This document shows, one piece after another, positions 1-64,000 of a stretch of 64,000 bases of DNA. The DNA is from Laccaria trichodermophora (Eukaryota > Basidiomycota > Agaricomycetes > Agaricales > Hydnangiaceae), in assembly GCA_018417955.1 (NCBI GenBank), contig JACTVC010000022.1, positions 372,001 to 436,000 of the forward strand, in the 5' to 3' direction. A program made the translations under genes and the position numbers. The first letter of the stretch is position 1. Each line of letters begins with the position of its first letter. The notes beneath the pieces were generated by a model that did no database searches, had not been told where the DNA came from, and was given only the letters and a program-made list of their open reading frames with translations.

Positions 1-309
1 TCAACATGAATGGCCTCCTCTGGCTTGACAGCCAAGTTGGGCATGATGTGAAAAACTGATAATGTGGCAATAGCAATATGTAAAGTCATGGCAATCCTTC
101 AGCCATATCCCCACATGAACTTATAATTATGTTTTGAGATAGGACAGTAGGTACCAATATGAAAGGCTTAGAATAGCCTTTCCTAATGTGAAAGACAACT
201 TGTGCATGATGTCAAAAACTAATGCTGCAGCACTGGCAATATGTAAGATCATGTCAATCCTTCAACCTCATCCCCATAACCTAAACAAGGCCAAGGACAC
301 CATCATTTA

Positions 310-530
310 CATGTCAACTACACACTTTTGTAGTCTCAAAAAGCAGACACTACAAACTCTTCTAATGAAAAAGTGCACTACAAACTTTTGTAGTCTAAAA
401 AAGCAGACACTACACACTTTTTCAATGAAAAAGCAGACACTACAAAATTTTCCAATAAAAAAGCGCACACTACAAACTTTTGTAGTCTAAAAAGCGGACA
501 CTACAAACTTTTCTAATGACAAAAGTGGGC
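310..530 (+). repeat. Short interspersed TTTGTAGTCT / AAGCAGACACTACAAAC motif array
   Basis: About five imperfect copies of a roughly 40-nt unit are seen, built from TTTTGTAGTCT, AAAAAGCAGACACTAC and AAACTTTTCTAATG. The same motif array occurs at about 9420-9800 and, inverted, at about 8230-8620, always on the inner side of the palindromic element arms. It behaves as a subterminal repeat field of that element. Confidence 0.75.
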
Positions 531-1409
531 AGGACAACTTTTTATAATGGCTCTTATGCTCTCTTTTGCATAATATGTGCCATGTATGGGATGGATGGGC
601 TATTGGATAACCTTTTAGCCCTAACCCTAACTTTGTAGTCTAGGTCTGACTTTTGTAGTCTTTTGTAGTGTATCAGTAAAATTTGTAGTCTATGTCTGAC
701 TTTTGTAGTCTATATCTGACAATTCCTTTTCTAGGGCATGCACCTTCCTTTTTTGGTCATTTTTCCCACGATACAATAACTGTAGCCCTTTCTTTTAACT
801 TTCTAAATATACTGAAATCATATTGTTTGGTTTTGTTTTCATGGAGAAAAATGCAAAAAACAAAAAAAAAACACAACACTTTTGGGATTCCTTTACCTCA
901 TATATCCACAAGGGGAGCACTTCAGAACATAATTTAAACAGATTCAGGAAGCTACAGTGTAGGGCTACAACTTTCATTTTTTGACCATTTTTGGTAATTG
1001 GTCATGTGACCAATATCATGATATCCCCCAATGGACCCTGACAAATACAAATCTTGCAAATTTGAGTACTACCATCCCATATATTTTCTCTATTTTATTG
1101 CTATTTTTCTTTTAGAAAAGCGCACATTTCCATATTTAGAAGTGCGCTTTTGGACCCTGAAAACAGTGAGCAGACTGTGGGAAACAGTGAGGAGGCACAG
1201 TAGGGTAGGTATGAAATTGCCCCAGGCAAGGAATGAAATGGATGTGAAATATCCCAAGGCAAGAAATGAAATATCCCTGACAAAAAATGAAATGCCTAAA
1301 ACATCGCACCAGGAAAGCAATGAAATATAGCCCCAGGCAAGTAATGAAATATGGGATTAGGTAGAAATGAAATGGCTAAAACATCAAGGTAAGCAGGCAA
1401 TGAAATATG

Positions 1410-1915
1410 AGGCCAGGAAGAAATGAAATCACTAAAACATCGCACTAGGAGAGCAATGAAATATGGCACCAGGAAATCAATGAAATATAGGGCTGGGTAG
1501 GAATGAAATAGCTAAAACATCACACTAGGAAGCAATGAAATATGGCACCAGGCAAGCAATGAAATATAGGGCTGGGTAGGAATGAAATAGCTAAAACATC
1601 GCACTAGGAGAGCAATGAAATATGGCACCAGGCAAGCAATGAAATATAGGGCTGGGTAGGAATGAAATAGCTAAAACATCGCACTAGGAAGCAATGAAAT
1701 ATGGCACCAGGCAAGCAATGAAATATAGGGCTGGGTAGGAATGAAATAGCTAAAACATCGCACTAGGAAGCAATGAAATATGGCACCAGGCAAGCAATGA
1801 AATATAGGGCTGGGTAGGAATGAAATAGCTAAAACATCGCACTAGGAAGCAATGAAATATGGCACCAGGCAAGCAATGAAATATAGGGCTGGGTAGGAAT
1901 GAAATAGCAAATGAA
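1410..1915 (+). repeat. 79-80 bp tandem repeat (about six copies)
   Basis: The segment beginning GGCTGGGTAGGAATGAAATA recurs at about 1491, 1570, 1650, 1729, 1808 and 1887, a period of 79-80 bp with few mismatches. Each unit contains several GAAATGAAAT/GCAATGAAAT cores. The array sits where the second copy of the element carries a 102-bp array, so this part of the element family expands independently in each copy. Confidence 0.85.
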
Positions 1916-2080
1916 ATGGAAATGAAATCAAGGTTGGAATGATTGACAGGGAGCTGGGATAAATGACATAGGCTAGGAAAATGAAATTGAAATGATTTCA
2001 TAAGTTTGCCTAGGCATTTCATATCATAAAAAACCTTGGCTGCAAATAAATGACTGTGCTGACAGTTGCCAGTTTTATAT

Positions 2081-2966
2081 GATTTAAATGGTAGGTACCA
2101 CTCCTTGGATCAAGATCTTTCCGAATCTTGAGGGTGTTATCATCAAAGCAGCGGACTCGCAACCTAATTTGTCGTGGAGCCCGATGATCCACGCATACTT
2201 AGTGAATTCATCTGCTATGCTGCCCCGTCTCAACATGTTCAAATTCTCAACTGGGGGGGGTAATTACTCGGTTTGGGCCCCATATAACAGACTTACACCC
2301 GAAAGCAATACATGGGTTGAATTATAACTCATTCTAGCGCAAGTCGTCATGTCTATAGTACTACTGTAGGTACTACATGTAATATATAATATCATCGTGT
2401 ATCAGCAACCCTTGTTCGAATTTTCTTACACAAGTTGCACCGGGCCGCTATAGATTGCTTATCAGGACCAGAAACACGAATCGGCGAATAATCGGTGGCT
2501 TTAGAATTTTCGGTGTTTGCCCGAAAATTGCAAGGCTGCCCTAAACCAGACTGGGTATATTACGTTTCTCTCAGTCATGCGTTTCTTTTTCCACTCACTC
2601 ACTCACGCCCACTCACTCACGCCTACTCACTCACGCCTACTCACTCACGCCTACTCACTCACTCAAGTCACTCACTCTCGCCTTACTTCCTCCTTCGTAG
2701 AATCCCTTTCTCGTCCTCAATTTAGTAGTGTTCGAGTAGTAGTATAGTAGTAGTATAGTAGTACCGTAGATTACAAAAAGGATAATAAAGAGCGAAAGAG
2801 AATAATAAAGCTGAAAACAAAAAGCAAGGTACCGGCGATCCAAGGGCATAACAACGCCCTGTCGTCAATCAAGGGGCACCCAGAAAAAGTGCTCAGTTGA
2901 CATCCGTGTCTATTGTTATTTTGGGCATATATCTGTAAAGCGCCAGACGCGCTCAAATAAAGAAAC
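2081..2966. other. Intergenic stretch, no gene recognised
   Basis: No coding pattern with splice support is visible. A TATAGTA-rich piece near 2350-2375 resembles the sequence just upstream of the SPT5-like gene near 4728-4750, perhaps a small duplicated promoter fragment. A GTAGTAGTATAGTAGTAG microsatellite lies near 2733-2763. Confidence 0.5.
2592..2680 (+). repeat. 14-bp minisatellite (ACTCACTCACGCCT)
   Basis: Four to five near-perfect copies of ACTCACTCACGCCT are followed by degenerate CTCACT repeats. It sits about 290 bp upstream of the WD40 start codon. Confidence 0.9.
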
Positions 2967-4588
2967 ATGAATTTCACCTCATTGCCCAAGGTGCGAGGCC
3001 TTTCTCAAAACTGCCTCTGCCCGTCTGACGTCTCTCTGTTTAGTTTGAACAGAAACAGACCCTCGTGCGCCACACCAAACCTCTCAATACCATCCAGATT
3101 AGCTCCGACGGCACTCGTCTCCTAAGCGGCGGTTGTAATTTTTCTACAATCGTGTACTACTACACACTGACTTGAGTGGAGCAGGGGACGACAGACTTCT
3201 GGTTGTGTGGGACTTGCAATGCGGCCAGGAAGCTCAAGTAATATCAGTGGTATTCAACGGTCCTGTTTGCGCGGCTGTGTGGGCCCCTCCAGCAGATCAC
3301 CCAACAGCAATGTTTGCATTTGGATGTTGCGATGGGACATTGTTCGTTTACCATCAGCCAATTCCAGAAGTAAGCAAACCGTTCTCCGCTCCTTCTCACT
3401 CACTTAAGCTGACGCTCACCAACGGCTCAAATATGAATACGCCTCTGGCACTGATGCACATGATGGCAGGATCGAAGATGTTGCATATGACCCTCAACAG
3501 AGCCGACTTGCAACTGCAGGGGATGGATGTGTCAAGGTGTGGAACCTTGATCCTCAAGGTATTAGTATTATAGCATTACGACCCTTATCATTTCACTCAC
3601 CAACGCCAGGACTCGTTACGAACATTGCCTGCGTTCCGGCGGGGCCTTTTATTGCTAGGAGTGTTTCCTTCTACGACAAGGGTCAGAATCTCTTGATCTG
3701 TTACTTGGAGTCTCATGAAGTGTGCGTTTCTTCCACCAGTTTCAAAGATTTAATGATGACCTTTCATTAGACTTAGCTACAAGATTGAGCCTTGGGCCCT
3801 GCAATGGAGACGTCAACTCCCTACTTGAATGTAAGTTCAGCCGGTACCCTCCTTTCGTTTTGATTTTGTAACTTCTCCACAGTGGCCACGCGGTTGTCGC
3901 GGCCGACAATCGGTCTCTCATTGTGTCTAATTTAGTTGATGGGGTCGATGTTTACTCAATCCCACCACTTCACCCAACAAGATCTTTTCAACACCCAATC
4001 CATACCAACGTCCCCCTAGTTGTCGCTTCAGCTCTGGGAGGTGTTTTAATTATGGTTGGTAGTGATGACGGCTCCCCTCGACTCTTCAACATCAATACCG
4101 GCTTGTTCTGCGCTGCGCTCCGTCATGCACCATGTACGTCGGTTGTGTCTTACTCTCAAGCGCTATTTTCTGAAACTATCATTCTTCAGCGGGCCTGGTT
4201 CAGATTGTCGATGTTAGTTGATCAAGATCAGAAATTGGTTTTATGCTAAACGATCGATGATAGGCTCACTCCATCGGAAATCATTGTCTTTTGGCCACAG
4301 GTTCAACGGATATCGACGTCAACATTAAGATTTGGCGCACAGTTGCGGTATGTCTGTTCATCAGCTTTTTGATTCAATAACATTTATTTTTGTTTTATCT
4401 AGCCTGACGAAGAACAGGGTGTAGAACGCCCGGTTCCACCACCTCGATTAACATCTATTGGGCTATGGCAGTTTATCTTAATTATTATCCTGTCCTTGTT
4501 CACGCAGGTTCTCATAGCTACTATTTCGAAGGACACACTATCTAAATATGTAACCCAATTGTTACTGCATATTCCTAGAGGTTTGTAG
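2967..4588 (+). CDS. WD40-repeat protein with C-terminal membrane segment
   Basis: This is a multi-exon gene. It starts at ATG 2967 (MNFTSLPK), and the next exon contains a blade typical of WD40 proteins, with VRHTKPLNTIQISSDGTRLL joining GAGDDRLLVVWDL. Further blades follow: RLATAGDGCVKVWNL near 3510-3550, SGHAVVAADNRSLIVSNLVDG near 3890-3940, and a final VNIKIWRT near 4320-4350. After a proline-rich linker there is one hydrophobic stretch (LWQFILIIILSLFTQ, about 4465-4510), probably a membrane anchor, and the frame stops at 4588. Exons are joined through GT-AG introns of about 45-90 nt. WD40 proteins are scaffolds, and no catalytic role is implied. Several small exon borders are uncertain, and a splice defect near 4220-4300 cannot be excluded. 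The SPT5-like gene follows in the same direction. Confidence 0.65.
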
Positions 4589-7069
4589 TCTTAGGTTGAG
4601 TGGAGAATTGCGAAGGTCAACATCACGTGACCTTTTGTGAACCTGCCCTCAACACTGATGCCTCAAACCCTGATCGCTTGTTTTCTGTTTTCTTTTTCTC
4701 AAACTCATTAGCACAAGTCGCAAGTTGTTATGTCTATAGTAGTAGGTACTAACAGTTGTGCTCCCAATTTAGTCTTACTAGAATCAAATCAGAGCTCTTC
4801 GTCCCAAAGTCAAGGCAAAAAACGCGCGCGCGAAGTTTGTATCATACTGAGATGCCAAGGAATCCTAACATTTATCGTCACTCCAGGACCCGGAATCGCG
4901 CATGAACCGCTTTGTCGATGTGGAGGCCGCAGAGACCGACACCGAGGAATGTGAAGATGAATTAGATGGTAGTTTGGGTGCGTGTGCATCCAATCTTTTC
5001 GTTTTGAGTCTCACGCACTTATGTAGACTCGTTGATCGACGATAACGAGTCGGAGTCCGAGGATGCCGGTGATTCGCTGATCACCCATGCCCTGTTGGCG
5101 AAGGCGTTTCGTGAAGACGAGTCTGGAGTGGGCTCAAAATGGCATTCATTAGTTCAGCGTGCTCACGAACGTGCATCAACCTCTACGCCTATCGCAGTAG
5201 GGCGATCTTCTCCTGAACCCAGGGCAATTCACGATAACGATAATTTGTGGGAGGTACCATGCAAAGTGCGTAATTCTTTTATACAGCGCGGACGAGTTAC
5301 AAGCACGTCAGCAGGTCGGTTACGAGGAAATGACTGTGTTCAACATCATGAAGTGGGCGCTAAATGACGAAATCCCTGCGATAGGAGCATTATCCGTGTT
5401 TGGACGTGCGACCCTTCCTGGGCGAGTTTTCATTGAAGCGCCTTCAATAGAGGATGCCAAGAGAATGCTCGCTCATGTCCCCCATGTTACTCCGAACAAA
5501 ACAAAACCCATTCCTGGTGATAACTACCTGAAGTGCTTGACCGAAGGGAACACCTACACTCCAACGCTCCATCATTGGGTCAGATTGCGGCGTCCGAGAC
5601 TATACAAAGGCGATATCGCCCTGATAAGATATGTTGACGAGCGGTCTCTCCTGATCGACGTCACTGTTGTCCCTCAGCACAACTTTACTGAAAACAAGAA
5701 AACCTCTGGACGCCCACCACAGAAGTTAATGAATGTGTTTGAAGTGGGACACCTTCTCGGTCCTAGCAGCGTTTCTGCAAGAAATTGGCGGTTCCAGATC
5801 ACAGACCCAAAAGGTTGCGAACAAGTATATTGCGAATGTGGTCACCTACTACTCCACGAACTCGACACAAACTCTTACATCCCAGTGGAGGCAATGCCCA
5901 CCATCGCTGAACTGGAGATGTTCAAGCCTTCTTATGATGTTCCAGAGAAAGTTCTGACTAAAACTCGGGACAGAATCATGCTAGAGTGTCTCCGGTTCGG
6001 AGATCAGGTTAAGATTCTCGTTGGAGAGTATCAGGGATTATTGGGAGAAGTCGAAGCAATTGACGGCTTGGAAGTTCAGGTCACTATACCCACACAGGGC
6101 GTCACTCAGGGGATTTTGATGCCCTATCTACGAAGAAACTTCCAGATTGGGGATGAGGTCCAGATTATGACAGACCCGAATCCCGGGTTTATAGGATGGG
6201 TGACGGCTGTTGAGTCTGGAATTGAAGGCGATTCAAAAATTTCCATTGTTAACATTTCGCAGGAGAAAGAGGTAGTGTTTACGGGTCGAGAGGTCCTTAC
6301 TTGTAGCTTACCCTGTTTAGGTTAGGACATTGTGTTCAAAGGTCAAATTTTATTCCTCGCCATTTGTGTGGACAACAATACGTCCAATACCGCCCCCACC
6401 CCCGAACAGGCAGTACGCAATCGTCAAAACGATCAACAAAAAAAGGAAGCAGGATCCCGATGAAGGCCGGAAAGTCAGAATAAACGAAAATCCCAACCGC
6501 CGATATGAAGGCAAAGAAGTAGGCGTGGTTCACGGGAATTTTAAAGGTTACCACGGAAGAATCAAATCTACGACCCCGCAAGGAGACGCACAGGTTGAGC
6601 TGAATGCTACAGCTGTGTCCAGAATGAGAGTTGAATGTTTTCCTCTCATCCATTTACGCATTCTGTAAGTTCATCTTTCATTTTGACTCAATTGACTCAT
6701 AGCTTTCGCAGCCAGAAAAACGATATGCTTTTGGGGCCGCTCTCTGAATTTCGCAACATCTCCCAATTGACAGCTCCCACCGTAAAAGAGGCAGGACCGT
6801 CATCTCTCATATGCTCGACTCCTCTTCCACTCCCCACAGATATACCAGGAAGTCCAGCATGGGACCCTTCGTCAAGAACACCTCGGCAAAACGAGGATGA
6901 GGGGGATGAAACGCCGCCAGAGGCAGTTCCGTATTGGTTGGCCGATGAAACTTTCAAAAAGTACAAATTCAGATTGATAGTACATGATCCATCAAAACGG
7001 TATGAAGGGGGGATTTACCATGGCAAGTATGCGCAATTCTTGTCCGCAATTGACTGGTGGCTACCACTT

Positions 7070-8697
7070 TTTATGATTAATCAATGGCAATGCCAATGGT
7101 CATCTCAAACGAACTGTCACAAAGTTTATGAGAGGCATCTCATTAGGATGTCCTATCTATTTCAATCATATAATTGTCAGAACTTTTCATAAACTATGGG
7201 GAAGTTTTGAGATGTATTTCATAAGTCTTCCTGCTGATTTCATTGTCAATTTCATAACCATTCCATGGCGACGTCATTGCACTTTCATTAGAACCTAAGG
7301 CTCTTTCATTATTAGTGTATGGGTTATTTCATTATTGATCTCATTGGCAATTTCATTTAGATATCCAACACTTTCATTGGAATTTCATTGGATATTTCAT
7401 TAATATTTCATGTGATTTCATTGTGCTTTTCATAACTAATGCCCTGCGCTTTCAATAACTATTTCATTAGAAATGTTGGGGCCTCTCATTGCAATTTTCA
7501 TAACTAATGCCTTGTGCTTTCAATAGCTATTTCATTAGAAATGTTGGGCCCTCTCATTGTGATTTTTCATTACTATTTCAGGCAATTTCATTGCACTTTT
7601 CATAACTATTGTCCTGTGCTTTCAATAGATATTTCATTAGAAATGTTGGGGCCTCTCATTGCGATTTTTCATTAATAATACAGGCGATTTCATTGCACTT
7701 TTCATAACTAATGCCCTGTGCTTTCAATAGATATTTCATTAGAAATGTTGGGGCCTTTCATTGTGATTTTTCATTAATAATTCAGGTGATTTCATTGCAC
7801 TTTTCATAACTAATGCCCTATGCTTTCAATAGATATTTCATTCTTATCCCCAGAATATTTCATTGCACATTTCATATGGGTCTCTGGTGCTTTCATTTTA
7901 CCTTTCAGGGTCCATCCAATCAGATGTTGACATGATGGTCACTGACCCATTACCCAAAATGGTCAAAAAACAAAAGTTGAAGCCCTGCACCATAGCTTCC
8001 AGAATCTGTTTGAATTATGTCCTAGAGTGCTCCCATTGTAAAGATATGAGGTTAAAGATTTTTTACACCACTGGCTTTTTTTTTGTTTTTTGTGTTTTTC
8101 TCCATGAAAACAACACCAAACAATGAGATTTCAACATATTTAGAGAGCTATGAGAAGCAGCTACAATTATTGTATTGTGGGAAATTTGACCAAAAAAGGA
8201 AGGTGCATACCCAACAACAGAAATTGACACTGACAGACTACAAAAGTCAGTGATAGACTACAATATTTACTAACAGACTACCAAAGACTACAAAAAGTCA
8301 GACATAGACTACAAAGTTTACTAATAGACCACAAAAGACTACAACAATTGGATACAGACTATATAGAAAAGTTAGTAGTGTCTGCTTTTTTTCATTACAA
8401 AAGTTAGTAGTGTCCACTTTTTTAAACTATAAATGTTTGTAATGTCCACTTTTTTAGACTACAACAGTTAGTAATGTCTGCTTTTTCAGATGACACAATT
8501 TAGTAGTGTGTGCTTTTTCAGACTACAAAAGTCAGTAGTGTCTGCTTTTTCATTACAACACTTTGTAGTGTCTACTTTTTTAGACTACAAAAGTTTGTAG
8601 ACTGCTTTTCTAAAATATAATTTATAGTGTCCTTGACTGTGGATGGATTTTACCATTACTGCATCACTGGTTTTGACATCATGCCCAAGGTTGTCTT
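7070..8697 (+). repeat. Left arm of the 3.9 kb palindrome
   Basis: This is the reverse complement of 9336-10963. From outside in it holds a terminal segment, a field of TTTCATT-rich tandem units of about 102 bp (about 7423-7843), a non-repetitive block (7860-8220), and the TTTGTAGTCT-type motif array in reverse orientation (8230-8620). Confidence 0.9.
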
Positions 8698-9335
8698 TCA
8701 TCTCTTTTCATATGAGAACCCACAATACCATCTCTGACCTCAATCAATGTGAAGTGTTCACTCTGAACTTCTCACATAGCTGAAGCCAAGAGGGAAGGAG
8801 GAAGCAAGAATGGGTGGATCTGTGATCAACACCCATAAGTGAGCAGTGAGCAGTTACAAAATACTCAGCTGGCCCAACATAATTATGCATACTGTAGGAA
8901 GTACAGATATACAAAGCACTACATGTAGTGCAAGAGGATGGCAAGATTGCTGACAAGATGGTGGTTCAAGGCAAAAGATCAATTAATTATGTAAGATATC
9001 CAAATCTAGCTATATACCACTGTTTGACTATGGCCTCTGGGCATTCCCTTCCAATCCTGTATTACAGTCAACCTTCTATCCATATGAGCAGCCAATGTTT
9101 TATGTCTGACTATAGACATTAGCAAGAGTTAATGATAGAGGGCAGTCTGGTCTTCTCTTTGACAATCTTCATCCAGGATTCAGGTTGAAGACAAGGTGGA
9201 ACATAGTTGACCTTTTCTATCACCACTCAACTCATCATCCATCCAGTATTGTAACTCACTTGAAAGTTGACTATTGTTGGAGCTAGGATGGTAGCTAGTA
9301 ATATGAAAATACAGTACAGCCTCCATTGATGTGAA

Positions 9336-10963
9336 CAACAGACAAACTTGGGCATGATATCAAAACCAATGAGGTAGTAATTATAAAATGTCAAATCTCA
9401 ATCATATTCCCATAAACCTATTCGTAGTGAAGAACTGTATACACTATATATCAGAAAAGCAGTATACAAACTTTTGTAGCCCAAAAAAGTGGACACTACT
9501 AAATTGTGTATTGTGAAAAAGCAGACATTACTAACTTTTGTAGTGTAAGAAGTGGACACTACTAACTTCTGTAGTCTGAAAAAGTGGACATTACAAACAT
9601 TTATAGTTTAAAAAAGTGGACACTACTAACTTTTGTAATGAAAAAAAGCAGACACTACTAACTTTTCTATATAGTCTGTATCCAATTGTTGTAGTCTTTT
9701 GTGGTCTATTAGTAAACTTTGTAGTCTATGTCTGACTTTTTGTAGTCTTTGGTAGTCTGTTAGTAAATATTGTAGTCTATCACTGACTTTTGTAGTCTGT
9801 CAGTGTCAATTTCTGTTGTTGGGTATGCACCTTCCTTTTTTGGTCAAATTTCCCACAATACAATAATTGTAGCTGCTTCTCATAGCTCTCTAAATATGTT
9901 GAAATCTCATTGTTTGGTGTTGTTTTCATGGAGAAAAACACAAAAAACAAAAAAAAAGCCAGTGGTGTAAAAAATCTTTAACCTCATATCTTTACAATGG
10001 GAGCACTCTAGGACATAATTCAAACAGATTCTGGAAGCTATGGTGCAGGGCTTCAACTTTTGTTTTTTGACCATTTTGGGTAATGGGTCAGTGACCATCA
10101 TGTCAACATCTGATTGGATGGACCCTGAAAGGTAAAATGAAAGCACCAGAGACCCATATGAAATGTGCAATGAAATATTCTGGGGATAAGAATGAAATAT
10201 CTATTGAAAGCATAGGGCATTAGTTATGAAAAGTGCAATGAAATCACCTGAATTATTAATGAAAAATCACAATGAAAGGCCCCAACATTTCTAATGAAAT
10301 ATCTATTGAAAGCACAGGGCATTAGTTATGAAAAGTGCAATGAAATCGCCTGTATTATTAATGAAAAATCGCAATGAGAGGCCCCAACATTTCTAATGAA
10401 ATATCTATTGAAAGCACAGGACAATAGTTATGAAAAGTGCAATGAAATTGCCTGAAATAGTAATGAAAAATCACAATGAGAGGGCCCAACATTTCTAATG
10501 AAATAGCTATTGAAAGCACAAGGCATTAGTTATGAAAATTGCAATGAGAGGCCCCAACATTTCTAATGAAATAGTTATTGAAAGCGCAGGGCATTAGTTA
10601 TGAAAAGCACAATGAAATCACATGAAATATTAATGAAATATCCAATGAAATTCCAATGAAAGTGTTGGATATCTAAATGAAATTGCCAATGAGATCAATA
10701 ATGAAATAACCCATACACTAATAATGAAAGAGCCTTAGGTTCTAATGAAAGTGCAATGAAGTCGCCATGGAATGGTTATGAAATTGACAATGAAATCAGC
10801 AGGAAGACTTATGAAATACATCTCAAAACTTCCCCATAGTTTATGAAAAGTTCTGACAATTATATGATTGAAATAGATAGGACATCCTAATGAGATGCCT
10901 CTCATAAACTTTGTGACAGTTCGTTTGAGATGACCATTGGCATTGCCATTGTTTTATCATAAA
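9336..10963 (-). repeat. Right arm of the 3.9 kb palindrome
   Basis: This is the mirror image of the left arm. The 102-bp tandem units are easy to see: CTATTGAAAGCA starts at about 10201, 10303, 10405 and 10507, followed by a shortened unit near 10576. Each unit also carries AGTTATGAAAAGTGCAATG and CCCCAACATTTCTAATG. Confidence 0.9.
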
Positions 10964-11240
10964 TATTGGTTCCCACTGGTGCGCAATTGGTGGTAGTATT
11001 GCGAAGGTCTCAATCAACTTCAAAACCCCAGAAATACCATTACAATATCTGCTGCCCCTCCATCCAACGATGGAGGGGGAACTCGTTGTGCCACTTAGCG
11101 GTCAGCTTCTGAAGGTCGCGAAATACAAGAATGGTTGATGTGCTTTGAAAGATCCAACAAAACCACTTCCGCGGCTCAAAAATTATGAACCACCTACCAT
11201 GCAATCTGACCAGTTAGCCTCAGTGACAGGGATGATTTAG

Positions 11241-12130
11241 GGAATTCCTAAGTGTTGGAATGATCGTTTCTTATGCTTTTTTGATCGAAGTTCGCCCCTT
11301 GGCTCATAAATTCAATCTACTCTGTGTATATATTCTATCTCAACAAAATTTAGTGCATTCCGGATACTCGTTCAATTGCAGGTGCAACACCTAGTTCTCC
11401 CCGAATTCCCGTGAGCGGGAGTGTGTGTTTGTGTGATTTGGCGTCTATTGGCCTGAACTATAACGAGACAATCATCGCCTGCGTAAAATAAATTAGATTG
11501 GATACGCTGCTAAGATCGATGCAAGCTCACCTCCGCTGAGAAGCCTTGAGCCATCTTGGCTTATTTGGAGGGTATTGATCGCATTAGTGTGGCGAGTGAG
11601 TGTTTGCTTGCACTTAAACTAAGATCGTATGAGAACGGCCATTGCGATGCATGTTCTGAGTACTTACCGTAGGGATGGTGGTTGAATTCATCGTAGGCAG
11701 GTATAGAGGATACCTATCATCCCGTCAGTTATAGACCACAAAGAACAAAAAAGGTGGCCAATTGTCTCCTGTTCCTCATTCCTGCATTCCGATTATCTTT
11801 CTTTTTGTTTTTTTACGATTCTCTTTCTTCTTGTTCTTTATTTCGTTTCCTACGCTTACTTCTTACAGCTAAGGTAAAGTTCTACTATGAATGTATCTAT
11901 GATGAGTGGGAGTGAGCGGGAGTGTGTGTTTGTGTGGTTTGGCGTCTATTGGCTTGAGTGACTTTAGGGGAGCCTTACAAGGATCACGTGAAAAGATGTG
12001 AGGCTGCCCTAAAGTAGCCGTTGTCAAAACCAACTCAGCGCGCTTGCTGTTGCCTTTTTTCCTCCCACAACCACTCACTCGCCATGACACTGAGGAATCA
12101 ATTGTTTGTAGTCCATATGTAGTTTCAGAA
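11241..12130. other. Gene-poor stretch with one dispersed direct repeat
   Basis: A segment of about 47 bp containing GTGAGCGGGAGTGTGTGTTT and TTTGGCGTCTATTGGC occurs at 11411-11456 and again at 11911-11957 with two or three mismatches. No coding pattern is recognised. The stretch may include the 3' untranslated regions of the SPT5-like remnant and of the leftward gene at 12134-13072. Confidence 0.5.
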
Positions 12131-12133
12131 CGA

Positions 12134-13072
12134 ATATACAATAGATGAGTGAAAGCCTGGTCAATTGTAATCGGCGAGTCTGAGGTCGTATGGGAGTGAG
12201 CAAATTGTTCCCTGGCTGGTCGAAGTCAATGTTGTCTCCAGGGCGTGCCATTGGCGTACGGTTGGAACTCAGGGAAAAACCCGTCAGTGATGCTTTTCTG
12301 GTTGAACTAGATAATGAGATGAGTCGTATCATGTAGCATCTTGTTGGTTGATGTCCTCTCACCGATTACACGTAGGTAGCCATCTTTAAAGAGCAAGTCA
12401 ATGTCATCAGCTTCGAGCATGTTCACCTTGTACTCGAGAAACGGCCGCAGCTTCCGTGGATCCAAAACCTATAAAGGCGTTTAGCAAGGTAAAGACTTCG
12501 GCTTATCATTCTTATGACGACTTTTCCGTTCATGCGAAGCTTTTGAAGGACTGTGATGAGGTCAAGGTCTCCATTGACATTGCACTCGACATCAATCTCT
12601 TGTCTGTGACACCAGTCTTTTGGCCCTTCAAAGCGTCGTATGCGGAGTATGCGACGGGGAACTTCAGGAATACTTTGCATTTTTTTGCGGACTTCAGCTG
12701 CATTGCTGTTTGGTTCGTCTTTGTCCACCAGGAGAGGTTTCAAAGGCAAGCTCCTCATATCGCCCGCCACCGTCTCAATACCCATCTCAATATCCATTAG
12801 ACTACCTTCATGTGTACCCAACACCTGAAATCGGAGTAAGTTCACCTCAGCGCACTAATCTGGCAGCGTTGTCTCACAAAATTTATCAGAGCATTCTCGT
12901 AGTCGGTTTTGGTAGGCTCCGCGCGGTTTCTTTTGGCAGTGGAGGGGACAGGTAGTTGGAACTTTTGACATAAAGACTTCAGGATATCCCTGCGAAACTT
13001 TTTGAGAGCAGTTGGCGCGATAATGTTCCGTTGTAAGATACGTTCGGTGTGTTCAATCGTTAGGTCTGCCAT
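12134..13072 (-). CDS. Unrecognised spliced protein
   Basis: The frame starts at ATG 13072 (MADLTIEHTERILQRN) and runs to about 12887, where a 57-nt intron (GTGAGA...TTTCAG) leads into the exon carrying GTHEGSLMDIEMGIETVAGD. A second intron near 12510-12455 joins RMNGK to VLDPRKLRPFLEYKV. A third lies near 12362-12307, before a basic, serine-rich tail. The product would be about 240-250 residues, with a basic N-terminal helix-rich part and no motif I can name. The last exon and stop near 12134 are uncertain. It is divergent from the small gene at 13236, about 160 bp away, so the two may share a promoter. Confidence 0.45.
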
Positions 13073-13235
13073 TACAAGTAAATGAGGGCGTTGCAGTCCA
13101 CTGACTCTATAAAGGCTCAATTTCCATAGCAACGGCGACCATGTTTGTAGCGTTTCTTGTTCTTGTATAACGACGGGAGAACAATAACAACCTATGGACT
13201 TGATAAGCTGCGACTTCTTCGCTCGAACTGCTCTA

Positions 13236-13868
13236 ATGCCTCCCCATCGCATCCAGCGTTACCACTCGCGTCCAACCACAAGGTCCATATTTTCCCCTGA
13301 GCGCTTGCTCACCCCTCCACCAAATACTCTAAGATCTGCATTCACTTTCATTGATCATTATGATGTCATGGATCCCGACGAGCCCGAAACAGCCGAGTCA
13401 TCAAGTAGCAAATCATACCGCCCAATTCTGATGTTAAAACCGCGAGGGGAAGTGTCCCAGGCTTACAACCTTCAGGTTGAGATGAAAGTCGACGACAAAC
13501 AATTTGCAGATATACAGGTAAGTCCTAACTTTATTGACGTTTAAAGCCTCGCTGATCCTGTGACTTAGGATCTAATCTCACGATTGGTTGCCAACCACCT
13601 AGAGACCAGCCTTTCCTTCAGGCGACAATCCAGCGCTGATTTAGATACCATTTATGAAAAGGTGATTTAGTTTAAGTTGAGTCAACGCGACCTAACAAAG
13701 CTGCAGGCACTCGAAAAGTTTCCATTGCTAAAGCGGTTCAAAGATAATTGGGCTATCTCTGACTTTGTGAAGCTTGAGCTGAAACGGACTGTGCAGCAAT
13801 CCCGGAGATCGCGTAAGAAAAACTCAAAGGCGCGCACTTCCCCGGACAATGACCTCGACGACCAGTGA
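13236..13868 (+). CDS. Unrecognised small protein, three exons, 178 residues
   Basis: Exons 13236-13517, 13569-13661 and 13707-13868 join in frame (94, 31 and 53 codons plus stop) through introns of 51 and 45 nt. The second intron has a CTAAC branch-like motif near 13689. The reading frame could also start at 13368 (MDPDEPETAESSSS). The middle part (QADLISRLV-type helix, then ALEKFPLLKRFKDNWAISDF) looks like a compact helical domain. The tail is basic (RRSRKKNSK), which suggests a nuclear or nucleic-acid-binding protein, but no family is recognised. It is divergent from the gene at 12134-13072. Confidence 0.55.
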
Positions 13869-14815
13869 TTGGCCTGTGATTATCCCGTGAGTGGCCCTTT
13901 CACCGGGATACTCGCTTTGTTTCCTGGAAATACTCCAAATCTGACTTTTGCTTCGTCTTTTTGACGGATTTGATGTCAGATTATATATATGTTGTTGTAT
14001 ATTTACGCGGACCATTTTCCAAGTATGGCTTCAATACGAATTTTGAAATTGTTCAAGAATGTGTTCTATATACGGATTTTGTACTTGTAAGGGGCTATGA
14101 AAGTATGATATATTAGGATACATATTTTTTGTTTGTCCTAAGATTTGTCAACATGTCAAAGGAATCAAACACAATTTTAATAAATTTTGATGGAAAATTT
14201 GAAATACGACAATAAGATTCGGCCCTTGGCGGGATTGGTTGTCGGAGTAAAAATCTTATATCGAGTCCGTCTTACTAACAAACAATAGTCAAAAATGATT
14301 AATTTGTCCTAGCATCTGTCAATCTCTTCGCTTTGGTGTCCGATTGTCCCTTGTTTCAGGTGCCAGCTACGATGTGTGACTCGTCTGACGCTTTGGTTTA
14401 GCCGAGTGCCCGCGAGCACGCTACTACTGCGATCAAACCTGCTGGGCAAAACTAGTACTGCCGTGTTCCTTCCGCTTTTCTATAGCCCAGCGTCAGCAAG
14501 CGAGGTGCACGTACGGCCAAACCTGGTTGCCTCTCCATGGCCCATTGCGTTTTGTCTGGCGACATCGGCTACGCGTTCACCAACACCGTAAGCTCTTGTA
14601 AGCTTTCCTTTGCCAAAATTTGGAGCGATCAATTAAAATGATAATGTTTGTTTCCAGGCGAAAGGGAAATCGTTTATCGTCTACCAGCAATCAAAGCAAC
14701 CGAGCTGCCGCTTCATCTTCAAGTTGAAGACCCGACGAGCTGAGGGCCCACGTAAAATGCTCTAGATCGTGCGCGTCATGGGACACCAAGGCGTTGGCTC
14801 TTTTCAAGTGAACAC
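13869..14815. other. Intergenic stretch, no gene recognised
   Basis: The part from 13950 to 14330 is AT-rich and without coding pattern. The part from about 14350 to 14760 has a balanced base composition and could be an eroded exon fragment around a GT-AG-like 60-nt gap (about 14589-14657), but no protein similarity is recognised. Confidence 0.4.
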
Positions 14816-15386
14816 TAGGGCTGCGCACCGTGCCCGTCTATGACGGGTCGACGGACGGGTCTGACGGACAATTACCCGTTCCGTTTGGGCTTGCTGAACA
14901 CCCGTTTTTATCCGTCTCATGACGGCCGTAACGGCCGCCAGACGGGTCATCGACACATACTGTAATTTTACCCCACAATTAGCTGTATTTGTTGACAATA
15001 TCTGAAGTGCTGCATCGTCAATTTTTTGCATATCTCTATCAACGCTAAACGGGTTCAATTGCAGCTCAAAACAACCAAGAATGGTGCTGACTCATTGCAA
15101 TTGAAACCCTGCAGAAGGTGTGTTCACACCCCGAGCTCACGATTTGCCGTTTGAACATGCAAATTTTTACTATTCGTGCTCACTATCTCTTCTTAGATCT
15201 ACCAGGTACCCAAAAACAAAAGAAAAACTGTGAAAAAAAATATGTACTTTGAAAGAGTGGGCAAACGTCCGTCCAACCCGTTTACGGCCGTTTATTGCCC
15301 GCCCGTTCCCGTTTTGACTTTCGAGTTGCAAATTTACGCCCGTCGATCGACGGCCGTCCCCATCAAACGGACGGTGCGCAGCCCTA
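14816..15386. mobile_element. hAT-type MITE, 571 bp, with perfect 8-bp target duplication
   Basis: The terminal inverted repeats are perfect over at least 16 bp: TAGGGCTGCGCACCGT at the left end and its reverse complement at the right. The element is flanked on both sides by GTGAACAC (14808-14815 and 15387-15394), an exact 8-bp target-site duplication. A TAGGG-type terminus with an 8-bp duplication is the hallmark of hAT elements. Subterminal regions are full of GACGGGT/ACGGCCGT motifs in both orientations, as expected for transposase-binding sites. There is no coding capacity, so it depends on a transposase encoded elsewhere. The clean duplication indicates a fairly recent insertion. Confidence 0.93.
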
Positions 15387-15604
15387 GTGAACACGTTTCC
15401 TTGGCCTTTCGCCTACTGCGCTAATTACAACCTATAATAGTCATTCTTCTGGAGATTTCCTTTGGCATTCAGCGGTATGGCAAGCAGGTTCTTCGGCGAT
15501 CTTAGTGAGCATTCCATTTGGACCTTTTTGTTCTCGAGGGGTTAAGGCGGTTTCGTCGAAAAAGAGCACTTCAGTTTGAAAGGTGTGCCAGGCGAACCAT
15601 CAAC

Positions 15605-16787
15605 CCCAGTGAAAACCGGCTCTGCACCACTCTGCACTGATCCGCAAATATCGATGACGGAGGACAAAATCGGCGAGAATCCACACCTAGGTGAGATTTC
15701 CGGCATCAACCGAAGGACTTCTTTCCATGGTGTCGCTTCTTTTGTCGGTAACATGGTCGTCACCAACTGCTTTACCTCAACTTGACATATTCCAAGTTTC
15801 CAACATCTTTCCCAAAATTCTTTTTCGCAAGTCGACTCTGGGTGATCACATATATAGTAGACATCGTCAGTTGATTACCAATTCTCCCTCTTTCCTCCCT
15901 TCCCCCACCTTCCCCCCCATTCTGTCTTCCAGGCCTTCTAGCACATCGCTCCACGCATCCCTCAGCAAGCCCCTCGCGGATGTATCCGAACAATCATCGA
16001 TGTGGCGGGCATCTTGAACTCGATTTGCCATAAGTACCTTCCTGTTTGAATCACTAAATTTTCACCATTATGTATAGAAGCCAGCCATACGCGTTCTCTG
16101 ACTGCGAGCGAACATGTATGGCAGAACCCTTATTCTGACTGCGAGAGAACGCGTATAGCGTAACATGTCAGTAAGTTGTTTTTTGGCACGATTAGATAAA
16201 GCTCTGACCTTTTTTCATGCATATATGCGCCATATTTTGACTCAATCCTGCTCGGCGGCGTCGACGCGTTCATCGAGGTGCGTGATATTTTCAGCCCAGC
16301 TCAAATTGATATCCTTCCGTCTGTGTTCCCTCCCCATTCACAGCCGCTTCGGGGAAGAGCCTTGTCAGTCGAAGGGACGGATGGTGGTGGAGATGATGGT
16401 GCATGAGAATCGTTCGAGTTATCGGTTGTTGCGTCGCATAGCGGCACGGATGTATATAGGTGGATATGTGTTCGGGGATGTACTGGGGTGGCAGGACTTG
16501 CAGATAGCCACGGAAAATAGCAGATTTTCTAAACCAATACAAAATATTTATCAGGCACAGATAACGACTGAAAAGTCCAGATGGAGGCGGAAAGGAACCG
16601 ATTTAAGCAGAAATTTTGGCTATTTATATCAAAATGGTGGCTTTGAAGGCAGAGCCTCGCGGAAAAAAATCCGCAAAAGGGACAAAATCCCAGTCTACCA
16701 GCACATTTCTGCTCTGCCGACGACCTCCGATATCTGCCGGGAATCCGCAGATACTTGCGGCTAAGAACAGAGCCGGTTTTCACTGGG
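15605..16787. mobile_element. Non-autonomous TIR element, 1183 bp
   Basis: A perfect 20-bp inverted repeat, CCCAGTGAAAACCGGCTCTG, marks both ends. Inward the arms remain partly similar (CGCAAATATC against CGCAAGTATC). The 7-bp word CATCAAC flanks the element directly on both sides (15598-15604 and 16788-16794). The CAGTGAAAACC end and a 7-8 bp duplication point to the hAT superfamily, but the duplication length is one short of typical, so the class is tentative. No transposase motif is recognised in the open frames inside, including a 199-codon one at 16165-16764. Confidence 0.8.
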
Positions 16788-17083
16788 CATCAACGCGTGT
16801 ACCCTCTATTGTCTTCTGCGCGCACCAGCTCATATTCGCACCCATCACGTGAGTACAAAAGTATCTCTATCCGGGATCCCACTTATGTCTGCTTCAGGCC
16901 TGTGATCGAGGTGGCCAGTTTCGCTGAGAGGGAGCTCTTGGACCCATCAATGTATTCGTCTTCATCTGGTCTACCATTGCCTACGACCCGATTTAAGGAC
17001 ACCCAATGTCCTGGTCCCCAGTCTGGCGCCAGAGACCGCACAAAACCTTTTCTACCTTCATCCTGAAGAAATCAAATCGGAGC

Positions 17084-18430
17084 AACACCACTCATTCATC
17101 CAACAACGCCACCACTCCCCTCCCAAATCCTAAACCGCCTAACCCCCTCCCCAACCCACGGAACCTCCTCATCCCAATGCGTAATCACCACCACACCCTG
17201 TCCCTCATCAATCAAGTATATCCGAACGTCGCCAATCATACCCTCGTCCATCCCGCTCCATACTTCGTCGAGAAGCACCAAGGGAGGCCGGGAGACCAAG
17301 GCGCGCATCAGGAGGACGATACGCTGTTCCAGGTCGTGAAGCAACAGGATGCGAATTCTTTTCTTGTCACGGGAGTTCCTGTAGTTTCTGGTGTCGACCA
17401 CACGCTTGGTCTGAGGGCAGATAGAACCTCCCAGCACCAAGAGATCCGTCATCTATTTTCCTCCTCCTCTTTTCCTTCTCAACCTCACTCGGTTCCTTTC
17501 CCATCCCAACCTCAAACCCAAGTTCCTCCTCACCCACACGTATCTCGCCTACCCTCTCACTCCTCTTGAGCGTCACGAAACCCCCTCCAAAACCCGTAAC
17601 GACGGTTACCCAGACTGTCATACCTAGCGTCGAATAGTTCCAGGGAGACGACGCCGATTAGTGTGCAGTGGGTGTGCGTTTTCTTGGGTGCAGGGCGTGT
17701 GTGCGGTAGGGGTGAGTTGTGGGAGAGGAGGAAGAAGGAGACGATGATGAGGCAGGGGAATAGGGAGGGCCGCCTGCGTGAAGGAACGCGAGTGAGAGAT
17801 CAAGGGAGGGTTGAAACGTGCTTAGACAATGAAGAAATGGGAGGTGAAGGGAAGGGAAAGGCGGGAAGCACGGGAAATAGAAATGCAGAATACGAAGGAT
17901 AGCAAGAGGAAGGGAAGGAGAAGAAGCGAAAAAAGGATGAGATAACGTTTGGGACGGGAAACGAGGAAATGCAAGGACGAGGAACCACTTACTCAGCGGC
18001 TCAAAGTATCTCCGGAGCCTTCATAACACCCCTCGCAACTCTCGCTCTCCTCGTCTGCCCATCACTTCCCTTCTTCCCCCACCCATCCGTGTCAAGCACC
18101 CCAAAACTCAGACCATCCCTTGAAGCCCTCCCATCTTCTTCCCTTACAGCCCCATAACGCGCTGTATAGGGAAAGGATACCTGGAACGAGACACTCTTCT
18201 CTGCTCCATCCCTCAAACTCGACAGGACGACGGCCCACGCTTCTCCCTCTTTTACTGCCCATTCGACAGATTGGAGCGATGGACGTGTGGATCGGGAGGC
18301 ACCGAAGGGGCATATGTTTGCGTTTGGGATGTAGATTATTGGTGGTGGGTTTGACGAGGAGGAAGAGTAGGATTGGAAGCGGGGTTGAAAGGGCAGGAGG
18401 AAGACGAGGCGAGGTGGCATTGACATGGGT
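17084..18430 (-). pseudogene. Decayed ABC ATPase (two nucleotide-binding domains, YDR061W/ModF-like), left copy
   Basis: Read leftward, an N-terminal piece (SLQSVEWAVKEGEAWAVV, near 18270) is followed by a corrupted Walker A region. Then come the signature-like QTRRARVARGVMKAPEIL (near 18030) and, after a gap, a second domain piece (17452-17096) with VLLMRALVSRPPLVLLDEVW, D-loop-like GMDEGMIGDV and VVVITHWDEEVPW. The family resembles the soluble two-domain ATPases related to bacterial ModF and yeast YDR061W. The first Walker B segment is lost: coding runs from APEIL straight to EPL-like sequence with a stop. Frames do not connect between about 18260 and 18080. It is homologous to the copy at 23574-26160 and points away from the NLR gene that lies between them. 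Confidence 0.75.
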
Positions 18431-18705
18431 ATTCTTCATTTTGGTAGGAATGCGATTTACATATCGCCAGTTGATCGCCAGTGCCAGTAGTCTAGTGATG
18501 CTAGTGTCGGTTCGGACACCCAACTCTGATTACACCGATACAATCCGGTTGTTCCTCACTGGGACCGCTCCGCAATATACTCAGAGAAACGTGGTACTAA
18601 AGCCTCCGATCTGGCGTCCTCGAGGCCTCGAGGGCAGTGTCGTTTCTCGCAGGACAGCGCAGTCGACCACCTTTCCTCTGTACACCCATCTCAACTTGCC
18701 CAGTT

Positions 18706-21700
18706 ATGGCGCCTAAACCGACGGGGAATCATAAACGTGATAAGTTGAGGAGATTCTTTCATTTGCCAGTGCGACCTAGGACCCCCCAACCCACCGAGTC
18801 TTCCATCGATATAGCAGCGACACAGCCTCCGACCACCGCCCTACCACTACCACAGTTGGCAGGCAACATAGAACCTCCGGTGCTGAATCCTCACGATGCA
18901 GAACCGACATCTACGAAGCTGGAGAAAGTAAAGTTCGCGAAGGGCAAATTTTTTAAAAGAGATATGGCCATTCTCTCTATCGCGTATACCCTCCAAGAAA
19001 GTCCCGAACTCAAGAGGCTCATCCAGCTTATCGTTGTCATCCGCGATAAGGACTCGGAAGGCCAAGTAATGTCTGCAATGTATCATGCATATCGATCTCT
19101 GACATTCTTATCCTCCAGCTTACCGAAATTCTCGAAACCTGTGCTCGGTTCATTGTTCAACTCGCATCTGCTACTGATGCCCAGCGTGCAGAAGCCACAC
19201 GGGCAATAACGGCCTTCACCAAGTAAGAATTCAGCATTAGTCTTCTATAGACCTGATCGTCCTGAATATATCGATCCGTCGTTTAGGACAGTTGCAGAGC
19301 TCAAGACTATCCAACATGACGACGGAAAATCCTTGGATGGATTGATGGTCATGATAAACGAAGATATTGATAGGATCAAGGTCAGTTTCGACATTCCGGT
19401 TTGTCCCACCCGATCTCACGTTATTCACACATCGTTCAGCCTTCATTCGTGAGCGATGGCGAACTTGGAACTTCGGAGAGACTATCCAAAGTGCTAGATA
19501 TAACTATCGGGACAACCATAAGCGTTCTCAGCCTCGTACAAGAAGCCAGCTCTTTAATACCAGTACCATGGGTCCAACCATTAATCGGAAAAGTCGTTAG
19601 TATGCTGCAGGCCGTCTCGGTACGTCCTTGAAATTCCTTTCAATTGCCGTAACTCTCATTGTCATCAGCAAACTCGCTCGAATTACAACGAAATGAATCA
19701 AGTAGCAGCTACAGCTGGAATATTTGTTGTCTCTTGCGCCGTTATTTGTTCTGAGAGTACGGTGGGGCCATCAGAGAATCTGAAACGAGCACTGAACGAA
19801 TTTACAAAGTGAGTAGCAGCAGTCATATCCGCACACTATATCGTATTGACCCTCAGTTTACATAGGACACTCGGAAGCATAGCTGGAGAATGTGACGAAC
19901 TTAGCCGTCGCAATTTGCTTTCACGGTACTTGCAACAAAGCGCTCACATGGGTGACCTTCAAGCTATCAGAATAAGACTGAACGATGCAATCCAATTGTT
20001 TCAGGTGCGTTACATCCTCATATGTGAAAATCTTTTACGAACTTGTGATTAGACCGAAAATTCGGTCAATATAAAGCTGGACACCGAGGAACTCAACCGG
20101 AAAATTGGTGAGCCTGAGATTCCTGACCGAGTGCTAAACTGAACTGACACAATCCAGATTCCGCAGCGCTAAACAGCCTGCCAAGCCATCCAAACTATAC
20201 ATGCAATGATTATCTTGAAAAAAGTCGAGATGACGTTATACAGGATGTTTCCGACTGGATAGCTAACGGCCCAGAGTCTGTCCTGTGGGTACATGGCGCT
20301 GCTGGCCTAGGTAAATCGACTGTCGCTCAGGAACTGGTCCACCTTCTCAAATCGGAGGACCGTCTTGCTGGGGCTGTATTTCTCACTAATCTTACTACAG
20401 AGTCCCCCGAGAGGGTCATTCAGATGATCTCCAGGCAGCTCGGCGCGATGTATCCGCAAGCCATCGTTAATATTGCTGATGCTGCAAGGACACTCAATGG
20501 CCCGCACGACAGGCTCAAGGATTATTTCACGGCATATATTCTCGACCCAATCCGTGCACTAAATTATCCTTATCAGCTTGTTGTTGTTGTCGATGGTCTG
20601 GATGAATGGCGAAATTATGAGTCATTCCTGGCGGAGCTTGTGCACATTCCATCGCCCTCCCCTTTGAAATTTGTCTTGACAAGTCGCTTCAATTACTCCA
20701 TTGAACGGGCAGTTGATAAAATGCCAACTCACAAATACCCTCTTCCACCGGCCTCACAGACAGTTATTGCGTGTTACTTCCATCATCACTTCTTATCAGG
20801 CGATGTTGATTGGAAAGGGCGCAAGCCCGACGATGCCAAAATCCATCGATTGGCAGCTCGTGCAGATGGTCTTCTTATTTGGGCGGCGACCGCACGATTA
20901 TTGGTAACAAATAAATTTGAAACTAGATATCCGCACGAAATACTTGACCAACTCCTATCGTCTGAAGAGAAGATGGTCAATCAGAAAGATGATCCAGAAG
21001 ATGGGCAGCTTGAGCGCCTATATCGCAGTGCTATTTCAACCCTTTTCCCACCACGCATTCGAGGGAAACTCAGAGACTTCCTTGCGGCAACCATAGTTCT
21101 TCAGGAAGCTCTTCCGATTGGTGATTTTGCACATCTCTCAGGCATACCTGGGCCTGCCACAGAGGAGATTCACCATCGGCTGGCAGCCTTGCAGACACAG
21201 GGTGATCCCAAAACTAATCTCATATCACCAGCCTCACAACGATTCCATGCATCATTTGTCGAATTCATCACCACAGAGACTGTTGACCAGACATTTAAAG
21301 CTATTAGCACTACAGAAGCAAACTATACACTGGCGAAGAGATGCATTGAGATTGTGTTTGTCGAGTTGCTCCCATCTTTTCGGGGAAATACTTGCACTTA
21401 TGAAGAGCTTCGTGGTGTAGAACCATATGCTGTCAAATTTTGGCCTCTTCACTTTTCAAGTGGAACCCCACATCAAGAATTGACAGCACCAAGTGGTACA
21501 GTGGGTATGGATCTGATATCGGAGGAAGCAATGCATCATTGGGCTACACTGTTTCTACCTTGTGTTGTGGCCAGATTCCAGGGTGGCCATGATTCTCTTG
21601 AAGGCATCCAAAAGTCTGTGCTACCTTATAAGGTAGCCGTTATGATTGGGAATGAAGATGTCACCACACTGTCTTATCACATCCAGTGTCTTGAGATTGC

Positions 21701-22958
21701 CACACGAACCCAGCCACTTGATAAGAGGACATGGAAGGCATTAGGGCTTGCCTATCACAGATTGCATAAACAAAGCCAATCTAATAGAGACTTGGATGAG
21801 GAAATTACTGCATTTCGTCATGGTCTTGAACCAGCACCTCATCCAGATCGCCCCTCATCACTCAATGACCTTGCCAGTGCCCTTAAAAGTCGTTTTGACC
21901 AGCAGGGTGCTTTCAATGACCTTGATGAAGCAATTTCCTTGCACCGAGAGGCACTTCTTCTTTGGCCAGCACCTCATCCAGATTGCTTCATGTCACTCAA
22001 TAACCTTGCCATTGCCCTTCAAAGTCGTTTTAAACAGCAGGGTGCTTCAAATGACCTGGATGAAGCAATTTCCTTGCACCAAGAGGCACTTCTTCTTCAG
22101 CCAGCACCTCATCCAGATCACTCCATGTCACTCAATAACCTTGCCAATGCCCTCCAAAGTCGTTTTGAACAGCAGGGTGCTTCAAATGACCTTGATGAAG
22201 CAATTTCCTTGTACCGAGAGGCACTTCTTCTTTGGCCAGCACCTCATCCAGATCGCTTCTCTTCACTTAATAACCTTGCCAATGCCCTTCAAAATCGTTT
22301 TGAACAGCAGGGTGCTTCAAACGACCTTGATGAAGCAATTTCATTGCACCAAGAGGCACTTCTTCTTCAGCCAGCACTTTGTTCAGATCGCTCTGGATCA
22401 CTCAATAACCTTGCCAATGCCCTTCAAAGTCGTTTTGAACAGCAGGGTGCTTCAAATGACCTTGATGAAGCAATTTCCTTGCACCGAGAGGCACTTCTTT
22501 CTCAGCCAGCACCTCATCCACATCGCACCCAGTCACTCAGTAGCCTTGCCAATGCCCTTCAAAGTCGTTTTGAAGAATGGGGTGCCTCAAATGACCTTGA
22601 TGAGTCAATTTCCTTGCACCAAGAGGCACTTCTTCTTCGGCCAGCACCTCATCCACATCGCTCCCGGTCACTCAATAACCTTGCCAATGCCCTTGCAATG
22701 CCCTTCAAAGTCGTTTCAAACAGCAGGGTGCTTCAAATGACCTTGATGAAGCAATTTCCTTGCACCGAGAGGCACTTCTTCTTCGGCCAGCACCTCATCC
22801 AGGTCGTGCCCGGTCACTCAATAGACTTGCCAGTGCCCTTGAAACTCGTTTTAAACAGCAGGGTGCTTCCAATGATCTCGACGAGGCAAAGTCCTTGCGC
22901 AGGGAGGCACATCTTCTTTGACCAGCACATCATTCACTATATTCCAATCTACTCTTGA
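18706..22958 (+). CDS. NLR-type protein: MLKL-like N-terminal region, NACHT ATPase, tandem TPR-like repeats
   Basis: Eight exons join in frame: 18706-19065, 19119-19222, 19287-19380, 19440-19619, 19669-19808, 19866-20004, 20053-20107 and 20158-22958, about 1290 residues. Residues about 187-340 (LSKVLDITIGTTISVLSLVQ to RLNDAIQLFQ) look like the helical bundle of MLKL-type N-terminal domains found on Agaricomycete NLRs. The NACHT domain follows, with Walker A GAAGLGKST (about 404-412) and Walker B LVVVVDGLDEW (about 498-508). The C-terminus is an array of nearly identical 45-residue repeats (135 bp; DLDEAISLHREALLL...). An 11-bp duplication near 22694 shifts the frame in the last repeats, so the final 85 or so codons are read out of the repeat frame. 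The repeat frame itself stops at 22919. In fungi such proteins sense non-self and can trigger cell death. Here that is inference, and the allele may be truncated. Confidence 0.82.
21830..22920 (+). repeat. 135-bp coding tandem repeats (TPR-like)
   Basis: Units of 135 bp recur with few differences; for example GACCT(G/T)GATGAAGCAATTTC starts near 22053, 22188, 22323, 22458 and 22593. At 22681-22709 the word CCAATGCCCTT is partly duplicated (11 bp extra), which breaks the frame of the following units. High DNA identity between units indicates recent expansion or homogenisation. Confidence 0.88.
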
Positions 22959-23570
22959 AATACCTTGCTATTGTCCTCTGGATTCAGTTCGACCTCTTAC
23001 ATGACATCACTGAAAAAATTTCATTGTACAAACGACTTCTTGATTGCCCGGTTCAAGATCCACTATCGCTCTCGGTCATTAAAGCACTCGCCCGCACCGT
23101 TAATTTTTGTAGCTCGCCAGTCATCCGTGACAGGCTTTACATTTGAGACGTTAGGGATTTGATTCTAGTTGTGCGAGGAGATAGTATGTAGCCTGATGAA
23201 TGCTACGGCGGCCATCGGATGTGCCAGTGGCGCATTCCACGTCGCAGTTCAAGATGCGTTGTTAAAATGAACGCGTTCGTTTTAACTGAAGTGCACGTAT
23301 TCATTCATCTTTGATGCAAAAAGGAACAAGTTGACGTACCAACTCAAGTTAAAGGACAAACTGTAGACCGTTCGGAGCGAGACTAAAGATTTAGGACTGT
23401 AGGAACGAACGCTTCTCCTGGTTCTGCAACGCCGAATGCTTGTTGTGTATTGGGTTGGCAGTTGAAGTGATCGGAGTTAAGTTCGAAATAGCTTGACTCT
23501 TGCCAACCACTTCAAGATGTAAATCGCGAAATCACCATCCTTCTCCACTCTCCCACCAAAATCAAGGATA
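22959..23570. other. Degenerate tail of the repeat array, then intergenic
   Basis: Weak traces of the TPR-like repeat (ISLYKRLLDC, near 23020-23050) continue to about 23140 in broken frames. After that no gene is recognised up to the ABC remnant. Confidence 0.45.
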
Positions 23571-23573
23571 CCC

Positions 23574-26160
23574 ATGCCACCACCCTGCCGCGTCTTCCTC
23601 CGCGTCTTCCCCTCCCAATTATTGTCGTGTGCTTATTCAACCCGTCCTACACACGAAGCTCCAATAGTCCACATCCCAAAGCAAACATACTTATACCCCT
23701 TCGACGCCAGCCCATTCACACCTCCCTTCCAATCAGTCCAATGGACAGTCCATGAAGGAGAAGCGTGGGCTGTCATCTCGAGTTTGAGGGGTGGAACTGG
23801 GAAGAACGTTTTGTTGTAGGTATTCTTTCCATTTCCTTCCTGTCTTGAACTCAAACTAATCAATGAACCAACCGAACGAAAAGACACTCATAGGAAACAT
23901 CCGCATGTCGCCTCCACCTCCCTCTCCAGGCCTATATCCCTTCTTGGGTGTACTCGACCCATTTGACAGGCGTCGACTCGGGTTCATTGCGTTTGAACGA
24001 GAGGGACCAGGGGGGGGGGGGGGGTTTCTATGATTATGCAGCTGCGTTATGGGGCTGCTACTAAGGATGAAGATGGATGCACTTTATGGGATAGTCTGAG
24101 TATTCTGGATAGGGAAGAGCTCGAAATGCGAGTGGGGCGGATAAGCTAGGATTGACGGAGTTATTGGACATCCCGCTCATTGCGCTGAGTAATGGGCCAG
24201 GATCTGCCAGGATCGCGAGGGCTGTCATGAAAGCCCCTGGGTTGCTCTTGTTGGATGAGCCATTGAGTGAGTGCTCGTCTTTCTTTCATCTGTTGTCTTC
24301 GCAACTTTCCCCACTCCCCAACCTTCTTTCCTTCTTTTCTCAATTTTGCCGCGTTTTCTCTCGCGCGTATCATCGCTTCCCGCTCCCAGCCTCCTCCCTT
24401 ACTTCCCTCCCTTTCTCATCCCTTTGTCCCTCCTTCAGTCTCTCTCTTGCGTCCCTTCCCTCTTTCCTACAAATACTAAACCTCTCCCCTACCTAGCTGG
24501 CCTACACCCAACCTCCCGCTCCTACCTCCTTGCCCTCCTCGAAGAACTTCAGGCATCCCTATCCCTACGTATAACTCTCGGGACGCGCGTGCCGGAAGAC
24601 CTTCCAGCCTGAATTACGCATGTATGGGATGTCAGTGAGGGGGGCGTTACGCAGAGGAGATGGGAAAAGTGGCTTGGGACAACGAAGACGTCGCGGACGC
24701 TCTGGACTTTGCAGACTTCTAGGACGAAGGAGGAACAGGTTGTGAACGGCGCTGCTCCGCGGGATGATAGTCCATTTGAAAGGCGTTATATGGGATAGGA
24801 CTGCGAGTACCTCTTTTATCGCGCGTTTTCTCTTCTTTCCGTGTTTTCGTTTCTTTTCATCCTTTTCCCTTGAGTTTTCCTTCCCTTTCATTCAATTTCT
24901 TCCTCGTTTTCTTTCCCTTCCGCGCGTTTTCGTTCCTTTCCTCGAGTTTACGTCCTTTCCTCCGTTTTCGTCTCTTCCTGTATGATCTTTTTTCACTTCT
25001 TTGAGTTTTCTTTTCTTTCCGCGCTTTCGGCAGTTGAAATAAGTACTGACGACATGGCGGTGACAGGTCCTGGCAGATCTGCGAAGGCGAGAGGTGGCAC
25101 TTACAAGGGCCGAATGGTGAGTACTACGACATTTTTTCCTAGCTGGGGTCTTCGTCTCTTTGCCGGATCTCCTTTCTTTTCGTTTGACCTTCCATTCGAA
25201 GTGGCTGGCCAAGTGTTTATGTCTCTTCTCCACTTTCTGTTTGAAGTCTCTTCTCCACTTTGCGTTTGGACTACCTCGTCTTGGGGATTTTGACCCAGTC
25301 ACGTCTTCATTGCGTCTCGCAGAAATTGAGGTTCTCTCTGAGCTTCACGGTTTCTTACTTTGGCCCATTCTTTGACCCGTTCATTGGCTCATCGAAAACC
25401 ACATGTTGACTCGGTTTGATTCAAATCGGCCTTATATTCTGCTACATACTGCTTTTACCTTCAACTCTCACTACATACGCTAACTAACTTCTATCTCATT
25501 CACAGGCTCAGGAAAGACGACGCCGCTCTCTCTCTTGACAGGCGACCACCCACAGCCATACACGCAAGCACACCTCCACCCACCTGTCCTCCCTATCCCC
25601 CGCCACGCCATCGTCTCTCTCCTCAATGACACACCAGTGCCAAAGCCACCGCCTCAACCCATGAAAAGTACATCAACAACCCACCTGCGCACACGAGTCA
25701 GCATCGTCTCCCTGGAACTATTCGATGCTTTCCCTTGTCATCATGACGGTCTGGGAAGCCGTCGTTACCGGCTTCAAAGGGGTCTCAAGGGGAGCGAGAG
25801 CGTGGGTGAGATGCGTATTGGCGACAACGAACTTGGATCTTAGGTTGGGAAGGGAAACGAAGCTGAGCAGGAGAAGGAAAAGAGGAGGAAGGAAGTGGAA
25901 AAGTGGTGAATTTCTCGGTGCTGGGACGTCCTTTCCGCCCTTGGCCCACGCGCCTGGTCTACCACAGGAGCTCTGGAGACGGAAAAAGAGTTCCCATCCC
26001 GCCGCTTCGCTCTTCCCTGGGGAACAATATGTTGTACTCCTCAAAAGTGCTCTCCATACTTCGTGAGATGGATGAGGGTATGATTGGCGCCGTGCGGAGA
26101 TACTTGATTGATGCGTGGCGGTGTTGGGGGGACAGACTGTGGTGTTGGTGATTGCATTGG
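23574..26160 (+). pseudogene. Decayed ABC ATPase (YDR061W/ModF-like), right copy
   Basis: Pieces appear in order. An arginine-rich, mitochondrial-presequence-like N-terminus (MPPPCRVFLRVFPSQLL) leads into FQSVQWTVHEGEAWAVI and a Walker A-like GGTGKN (near 23800). Then come LSNGPGSARIARAVMKAPG and LLLLDEPLS (24190-24270, Walker B kept), the second-domain Walker A GSGKTT (near 25506-25523), MTVWEAVVTGF (near 25738) and the D-loop-like MDEGMIGAVRRYLID (near 26068-26110). Frames are broken between these parts. A run of 15 G at 24010-24024 and a long pyrimidine-rich stretch (24280-25020) interrupt it. This is the same gene family as 17084-18430, here rightward, so the two relics flank the NLR tail to tail with it in between. 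Confidence 0.7.
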
Positions 26161-27124
26161 GAGGAGGTTCCCTAGGTTGGGCAGTTTAGGACTTGGGAGG
26201 GTGGTGGTGGTGATGTTGGATGAGTGAGTAGTGTTGCTTGGACTTTAGGCGGTTAAGACAGGATTGGCAATGTAAGTAGCATTTCTCGTTGTTCGATTCC
26301 AAAACCTCAATCACTCCCCCACTAGGTTAATCATCTGCTGACACCCTCCGCGAACTTCCACGGCTATCCGCTCGAAATCATTTTTGGTAGACAGAGGAAA
26401 TCCCGTTGGCTGGCCCACAAGTTGACAACGCCTGCCTCAACCACCCTTTTTCATGGCAGTGATATGGCTGGCGTCTTTGACGATGCCTAGCTCGACGACG
26501 CCAATGCGCATTTGAGAAGCTCCCCACACCATGCTAGGTCGCTGCCATCCACCTTGTCCGCATCCTCCAAGATGAAGTGAGCCGGAAAGCTGGATGATTT
26601 CGGTAAGTTATCACTCTTGTGCTACATATTCCTCTGTGTTTGTCTAGACCTCACCCCCTTGTTCCTTCTATGGTTTCCGAATTTCTTATCACCTTGCATC
26701 TATTCGATTTTCCCCCGACTGACCGACCTCCTTCGTTGCTTAGGTTCTGTATCCACAACACCAGTGCAATCGCCAGCCGGTGATCGCACCGTCTTTCCCC
26801 ACCACCATGACCCGCACAACTTCCTTCATCCACCTGCTAGCGAAGGAGATACCACCAGTACCAAGCTCGTGGATCCAACATCACCTCTTCGCCAGTTGCC
26901 GCAGGCAAACCTCTCATACAGCAATCGTCTAATCGGTTGCACCCAGCTGTGTGGTTGTTTAGTCGTTCTCTTCCACCGAAACTCACTTAAAGATCTTTGC
27001 GATGAGACCCGTGTATTAACTCTTTGCGCTTCCTTTCAATCTCAACACCTCGCCGCTCTCTCTATATCAAGTGCATGGTGACGAAAGCAGCCACTGGGGG
27101 TCGTTTTCATCTCTGGCAGTAGCG
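26161..27124. other. Unassigned stretch
   Basis: Coding-like composition appears around 26740-27080 (an open frame 26617-27081), but I recognise no domain. It could be a fragment of a lost gene or unrelated open frame. No further structure is seen. Confidence 0.35.
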
Positions 27125-27300
27125 GGAAGTCGGGTAGGGGGGTCCAGGCGATGTCCCAGTGGTTGAGCGACCCAGAGGGGTAACATTGGGCGACTTGTGA
27201 TGAAACCCCATTTGATGTGGGAGGTTCGGCTGCGGGTTCAAACCATGGGTACTTCGAGGTTGAAAGGGCCCTCGTACCCCATCCATCGACACTGGCTGTG
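27125..27300 (+). repeat. Possible tRNA-derived SINE-like segment
   Basis: The word TGTCCCAGTGG (27152-27162) fits the pol III A-box at 10 of 11 positions, and GGTTCAAACC (27235-27244) resembles a B-box. The two are about 75 bp apart, somewhat more than in a tRNA, and no cloverleaf can be folded. This is the pattern of tRNA-derived SINEs, but only one copy is visible, so the call is tentative. Confidence 0.35.
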
Positions 27301-28030
27301 GAATAAAGTCAACAGCAACGATTCTTCAGGTTGAAGGGCTCATCTGGGAATCAGTGATTACCCAGACATCCACAATCGATGATGGGTCGTCAACAGATGC
27401 CGAAGTTTGGGAGAGCGGAGTTGTCTTCACGCACAGCCACAAAACAAGCGACCCTACCTCTCCCTCTACCTCTGTAATCTTCCTCATAAGGAACCACTGC
27501 CAAAATTCAGCCACTCGCGTACATAACCAGCAATAAGTCAACGACCCGTTCTTCGACCATGGAACCGTGAACAAAGTACTTAGTAGTATTCCGGCAGAAC
27601 CCGGGCCTTTCCTTCATTGTCCTTGAACTCACTCTGCTCGTCTTCCAACAAATAGGACACGCCCTTTGTAGAAGTGGAACGCGACTGTCGAAAACGTAGA
27701 TACATATCGTCGGTTTGCGAGAACACGGGTGTCAAGAAACGACGCGTAATATCCTGATGTTACGTGGAAAGCTGCCAACTTCCGCCTTGAACAGACTTCC
27801 ACAGGACGAGGAGAAGAGGGCCGATGTGCCACTGCACGAGTCTGCTCCAGCAACTCCAAAAAGATTGAATCGGGTGCGAAGACTCAAAAGTGACTGAAGC
27901 CATTGATAAATTGGCTTCCATTGCGAGTTCAGCCAATCGACTCCCCTCTAACTCCGCAACCTTCTAACGCATGGACCTCCTATCAGTCACCGATGCGCAC
28001 TAAGTATAAGAAACCTTGGGGTTCGACTCA
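27301..28030. other. Intergenic stretch, no gene recognised
   Basis: Short open frames on both strands (for example 27354-27536 and 27715-27897) have no recognisable motif or splice support. Confidence 0.4.
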
Positions 28031-28047
28031 ATGATCTTTAAACAATC

Positions 28048-29537
28048 ATGTTCGGCACCATCCTCATCCCCCTCGTCGTCGGTCTCCTTCCTTTGTCGAC
28101 GCAGACGTGTACAAGCTCGCGTTACAAAAGCTTCCTCTGGACCCAACTTTGGAGAATACGTATCTCGCGGCGAAATATGGGGCGTCCAACCCGCTTGCGG
28201 TGGCTGATGGTCACAATGTACCTCTCACCAGTTCGTAGCGATCCACTACTAGTGCGACCGATCTGGCTTTATTTTGTTAGACTACATGAACGCTCAGTAT
28301 TTTACTGAAACTTCAGTTGGGACCCCGCCTCAGACCTTACGTGACTCATGCAACCTCCGTACCTCTAAAATCACATAGCACGGCCAAATTATAGTTTAAA
28401 GTGGTACTAGACACAGGGTACGCAATGAATAAATCCAAAGTTACTTCTTATTCATTGTAGATCGAGTAATCTATGGATTCCGAGTGTACAATGTGCATCG
28501 ATCTCCTGCTATGGGCACAAACAGTACAACTCCCAGGCGTCGTCGACGTTTATATCGAATAGGTCTCGAGAAGTCTCTATCCCATTTGGTTCAACCACTC
28601 CCCGGGGCGTTGTATCAAACGACGTGTTCAACATTGGCGATTTGCGTATCAGAGGTCAAAATTTTGTAGAAGTGGTGCGGGACCTTCCGGCTTCATAAAC
28701 TACGTCTTTAATTTTTTTTAAAGCCGTTATTCTCAATTACAATAATCAAGGTTCGACGGGATATTGGGCCTTGCACTCGATGATACCATCTCCGTCCCAT
28801 CTCCTTTCTCCAACATGATCACGGAAAAACTCATCGCCTCACCCGTATTCTCCTTTCACATCAGCACTGGCACCTTCGATAACTACGCCACTTTCGAAGG
28901 AATCGATCCCTCCGCTTACGTGGGTGACCTTTCGTACGTTCCGGTTACGCGCAAGGGCCGTTGGGAAGTTGACCTCCTGAAAATATCTTTTGATAATGAA
29001 GAGTTGGATCTGGAAAGTGGAACCACTGCTACCATTGATACTGGTGCGTCGTGGCTTCTCCTTAAAAAAACACCTCGGTCTCTAACCTTAGAGTAACTAC
29101 CCAGGAGCATCCTTTATAATTCTGCCCACCACCTTTGCAGACCTTCTGAATAGCCAAACAGGTGCGAAGAGGGGGACGACTGGTTATTATCAGGTTGCTT
29201 GTGCAAAAGTTGATAGCCTTCCCGAGTTTTCGTGTTACTTTGGTGGTAAAGCGTACCCCCTCAAAGGAACCGACTACATTCTCGAAATTCAAGATGCCTG
29301 CATTTCACCCTTCGTAGGTTTGGATAATAATTTTTCTGGATCCGGTTCCCAGTGGTTTGTTGGTGAGAATATTACCAATGCCGTCGTCCATCGTTCTCTA
29401 AACCACAAAATTTAAACTAGGGGCTGCCTTTCTCCGGAAGTACTACACCGTTTTTGACGCTGGAAGGGCGGCTATCGGTTTTGCTACATCGGTTTTAGTA
29501 CCCTCGTCGTCTCGTAGATTTCCGATTACCACATAGC
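28048..29537 (+). CDS. Pepsin-type aspartic protease (saccharopepsin-like, family A1)
   Basis: The order of parts matches vacuolar or secreted pepsins. A hydrophobic signal-like start (MFGTILIPLVVGLL) is followed by a propeptide with YKLALQKLPLDPTLE and YLAAKYGA. The mature start is YMNAQYFTETSVGTPPQT (near 28270-28330), with first catalytic motif VVLDTG (about 28402-28417) continuing after a short intron as SSNLWIPS. FDGILGLALDDTISVPSPF lies near 28750. The second catalytic IDTG (about 29033) continues after an intron as ASFIILPT, and the end is KYYTVFDAGRAAIGFA. The propeptide frame is one base off from the signal-peptide ATG (near 28090), and the splice near 28660-28750 is unclear. The gene may therefore carry a frameshift, or the true start is elsewhere. 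Both active-site aspartates are present. Confidence 0.75.
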
Positions 29538-29625
29538 TTTGAATGCTGCGGCGTCTAATCTGAAGTGATTCACGTGCAGCTCGACTCGAAGTGGGCATTT
29601 ACAAAGTTACATACAACAAACCACC

Positions 29626-30537
29626 ATGACCGCAAGAGAAGACACACAGAAACCGTTCGCCGCATCCCCTTTCAATGATTCAAAAGCAGATTTGATATTG
29701 CGGTCTTCTGATGGGGTATATTTTTGCGTCTACAAGCTCCTCCTCTCCCTCGTATCTCCTGTCTTTGCCACCATGTTCGAGTTACCGACCGATGGGATGC
29801 AGGAAATGTATGACAATCGCATCTGCATTGGAGTTGATGACAATAATGAAACGTTGTCGCGGGTACTTCCGTGGTGCGACCCGAGGTGTATTTCGGTCAT
29901 CCAATCTCCCAAGGATGTCGAGGTCATTTTGCGAGTCTCGGACAAGTACGACATGGAGCCTATCAAGGAACGCTGCGTGCGTGCTTTGGAATGTTCGCCT
30001 GGCATATTCACGCCAGAAAATTCCTTTGAGATCTACGCTCTTGCGATTCAGTACCAAATTTCACACTTGGCCTGCTTAGCAGCGAAAATGACATTGCACC
30101 TCGAGTTGGAAAAGCGCCCCTATTTTCCCGCACTGAAGTCCATACCTGCCTCTGCGCTCTACCACTTGGACTTCTATCACATTACTTGCGGCAAGGTGGC
30201 TCAGAAAGTCATCGAGGACGAATTTTCGGTTCCAAACAATTTATTTGGTCAGGGGTCGGGGACAGTTGGATGTTGTGGAGTCGAAGGTGTGGCAAGGGGA
30301 AACTTGGGTTGGAAGTTCTGGGTTGTTCAGCACATGGATCGCATCTCAGAGAAGTTGCGCAAGACACCCGTTTCCACCGTTGTAGTCGACCCCAAGCTCC
30401 TCGTTGAAACGCAAGGAAGGACCAGTAGTTGTTCAGCGTGTAGGGGAAATACCAGTCACGCCGATCTACAAAGATTCAATCAGTCACTGATGGATAAAGT
30501 GGAACAGGCGATATCGAAGGTGAGCTTTGCCGTTTGA
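29626..30537 (+). CDS. BTB/POZ domain protein
   Basis: A single exon of 303 codons. Residues about 18-120 form a BTB fold: SKADLILRSSDGVYFCVYKL leads to LLSLVSPVFATMFELP, with a later segment around VEVILRVSDKYDMEPIKERC. The rest (EIYALAIQYQISHLACLAAK) continues as a helical BACK-like region common in Agaricomycete BTB proteins. Such proteins usually dimerise and may act as adaptors for cullin-3 ligases or in transcription; nothing here decides which. The C-terminal CSACRG piece is cysteine-rich but too short for a zinc-finger call. It lies about 90 bp downstream of the protease in the same direction. Confidence 0.85.
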   Translation: MTAREDTQKPFAASPFNDSKADLILRSSDGVYFCVYKLLLSLVSPVFATMFELPTDGMQEMYDNRICIGVDDNNETLSRVLPWCDPRCISVIQSPKDVEVILRVSDKYDMEPIKERCVRALECSPGIFTPENSFEIYALAIQYQISHLACLAAKMTLHLELEKRPYFPALKSIPASALYHLDFYHITCGKVAQKVIEDEFSVPNNLFGQGSGTVGCCGVEGVARGNLGWKFWVVQHMDRISEKLRKTPVSTVVVDPKLLVETQGRTSSCSACRGNTSHADLQRFNQSLMDKVEQAISKVSFAV

Positions 30538-30992
30538 CATCGCATCATAAAACCCTTAATTCCCAATACTGTTGCAAAGGTGTTACTAGTCGTAGAATTT
30601 TAAACCTCAACTTTGGATACTAATTTCAAGAAGCAGCGCTGTCGTGACGAAATGCCTTATACTATCATTGTTTCTAGAGAAAAAGGTCTTATGCGGTTCG
30701 TGCCAGAATTGCAGTGCTGATCCACCATGGCTTCCCTGCACCACGCTCACACAGGATCTGGCGTCTACTAAATGTAACGCCAATATGTATCATTCGCTTA
30801 AGCTTGCCCCTTCAGATTTTCTTACAACAAAGAGGGAAAAACTGGACTAATGATGAGTCGTACTCCACGGATTCGGTAATAGCCCAAGCAATTTCTCAAT
30901 AAATCACTGCTATGGATCGTATACGACCCTGGCTGGACTTCTAAGTGCTACTTCAGAACGGAGAATTGCCATTGTTGGAGTGAAATAGGTGC
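30538..30992. other. Intergenic stretch, no gene recognised
   Basis: This separates the convergent BTB and Hsp70-like genes. Nothing beyond short unsupported open frames is seen. Confidence 0.5.
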
Positions 30993-33399
30993 TTACCGCT
31001 TCTCGATTCCCTAGAAAGTATCACAAGAATAAGCATGATGCGACAGTATGCTTAGACGGATTTACATTTTCCATCCACGCAATCTGTGCGCTTAGTTCGG
31101 TCGTTCCGAAAAACAAGACAATGCTGTAGTCCATAGTATAATAAATTTTACCACGTTTACGCGACCGTCGAGGTGGTAGCAAGTGGCAAACTGAGGACAT
31201 GTCTGCTTCAATGGTGCAGAGCTTCAAGTACATTTCTTACAATCATTCCAATGAGCTCTCAAATGACCTGCACAAGGCCAATACACGGGGATCACACACC
31301 TGGATCTTCATCGAACCACTCGGTCAGATTCCCGACATCCGCACGAGCACAGTACAAGCCGAAAGTGACTGATGAAAGTTTTGATGGGGAACTCGCAGAG
31401 GTGGAATAATGCCTTCGGAATTCATCTCCCTGGGAGACCCGAGTATTCTATGTGACGAGAAGATGATTCGTTTATTACGGGAATGTTATCAATTTCAAGA
31501 GATACCTTTTGCAAAATCTCTGAAAAGGCGCCAGGAAGACGCCTTTTCCCATCAAGGTGAGTGAATATGGTGGATGTCCTCGCCAAGTGTTCAGAAATTC
31601 CAGGGTCATAGAGTACGTTGACCTTCGTCCCATATGTGAATTTTGACATACGCGCCTCTACAAAGTGATCAAGGAAGTAAGAAATCGCACCGTCAGCAAC
31701 AGCCTTGCTATTGCTGTGCCCTTTCTTCAGCATGAGTGTCACAGAAAAAGACTGTCCTACGTACATGTGGCTGTCCGGCCGGCAAAAATTTATCCCTAGA
31801 AGCTCCAATGTTTCTTTGACCCTCGAGAAGAGCCAGTCGCTGGCTGCGAACCCCCCAACAAGAAAAACGGTCTGTACAATGGGCGTAAAATGCAATGGAT
31901 GAAATAGTATCATTACAACAGGTACGTACTGAAATATTCGTTTCCGATGCTGCGCGCTGTTGTGCGACAGCTTTAATGATGCACGCAACGGAAGGTTCAA
32001 AAAAAGAGGCGACGTCCGAGCTATGTAGTGGAAACACCAATGTTTTTAGATGATATTTGAGGTCAACAAATACCACGCACCCCATGAGCTTCAACTGACC
32101 CGAGCGAATATTCAACTTGGGATCGAATTCACGCACCGAGGCGAATGGTACAAATTGTGGAGAATTTATATCCCTAAAGCCGAGCTTTGTCTTGTTATCA
32201 AATCGCCGAGTGATTAGATCGACGTCCTTGAAGAAACGAGAACCACGGAGCAAGTCTATCTGAGCGATGAGAAAGCCAATCAAAGTCCCAGAGAAATTAT
32301 GACCTTCTAGGAATTCGCTAGCTCGATTGGTAACGAACGTAGAGCCCTGAAAATGACCTGACAATTGATGGTTAGTTTCGAACCATAGTAAGACTCGGAG
32401 TGGTCAAGGTACACTCAGGAGTGGCCATTTCCTCGAAGGACTGGTGAGATATCTGGCAGTATCCACTAACGTCGATGGTGCCTCCGCCCGCGTCGACGAT
32501 GAGCACACCATCTCCGTCCTAAGGAGAAAAACAAGATGAATCAATGGTCAAGTTATGATCAACATTCACGCTGTACCTTTATCATCTCCGACATCAAACC
32601 ACGTTGAATACAATAATGGAGACTAGCCTCGCCTTCAGTGACGAACAATACACGGGATCGGCCCTCTTCAGTATCGGGAACAAGCCCTGCAATCACCGCT
32701 GCTCTGCGCATTTCACTCTGTTGCGCGCCTTCCCAGCCATTAGGATGCGTCAAAACGTAGCGATCTGTTGTTCAAGAGACTCCCACAAACTCGACCCAAT
32801 TGCGTGTGTCTCCTGGATGTAGCTCCTCGTGCATTGGTTAAGGTATCGAAGAAAATCGGCGAAGACCTCCATCACTGTTTTGTTGGGCGGAAGTGGCGGG
32901 ATACCTCGCACTGTCGGCGCAGTGGTCGGAATTTTCGGGCGAAGATGAAGTTTGAACCCATAGCATAAAGGTGAGCTTTTTACAGTGAGTGATGTGCCGA
33001 ACAAAACTTACCATTCGGCTTTTGTCCATCCTTTATTTTCGGCTACACCATCGATTCCTTCTTCAACAGCCTCGGCGCCTACGGCGCAGACAGATCCATT
33101 GTCGTCGTAATAAATAATCGTAGGAATTTTGGAATGACTGTCAACCTCCTCCTGTGCGGGAAATCTAAAGTGTGTCAGAAATGACTCTGACCTTCAGCTG
33201 ATGACTCGCCTAGTTACAGATTTGATTTCTGGCATTTGACCAGGATCAAGGACGCTAAAATATTCAAAGGGTGGGTGGCGGGTTCAAACACAAATCGACG
33301 GTCATAGTACCTGTAGGAAATACCACTGAATGTGGTACCAATATCAAACGCGACTACGAGCTTGCGAATCGATCCATTGAATTCTGAGCGGGACCACAT
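30993..33399 (-). pseudogene. HSPA12-like Hsp70 ATPase, copy 1, with a frameshift
   Basis: This leftward multi-exon gene starts at Met 33399 (MWSRSEFNG). Phosphate-1 motif FDIGTTFSG lies near 33350, then LHLRPKIPTTAP, WEGAQQSEMRRAAV and FVTEGEASLHYC. Phosphate-2 motif VDAGGG lies near 32490 and adenosine motif VFLVGGFAASDWLFS near 31850. The gene ends GIEKR at 30993. The fold is that of actin-like Hsp70 ATPases of the divergent HSPA12 branch, which lack a classic peptide-binding domain. Near 32752 the frame breaks: ...LEQQIATF reaches a stop, while the expected VLTHPNGWEG continues in another frame, consistent with a single missing base relative to paralogs. Unless this is a sequencing error, the copy is non-functional. 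Introns are about 50-80 nt, mostly at the same places as in copies 2-4. Confidence 0.82.
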
Positions 33400-33845
33400 C
33401 AGGGAATCGTTCAATGGATGGACTGCAGTTGCCGCTACTTGTATTTATTGAACCAAGCACGCGGCAGCGGCGTTGAAAGGCTTCTTCCATTAATCACGTC
33501 ATGGGCGCTTGCGGTCCTGAGTGGTAGAAGAATTTCTTGAAACGGACGAGAGTTTGCTTCTTTTCTTCCGCGTTGACCTGTGTTGACTTTGATTCCCGTC
33601 CCGGCAACGTTTGGGTGTTCATACCAGCACAAACACGAATTTAATAGGGAGACACCGAGGGTACAAGCAATCGTGCTGGAGTACATACAAAGTCGAGCGG
33701 AAAGATATGTCGAAGCCGACTAGCCAGCCCCGCCTCCAAGCTCCGATTCCGTTGCACGGCACAAGGGTACTGGATCGTAGACAATTTTGGCCGCACTCCT
33801 AGTCATTTTTTTTTCAGTCGGTCGATGAAGAAATAGAGAGGGGTC
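33400..33845. other. Intergenic stretch between Hsp70-like copies 1 and 2
   Basis: It contains the likely promoter of leftward copy 1 and the 3' end of copy 2. No gene or repeat is recognised. Confidence 0.5.
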
Positions 33846-36266
33846 TCACCTTTTTTCCACTCCCTAAATTCGTTTGAAGAGATAAATTAGAATGATTCAG
33901 AGTGAACAAGCATACTTACATTTTCTTCCCAACACACTTGAGCCTTCAACTCTGTGAGACCGAAGGACAATATAATGTCGAATTCCATCTTGTAGTATTG
34001 AGTTCGCGGAAGCCCGATAACTTTCTGAAGGCGGGTCCATTGTGGCTCAAGTGATGCGCTCAAAAGTGATGTATCTGCTTGAACTGCACAGAGTGTCGAG
34101 TACATCTCTAGTTGGCAGAGGGGGAGGTGAATCTAATAGCGGTTTGGGACGGTGAACAACAAGCGCACCTGGGTCAACGTCCATCCAGCGAGGATTCTCA
34201 CGCTGGCCTCGGAAGCACAAGATTTCCACGGATACGCTTTTCAGGGTGTGCTTGTCGAAGGCCATGCGTAAGTAGCTCTCACGAAATTCCTTCGTTTCCG
34301 AAACTTTAACATTCTGAAGCCGAAAACGATAGGGCAACAGAAAAGATTGAATTGCAGCCCACGCACCTTGGGAAGGATGCAACTGAATGCCCCGGAAATT
34401 CTAGGTATTCCTGATAGGGCGAAATACATGCTTGAGCTCCGGCGGATGTGTTCTATGTCTGAGGGATCGAACACTGTCGCACAAGTTATGCCGTATGAGA
34501 ATTTGGAAACCCTAGCAGAAACGAAATGATCGAGGTAGAAGGATATAGCACCATCCGCGACTGCCTTATTTCTGCTGACAAGTTGCGGTTATTCACAAGG
34601 AAAATAAACAAGCAAACATACACGTGTCTATCGGGGCGACAGACGCTCAAACCACGAGGTTCCAATGCATTTTTTAGCCTTGAGAACAACCAATCGCTTG
34701 CCGCAAAACCACCAACCAAGAAGATGCACTACAAATCACGTGAGGAGCATACGTTTTTCATAGATTGATATCATACCGATATGTCATCATGGGAAGCATT
34801 GCGCTGTTCCTCGACAGCCTTCAAAATGCATTGCACGGACGGATCGAAGAACGACGCAACATCAGACCTAAAAATGTGATCATGCCTGAGCACACCCACA
34901 AATGCTACTGAAAAACGGACATACCCGAGTATCTTGAGTTGGCCAGACCGAATGTTGAGCTTGAGATCCTTGTCGCGAGCAGAGCCAAATTTGATATACT
35001 GGGGCTCGTTAACATCCCTGAACCTTAACTTCGTCGTCTTGTCGAAACACCTGGTAATGTGTTGAATATCATCAGAAAATTTCGAGTTCTTGAGTAATTC
35101 TTGAGAGAATTAGTCTCATTATGTCGTCCATTGGCACAATAGAAAAACACTTACCTTTAAGGAAGTCGGATGCACGGTTGGTAACGAAAATAGAACCATG
35201 GAAGTGGCCTATAGATGCCGAAAGTAAGTGACAATCAGCCTTGTTATTCAAGCGTTCTCACATTGTGGGGCAGCAATCTCTTCGAAAGACTGGCTTGTGG
35301 CGGGGGACGTGCGACGATAAGCGCTAATATCGATTGTTCCACCTCCCGCATCTATTATCAACACGCCCTTCTCTTCCTAGAGCCAATGATAAGCTGTTTG
35401 AACATCACCTGTGAGTTGCATCGAAAAAAAAACTTACCTTCATCACACTAGCTGTTAGGCCATTCTGTACGCAGAAGTGAAGGCTGGCTTCGCCTTCTGT
35501 AACGAAGGAGAGGCGAGCATGTCCGTCCTCGGTATCGGAAATAAGGCCTGCCATCACAGCTGCTTTGCGCATTTGACTTTGCTGGGCACCCTCCCATCCG
35601 TTGGGATGGGTGAGAACAAAGTCAGCTGTCGCTGAGAGAGACCGCCAAAGCTCGTTTCCGAAGGCATGTGTATCTTGAATATAGGTGCGAGTGCATTGAT
35701 ACAGATAACGCAAAAAATCTGCAAAGACGTCCACCGCCGTTTTGTTGCGGGGAAGCAATGGAATTTTATTGCTGACATGAAGGGCTGACTGAGTTTTTGG
35801 GCGGAGATGCAGTTTAAACCTGGGCAATAATCATTAGCTTCCATATGCTGAAGCGGAATGATCTTGTACCATTCCGCTTTGATCCATTGTCCATCCTCAG
35901 CCATATCATCGATTCCCTCTCGAACGGCCTCCGCCCCCGCGGCGCAGACCGAACCAGCTTGGTCGTAGTAGATAATGGTGGGTATCTTCGAATCACCACC
36001 CACTTGCTCTTGGGCTGGGAACCTAATCAAAGACGTAAATGCACTGAGCTAAGATGCACGGTGTCAACACAACAGCGTACCGTGTTACACCCAGGATTTC
36101 GGGCACCAGCCCTGGGTCGAGGATACTAATTTCTGATGTTCAAACCGGTAGTCGGACTGTCCGTTAATAAGAATTACCTGTATGATATCCCGCTGTATGT
36201 GGTGCCCACATCAAAAGCGAGAACGAGTTTGCGAGAAACACCATTATAAGGCGAGCGAGTGGTCAT
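33846..36266 (-). CDS. HSPA12-like Hsp70 ATPase, copy 2
   Basis: It starts at ATG 36266 (MTTRSPYNG), with phosphate-1 FDVGTTYSG near 36200. Later exons carry FPAQEQVGGDSKIPTIIYYD (near 36010), FKLHLRPKTQ to HPNGWEGAQQSQMRKAAV (35827-35560), FVTEGEASLHFCVQ, and phosphate-2 IDAGGGTID (near 35350). CFDKTTKLRFRDVNEPQYIK lies near 35010, adenosine motif FLVGGFAASDWLFS near 34705, and the end is CWEEN then intron then GVEKR, stop at 33846-33848. All exons appear open, so the copy looks intact at about 590 residues. A TATAAAG word at 36317-36325 (leftward) lies about 50 bp upstream of the start. The gene is divergent from coiled-coil paralog 1, with only about 175-215 bp between start codons. Confidence 0.88.
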
Positions 36267-36441
36267 CAGGCTGAACAAGATGTGTTCGGTCCGTAGCCTG
36301 CTCACGTTCATCCCACTCTTTATAGGTTTCCACCTTCCAGCTGCGTAGATGTGATATCGAAACGTCTTCGAATCTTAGATCACAGCATGAGGCAAACACG
36401 TTGAGGAAAAACGGGAAACGCATGTTGAACTTGTTGAAAGG
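36267..36441. promoter_or_regulatory. Probable bidirectional promoter between Hsp70-like copy 2 and coiled-coil gene 1
   Basis: The two start codons are separated by 175 bp (215 bp if the second Met of the coiled-coil gene is used). A leftward TATAAAG lies at 36317-36325. No canonical heat-shock element array (nGAAnnTTCnnGAAn) is seen, though a TTCGAA-containing stretch occurs near 36366. Such a short shared region suggests co-regulation of the two families; this is inferred. Confidence 0.45.
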
Positions 36442-38129
36442 ATGATCGACAAGCGCCCACTACCCTCGCTACTACCAACCATGCTCTCCTGGCTCGGCTT
36501 CGCAAGCAGAACACCACGAATGGACGCAGAACAAAAAGACTCCCATAATGACCGTTCAGCAACAGCTGCTGGACGAAACACACTGACAGACGATTATCGA
36601 GGCACACCACATCACCAAAGTGTCCCACGCCACCGAGATAACGATAATGGCTTGCTCGAGCAGTTCTCAAGAACCATAGAGCCTCCTACTCAACTATTGC
36701 AGGCTCGTAAAGAGCCCAAGAGAGAGAGGTCTCAAGACTCGCGCAACGACAGTCGGGATGGCGACATGCAAGGATCAGTTTCTCGGCGCGAAACTAGGGA
36801 AGGGAAGAAAGATGGCAGTCGAAAGTTGAAGGAGGCTCGGAAGTACGGCAAGGAGGAAGTCAGGGCTTTGATGAAGGACAAGGAGGAGTTGAAGTCGGAA
36901 CTGAATCAGACGATCAGACTTCTCAATTACGCCGAGGACACTAGTCATCATGTGAAGCAAAAACTTCGAAAAGCGGAGGAGGGGTTTCAACAACTGGCCA
37001 AGCGGGATGCCGAAACCATAAACCACCTCCGCACACAGTTGGAATCCCAACAACGCCAGGGCCAATCTTCGGAGGCCAAGATACGCCAACAAACGGCCGA
37101 TATCAACGCTCTCAGGGAGCAGTTACGTCGAGCAGAGGCCAATAACTCCCAGACCACCCAGTTATTGGATGTGCGAACTGCCGAGCTGAAGGGCGCCCAA
37201 GTCTTCTTGACGAAGGCGGATTCATTCGCAGGAGCGGATTTGATCAAAATGGTGGAATCATTGAACTCCGAGATGTTCCAGGGTGCGGCTTTCATGTCAG
37301 AAGGGCTGCAATTCGACGAGGTGGCTGGGAGGAATGCAAGATTGAATACACAGATAACGCAGCGCGCAAAAATCCTCCTGGGCTCGGTGATGTTCTCCCA
37401 ACTTCTCGCAAAGCCGCCAACAGTCGATCCTCTTCCTTTGCAACTTGCGTTGCAGTCAATCATGATCATGCGCTGCAAACAGATCATACAGTCATTGTGT
37501 CCCCTGGAGTACGGAGACCACAACGATTTCCTAAGAAAGATCTACGCAGGGATTCAAGCCTCGGGTAAGCATAGCATCATACCATGGCAGCGAATTCAAA
37601 ACTGACAGCTCTTCCAGAGGAACAGGCTGTCGCAGGTCGATGGCGCGCAATGACGCAAGCACAGCTAAGACCTTCTCGATCATACGCCTCGCACATCGCG
37701 GAAGATCTCGTTAACGTCTTGATAGTCTGTGGGTTGTCGACGAGCAACTCCGAATATCAGGTCATAATCCAGGACATCAAACACCGCATGTCGCTACTTG
37801 AGAAGGCAGCTTTGCAACTCAAGTTGGCTCTTAAAGAAGGGGTCACTTCTGTCGATATCGAGCCGTTTTATATCTTGACCGGGGCTCAGTTCGACCCAAC
37901 AAACATGGACGATGCGTACGGAGACAGCAGATCTCGAAACCGCAGGGACGGGGAGGGCATCATGTGCACAACGGACATGGGATTGCGCAGGGTTCTGACG
38001 AAGCGCTCTGTTGATGGGCAAGTTCAATCGTACTATAACGTCATCCTCAAACCCAAGGTTGTTTTAGCCTCGTCCTTGACGGACGAGGCGGAGGCTCAAA
38101 CGCCTGTAGGGGAGCAATCTAGCAAGTAG
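36442..38129 (+). CDS. Coiled-coil protein family, paralog 1
   Basis: Two exons, 36442-37564 and 37618-38129, join through a 53-nt intron (545 residues). Translation may start at 36442 or at Met 36481 (MLSWLGFASRTPRM), which looks more like the paralogs. A charged, disordered N-terminus leads to a long coiled coil (about residues 130-270: EEVRALMKDKEELKSELNQT and onward). The conserved core TAELKGAQVFLTKAD is followed by LNSEMFQGAAFMSEG. After the intron come EEQAVAGRWRAMTQAQL and a terminal CTTDMGLRRV ... KPKVVLAS. This core and tail recur in the genes at 38512 and 54852, with the intron at the same place. I recognise no named domain. It is divergent from Hsp70-like copy 2. Confidence 0.85.
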
Positions 38130-38511
38130 GCAGCTTATAAGAGGCCTGGATGTGATTGTGAGGACGTACATTCGTGATCAGTTTTGGCTACCTTGACGTA
38201 GGTGTTGGCTTGCTATGTTAACAGAACTCTTGAATGTATCACGGCTGCAAAGAAATGTAGATGGGGCGGACGATGATGCATCAAGCATCAGGTGAAACGA
38301 TCCACAGATTTGCTTTCGTCGTGCGGATATGAAACACTCGCGGCATTGCAGCATGAACACGAGGTAGACAGGAATCAAGACATGAAGACACTGCATGTAC
38401 TTTTGATTTGGCGGTCGGGATCCAACGTGATTATGGGACGTCAACGTGGGCATGAGGGATAGTATAGATACAACAACCAAGGCAGACACATCCACCATTC
38501 ACACCATCGTT

Positions 38512-40927
38512 ATGGCATCCCCATTCTCAATGCTCGGCATGCTGAGCAAGGCTCGGCGTGCAGCCAGCAAACGAATTTCATCGACAGATGACAATAATTC
38601 TGATTCTCGAAGTATCGCCAGCGTATCCAAGGAGGACAAGAAGGCGAAGAAGCAAAGCTCCAAAATCCTGCGCGCTTTGGAGGAGAAGTCGAAGGAAGGG
38701 GGAAGGGACACACTCTTCCCAACCACGTCTTCTGGATTGACGACCGTCGTCCCCGCGGCCACTACAACATCACAAACAATCTCCGTCGAGCCTGCTAGGA
38801 CAGCTAGCGCCGGGACGGATGAGCTGGGCTTCTCCGTTGTCCCACAGCAAGCCACAACCACCATCCCATCTGAGTCGACTTCTGTTGATCCTTTCAACAC
38901 CATTACACCATCGGGACTGAACTCCGTCGAGCCTTCCAGAAAAGCAAGCGTCGGCACAGAGGAGCTGAGCTTCTCCGTCATCCCACAATGGACCACACGC
39001 ACAACTCCCTCTGGAACACCCGCTAGAACAGCCAGCGTAGGAACAGAGGAACTGGGCTTCTCCGTCGTCCCACAGCAGATCACCACCACCGCCATCTCAC
39101 CCCCTATCGAGCCCACCAGGCCTTCCAGCGTCAAAACAGACGAGTCGGACTTTTCGATCGCTAAGCAACAAGACCAGGAATGGACGGCCGTCAGTGGCGA
39201 TGTCGAACCCTCGAACGCCTCTCAGCCTCTTCTTCCGACACTGCTGGGTGAGATCCAGGATTTTACGCGCCAGAGGGACGATCTTGCAATGCGTTTGAAG
39301 GCCGCAGAGGAAGCGGCAGCCGAGTCGCAGGCTGAGAGTGAAGGGCGGATTCAACAACTGCTTAAGGGTAATACAGAGTTGAGCGAAGGAAATGCTTCAT
39401 TGCTAAAGGAGGCCGATCGACTGCTCGACGAGTCGAAGGAAGCGAGGGAGCGAGCTCGTGTCCTTGAGGAGGATAAGGAGACGTTGATGGCTGAGCTACG
39501 TTCCCTGAAGGGACGCCACGATCTTCTCACGCAGGAGAAGGCGAAGCAGGACGAGGAGCTTCGGCTAGTCCAGGAAGAGACGGAGGACCTCGCAGCTGAG
39601 CTGCGAGCGGAAAAGGAAGAGTTGAGGGACGAGGTGGAAGCTGAGAAGCGGACAAGAGCCGCTCTGGAGGAGGAGAAAGCTGGTCTATCGACAGAGATAC
39701 GGGAGCTCCAGGCTGAGATCGATTCTAGGGACGAGGAGTTGGAGACAAAGTCCTCAAGAGTGAGTGACCTCGAATGGGACTCCGCAGATATGAAGGAACA
39801 GATGGCACAACTGCGCGAAGACCTACTTCGCACAAGTAGGAGGCTTGTAGAAGCGCGGAATGGCGAGGCAGAGAAGACAGCAGAGCTGACTAACCAAATG
39901 CGACGAATGCATGATAGATTCGGGTCGACAGAGCGACAAAATCGGATGTTGAAGGACCAGCTCCAATCTCACCTGGACGAGTTGCAGAGTCGTCGAGCTG
40001 ACGATAGACAGCTATCCTCCTACGCTGTAAACTCCTCCACCCGGCTAAAACACACGAGCGTCGTTACAGACGACGCCGTCCGCATCGTGGCTTTGCTCAA
40101 TTCGGAGATATTCCAAGCGGCTGCTTGTTTATCCGACAAGAACTTTGGTGATAGGTCTACCACGGTCGAGGGACACAACTTGGAAGTAGAGGCTCTCCGA
40201 GTGAAGGTGAAGGAGTATCTGGGAGATGATATGGTAACGGTGCTTGAATCAGTGTCGTCACATAGGGATGGACAGGAGTTCGACCCGTGGCCGCTTCAAA
40301 TCACTTTCCAGGTGTGTTTGGCGTACTGCTGCAACCGTATCATCACGTCGTGGTATCCGTGTCATTGGGAGTATGACGCCTTCTTGGAGACGCTGTATTC
40401 GAGGATCCAAGGCGTCGGTAAGCATCCAACCCTCGTTGTCAGCTGCAATGACTGACAGAAGTGTTATAGAAGAACCAAAAGCCGCTGAGAGATGGCGCGC
40501 CATCACCCGCGCACGACTCGGTCCATCGGATAACAGAAAGACCCAGATGATAGAATTCATGTGCACCTCTCTTCTCAGCATCCTCGTTCTGTCAGGTTGG
40601 TCGAAAGATTGCCCCTTAACACGAAGTATCATGGAGTCCTTCGAGGATAAACTTTCGATCGTGGCAACGCTAGCCATTCGCCTCCACGTCATGCTCGGGG
40701 AGGATAGATCGCCTGAGCGACTGGAGACGTTTTTGATACCACCAGGAACCGACTTTGACGATGAGTTTATGGATAACGATTACGCTGAGGGGAATGAGTC
40801 GGATGATGGAGATGAGGTGGTCTGCACTTCCGATATCGGCCTGCGAAGAGTGACGAGGGACGGGATAAACGTAATCGTGAAACCCAAGGTCATTGTACCT
40901 GCCGTTCTCGAGCAGATGGGGCTTTAG
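38512..40927 (+). CDS. Coiled-coil protein family, paralog 2, with extended repeat-rich N-terminus
   Basis: Exons 38512-40417 and 40470-40927 join through a 52-nt intron at the same place as in the paralogs; an upstream in-frame Met at 38446 is possible. The N-terminal third has three or four degenerate repeats of about 40 residues built around RTASVGTEELGFSVVPQQ and threonine/serine/proline-rich linkers (about 38790-39170). The middle is a very regular coiled coil (about 39240-40000). The C-terminal core is reduced (AVRIVALLNSEIFQAAACLS), then EEPKAAERWRAITRARL and CTSDIGLRRV ... KPKVIVPAVL. The product is about 790 residues. It is tandem and co-directional with paralog 1. The function is unknown; the coiled coil suggests self-assembly or scaffolding. 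Confidence 0.85.
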
Positions 40928-42158
40928 ACGTTCACTGAAGAAAGCTGTTAGAAATTTTCACAGAAATTATTTAATTCCTTACATAATTAACTTGACGAAA
41001 ATAAGGAGAACGTCCAGACAACGTCCAGAGCAATCTTTTAGGGAGATGGGAGATGATGTTTATTCGATAGATACCAGGAAGCGATGCGAATGGACTCACA
41101 GGAACATTCATAGAGGGCGTATAACTAGAATGAAGTGTCCAACGACGTTTGAATGGTTGAGCAAAAAAACGGCACTCTGGCCTTGGGCCTCTGCTGCGGT
41201 ACCTCAGCTTGCCACATTGAGCGAAGAATTAAAAGGAGCACAAAGGTCAACCAGCCAGAATGGCGTATCAAGTGATAGGTTGGTGTTTCCAAACCACACC
41301 AGTTTGAACTTGACGGTCTGGCTCCCAGGATTCCCGCGGTAACAATTGAACAAAAGTCGGAGACCGAGAAACTCCCTGAAGGCGATGAAGGCGATTCCGC
41401 GTATATGGCCGCCGACTGATTGAGCACACGGAGATTCAGTAAAAACCCATAGTGTGCTTTATTATCGAGTTCAACACTCACCTTTTGATCATGAATAAAG
41501 CCTCTAATCCCGACCATGTCTGGATACCACCAATCTTGTGGCGATGTGTACTATTGGGCTGTCCGGTGCGGATGTATAGTCTCTGTGCTATCTCCTGCTC
41601 GAAATCGACTGGTCCCACGGCGTTTACGGTCTATGAATCCAGGTAGCAGTTCGAAACGAACAAGGGAGCGGCGGAAAAGACCTGCGCAACACGATGATGC
41701 ACTTCTGCACCAGCTTCACGGATGTTGACAGACGTCTTTGTGTACCTATTCGTCTTCCAGACGCGAAGACTGCACCAATGGTAAGATGCAGAAGTCTTTC
41801 AAGAAGTGCAATCGCTTACGGTAGCCCTAGGCGACGTTCTCGCATCCCCTCGTCGTCCACGACGCGTCGCAATGCAGCGCCATTTCAGGAGAGTCATCCA
41901 TGGTGAATTGGATCGTGGGGAGCGTTCATTGGGTTCTTGGCTTGTTTCTCCTTGCTATTTGTACCCTAAATACGAGGGTTCATCGTTGAGTGTTACAGGG
42001 TGATAGTAGCCGAGTTCAGCAGATGTTGGCATGTAGTCGCAGTCAAAGTTGGGAACAAGTTGCAAGTGACAACGGTGACAACCGTTTCCCCATTCTTTCC
42101 ACCCACCGCCACGGACAACATGGCCAAGTGAGGGCTACAAACACCGTCCGAGTATCTT
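40928..42158. other. Gene-poor stretch
   Basis: Several open frames of 60-150 codons occur on both strands (for example a leftward one at 41125-41517), but none has a recognisable motif or a consistent set of splice sites. It may contain a decayed gene. Confidence 0.4.
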
Positions 42159-43615
42159 ATGGTCCTCAACATCGCGGAAGCTCTCGCGTCTTCATTCTTT
42201 CCGACTCAATACATCGTCCATATCGTTGTTGGGATTGTAGTCGTCCTCACACTACATGCCGTCTGCCAGGGCCAACGAACAACCCGTGAACGAGATCTAC
42301 ATGCCAGAACGGTGTTGATAACGGTAATTACAACTGAATCTCCCATTTCTCTGTGGTTTGACCGCTGAGAACACTGGCATTTAGGGCGGATTTACACCGC
42401 TGGGACCGACAATTCTTCAATCACTAGCCCAACGCGGAGCCCACATAATCGCTCTTTCCCCAGACCCAATCGACTCTGCCAACATAACTATCCTCATCAG
42501 TCTCCTCCGCACAACCACTTCGAATGAACAAATATTCGCAGAGGAATGCGATATCTCTTCACCCACCTCCATATGCTCTTTCTGTACCCGATTTCTCACC
42601 GGACAAGGTCAGAGAATCGGCACTAGCACGAGTACCACCAAATTGGCTCGTTCCTCTCACGTTTGGACAAAGAAAAGGAGCGGAATGCGGGTCCGTTAGC
42701 GACGTTCTTGATCACCACGCTGCCAGCACTCCTGGTTGCGCCTGTGGAACGAGACATTCGAATCATCAATGTCGTCAACCCATTTTACGCAGCAGCCGCT
42801 ACCCTCTTACCTCGTTTCGATCCCCCAAAAGAAAGGTCCGTTTTCCTGAGGGAAGGCATCCGTTCTCTACGAAGCATCATCGTCACACGACATCTCCAGC
42901 GTATTCTAGATGCACTCCCAGCTGCACAGATACCTAAACCGGAAGAAGGCTCGTCCTCTGTCCCTGTGGTCAACACTAAAGCGCAAAAGTGAAACATTGT
43001 CGCTGTAAGCGTGTGTCCAGGCATAAGCAGAGTCGACACCGTCTCAGTTCTCTTCAACGCCAACTGGACGATACGTTCCACGCCTTTCGGAATACCCCTG
43101 TAAGTCTCATGTGCGTTGCAGCACGATACGTTCTCGCAATGCCTAGCCACGTCCTCCTCCAGCCCATCCTTCGAATCTTCTTCAAGTCCCCAGAAATGGC
43201 CATGCAATCCGTATTACACGCCCTTTTCCTCCCAACACCATTCAAAGTCCCTGTGCAACCAACCCAAGTACCCGATGCGATGCCTGAAGAAGTGTTGAAG
43301 CCCGGCGCATTGTACCGAGAATGTGCTGTCGTCACCTTGCAGGTGTTTGTTCCCGAGAAGCTTGTGTTATCGGATCCGAAGGCTTCCTCCGAGTCATCAC
43401 CAAATGGAAAGGGAAAGGCTGGAGAAGAGGTATTGGAGATCCCAGATGATGAAGAGTATGGTGGGGAGGTTTCTGGGAGGCTTGTTTGGGAGGCGTATGA
43501 GGAGGCTTTGAAGGTGTGGGAGAAGGAGAACCCGGCCAGTGAGGAGGATGTGAAGAGAGAGGAAGAGAAAAAGCGGGAGCGGGAGAAGGTTGTAGACGAG
43601 GTCTCTCCGTATTGA
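42159..43615 (+). pseudogene. Rossmann-fold (SDR-like) membrane-anchored protein, disrupted
   Basis: The first exon (42159-42323) encodes a hydrophobic anchor (IVHIVVGIVVVLTLHAV) and ARTVLIT. A 61-nt intron follows, then GGFTPLGPTILQSLAQRGAH, a glycine-rich nucleotide-binding turn of the short-chain dehydrogenase/reductase type. Later parts are KERNAGPLATFLITTLPALL, RIINVVNPFYAAAATLLP and an SDR-like VAVSVCPGISRVDT. Three lesions are visible. The frame must change near 42620-42640 with no credible intron. An in-frame TGA lies at 42990-42992 between AQK and NIVAVSV. The last join near 43100 would need a 22-nt intron. The final exon (to 43615) has an acidic, lysine-rich tail. No clear YxxxK catalytic pair is seen. 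Confidence 0.6.
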
Positions 43616-44103
43616 AATGACATGGTAGACTTCATTCCAGTACTTCTTTTTCTTATGATCAGTTAATGTGTATGCCACAGACACGCTTATTTTGAAGGCA
43701 AAAGGCTTGGATCGAAGACTCCGTAACGACAAAATACCATCGCCCTGAAGAAGTAGAATAAGTACTCCTGAAACGGCGGTACAATACAACATTGATAGCC
43801 GGCCGCTACTGAAAGAAACTTGGGACCCAAGAAATTGCCAAGAAACCACTGCGTCCACCAACCTCGTCCATCACAGCGGACAACTGCATGACCATTGACG
43901 ACCTCCTTGGCGCGAAACCCTGGCATCACGCCTTCAAAACTTTGTGATTATGCGAAATCATGCAGCAGCGTAAGGATGTGTTCGGACGTCGTCGAAAGGT
44001 GGGTATTTTCATCCACATCATGCAGATTCGTTACTACTGAACTTTCTGTCAGCTTCAAGAAAACATTCATGTCATTAGTCTCGTTCCCATCCGTTGTGGT
44101 GGT
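43616..44103. other. Intergenic stretch, no gene recognised
   Basis: Short leftward open frames (43687-43929) have no recognisable motif. Confidence 0.4.
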
Positions 44104-44200
44104 CGGCCCGACGGACCGTCGGAGATTCAAAATACACTGCAGAACGACCACCAGAACGTTCTTTGTCGTGTGTTTTCATACTCCGACGGTCCGCCGGGCC
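44104..44200. repeat. Small foldback hairpin with nested palindromes
   Basis: The arm GGCCCGACGGACCGTCGGAG (44105-44124) and the inverted arm at 44181-44200 match at 19 of 20 positions, with a loop of about 56 nt. Each arm is itself nearly palindromic around CGACGGACCGTCG. Either a solo MITE remnant or a structured RNA would fit. Confidence 0.75.
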
Positions 44201-44314
44201 GTACACTCTATAGCGGATGGGGACGAGACTATGTCATCAACAACGTGCGCATGGCTCTTAAATCATCAGGCGTGTCTTTAGAATGATCATAGAAAGTTTT
44301 GCAAAGGAATACAT

Positions 44315-44432
44315 GGTGAGATGGCCGAGCGGTCTAAGGCGCCAGACTAAGGACTAGGACATTCTATGTCTACAAACGTTGTTCAGCAATATCTGGTCCT
44401 CCGGGGCGTGGGTTCGAATCCCACTCTCATCA
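44315..44432 (+). tRNA. tRNA-Leu (AAG), with 38-nt intron
   Basis: The acceptor stem GGTGAGA pairs with TCTCATC (one G-U). The A-box region is TGGCCGAGCGGTCTAAGGCG, as in leucine tRNAs. The anticodon stem CCAGA pairs with TCTGG and the loop CTAAGGA holds anticodon AAG (44349-44351). An intron runs from 44353 to 44390, directly after position 37, the canonical nuclear tRNA intron site. A long variable arm follows, and the T-arm is GTGGG-TTCGAAT-CCCAC with discriminator A at 44432. The mature length is 80 nt before CCA. Confidence 0.95.
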
Positions 44433-45439
44433 TTCCAATCCCAGCGTGTGATTTTTTTCATGCGTAGCGCAAAGTTATGTCTTGAGCAAGTCTTTTCTTG
44501 GACATTATTCTTGCTTTTCATGATCAACTGAACTTTCTTGTGTTTCAAACCTCTCAAGCTTTGGTGCCCGCAGCTGACTTCACCACAGCTCTTAGAGAGT
44601 CGCCGTCCCGAGATCGCTGCTCTGTGCTTCAGTCGTTTCCGAGTCGTATGCCATTTTTTCTCATACTTGTCGTCCCATTCCCTGACGGTCCACCTTCTGT
44701 AGATGATAACGACGTCACTTGACTGCATTCATGACCTCCATCGCGCTCTCTTTCAGCCTGCTACACGTCTTGTCGCGTACAGACCGAAAGCGTCGACGAC
44801 ACATACCCTTTCATTCAAGTATCTACGTACGAGCTTGGATCACACGATTGAAGAATCCACTCGCTTGCAAGTCAACGTCATCACTAACTGAAAGGGTTTC
44901 AGCCTTTAGCCTTTTGGATGGTGGGGTCGGACTATCGCGCATACCTTTCCCTCGAAGCTTCGTGGATAATTGGTTATATAAATTCAATATAAATTGAAAT
45001 ACAAAGAACTTAGTCTATTTTGAATAGAGTGGATGTCCATTATGACCAGGCGGCAATTGGTAGCAATCAGCCGGGCGCGACAAATGGATGCAAGGTGTTA
45101 GGAGATCCGGAATTTCAGACAGGGAGAAAAGCACGAAGGTAATCGGAACTGCGAGGATTCGACTTGCATCATGAGTAACCGTCCGCATCTGAAGGCCATT
45201 GGGTAAAATCATTTTCGGCGGTCTGTTATAAATACATCCTACATATCCTGAAGATGAAGTCTATAAGTTACAACGCGTAAGTATGTCTCAAGTCGAACAG
45301 CAACAGTCATCGTGCACGGCACGACCCGCATGGCTCGACCCTAGATTATCGAGAGGCAGGATCATATACGATCTTCGCGGGCGTCCTAAAGTATGGAACA
45401 ACATTAGACGAGTTCCCGGCACGATGCGTAGAGGAGTGA
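44433..45439. other. Intergenic stretch after the tRNA
   Basis: Open frames of 60-120 codons occur here; the longest leftward one (44354-44728) runs antisense through the tRNA and is not credible as a gene over that part. No family is recognised. Confidence 0.45.
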
Positions 45440-47764
45440 TCACCTCCTCAGAACCCCATTATCTTTCCAGCACAGCTGCGCCTTGAGCTCCGTGAGGCCG
45501 AACAGCAAGGCAACTTCAAAGCTTGCTTTGTAGTACACCCTACCATCCTTACCTCTGTGAGGACCCAGAGAATGACCCAGCTTCGAAAGATCAACCTCAA
45601 TAGTACAGAGAGTGGAATACATCCCTACGAGTACGAAGTTATGTGGATCATGAATAGATCACAGGCAAGGAAAAGAGAGACGTACCAGCATCGATATCTC
45701 TCCATCGAGGGTTAGCGAGTTCTCCACGGTAGCAATCGAGGCTAACCGTTACTCGCGACAATTCCGGCAGAGAATCAGTTTCTTCAAAGTACGCCCTGCG
45801 GAACTCTTTTGTCTCAGACGTTTGCGTGTTCTGCACTTAGTGAATGAGCGACATCCACGTGAGACAAAGGACGGACAAATGGCCAACCTTTGGCAAAATA
45901 ACACTAAATGCGCCTGGAATTCGTCGATATCCTCCGGCAGAGGTAAAGGATGATGCGGATCTCTGTAGGTGCTCGGCATCGTAGATGTCATAGGGGATAT
46001 GGCAGTGGATGCCATAAGTGAATCTCGACACGCGACTCCTGACGGAGTGATCGAGGTAGAAAGAAAGGGCACCATCCGCAACGGCTTTATTTCTAGAGGA
46101 ACATCAGGAGGGCGGCACCTCATTCGTACCAATTGACTTACACATGACTATCCGGACGGAGGACAGCCAGACCCATCTGGTTGCAAGCTTCCTTGAGCTC
46201 GGCAAAGAGCCAATCGCTAGCTGCAAAACCTCCAACAAGAAAGACCGACTGAAGTAAGAGTAGAATGAAAAGATCCCAATGTAACGTAGCCAAGACCGAC
46301 CTTGATGGGCTTTCGTGCATTTTGTGATTGTTCTTCGATGGCATCGACGATACAGTTGACTGAGGGTTCAAAGAAAGACGCAACGTCCGACCTGAACGGA
46401 ACGCTTAGACAGATCATAAACAGGCAAAGTCCATCTTACCCAGAAAGCTTCAGCTGGCCTGAGCGAATTCCGACAGCCAGATCCTTATCTCGGAGGGAGC
46501 CAAATCTGATATATTGTGGTTCGTCTTTATTCCTGAATCGCAATTTCGTTGTCTTGTCAAAGCAATCCGCCATCTGGGGCACGTCCTCCAGATATTTTGA
46601 GTTGCGGAGGTGGGCTACAACAGCCATGAGGTGGATCAGAAAAGGTATCTAGAAACCTCACCTTCCAGATAAGCACGAGCATTGAAGGTGACGAAGATAG
46701 ATCCATTGAAGTGACCTGCGATGATGAACATAAGGAATAAACGACTTCCAAACTTTCAAGCCAACTCACATTGGGGTGAAGCAATCTCCTCAAAAGAATC
46801 GGCCGAGCCAGAAGCACAACTATAAGCACTGAGGTCAATAGTTCCTCCACCCGCATCAACAATCAAAACGCCCGAATCATCCTTCAAAACATCGTCAGGA
46901 AGTGATCATAAGGACGTATCGTTATCTTACCTTCATCGCGCCTGCCGGCAGCCCACTCTGGATGCAAAAATGAAGACTGGCTTCTCCCTCAGTAACAAAT
47001 GACACGCGTGCCTGACCCGCCTCGTCGTTAGGTACTAATCCTGCAAGCACAGCTGCACGACGCATCTGCTCTTGCTGTGCGCCCTCCCACCCATTCGGAT
47101 GGGATAGGACGAAGTCGATGGTGTCCTCCATCGAGCCCCACCAATTATCGCCCATCCCATGCACCTCCTCGATGTACGTGCGGGAGCAGTGGAACAAATA
47201 TTCCAGAAAGTCGGCGAACACTTCGACAGCGTTTTTACTTTCAGGCAAAGGAGGAATCTTCTCTCTGATATCTTCCATAGACCCTGGGGTTTGGGGTCGG
47301 AGATGAAGCTTGAACCTAAGTCGATGTTTTTAAAAACCGGGAAGTCGACGTGGAGGGTTGGATTAGATGACAAACCATGGACAACTGAGCCACTGCTCTT
47401 CTTCTTTCTGAGTGGCAAGACCTTCGCGTAAGGCTTCTGCGCCGGCCGCACGAACTACGCCATATTGATCGTAGTAGAGAAGGGAGGGTATCTTGCAGTC
47501 CCCACCGACTTGTTCTTGAGCAGGAAATCTGGGAAGATCGTTCACCTTGGTCGGCAAGTAAGGCGCTGAGTGTTACCTAGTAACTCCTCTAATTTCCGGA
47601 ACATGACCTGGATCAAGAATGCTAGGAACATATGAAGAATTAATTATATTTTGATGAAGACTTTAAGGTACATACCTGTAGGAGACCCCGCTGTATGTTG
47701 TCCCCACATCGAATGCCAGGACAAGCTTCCTGCGAGGGCCGGTGTATGGAGAACGGGGTTGCAT
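45440..47764 (-). CDS. HSPA12-like Hsp70 ATPase, copy 3
   Basis: It starts at ATG 47764 (MQPRSPYTGP), with phosphate-1 FDVGTTYSG near 47710. FPAQEQVGGDCKIPSLLYYD lies near 47530, HPNGWEGAQQEQMRRAAV near 47090, FVTEGEASLHFC near 46990, phosphate-2 VDAGGGTID near 46850, DKTTKLRFRNKDEPQYIRFG near 46560-46510 and FLVGGFAASDWLFA near 46240. All exons appear open and the copy looks intact. At the 3' end CWKDN runs straight into GVLRR and stop (45440), whereas copies 1, 2, 4 and 5 have an intron of about 55-70 nt at exactly this point, so this copy has lost the intron or the others kept it. The role is inferred as an ATP-dependent actin-fold protein; substrates are unknown. Confidence 0.87.
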
Positions 47765-48569
47765 GTTGCTCAAAGGCGAAAGTGTTACAACCTGTTGCCA
47801 ACCTCAACCTTCACACTTTATGTTGGACGAGTCGGCTGGAATCGCTTACGACATGCAGCTAACACGTTGGAATAAACTTCGATGGGGAGTCTGGAACTTG
47901 ATCGAAACATGGGGAGACAACACCTGTAGAACATGGTATGAAGTGGTGCGAGAGACACGAGGATAACAAAGCTTGTCATCGAGTTCGAGATTCAAGCTTC
48001 AGGCCTTCAGGAAGATGACATCCCTTCAGCCGCCCAAAACACGTGTTGAGGTCGGAACATTGTCATTCCAGGAAGTTCAACCAAAATGAATTCCCTTGAT
48101 ATAGGTAAGCACTGGTGAGCAGATAGTCAATAGATAGTCGGACAGTGCTTGAATAATGTGAAAACGAACAACATTTGCATATGCGCCGGTGAACTCTATT
48201 TCCGTCCCCTTCTAAGGACCTTTCAAGATTTCCGATATCTTCAAACCCCAACGAGGTCATTCAAGTCCTCCGTTTCGGCACCGTGAGTGCTTTTCGTTAA
48301 GTTGGTTCTTCATCCGCTGCCACAAGGACTTTACTACAGCAATGACAAACGTATTGAACACCTTCGGATGCTTTGCTTTGGTCGATTTTATATGATTCAT
48401 GTTCCATATTTTGGCAAAAGAGGGTCTTTTATTACAAGGGCAGAGTCCATTAAGTCGGCATTCGCTAGATTCAGACATGTGTGGATTGCGCCGAAGTGTT
48501 TTTACTAGGGATCGTTGTTTGGGTCTGAGAAGTCTGAGACTGACCATGATGATGGTCTCCAACAAACCT
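47765..48569. other. Intergenic stretch between divergent Hsp70-like copies 3 and 4
   Basis: A leftward open frame (48257-48583) is basic and unrecognised. The two Hsp70-like genes on either side are transcribed away from this stretch. Confidence 0.4.
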
Positions 48570-48721
48570 TCACCTGCAACCACCTACGATTCGCACACAT
48601 CGCACACTGCTCAGCACCCTAAACCTCCTAAAACACTAGACAAAGTGGAACCTAGCCGTACCAAGACATTTTTAAAATGATAAAATGAAGCCAGCGGGAT
48701 GTCTCCTTATTGCTTTCCAAA

Positions 48722-51128
48722 ATGATTTGCGCACCGTATAACGGGCCTGGCCGAAAACTCATTCTCGCATTTGATATAGGGACGACTTTTAGTGGAATAT
48801 CTTATAGGTATGGATTAAAGTTGACTGCGAGTTCATCATGTTGCTCATGTTACGCGTCTTAGCATTCTCGATCCTGGCCAAGTACCAGAAATAAAAGGAG
48901 TAACCAGGTAGGAGCAGACCAAAAGCTTTATTAACTTCAAACTTATTCTTCTAGGTTCCCGGCTGACGAACTGGGGAACGGCTCTTCAAAGATTCCTACT
49001 GTGATCTACTACGATCGATATGGCAAAGTTCGTGCTGTGGGTGCTGAAGCGCTGCGAGAGTCTGTACAAGACAAAGCTGTGAGCGAGGAATGGATCAAGG
49101 CGGAGTGGTCAGTCTTGCTCTTTTGTTATCACGTCACAAATCTGATGTGTTTTTAGGTTCAAGTTGCATCTTCGCCCCTTCCCCGAAGAATCGATGCACG
49201 TGGGGAGCGAACTACCCCCTCTCCCCCTGAACAAGTCTTGCATTGAGGTCTTCGCTGACTTTCTCACATACTTGTTTCAATGTGCCTCGAGATTCATCAA
49301 AGACGCACACGCCAACGGAGAGAATCTGTGGTCCTCTGTCCAAAAGGATGTCCATTTCGTCCTCTCCCATCCTAACGGCTGGGAAGGTTTCCAACAGTCC
49401 CAGATGCGGAAGGCGGCAATTCTAGCAGGGCTCATCTCGGATACGCCTGATGAACATGCGCGCATTACATTTGTGACGGAGGGCGAAGCAAGTCTGCACT
49501 TTGCGATTCAAAATGGCTTGTCCGCCGAAGACATCAAGGTAGGGACGGTGATGCCATGTATGGTTTACCGCTGACTCTTTTGCAGGAAGGAGATGGCGTC
49601 ATTATCGTAGATGCTGGCGGAGGGACTATCGATGTGAGCACTTACGGTAAGAGCGCCAACAAAGAGGCCTTCGAAGAAATTGCTGCTCCGGAATGTATGT
49701 CTTAACTCTCACCTTTTCGCCATTGGCGCTAATGTCTACGTCCTGCCAGGTCATTTCCATGGTTCCATATTTGTTACTGTTCATGCGCGGCTCTTTTTGA
49801 GTGGTAAGACACTTGACTTTATGATTCCGGTTGCTTGAGCTGACTTCCTAACATAGAACACTTGGCAGAATCACCTTTCATCGACGATCTCGACGACATT
49901 GTCCGCTGTTTTGACTACACCACGAAATTGCGATTCCGAAGTGAGTATGAACCGGAATACATTAAATTCGGATCAACAAAGGAGAACGACCCCGAACTCG
50001 GAATCCGGTTTGGCCAACTCAAATTGGCGGGGTTTGTGACATTCCAATCTCTCGAGCACTTGATTAAACAAGCGACCTCGCAGATCTGACATTTGTACAT
50101 TCTTCAAGCCCTCAGTCGAGTGCATTATCAATGCCATCTTAGATCAGCGGAAGTCGGCTAAGGGAAGGATCTCGGTGCGTCAACGTTCTACACCTCGCCA
50201 AGTTAATGCCTGATCTGCCATCAATGTACAGCACGTCGTTCTTGTGGGAGGCTTTGCGGCTAGCAACTGGCTATTAAGCGAGGTTCAAAGGTCACTCGAG
50301 CCCTTTCATCTCAACATCTTCCGGCCCGACACTAGGGTGTACGTCTATGCCATCGACGACGATAATTCCTTTTCTTATCTCACCAACAGTAACAAGGCAG
50401 TTTCAGATGGTGCAGTGTCCTTCCACATAAGCAGCATTGTTCGAAGCCGTATTTCGAAAGTAGCTTATGGTGTCCCCTGCGATCCATACTATGACAGCAC
50501 AAACACAGAACACCTGAAACGCTCGTCATCTTCGTACCAAGGAGCTTCGGGCGCGTACATGGTTCCTAAAGGCTTCAGCAACATCTTGCCTGCCGTCCGT
50601 GTACCCACTTCACCCTTAACGCTATCCGTTGCTCAATAACCCGATCCCAGCAGAAAACCGCAGTATCAGACAAGACAGAAATCCGTCACAGCTATGTACG
50701 CGATTGGGTGACAAAGTTTACGGAGTTCCATGAATGCATTTGGTGTTATCGAGGCGAACTTTCTCAACCTGAGTGGTTAGATGTGGACGCTGGTCAGTTG
50801 CCCTTTTTCTTGGCCTGTCCACCCGTGTCAAGCTACCACAACAGATATGTACACACTCGTGTGCGATATCATGGTAGACGGTTCACTCATGAAGCAACCT
50901 CTACTACCTAGAATCGATGGGACAGGCGGAAAGTACTATCGCGTGAACTATGATGTCATTTTGTTGTTCGGATTGACCGAGTTGCAGGCACAGGTGGCTT
51001 GGAAAGAAGATGTACGTCTTCCTTATACCTCACTATCTGTGATATTTGCTGATCATATGCTTATATAGGGCGTTGAGAAACGGTACGTTCGCTCCTTAGA
51101 TATCATCTCGAGAACATCTGGGTTCTGA
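48722..51128 (+). CDS. HSPA12-like Hsp70 ATPase, copy 4
   Basis: It starts at ATG 48722 (MICAPYNGPGRK), with phosphate-1 FDIGTTFSG (near 48770) and the first intron at 48808. SILDPGQVPEIKGVTR lies near 48860, FPADELGNGSSKIPTVIYYD near 48960, FKLHLRPFPEESM to WEGFQQSQMRKAAI at 49155-49420 and FVTEGEASLHFAIQ near 49480. Phosphate-2 VDAGGGTIDVSTYG lies near 49610, YTTKLRFRSEYEPEYIKFG near 49915, VLVGGFAASNWLLSE near 50235 and WKED then GVEKR near 51000-51085. All exons read through. The CGG TAC after GVEKR replaces the stop of the other copies, so the protein runs 14 codons further to TGA 51126-51128. It is the upstream member of the tandem duplication and looks intact. Confidence 0.85.
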
Positions 51129-51603
51129 TACGGATAAAAGGACTCCCGCGAAGATCATTTACTCGCCGGCATGATCCACAAGTCTTGGCTTGTGAATGTG
51201 AAGACTGTATTTTCCTCGTGAACGAATGATAGTGATAATTTTGCGCCAGTCTCGATGTGGCGTTGGGAAACATCCGTGAGCCTCCAAACAAATTTGTAGT
51301 GTTGAAGTGTACAAGTAAGTATGCAGCGTCGATGCAATATACAACCTCAACTTTCCTGAGGGCGCAGACTACTGCGCAAATTGCCATTTCTGATCCAATA
51401 CCGCCCTTCGGCGTCAACTCACAAAAGTCTACCAAAACTGAAACTTAATCAACCTCGATACGCCCCCACCACCGCACGCCAGCCATGTAAAAGCATGTTG
51501 TATCACTGTTCACTGATCACACGGATTTACGCCTCATGGCAACAACATCTCCTGCATGCAAATACTAGCTTGAACTGTATCATAGAAAGGGTGCAACTAT
51601 ACC

Positions 51604-51745
51604 ATGCAGCTCACCCATGGCATCCCACTATCAATCGTCGCCACTTACGTCGAGGTAGCTGGTCTACCTATGGCTTCCGTCTTTGGGGCGTTCAAGCTCC
51701 TCACTCTCTGGAAACACGCTCGGCTGTCACACTATCGTTTACGAC
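51604..51745 (+). pseudogene. Truncated 5' end of a coiled-coil family gene at the duplication junction
   Basis: The first codons (MQLTHGIPLSIVATYV...) match the start of the gene at 54852 almost residue for residue, up to WKHARLSHY. The sequence then switches to the DNA that lies upstream of Hsp70-like copy 4. The coiled-coil body is missing, so this is a breakpoint remnant. Confidence 0.85.
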
Positions 51746-51747
51746 CA

Positions 51748-54700
51748 TCACCTGCAATTTCCCACAATTCGCATACACCGCTCGCCACCCAGCATAAACC
51801 TCCTAAAACACTAGACAAAAGGAGAAATAAGCTGCCTCAAGTGGAACCTTGCCGGACCAAGACATCTTCAAAAGCTAAAATGAAGCGAGCGGGATGTCTC
51901 GTTATTGCCTTCAAAAATGATTTGCGCCCCGTATAACGGGCCTGTCCGAAAACTCATTCTCGCATTCGATATAGGGACAACCTTCAGCGGAATATCTTAT
52001 AGGTATGGATCAAAGTCGACGGCGAGATCATCATGTTGCTTATGTTACACGTCTTAGCATTCTCGATCCTGGTCAAGTGGCGGAAATAAAAGGAGTGACT
52101 AGGTGGGAGCAGGCCAAATGCTTTATTAACTTCGAACTTATCCTTCTACATAGGTTCCCGGCTGACGAACTGGGGAACGGGTCTTCAAAGATTCCTACCA
52201 TGATCTACTACGATCGACATGGCAAAGTTCGTGCTGTGGGTGCTGAAGCGTTGCGAGAGTCTGTACAAGACATAGCGGTGAGCGAGGGATGGATCAAGGC
52301 GGAATGGTCAGTCTTACTCTTTTATTATCATATCATGCTCTGATCTGATGTGCTTTTAGGTTCAAGTTGCATCTTCGCCCCTCCTCCGAAGAATCGATGC
52401 ACGTGGGGAGCGAATTACCCCCTCTCCCCCTGAACAAGTCTTGCATTGAGGTCTTCGCTGACTTCCTCACATACTTGTTTCAATGTGTTTCGACATTCAT
52501 CAAAGACTCACACGCCAACGGAGAGAATCTGTGGTCCTCTGTCCAAAAGAATATCCATTTCGTCCTCTCCCATCCTAACGGCTGGGAAGGTTTTCAACAG
52601 TCCCAGATGCGAGGAAGGCGGCAATCCTAGCAGGGCTCATCTCGGATACGCCTGATGAACATGCGCGCATTACATTTGTGACGGAGGGCGAAGCAAGTCT
52701 GCACTTTGCGATTCAAAATGGCTTGTCCGCCGAAGATATCAAGGTAGGGACGGTGATGCCATGTATGGTTTACCACTGACTCTTTTGCAGGAAGGAGATG
52801 GCGTCATTATAGTAGATGCTGGCGGAGGCACTATCGATGTGAGCGCTTACGGTAAGAGCGCCAAAAAAGAGGCCTTTGAAGAAATTGCTGCTCCGGAATG
52901 TATGTCCTAACTTTTACCTTTTCGACATTGGTGCTGATGTCTACGTACTCCCAGGTCATTTCCATGGTTCCATATTTGTCACTGTTCATGCGCGGCTCTT
53001 TTTGAGTGGTAAGATACAGTTGACTCTATGATTTCGGTTGCTTGAGCTGACTTCCTCACAAAGAATACTTGGCAAGATCACCTTTCATCAACGATCTAGA
53101 CGACATTGTCCGCTGCTTTGACTCCACCACGAAATTGCGATTCCGAAGTGAGCATGAACCGGAATACATTAAATTCGGATCAACCAAGGAGAACGACCCC
53201 GATCTCGGAATTCGGTTTGGCCAACTGAAATTGGCGGGGTTTGTGACATTCCAATCTCTCGTCCACTTGATTAAACAAGACGGCCTCGCAGATCTGACAT
53301 CTGTACATTCTTCAAGCCCTCAGTTGAGTGCATTGTCAATGCCATCTTAGATCAGCGGAGGTCGGCTAAGGGAAGGATCTCGGTACGTCGACGTTTTACA
53401 CTTCGCCAACTCAGTGCCTGATCTGCCATCAATGGACAGCACGTCGTCCTTGTGGGAGGCTTTGCGGCTAGTAACTGGTTATTAAGCGAGGTTCAAAGGT
53501 CACTCAATCCCTTTCGTCTCAACATCTTCCGGCCCGACACTAGGGTGTACGTCCATGTCATCGACGACGATAATTCCTTTTCTCATCCCACCAACAGTAA
53601 CAAGGCAGTTTCGGATGGTGCAGTATCCTTCCACCTTAACAGCTTTGTTCGAAGCCGCATTTCCAAAGTAGCGTATGGTGTTGGGTGGCATCCAAAATAT
53701 GACAGTACAAACCCACAACACCTGAAACGCTCGTCAACTATGTACAAAGCAGCTTCGGGGGAGTACCTGATTCCCAAAGGCTTCGGCATTATCTTGCCTG
53801 CTGTCCGTGTAACCACTTCACCCTTAACAATATCCATTGCTCAATTACCCGATCTCAGCAGAAAACTGCAGTATCAGGCAAGACGGCATTCCGACGCGCC
53901 TTTAAGCGGGTTGAGAGGGCCAAACTCACGGAGCTCCATTTAAAGATTTTGTGTTACCGAGGCGAACTCTCTCAACCTCAGTGGTTAGATGTGGACTCTG
54001 GTCAGTTGCCCTCTTTCTTGGCCTGTCCATCCATCTCAGGCTACCACAACTGGCACAACAGATATGTACAAAGGCGTGTGCGATATCACGGTAGACGTCT
54101 CACGTCTGAAGCAAGCTCCACTACCTAGAGTCGATGGGACAGGAGGAAAGTACTATCGCGTGAACTTTGATGTGGTTCTGTTGTTCGGATCGACCGAGTT
54201 CGAGGCACAAGTGGCTTGGAAAGAAGATGTACGTCTTTTTTATAACTGACTATTTGTGATATTCGCTGATGATATGTTTATATAGGGTGTTGAGAAACGG
54301 TACGTTCGCTCTTTAGATTTCATTTTGAGAACGTATGGGTTCTGATGCAGATAACAGAACTCCCGCAAAGATCATTTACTCACCGTCATGATCCACAAAA
54401 CTTGGCTTGTGAATGTGAAGACTGCACTTTCCCCGTGAACGAATGTCAGTGATAATTCTGCGGCGCAGCCTCCATGTGGCGTTGGGAAACACCCGTGAGC
54501 CTCCAAGTAGATTTGTAGTGTTGAAGTACAAGTATGCAGGCAGCAACGATCCAATATACAACTTTCAGGGCGCACACTACTGCGCAAATTGCCATATCTG
54601 ATCCAACACCGCCCTTGGGCGCCAACCTACAAAAGTCCATCAACCAAAACTGAAACGCAGTCAACCTCAATACGCCCCCACCACCGCACGCCAGCCATGT

Positions 54701-54983
54701 AAAAGCGTGTTGTATCACTGTTCACCGATCACACGAGGTCGGGAATCGAGTCAACTAGCCCAGGGAGGTCCACACGTTTACGCCTCATGGCAACATCTCC
54801 CGCATGCAAATACTGGCTTGAACCGGATCGCAGAAAGGGTGCAACTGTAACATGCAACTTACCCATGGCATCCCACTATCAATCGTCGCCACCTACGTCG
54901 GGGTAGCTGGCCTATCTATGGCTTCTGTCTTTGGAGCGTTCAAGTTCCTCACTCTCTGGAAACAGGTTCGGCTGTCACGCTAT
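51748..54983 (+). repeat. Tandem segmental duplication, unit 2
   Basis: It is collinear with 48570-51747 at an offset of about 3178 bp, increasing slightly along the unit through small insertions. Similarity continues up to the codons around LWKQVRLSRY of the coiled-coil gene at 54852, beyond which only this unit has sequence. Confidence 0.88.
51917..54345 (+). pseudogene. HSPA12-like Hsp70 ATPase, copy 5, frameshifted
   Basis: It is a near twin of copy 4 from ATG 51917, with phosphate-1 FDIGTTFSG (near 51967), phosphate-2 VDAGGGTIDVSAYG (near 52812) and VLVGGFAASNWLLSE (near 53450). At about 52610 two extra bases (CAGATGCGAGGAAGG against CAGATGCGGAAGG in copy 4) shift the frame, and it stops shortly after at GRRQS. 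Further disruption is seen near 53860-53960, where the exon matching the region before RGELSQP no longer reads through. The remaining exons look well conserved, so inactivation came after the duplication and is recent. A sequencing error at 52610 alone would not explain the second lesion. Confidence 0.85.
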
Positions 54984-56237
54984 AAAGCCGAAAAAGAGGC
55001 AACTGCTGCTCAATTGGCATCGCTTCGTCATGCGTTAAGCGCCAGCCAAGCCTTGGTTCGGGAGAAGGAGGCGAAGGTGGGATCTTTGGAGGAGGATGTT
55101 GGGAACGCGAAGAAGAGGTTGGAGGAAGTCGCAAGAGAGCTGGAACTTTCTCGGGTTCAGAACCAGACACTGGTCGAACGGGGCAAGAGCCTTGCTACTG
55201 AAGTTCAGTGGCTGAACGGCGAAACTCAACGACTGAACCATGATCATGCGCAGACGGTTGAGCTGCTGCAAACGAGGACTGCGGAGTTGAAGGGCGCTCA
55301 AGCCTTTTTGACCAAAGCCGATCACCTGTCGGGCGCAGATGTGATCGGGTTGGTGGAGGGTTTGAATTCGGAGATCATGCAGATTGCGGCCTTCATGGCG
55401 GAGTCATTCGTTTCCGAGGAGAAGATGAAGAGGGTGATTGACACTAGTGAGGAGGAATCGGACGAGTTGAGGGATGCGCGTGGGCAAGCCACGGAAGTGC
55501 TGGGCACAAATATGGTCGTGCTTTTGAAGAGTTTTCAGCATCAGGACGATCCCATTCTGCTCCAAATCGCCTTCCAAGCATGCATGTGTGCTTACACCCA
55601 CTGGATCATCTCCTCGTGGTACTTTGAAGACCCCGAGATCGAGCACGTCCTCAATGAAATCTTTGCGAGGGTTCGGGAAGCCGGTAAGTACCCTCCCAAG
55701 GGAAACTCGCCAAAGAACCACGCTAAAACCAAATTTTCAGAGGAACAAGCCGTCTCCGGAAGATGGCGTTCTCTGACGCGGACACACCTGCACCGAATGC
55801 TGGGCCGGGAACCGGACATGTCGATGTACATGGTTGATGCCTTTGTCAACGTGCTCATCACGGCAGGTTATCAAGAAAAACCAGCTGCGCTCCAAGATCG
55901 AATCATGAACGACTTTGCGGGCAGGATAAGAGTGATCCTCCAAGGTGCCCAACGCTTAAACAGGTCAATCGGAGAAGGTGTTACGTCGTGTGACCTTGAA
56001 GCTCTGTACATTGCCCCAAGTGTGTCGTACGACCCAACGACCATGGAGGACGGCTTCGAGACAGCACCCAAGGACCAGGCAACAACGCCCGAGAAGGTGC
56101 TTTGCACGACTGATTTGGGCCTTGTTCGCGCGGAAAAAGTGTCTGGGGCGGTGGGCGAGTGGCAGGAGCTGGTCCTGTTGAAACCAAAAGTCGTCCTGCC
56201 TTCTGGACTGGACGATATTGTCTCTGCCGGGGAGTAA
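54852..56237 (+). CDS. Coiled-coil protein family, paralog 3
   Basis: The frame is open for 461 codons from MQLTHGIPLS to 56237. However, the family intron is present at 55684-55740 (GTAAGT...TTTCAG, 57 nt, a multiple of three), so the spliced product is 442 residues and the unspliced frame also stays open. The N-terminus has a hydrophobic stretch (LSIVATYVGVAGLSMASVFG) that could be a membrane anchor or signal. A coiled coil follows (about residues 40-160), then the conserved core TAELKGAQAFLTKADHLSGA and LNSEIMQIAAFMAES, then EEQAVSGRWRSLTRTHL, and the tail CTTDLGLVRA ... LLKPKVVLPSGL. It is a paralog of 36442-38129 and 38512-40927. The function is unknown. Confidence 0.87.
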   Translation: MQLTHGIPLSIVATYVGVAGLSMASVFGAFKFLTLWKQVRLSRYKAEKEATAAQLASLRHALSASQALVREKEAKVGSLEEDVGNAKKRLEEVARELELSRVQNQTLVERGKSLATEVQWLNGETQRLNHDHAQTVELLQTRTAELKGAQAFLTKADHLSGADVIGLVEGLNSEIMQIAAFMAESFVSEEKMKRVIDTSEEESDELRDARGQATEVLGTNMVVLLKSFQHQDDPILLQIAFQACMCAYTHWIISSWYFEDPEIEHVLNEIFARVREAGKYPPKGNSPKNHAKTKFSEEQAVSGRWRSLTRTHLHRMLGREPDMSMYMVDAFVNVLITAGYQEKPAALQDRIMNDFAGRIRVILQGAQRLNRSIGEGVTSCDLEALYIAPSVSYDPTTMEDGFETAPKDQATTPEKVLCTTDLGLVRAEKVSGAVGEWQELVLLKPKVVLPSGLDDIVSAGE

Positions 56238-56493
56238 GTTTGTATCACTTATGTATTTTTCGTGTATCTTTCGAACTTGTTGTCCATTCTATCGTGATTC
56301 GTCAACTGCATGTATCTTATGTATGAATGACTACTTACCTTGCTCGTTGGCTGAGTTCAACGTTATGGCTTGATGTAGAGTGCTTGAAGCAATGCTGCAA
56401 GTCGAGAATTTGGTGGCTGTGTCAGAACCGTTCACCATGTGATGCTCGAATTACGGTATTATTCGTACAGCTCCATCCCAAAGCACAAGTATA

Positions 56494-58139
56494 TTACAAC
56501 GGCAGTTTACCCTTAAACCAAGCAACCGGGTCAGTCGTCTGTCCCGACTCTCGTTTCGCCTTCGCCCTATCCTTCGTCCCCTTCCGATAATCAGCAACAG
56601 TCCCCAGCGCCTCCCCAGCAAGCGACCCAATAACACTAGGCACAAACGGAATATTCTTCCCTATCCGCGCCCCTTGCTCCTTGAACGTCAAATCCTCCAA
56701 TTGCTCCACCTCCACCTCCACAGTCTCCTTCTCAGCTTCATCCACAACCCCACCCCCAGCAGTGGCTCTCTGGCTCTCAGCTCGTCTCAATTTGGCCTGT
56801 TGCTTCTTCTTCGCGCGGTGATCAGCAACAGCCCCAACAGCTCCACCGACCATCGTGCCGATAACGCTGGGCACGAAGGGGATGTTCGATCCTATTTGTG
56901 CTCCATGCGACGCAAACGTCCATTGCTTCATGCCCTCCAGGTTCTTCTTGTCCTTGTCCACCTTCTCCAGCTTCGCGAGCAGTTCGTCCCGCAACCTCTT
57001 GATCTCCGCCTGCTGTTCTTCGTCTTGCGCCAAACGGGCAGCTTTATACTGCTCACGAAGCCCGTTGATGTCTTCCACATGTTGTGTTTTGAGTTGCGTC
57101 AATTGACTGTCAAGTTCGCGACCTGCATCGGTTTCTGCTAGTGAACGACCGCCCACGATCTCATTCACGACCTTGATCTCGCCAATGGGTGGAAGGTCCA
57201 GGATGGACGATATGACGTTTCGTGCAGACGCAACGGTATTATCGTGGCGAAGGACTTTAGCTCCGTTGTTGACGAACTCTTTGAAGTGGCTGTTCGTGAG
57301 ATCGGCCTCTGTCTTCTCCGCAACGTCACGTCGTGTCTCGTCCCATCTTGTGGTGAGGATGACGACGTTCTTCATGGCGTCAGGCCCACAGAGGCGGGAA
57401 AACATACGAAGATTGCGAGTTGCTGTACCGCCAAAGCGGACGTCGGAGATGCGATGGAGATAGATGAGACCATTCACAGATTTTGCGTTGCGCCTTTCAG
57501 AAAAAAACGTCAGAAAGGTTCAATCAAAATAATCTGAATGCATACCTCTTCAGCAAAAACTCGATCAGATCCTGAAGAAGTTTTGAATCGCTCATGTGTG
57601 CTCGGTTGTCGTCAAAACCAGGAGTGTCGACCAAAGACACCTCCAATTCATCATTTTGGGCGTAATCATAGGTTGAGATATCGCTCGTCTCAGGCTCGAT
57701 GCTCTTTCCAATCTTGACATCCTTATTCCCGGTCAAAAGCCTTATGAACTAAGATGCTCACAATGAGTGTCTGGAGTCTATTCCGGCAGGAGTACAACTC
57801 ACTGATGACTTTCCAGTGCCGGTCTGGCCCATAAGCCTAGCAAAACAACGTAAGCTTTTTGTTAGGGGGAGGAGATTGTCGTAACTTACAAAACCGTGAC
57901 GCTCTTCTGTTGAAGAACAGGAGCACCAGCTTCAGCATTGGCACTGGCGTCATCGCCGGAATCAGACTCCAAATCACTCTCGCTGTCTGACCATGATTTG
58001 AGCTCAGGAATGGTGGGTGCAAACGAAGGAGTTGCTTCGCCCACGCCTTGAGTCGCACCCAATATAAGCCAGTTACACCGCAAGGATAACAATCTCATCA
58101 CCCACCGTTTTTCGTAGGAGCTTCACTATCTTGACTCAT
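56494..58139 (-). CDS. AIG1/septin-like P-loop GTPase with glycine-zipper tail repeats
   Basis: This leftward gene starts at ATG 58139 (MSQDSEAPTKNG). An acidic exon (SWSDSESDLESDSGDD, near 57985) precedes the G domain. The P-loop MGQTGTGKSS is near 57810-57830, then FIRLLTGNKDVKIG, switch-II-like VDTPGFDD (near 57615), GLIYLHRISDVRFGGTATRN (near 57450) and VVILTTRWDET (near 57350), where TRWD may serve as the base-recognition motif. A coiled coil follows (about 57120-56950). Last come two copies of a glycine-rich module, AQIGSNIPFVPSVIGTMVGG and ARIGKNIPFVPSVIGSLAGE, which could insert into or bind membranes. Introns near 57540-57480 and others are short GT-AG. It is divergent from, and paralogous to, the GTPase part of 59334-62317, but lacks any lipoxygenase domain. 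Confidence 0.83.
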
Positions 58140-59333
58140 CCCGGCAGGCAGAGAGAGGAAAGTTGAAGATCTTACGGAAGGCGTCTAGTTATAAGGAGCA
58201 AATACACTTGCACTGCCGATGCCGACTCGTGTAAAAATATATAGAGATTGAGAGCATGTGAACACAAAGGTGTGCTGGTTCTGTTATGTATCGCATTTCG
58301 GAGTTCTTCATCCTCCAGGCATCGGATGTTTTTGGTTCCCCTCGAGTAGCAAATTGGGGGGCGCGTTATCAGAGTCGACACAGGCTAGTTCGCCACATTT
58401 GGTGTCGCTATCTCGCACGGTGGTGACCATTCCACAGCAATCCTTTCTAAAATGTCAGAAACAAAGAACTGAATCTTGATCGTGCGTGCTTACTAGGAAA
58501 ACGTGTATTCCCACCAGGTCCAGTCTCAGCGTTATCGATCCGTGTAACTGGACAACGTGACGATGGTGAGATCAGAAATATGTCAGCCGCCGCCAGGAAC
58601 ATCTGTGTAACGCAATTTCAGAGAGGTCATGATGATGAGCGACGATGAATAGGGCAATGGTAGTGATCAGAGTGAAGTTCAAGTACATTTCTCACGGCCT
58701 CTTATCCTCAAGTTTTGCTCCTCAACAGCCCACCAGTTTGTGCGTATATTTTTCGCTCGTCGGGTCTTTGAATCTTCTGACTCTTCTTCAAAGTGTTTCC
58801 AGCGCACGGTTGGATTTCCCTGACATATGTCGGAGTGAAGAACCGCAAAAGCGCCGTACGCGGCTGAGTTGCCCCGCACTGCAACCGCTTTACCATTAGT
58901 GTATCTATGTCCAATCGCGTTTAATCGATGACGTTGAGGGTCCTGAGGCCTGATGACCATTGACAAGGCACGTTTTGCGCAGCAAGCTTTTCTCATTTTA
59001 ACCAGTGGTGAACTCTTCAGGCTCAACGGATTGGAAGTATGGGAGTGGCTTGAATTCGCTTTGCCAGATAGCAAAGCTATGTAACAACATCAATGGTCAA
59101 AACCGCGTGGATATTCCAAGAGATCTCTCAAGAAGTGGAAAACATCCGATGTCTGGAAGTATAGGAATGCCGAAATGCGATACCTGTGCCTAATATTGGA
59201 AAGCATCCTTCACAAGGACAGCTTGTGTTCACATGTGCGCTATCTACATATATTTATCTACCACTTGGCAGTGCTAATATGCCGGGTCTTTATCAGTTAC
59301 TGTCCCGACGCGATTCCAACCTACTTGCTCGAC
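58140..59333. other. Divergent intergenic region between the two GTPase genes
   Basis: About 1.2 kb separates the start codons. Unsupported open frames occur on both strands (for example 58645-58899), but no motif is recognised. It must hold both promoters unless an unrecognised gene is present. Confidence 0.5.
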
Positions 59334-62317
59334 ATGTCCCAGGACACGAATACTGCGAAAAACGGTGAGTGACCAGATTGCTGGCATGCTTCCCTAATAT
59401 CTCATTCGTCCTATGCTCAGTTACGGAAGACCTCTCCAAGTTGAATTTAAATAACGATGAGAGCCCTACGATCGTGTAAGCCAGGACAATTTACCTCCCA
59501 TTGATGAGAGCTCAATCGTGTCGTTAGCCTCATGGGAATGAGTGGCACTGGGAAATCATCCGTGAGTGGTCTCAATTACACTACAAAGACTTTGGGCGCT
59601 AATAGTATGTTAGTTCATTAAACTTTTGACTGGCAATAAGGACATCAAGATCGGGATGACTATCGACCCCGAAACTAGCGACATCTCGACCTACCAGTTT
59701 ATCAACGATGGGTCGGAAGTGACAATCGTTGATACTCCCGGTTTTGATGACAATCGACCACATATGAGTGATTCGAAGCTTCTCGAGGACACAACCAAGT
59801 TCTTGTTGAAAAGGTATGCGCCGAGGCTTCGTGAACCAATCATTTTCGCTGATATCTCAATTCAAAAGGCTCAACACAAACTCCCTGCAAGGTCTCATCT
59901 ACCTTCACCGCATCTCCGACGTCCGCTTTGGCGGTACTGCGACACGCAACCTGCGTATGTTTTCCCGCCTTTGTGGGCCCGACGCTATGAAGAATGTCGT
60001 TATCCTCACCACGAGATGGGATGAAACGCGGCTCAACGTTGCACAGAGGACTGAGACAGAGCTCATCAACACCTATTTCAAAGAATTCATCGACAACGGA
60101 GCTCAAGTCCTGCGTCATGATAACACCGTTGAATCCGCGCGTGAGGTCATAGCCGCCATCGTCGATCGTCCTCCCATCGCCCACTTGCAAGTCATTGATG
60201 AGATGATGAGCGGGCGTTCATTGTTCGAAACTGAAGCGGGCCGAGAGCTTGACAATCAGCTTTCCAAACTCCATACTCAGCATGTGCAAGAGATCAACGA
60301 CCTTCGTGAGCAGTACAAAACTGCTCGTTCAGCCCGCGACGAGGGTCAGCAGGCGGAGATCAAAAAGTTACGAACCGAACTTATGGTCAAACTTGAAAAG
60401 GTGGACAAGGACAAGAAGAATTTGGAAAGCTTCAAGGACTTGACGTTCGCGGCGCAAGGAGCGCAGATAGGGGAGAACCTCCCTTTCGTACCTCGCAAGC
60501 TTGGTGCATGGGCCGGTGGGAGAGTAGGAACCATTGTGGGCAACCTGGTGAAGAGGGATCGTGATGCATCCCGAAAGTCCGGGAGAGGTGTGTTTGAGTG
60601 GGCTTTCTCGGACATGTATCCGCCTTATCTCAAGACCGTCCCAAAGGCGGACCAAACGAACATCTTGGACATCTTTGACTTTGCTGCCCTCACGGAAACG
60701 GCCGCGACGCTGTTCAGCCAACCTCTTGCAGACATATTGTTCAAGATGCATGACCTTGCGCCTGATTTCAACACTGACCGCACCATGAAGGATCTCGTGG
60801 ACCGTAATCTTAAACTCCACCGCAAGTCACGTCAAGATACCCGCGCCATTCGGAAGCGAGACATGTATTACAACAAAAATATTGGGCTTCGTGATGACTG
60901 GTACACAGATGCTGCGTTTGGTCAGCAGCACTTTACGGGAACGAATACCACCACCATCACCCTTGCACCCTCGCGTTTGATTGACGAATTCAAGACCGTC
61001 GCGCATACCCAGGAACGAGCTGATGTTGAGAAACTCTTGGAATCTCATTCCGTGGATCTGTATGTAGAGGATTACAGCGACTTCCGCACCGCCATGGGGC
61101 TCCCTCCGAGCCACGAGTTTACATCGGAAGGACGTTATGGTTGTGCTGCCGTCGTGCTCTTCCATCTTGAGCCCGAAGGGAAACTACATCCCCTAGCTAT
61201 CACACTCGACCACAGGGGTACCATCCAGGCTTCAGTGACCATCTTCAATCGCCGTATCAGCTCGGCAACTCCAGGAGATGAGTACTCAGACTGGCCATGG
61301 CGTTACGCAAAGATGTGCGCTCAAGTCTCGGATTGGCTTCGCCATGAAGTTGCTGTCCACCTCGTCTATACACATCTCGTCGAAGAAATCATGATTGTTT
61401 CTGCCCATCGCACGCTTGACCTTGACCACATACTCTTCAAGTTATTGGAACCACATTGGAGCACCACTCTCTCGCTGAACGCGGCAGCCCGCGAAACTCT
61501 CGTTCCCAAAATCATCATCGGGATGACTGGTTTCACAGCAAAAGAAACCTATGCCTTCCTCAAAACATCGTACAACAACTTCAATTGGACAGACCACTAC
61601 GTCCCCAATGATTTGCGGAAGCGCGGCTTCCCACCGGAGGACCTGGACAAGCCCAAGTACCACAACTACGGCTACGCACGCAACATTTCCCGCACCTGGG
61701 AGATTCTGCGAAAGTTCGTCAGCAAGGTATTGACAGCTGCGTATCCGGGTGGCGACGCCCAGGTTGCAAACGACCCATCTGTTGCTGCCTTTTGTCAAGA
61801 GGTCCGCTCTGGCTCTGGAGGCCAGCAACCCAGCTTCCCTGAGATCAAGACATTGGATGGGTTGATTGACTTTGCGACCATGTGCATCCATGTCGCATCG
61901 CCACAGCACACCGCGGTCAACTACTTGCAGCAGTATTACCAGACCTTCGTCCCCAATAAGCCATCGGCCCTCTGTGCCAGACTTCCTCAATCATTGACGG
62001 AGCTCCAAGCTTACGGGGAGCAGGATGTGTTGTTGGCTCTCCCCGTCCGTCGGCAACGAGATTGGCTTATCATGGCCCAAGTGCCTTATTTGTTGTCATT
62101 TGAGATGCTGGACGACCAAACGATCCTCCATTATGCGACGACGACCTGCAATGCGTCGTCCACTCCGGAAATCATTCGTGATGCCGCCAAAACACTGAAG
62201 GAAGACCTTGAGGCGTTCCAGTACACAGTTTCGCGGTATAGTCAGGAACTTGATGATCAGAAAACGCCGTATCTTGTTCTGGATCCAAGCAAGACTGCGA
62301 TATCGATTCTCATTTAA
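59334..62317 (+). CDS. Fusion protein: AIG1-like GTPase, coiled coil, lipoxygenase
   Basis: Exons 59334-59364, 59421-59475, 59528-59561, 59614-59813 and 59869-62317 join exactly in frame to 922 residues. Residues 1-230 are a P-loop GTPase: GMSGTGKSS (32-40), FIKLLTGNKD, VDTPGFDD, then HRISDVRFGGTATRN and VVILTTRWDET. A coiled coil (about 230-290) and one glycine-rich module (AQIGENLPFVPRKLG) follow. From about 325 onward the sequence is a lipoxygenase: DDWYTDAAFGQQHFTGTN, LYVEDYSDF, AAVVLFHLEPEGKLHPLAI, then HLVYTHLVEE with iron/manganese ligands His604 and His609. FKLLEPHW leads into NAAAR, and HTAVN gives His787 and Asn791. The protein ends TAISILI, with Ile922 as the C-terminal ligand. Spacing of ligands matches plant and fungal lipoxygenases. 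Lipoxygenases oxygenate polyunsaturated fatty acids. The last exon alone, uninterrupted, contains G-domain motifs and the full lipoxygenase domain, so the fusion is not a splice guess. Confidence 0.9.
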
Positions 62318-62631
62318 ATACTTATGGACGAAGTACGGCGTCGGCCCTCTTGTATGATATATGTAATTCTAGCGTTAAGGAACGTTTGGTTGGTCTGTGT
62401 AATCAAAGTGTTAGGAAAGGATCCATAGAAGACTCAAGGTCTGTACTAGCTCGAGACGATGTGCTCATTGAGAGGGCGTAGATGATGAAGTCTATCCAGT
62501 TTAGGTCTCTTCTCCTTCACGGCTCTTTTGCTTGCACGCTTGTTCAAGGCTATTCTAACCTATTCTAATGAGCTACAAAAGGCGTAATAAAAGTATTCCT
62601 GTCGAAGCAGACATCCTACTATTACTCCCCA
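62318..62631. other. Intergenic stretch between convergent genes
   Basis: It holds the 3' ends of the fusion gene and the DUF2415-like gene. Nothing else is seen. Confidence 0.5.
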
Positions 62632-64000
62632 ATCCACCATTCGGGACCAGGCTTATTTTTCTGCAGATCCCACTCGTAGAGTGTTCCGTTAATTTCAGCG
62701 TACATAGTTGCCCCACTAGGATCGAAGAAAAGAGCATCCACTGCTATGCGCATTCCAGGTTTCCCGAGCCCTTCTAATGGTAAGACAAGAGTTTCTTCCG
62801 TCTCAAACGACGTCGCATCGATTACATGAATGATATTGAAACGGAAGAGAGTATCATGCTAAGGATCCAGACCACCTATTTGAGAGGTAGGTATCAAAAT
62901 GTGAACATAAGACGTACCTCTACAAACACTAGAACTTCATTTCCTGATTTTCCACTGCTGAATTGCAGATGTCGTACAGGCCGGTCATCATACTCAGACT
63001 TGGGGACATCCATGAATGTTTTCAAAGGAACTTTGCTTCGGATCTCCCAAACAGACACTCTGCTGCGAGCCATAGCCATGGCAAACTTGTTCCCATCGGC
63101 AGAAAATGCAAGTACTGGTGCCTGGATGATAGGATATGTTTTTGGGTCCATGGGAATGGGAATAGACATGCGGGAAACAAAGGAAAAGTTCAGATTACTT
63201 GTGCTACCAGTTGAGTCTGAATAGTGAATGTCAATCGTTTCCTTGTCTCGTTTCTTCTCTGCTGCGTTCAGGAGAATGTGTCTGTCAGGGGATAGTATGA
63301 CTTTGAGAACACATTAGAGCAGATTCAACATCAAAATTTGGACAAACCGAGACTATCGTGCTTCGACTTCGAGTTAAGCTTCAGATCATAGTCTATCCTC
63401 CCGGACTCAATTAAAGGAAAATTATCTGAGGCATCAGTTTCGATGCTAGAGATGTCATACAGCTTCCAATGATCGATAAACCGCACCCCAAAAGTAATTC
63501 CCAATGGATTTTCGGTGGATTTTATCAACTTCAAATGAAAGATATTGAAGTGACCATCAGCGCTACCGTTGAAAGACCACAGAGTGCGACCAACACGATT
63601 GTCGGAGCGGATTTCGTGGATCGATAGGTGTAGATAGGTCTGGGAAGTTGTCCTTCCCAAGTACATTGCGAATAGAAGGATCCGATTGCCTTTGATGGGG
63701 GCGAATGTGATTTCTGCTACACGCCGCGACGGATGTCTTGGCACAATAATTCGTGGCTTGACGGCATGATAGTGAGTTGTATACAACGAGCGGCAGGTGA
63801 GCCAACCTCATGTTTTCCGGAGGAATGGATGTTGTGCTCAAAGATCGGACCGTCCCGGTGATAATAAATGATTCCTTTTTGGAGAGGGCAACGAAAGTTG
63901 TCAATTTCAGATTCCTCGTCATCCGTGAATCTGCAAGGTGGACAATACTTAGTGTTCAAACTTTGATACATGCACAAAATTCTCACAATTTGGGATCAAC
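62632..64000 (-). CDS. DUF2415-like WD40-related protein, partial (N-terminus beyond the window)
   Basis: Read leftward from the window edge, exons contain CPLQKGIIYYHRDGPIFEHN (near 63880), VAEITFAPIKGNRILLFAMY (near 63700), LLFAMYLGRTTSQ and WSFNGSADGHFNIFHLKLIK. Then come VLAFSADGNKFAMAMARSRVSVWEIR (63120-63030) and PVRHLQFSSGKSGNEVLVFVE. The last exon carries IHVIDATSFETEETL and MYAEINGTLYEWDLQKN, stop at 62632-62634. The VSVWEIR blade followed by an HLQFS-type blade fits the fungal DUF2415 family, which has a beta-propeller-like C-terminal half. Several GT-AG introns of about 50 nt are implied. The function is unknown, and exon borders are approximate. Confidence 0.6.

What the first reader, a model, noticed from the sequence alone, without database searches (positions are those of the whole stretch)
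59334..62317. GTPase-lipoxygenase fusion with complete metal site
Seen: one uninterrupted final exon carries the G-domain C-terminal half, a coiled coil and a whole lipoxygenase domain. Lipoxygenase ligands are all present: H-x4-H (604, 609), HxxxN (787, 791) and a terminal isoleucine (922). Known: lipoxygenases need exactly these ligands, and fungal ones are usually stand-alone or secreted. Inference: nucleotide-dependent membrane recruitment or assembly could gate oxylipin production. I know of no described AIG1-like GTPase fused to a lipoxygenase.
Basis: partly seen in the sequence, partly recalled or inferred. Interest (0 to 1): 0.92.

Follow-up and report, generated by a model that had tools for sequence, protein, structure and literature searches.

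The report
Mushroom GTPase fused to a lipoxygenase
In a Laccaria mushroom, one gene encodes a GTP-binding switch protein joined to a complete fat-oxidising enzyme; the same joined design recurs in gilled mushrooms, with two different switch families attached, which suggests (but does not yet show) that GTP controls when and where these fungi make oxidised-fat signals.

Summary
A five-exon gene model (59334-62317, +) encodes 922 residues: AIG1/MMR_HSR1-type G domain, coiled coil, Gly-rich 'LPFVP' tail, and a lipoxygenase with H604, H609, H787, N791 and C-terminal I922 (Pfam E 2.8e-45; best solved relative: Fusarium graminearum lipoxygenase). The neighbouring GTPase is 97% identical to a Laccaria bicolor protein, so the host is a Laccaria. 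The fusion is no oddity: 14 of the 120 listed database hits, from 12 Agaricales species in 9 genera, carry both domains; 12 of the 14 are filed as (manganese) lipoxygenase. Nine literature searches aimed at it listed no paper on it. New here: the fusion lipoxygenases share one clade, yet Laccaria's G domain belongs to another GTPase clade, that of its head-to-head neighbour (69% identical; conserved promoter blocks), with another junction. One lipoxygenase lineage was thus joined to two GTPase lineages; second fusion or swap is unresolved. It is the only intact lipoxygenase found in the 59-Mb assembly; the other locus is a decayed partial copy. Likeliest mechanism (inferred, untested): GTP-dependent dimerisation or scaffolding positions and controls the lipoxygenase at lipid surfaces, perhaps with the neighbour. 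No RNA or enzyme data were available.

The parts
59334..59364 (+). fusion gene, exon 1 (start codon)
   Evidence: canonical gtgagt donor
59421..59475 (+). fusion gene, exon 2
59528..59561 (+). fusion gene, exon 3: micro-exon with most of the P-loop (LMGMSGTGKSS)
   Evidence: a 34-base exon in the neighbour gene too
59614..59813 (+). fusion gene, exon 4: G2/G3 region (DTPGFDD)
59869..62317 (+). fusion gene, exon 5: rest of G domain, coiled coil, tail, whole lipoxygenase, stop codon
59924..59926 (+). R126 of SDVRF, aligned with the Arg of GRY in GIMAP7 (the same motif of relative P0004 also with GRF of GIMAP5): putative arginine finger
   Evidence: weak matches; role recalled
60233..60439 (+). 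coiled-coil helices (protein residues about 229-297)
   Evidence: AlphaFold2 model of exon 5
60458..60565 (+). Gly-rich 'LPFVP' tail (residues 304-339), homologous to the tail of the stand-alone neighbour GTPase; stands before the lipoxygenase in the type B fusions only
60593..62314 (+). lipoxygenase module (residues 349-922); for 15 of 19 type A fusions the linker match starts at residues 331-349
61358..61360 (+). H604 metal ligand
61373..61375 (+). H609 metal ligand
61907..61909 (+). H787 metal ligand
61919..61921 (+). N791 metal ligand
62312..62314 (+). I922 C-terminal metal ligand
56494..58139 (-). head-to-head stand-alone GTPase paralogue (475 aa; exons 58139-58106, 58046-57890, 57836-57803, 57748-57546, 57493-56494), two IPFVP/Gly-rich tail units, no lipoxygenase
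   Evidence: 97% to Laccaria bicolor LACBIDRAFT_294476
58140..59333 (.). 1194-bp shared intergenic region between the divergent genes
59139..59274 (+). conserved blocks upstream of the fusion (AAAACATCCGATG, CCGAAATGCGATAC, TTGTGTTCACATG, ATATATTT, GGCAGTGC)
58210..58332 (-). the same blocks upstream of the neighbour gene

Best explanation
The gene makes one polypeptide in which an AIG1/septin-like GTPase switch is joined through a coiled coil to a lipoxygenase with a complete metal site and C-terminal Ile. Most likely mechanism: GTP loading drives G-domain dimerisation (with itself and with the probably co-regulated neighbour GTPase) and coiled-coil assembly; the assembly holds the lipoxygenase on or near a lipid surface, so that linoleate is oxygenated only where and when the scaffold forms; GTP hydrolysis, helped by the conserved arginine of the D-x-RF motif, takes it apart. 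Shown here: an open reading frame across both parts, intact motifs on both sides, recurrence of the design in Agaricales, two different GTPase lineages on one lipoxygenase lineage, promoter blocks shared with the neighbour. Inferred: dimerisation, membrane or lipid-droplet placement, nucleotide control of catalysis, partnership with the neighbour.
For: Domains and ligands. Recurrence: 14 of the 120 listed hits (520 in all) carry PF01926 and PF00305; 22 of 249 sequences compared match both parts. P-loop, DTPGFDD and TxWD are kept in 15 of 15 full-length fusions. G tree of 49 rows: the window G domain lies in a 10-row clade (100/100) with the neighbour, three L. bicolor proteins, two Sphaerobolus proteins and three unnamed ones, away from the type A clade of 26 rows (100/100); holding it with the 24-row type A set is rejected, lnL -311.8, AU p 3.3e-5. 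Lipoxygenase tree: 41 rows (22 fusions, 19 lipoxygenase-only hits) form one clade, 100/100 against 12 chosen outgroup rows, 0.909 in the 121-row FastTree. So the joining happened at least twice (second fusion or swap), which argues that the pairing is useful. Purifying selection on the G part: dN/dS 0.15, dS 1.30 over 317 codons against the neighbour. Shared promoter: best local score 53 against at most 33 in 1000 shuffles and 26 in 1000 other window stretches. G domains of the same family are joined to kinase, PNP_UDP_1 and HET domains elsewhere. GIMAP precedent: GIMAP7 stimulates its own and GIMAP2's GTP hydrolysis, GIMAP2 is on lipid droplets (passages of PMC8201404); GIMAP7 is the best solved match of the window's G domain, GIMAP5 and GIMAP7 of P0004's.
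Against: No transcript, protein or enzyme evidence. Similarity to GIMAPs is weak (window G domain E 0.0011; P0004 E 5.5e-6). The fusion's tail is much less hydrophobic than the neighbour's (best 19-residue mean 0.48 against 1.68 and 1.34), is the most diverged stretch (dN 0.61 over the last 17 aligned codons) and is modelled with pLDDT under 50: a membrane role for it is doubtful. pTM is only 0.63 and 0.68, and no gating contact between domains could be examined. Twelve of the 19 lipoxygenase-only members of the clade show no PPxY linker remnant and may be true stand-alone enzymes that do without a GTPase. In Cyclocybe aegerita, LOX3, which may be the fusion (my guess), was barely expressed (passages of PMC8097960). 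No protein named as L. bicolor was among the 120 listed hits. In the FastTree the two type B lipoxygenase lineages did not group.
Confidence: 0.5

Rival explanations
1. Tether or scaffold without switching: the G domain and coiled coil only localise or multimerise a constitutively active lipoxygenase; nucleotide is structural.
For: In the Hebeloma fusion a long helix (228-316) and a linker with pLDDT under 50 (315-355) separate the domains. PPPY in the linker of 9 of 19 type A fusions would suit a docking role.
Against: P-loop, DTPGFDD and TxWD are kept in 15 of 15 full-length fusions, and the D-x-RF arginine in 14 of 15.
Confidence: 0.27
2. Defence or self/non-self executor: the GTPase acts like the signal-sensing NTPase of fungal NLR-like proteins and the lipoxygenase is the executor, making lipid hydroperoxides that damage membranes or alarm neighbours; the head-to-head paralogue is the partner.
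For: Related G domains are joined to HET, PNP_UDP_1 and kinase domains (P0145, P0128, P0134, P0141-P0143, P0216, P0223, P0229), effector types known (recalled) from fungal NLRs; a large paralogue family, 50 matches (exon pieces, a lower bound) in this genome; fused and stand-alone copies with nearby tags, Amanita phalloides 001406-001415.
Against: No NACHT, NB-ARC or repeat domain above cut-off in the fusion; GTPase first, enzyme last; no inducible or polymorphism data.
Confidence: 0.15
3. Annotation artefact: two transcripts (a GTPase and a lipoxygenase from an internal promoter) share a chance open frame.
For: No RNA evidence here; the conserved promoter blocks upstream of exon 1 say nothing about an internal start.
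Against: Same order and frame in 14 database proteins of 12 species (these are predictions too); relative P0001 (98% identical, unnamed source) is open across the G-domain end and the lipoxygenase; two different junctions, both in frame.
Confidence: 0.05

Closest known systems
Fungal lipoxygenases with C-terminal Ile (Fusarium graminearum lipoxygenase, PDB 6ns2; Pleurotus ostreatus lipoxygenases)
   Same: Catalytic domain, metal ligands and terminal Ile; E 8.5e-123 to 6ns2; fold match rank 1, 39% identity.
   Different: These matched only the lipoxygenase part; ours carries a GTPase and coiled coil in front.
GIMAP/AIG1 GTPases (GIMAP7 3zjc, GIMAP5 6z3e)
   Same: G-domain motifs, Pfam AIG1 above cut-off, arginine aligned with GRY/GRF, coiled coil and C-terminal tail in the stand-alone paralogue.
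   Different: Weak sequence similarity; no GIMAP with an enzyme domain is known to me (recalled).
Agaricales 'lipoxygenase' or 'manganese lipoxygenase' proteins with PF01926+PF00305 (Hebeloma, Amanita, Mycena, Lentinula, Hypholoma, Collybiopsis, Cyclocybe, Marasmius, Gymnopus)
   Same: Same architecture; lipoxygenase halves of the 19 type A fusions 63-74% identical to ours.
   Different: Their G domains belong to another clade (29-45% identical), mostly have TTFWD instead of TTRWDE and lack the LPFVP tail before the lipoxygenase, 0 of 19.
Allene oxide synthase-lipoxygenase fusion of coral (3dy5)
   Same: A natural lipoxygenase fusion (hit).
   Different: Partner is a second oxylipin enzyme (recalled), not a GTPase.

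Membership tests
Lipoxygenase (PF00305) | Profile match above curated cut-off | tested here: met
   155.5 bits, cut-off 23.6
Lipoxygenase (PF00305) | Five metal ligands His, His, His, Asn, C-terminal Ile | tested here: met
   H604, H609, H787, N791, I922 aligned with 6ns2
Lipoxygenase (PF00305) | Lipoxygenase fold | tested here: met
   Foldseek rank 1 6ns2_A, E 3.7e-40 on the predicted exon-5 model
Lipoxygenase (PF00305) | Oxygenates polyunsaturated fatty acids; which metal is bound | not testable with these tools
   needs purified protein
AIG1/GIMAP GTPase | AIG1 profile above curated cut-off | tested here: met
   33.3 bits, cut-off 27; MMR_HSR1 scores higher, 35.6
AIG1/GIMAP GTPase | G1, G3 and G4 motifs | tested here: met
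   GMSGTGKSS, DTPGF, TTRWDE
AIG1/GIMAP GTPase | Catalytic arginine in trans across the dimer | tested here: inconclusive
   R126 aligns with the GIMAP7 arginine (for P0004); role not tested
AIG1/GIMAP GTPase | Guanine nucleotide binding and hydrolysis | not testable with these tools
   biochemistry
Fungal NLR/STAND protein | NACHT or NB-ARC NTPase plus repeat domain | tested here: not met
   none among the 11 families listed; nSTAND6 17.1 bits is under its cut-off 27.7
Agaricales GTPase-lipoxygenase fusions (type A) | Lipoxygenase half in the same clade | tested here: met
   41-row clade 100/100, 0.909 in FastTree
Agaricales GTPase-lipoxygenase fusions (type A) | G half in the same clade | tested here: not met
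   rejected, AU p 3.3e-5

The most novel reading that the evidence does not exclude
Agaric fungi evolved a GTP-switched lipoxygenase by pairing one lipoxygenase lineage at least twice with AIG1-like GTPases of different lineages; in Laccaria it forms a co-regulated two-gene system in which a stand-alone GTPase and the enzyme-bearing GTPase co-assemble on lipid surfaces to trigger local lipid peroxidation or oxylipin bursts, as a wound, partner-recognition or defence response.
Probability: 0.2. Interest if true: 0.9.

Novelty: new variant of a known kind. Interest (0 to 1): 0.68.

Why it matters
[quoted passage not shown] A GTPase built into the enzyme, joined at least twice, would give a direct handle: GTP state, a mutable P-loop, and a candidate partner gene. 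In this Laccaria assembly it is also the only intact lipoxygenase found, so one gene deletion would ask what lipoxygenase does in an ectomycorrhizal fungus.

Tried and rejected
Two-transcript artefact: kept only as a weak rival, because the same order and frame recur in 14 database proteins.

Simple vertical descent of the whole fusion: rejected for the G half but not for the lipoxygenase half. Whether Laccaria swapped its G domain after an older fusion, or made a second fusion, is unresolved. Type B lipoxygenases lie inside the type A set by one branch of 96/86, but a tree with them outside is not rejected (AU p 0.199); type B monophyly has only 84/33, and in the FastTree P0002 stood apart from the window and P0001. 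A looser G-tree constraint (24 type A rows plus window against the nine other type B rows only) was not rejected (p 0.222); I rely on the full constraint, chosen after seeing that result and the tree.

Recent gene conversion with the neighbour: not supported, dS per 60-codon window is 0.90 or more, saturated in the first window.

Fungal NLR membership: not met. Other enzymes fused to G domains in this genome: 10 ORFs from 10 of 26 further G loci (L005, L007-L011, L013-L032) were scanned; hits at E 0.01 were coiled-coil or odd families and one AIG1, all under their cut-offs. The other 16 loci were not scanned.

Ppo-type heme dioxygenase (PF03098) as another oxylipin source: two adjacent matches at C2:815405-815767, over the cut-off together (51.2 bits), so probably one intron-split gene; not followed further.

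Shared promoter code elsewhere: BLAST of the fusion promoter found only itself, missing the diverged neighbour copy; the pattern found only the neighbour copy, because the fusion has CATATATTT there. Neither search rules out further genes with this code. Only the best local match was tested against shuffles; the other blocks were not tested singly.

Fold search: Foldseek only; the 50 rows shown of each list are lipoxygenases, so the G-domain fold was not tested structurally.

Literature: ten searches used, nine aimed at the fusion and one at GIMAPs. Three papers were seen by passages (PMC6584016, PMC8201404, PMC8097960); one paper is not held. No other listed paper was opened.

Full report
What is there. 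The window is C15:372001-436000 of a 59.0-Mb, 77-contig assembly. On the + strand, five exons between 59334 and 62317 with canonical splice sites give an open 922-residue protein; exon 5 alone (59869-62317) carries most of it. Pfam finds MMR_HSR1 (27-93), AIG1 (27-161) and Lipoxygenase (449-894, E 2.8e-45), all above their cut-offs. Against the PDB the second half matches Fusarium graminearum lipoxygenase over 434-922 at E 8.5e-123, and the first half matches GIMAP7 at E 0.00094. AlphaFold2 on exon 5 gives mean pLDDT 80.0; its best PDB match is 6ns2. On the Hebeloma relative P0003 it gives a G domain, one helix of 89 residues (228-316), a low-confidence linker and the lipoxygenase.

Host. The divergently transcribed neighbour (56494-58139, minus, 475 aa) has the same five-exon layout and is 97% identical to Laccaria bicolor LACBIDRAFT_294476. 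The host is therefore a Laccaria (Agaricales); the species is not settled.

The fusion is a conserved family. Of the 120 best of 520 hits, 14 carry PF00305 together with PF01926: Hebeloma cylindrosporum, Amanita phalloides (2), Mycena galericulata, M. maculata, Lentinula edodes, L. aciculospora, L. detonsa, Hypholoma sublateritium, Collybiopsis confluens (2), Cyclocybe aegerita, Marasmius tenuissimus and Gymnopus androsaceus, i.e. 12 species in 9 genera. Twelve of the 14 bear 'lipoxygenase' or 'manganese lipoxygenase' in a source's name; the two Amanita proteins are 'hypothetical'. All nine genera are Agaricales, in seven families. In my own comparison 22 of 249 sequences match both halves: window, P0001 and P0002 (type B) and 19 of type A, five of which have only part of the G domain. 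Nineteen further proteins of the same lipoxygenase clade showed no G match; 7 of these 19 carry a PPPY or PPSY linker (P0017, P0023, P0027, P0029, P0030, P0036, P0038), mostly after coiled-coil sequence, and look like truncated models or exon-only frames. The other 12 may be that, or true stand-alone enzymes.

Two GTPase lineages on one lipoxygenase lineage. The window's lipoxygenase is 63-74% identical to the 19 type A fusions, but its G domain only 29-45%, against 72% to its neighbour. In a 49-row G tree the window sits in a 10-row clade (100/100) with the neighbour, three L. bicolor proteins, two of Sphaerobolus stellatus (Geastrales) and three of unnamed source, away from the type A clade of 26 rows (100/100), which also holds stand-alone GTPases. 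Holding the window with the 24-row type A set costs 311.8 log-likelihood units (AU p 3.3e-5), or 182.5 with its nearest row P0153 moved along. In a 53-row lipoxygenase tree the 41 fusion-clade sequences, picked from a 121-row FastTree (support 0.909), form one clade against 12 chosen outgroup rows (100/100). The junctions differ too: the LPFVP/IPFLP Gly-rich tail stands before the lipoxygenase in 3 of 3 type B fusions (window and P0001 by pattern; P0002 by eye in the alignment, missed by the pattern) and by pattern in 0 of 19 type A fusions, 9 of which have PPPY in the linker. So the joining happened at least twice, as a second fusion or a swap. The order of events is open: AU p 0.199 for type B outside type A, 84/33 for type B monophyly, type B not together in the FastTree, and p 0.222 for a looser G constraint.

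A probably co-regulated pair. Between the two start codons lie 1194 bp. Both upstream regions carry AAAACATCCGATG-Y-CTGG, CCGAAATGCGATAC, TTGTGTTCACATG, ATATATTT and GGCAGTGC in the same order. The best local score is 53; 0 of 1000 shuffles (maximum 33) and 0 of 1000 other window stretches (maximum 26) reach it. The coding G parts are old duplicates (dS 1.30, dN 0.194, dN/dS 0.15 over 317 codons; least dN, 0.088, in the window from residue 124; most, 0.61, in the last 17 codons), so these blocks are probably kept by selection. The promoter homology also suggests that a whole GTPase gene, promoter included, was the 5' donor (inference).

Only intact lipoxygenase found. Six-frame searches of the assembly find two lipoxygenase loci: this one and a second at C15:485734-486812, about 51 kb on, which has stops and frame breaks, covers only residues from about 529 on, and shows no G part. 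PF03098, the family of Ppo-type dioxygenases (recalled), gives matches at one place only. These searches ignore introns and score only the best candidates, so a heavily split gene could be missed.

How it probably works. Shown: GTPase and lipoxygenase motifs kept together (15 of 15 full-length fusions for P-loop, DTPGFDD, TxWD and both His/Asn motifs; 14 of 15 for the D-x-RF arginine, missing in P0013, and for the terminal Ile, missing in P0009). Inferred: GTP-driven dimerisation as in GIMAPs, where GIMAP7 stimulates its own and GIMAP2's GTP hydrolysis and GIMAP2 sits on lipid droplets (passages of PMC8201404). R126 aligns with the arginine of GRY in GIMAP7, as does that of P0004, which also aligns with GRF of GIMAP5; that this is GIMAP7's catalytic arginine is recalled. 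The neighbour would be the natural partner. Against a membrane role for the fusion's own tail: its best 19-residue hydropathy is 0.48 against 1.68 and 1.34 in the neighbour's two tails, and its model is poor.

Known or new. Each half is a known kind. Nine searches aimed at the fusion listed no paper on it, though few of the listed papers were opened; the two mushroom lipoxygenase papers seen by passages name five Cyclocybe lipoxygenases and hold no word beginning with 'GTP'. The library holds only open-licence papers, so an account elsewhere cannot be ruled out. Proteins with this design are public, so the architecture is new to description, as far as searched, not to sequence databases. I file it as a new variant of a known kind: a GTPase-coupled fungal lipoxygenase, with a second GTPase lineage in Laccaria.

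Noticed in passing
L037 (C15:483000-492000), 2735-3851, minus: Decayed second lipoxygenase copy with stops and frame breaks, about 51 kb downstream of the fusion; covers fusion residues from about 529 on and shows no G-domain part.
   Followed up: partly
window 56494-58139, minus: Stand-alone GTPase with two tandem IPFVP/Gly-rich tail units; a like tail stands near the C-terminus of 4 of 10 stand-alone type A-clade GTPases by pattern (P0129, P0160, P0165, P0172).
   Followed up: partly
G000 contigs C19, C12, C26, C33 and others (L005-L032): Large paralogous G-domain family: 50 matches (exon pieces) in the genome, 21 of them on contig C19.
   Followed up: partly
proteins P0128, P0134, P0141-P0143, P0145, P0216, P0223, P0229: Related G domains joined to PNP_UDP_1, kinase or HET domains in other fungi: the G module is repeatedly fused to effector-type domains.
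   Followed up: partly
protein P0121 (1338 aa, unnamed source): 510 bits for a 345-residue query at 43% identity suggests several tandem G domains in one protein.
   Followed up: no
Amanita phalloides locus tags 001406, 001407, 001408, 001412, 001413, 001415: Fused and stand-alone GTPase genes with nearby tags; the G domains of five of the six (not 001406) group together (99/95): local clusters may exchange G domains.
   Followed up: partly
window 54822-56237, plus: 471-codon open frame with a hydrophobic start and coiled-coil-like sequence next to the GTPase pair; no Pfam family above cut-off.
   Followed up: no
C2:815405-815767: The only An_peroxidase (PF03098) place found in the genome, two short adjacent matches: Ppo-type dioxygenases may be few here.
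   Followed up: no
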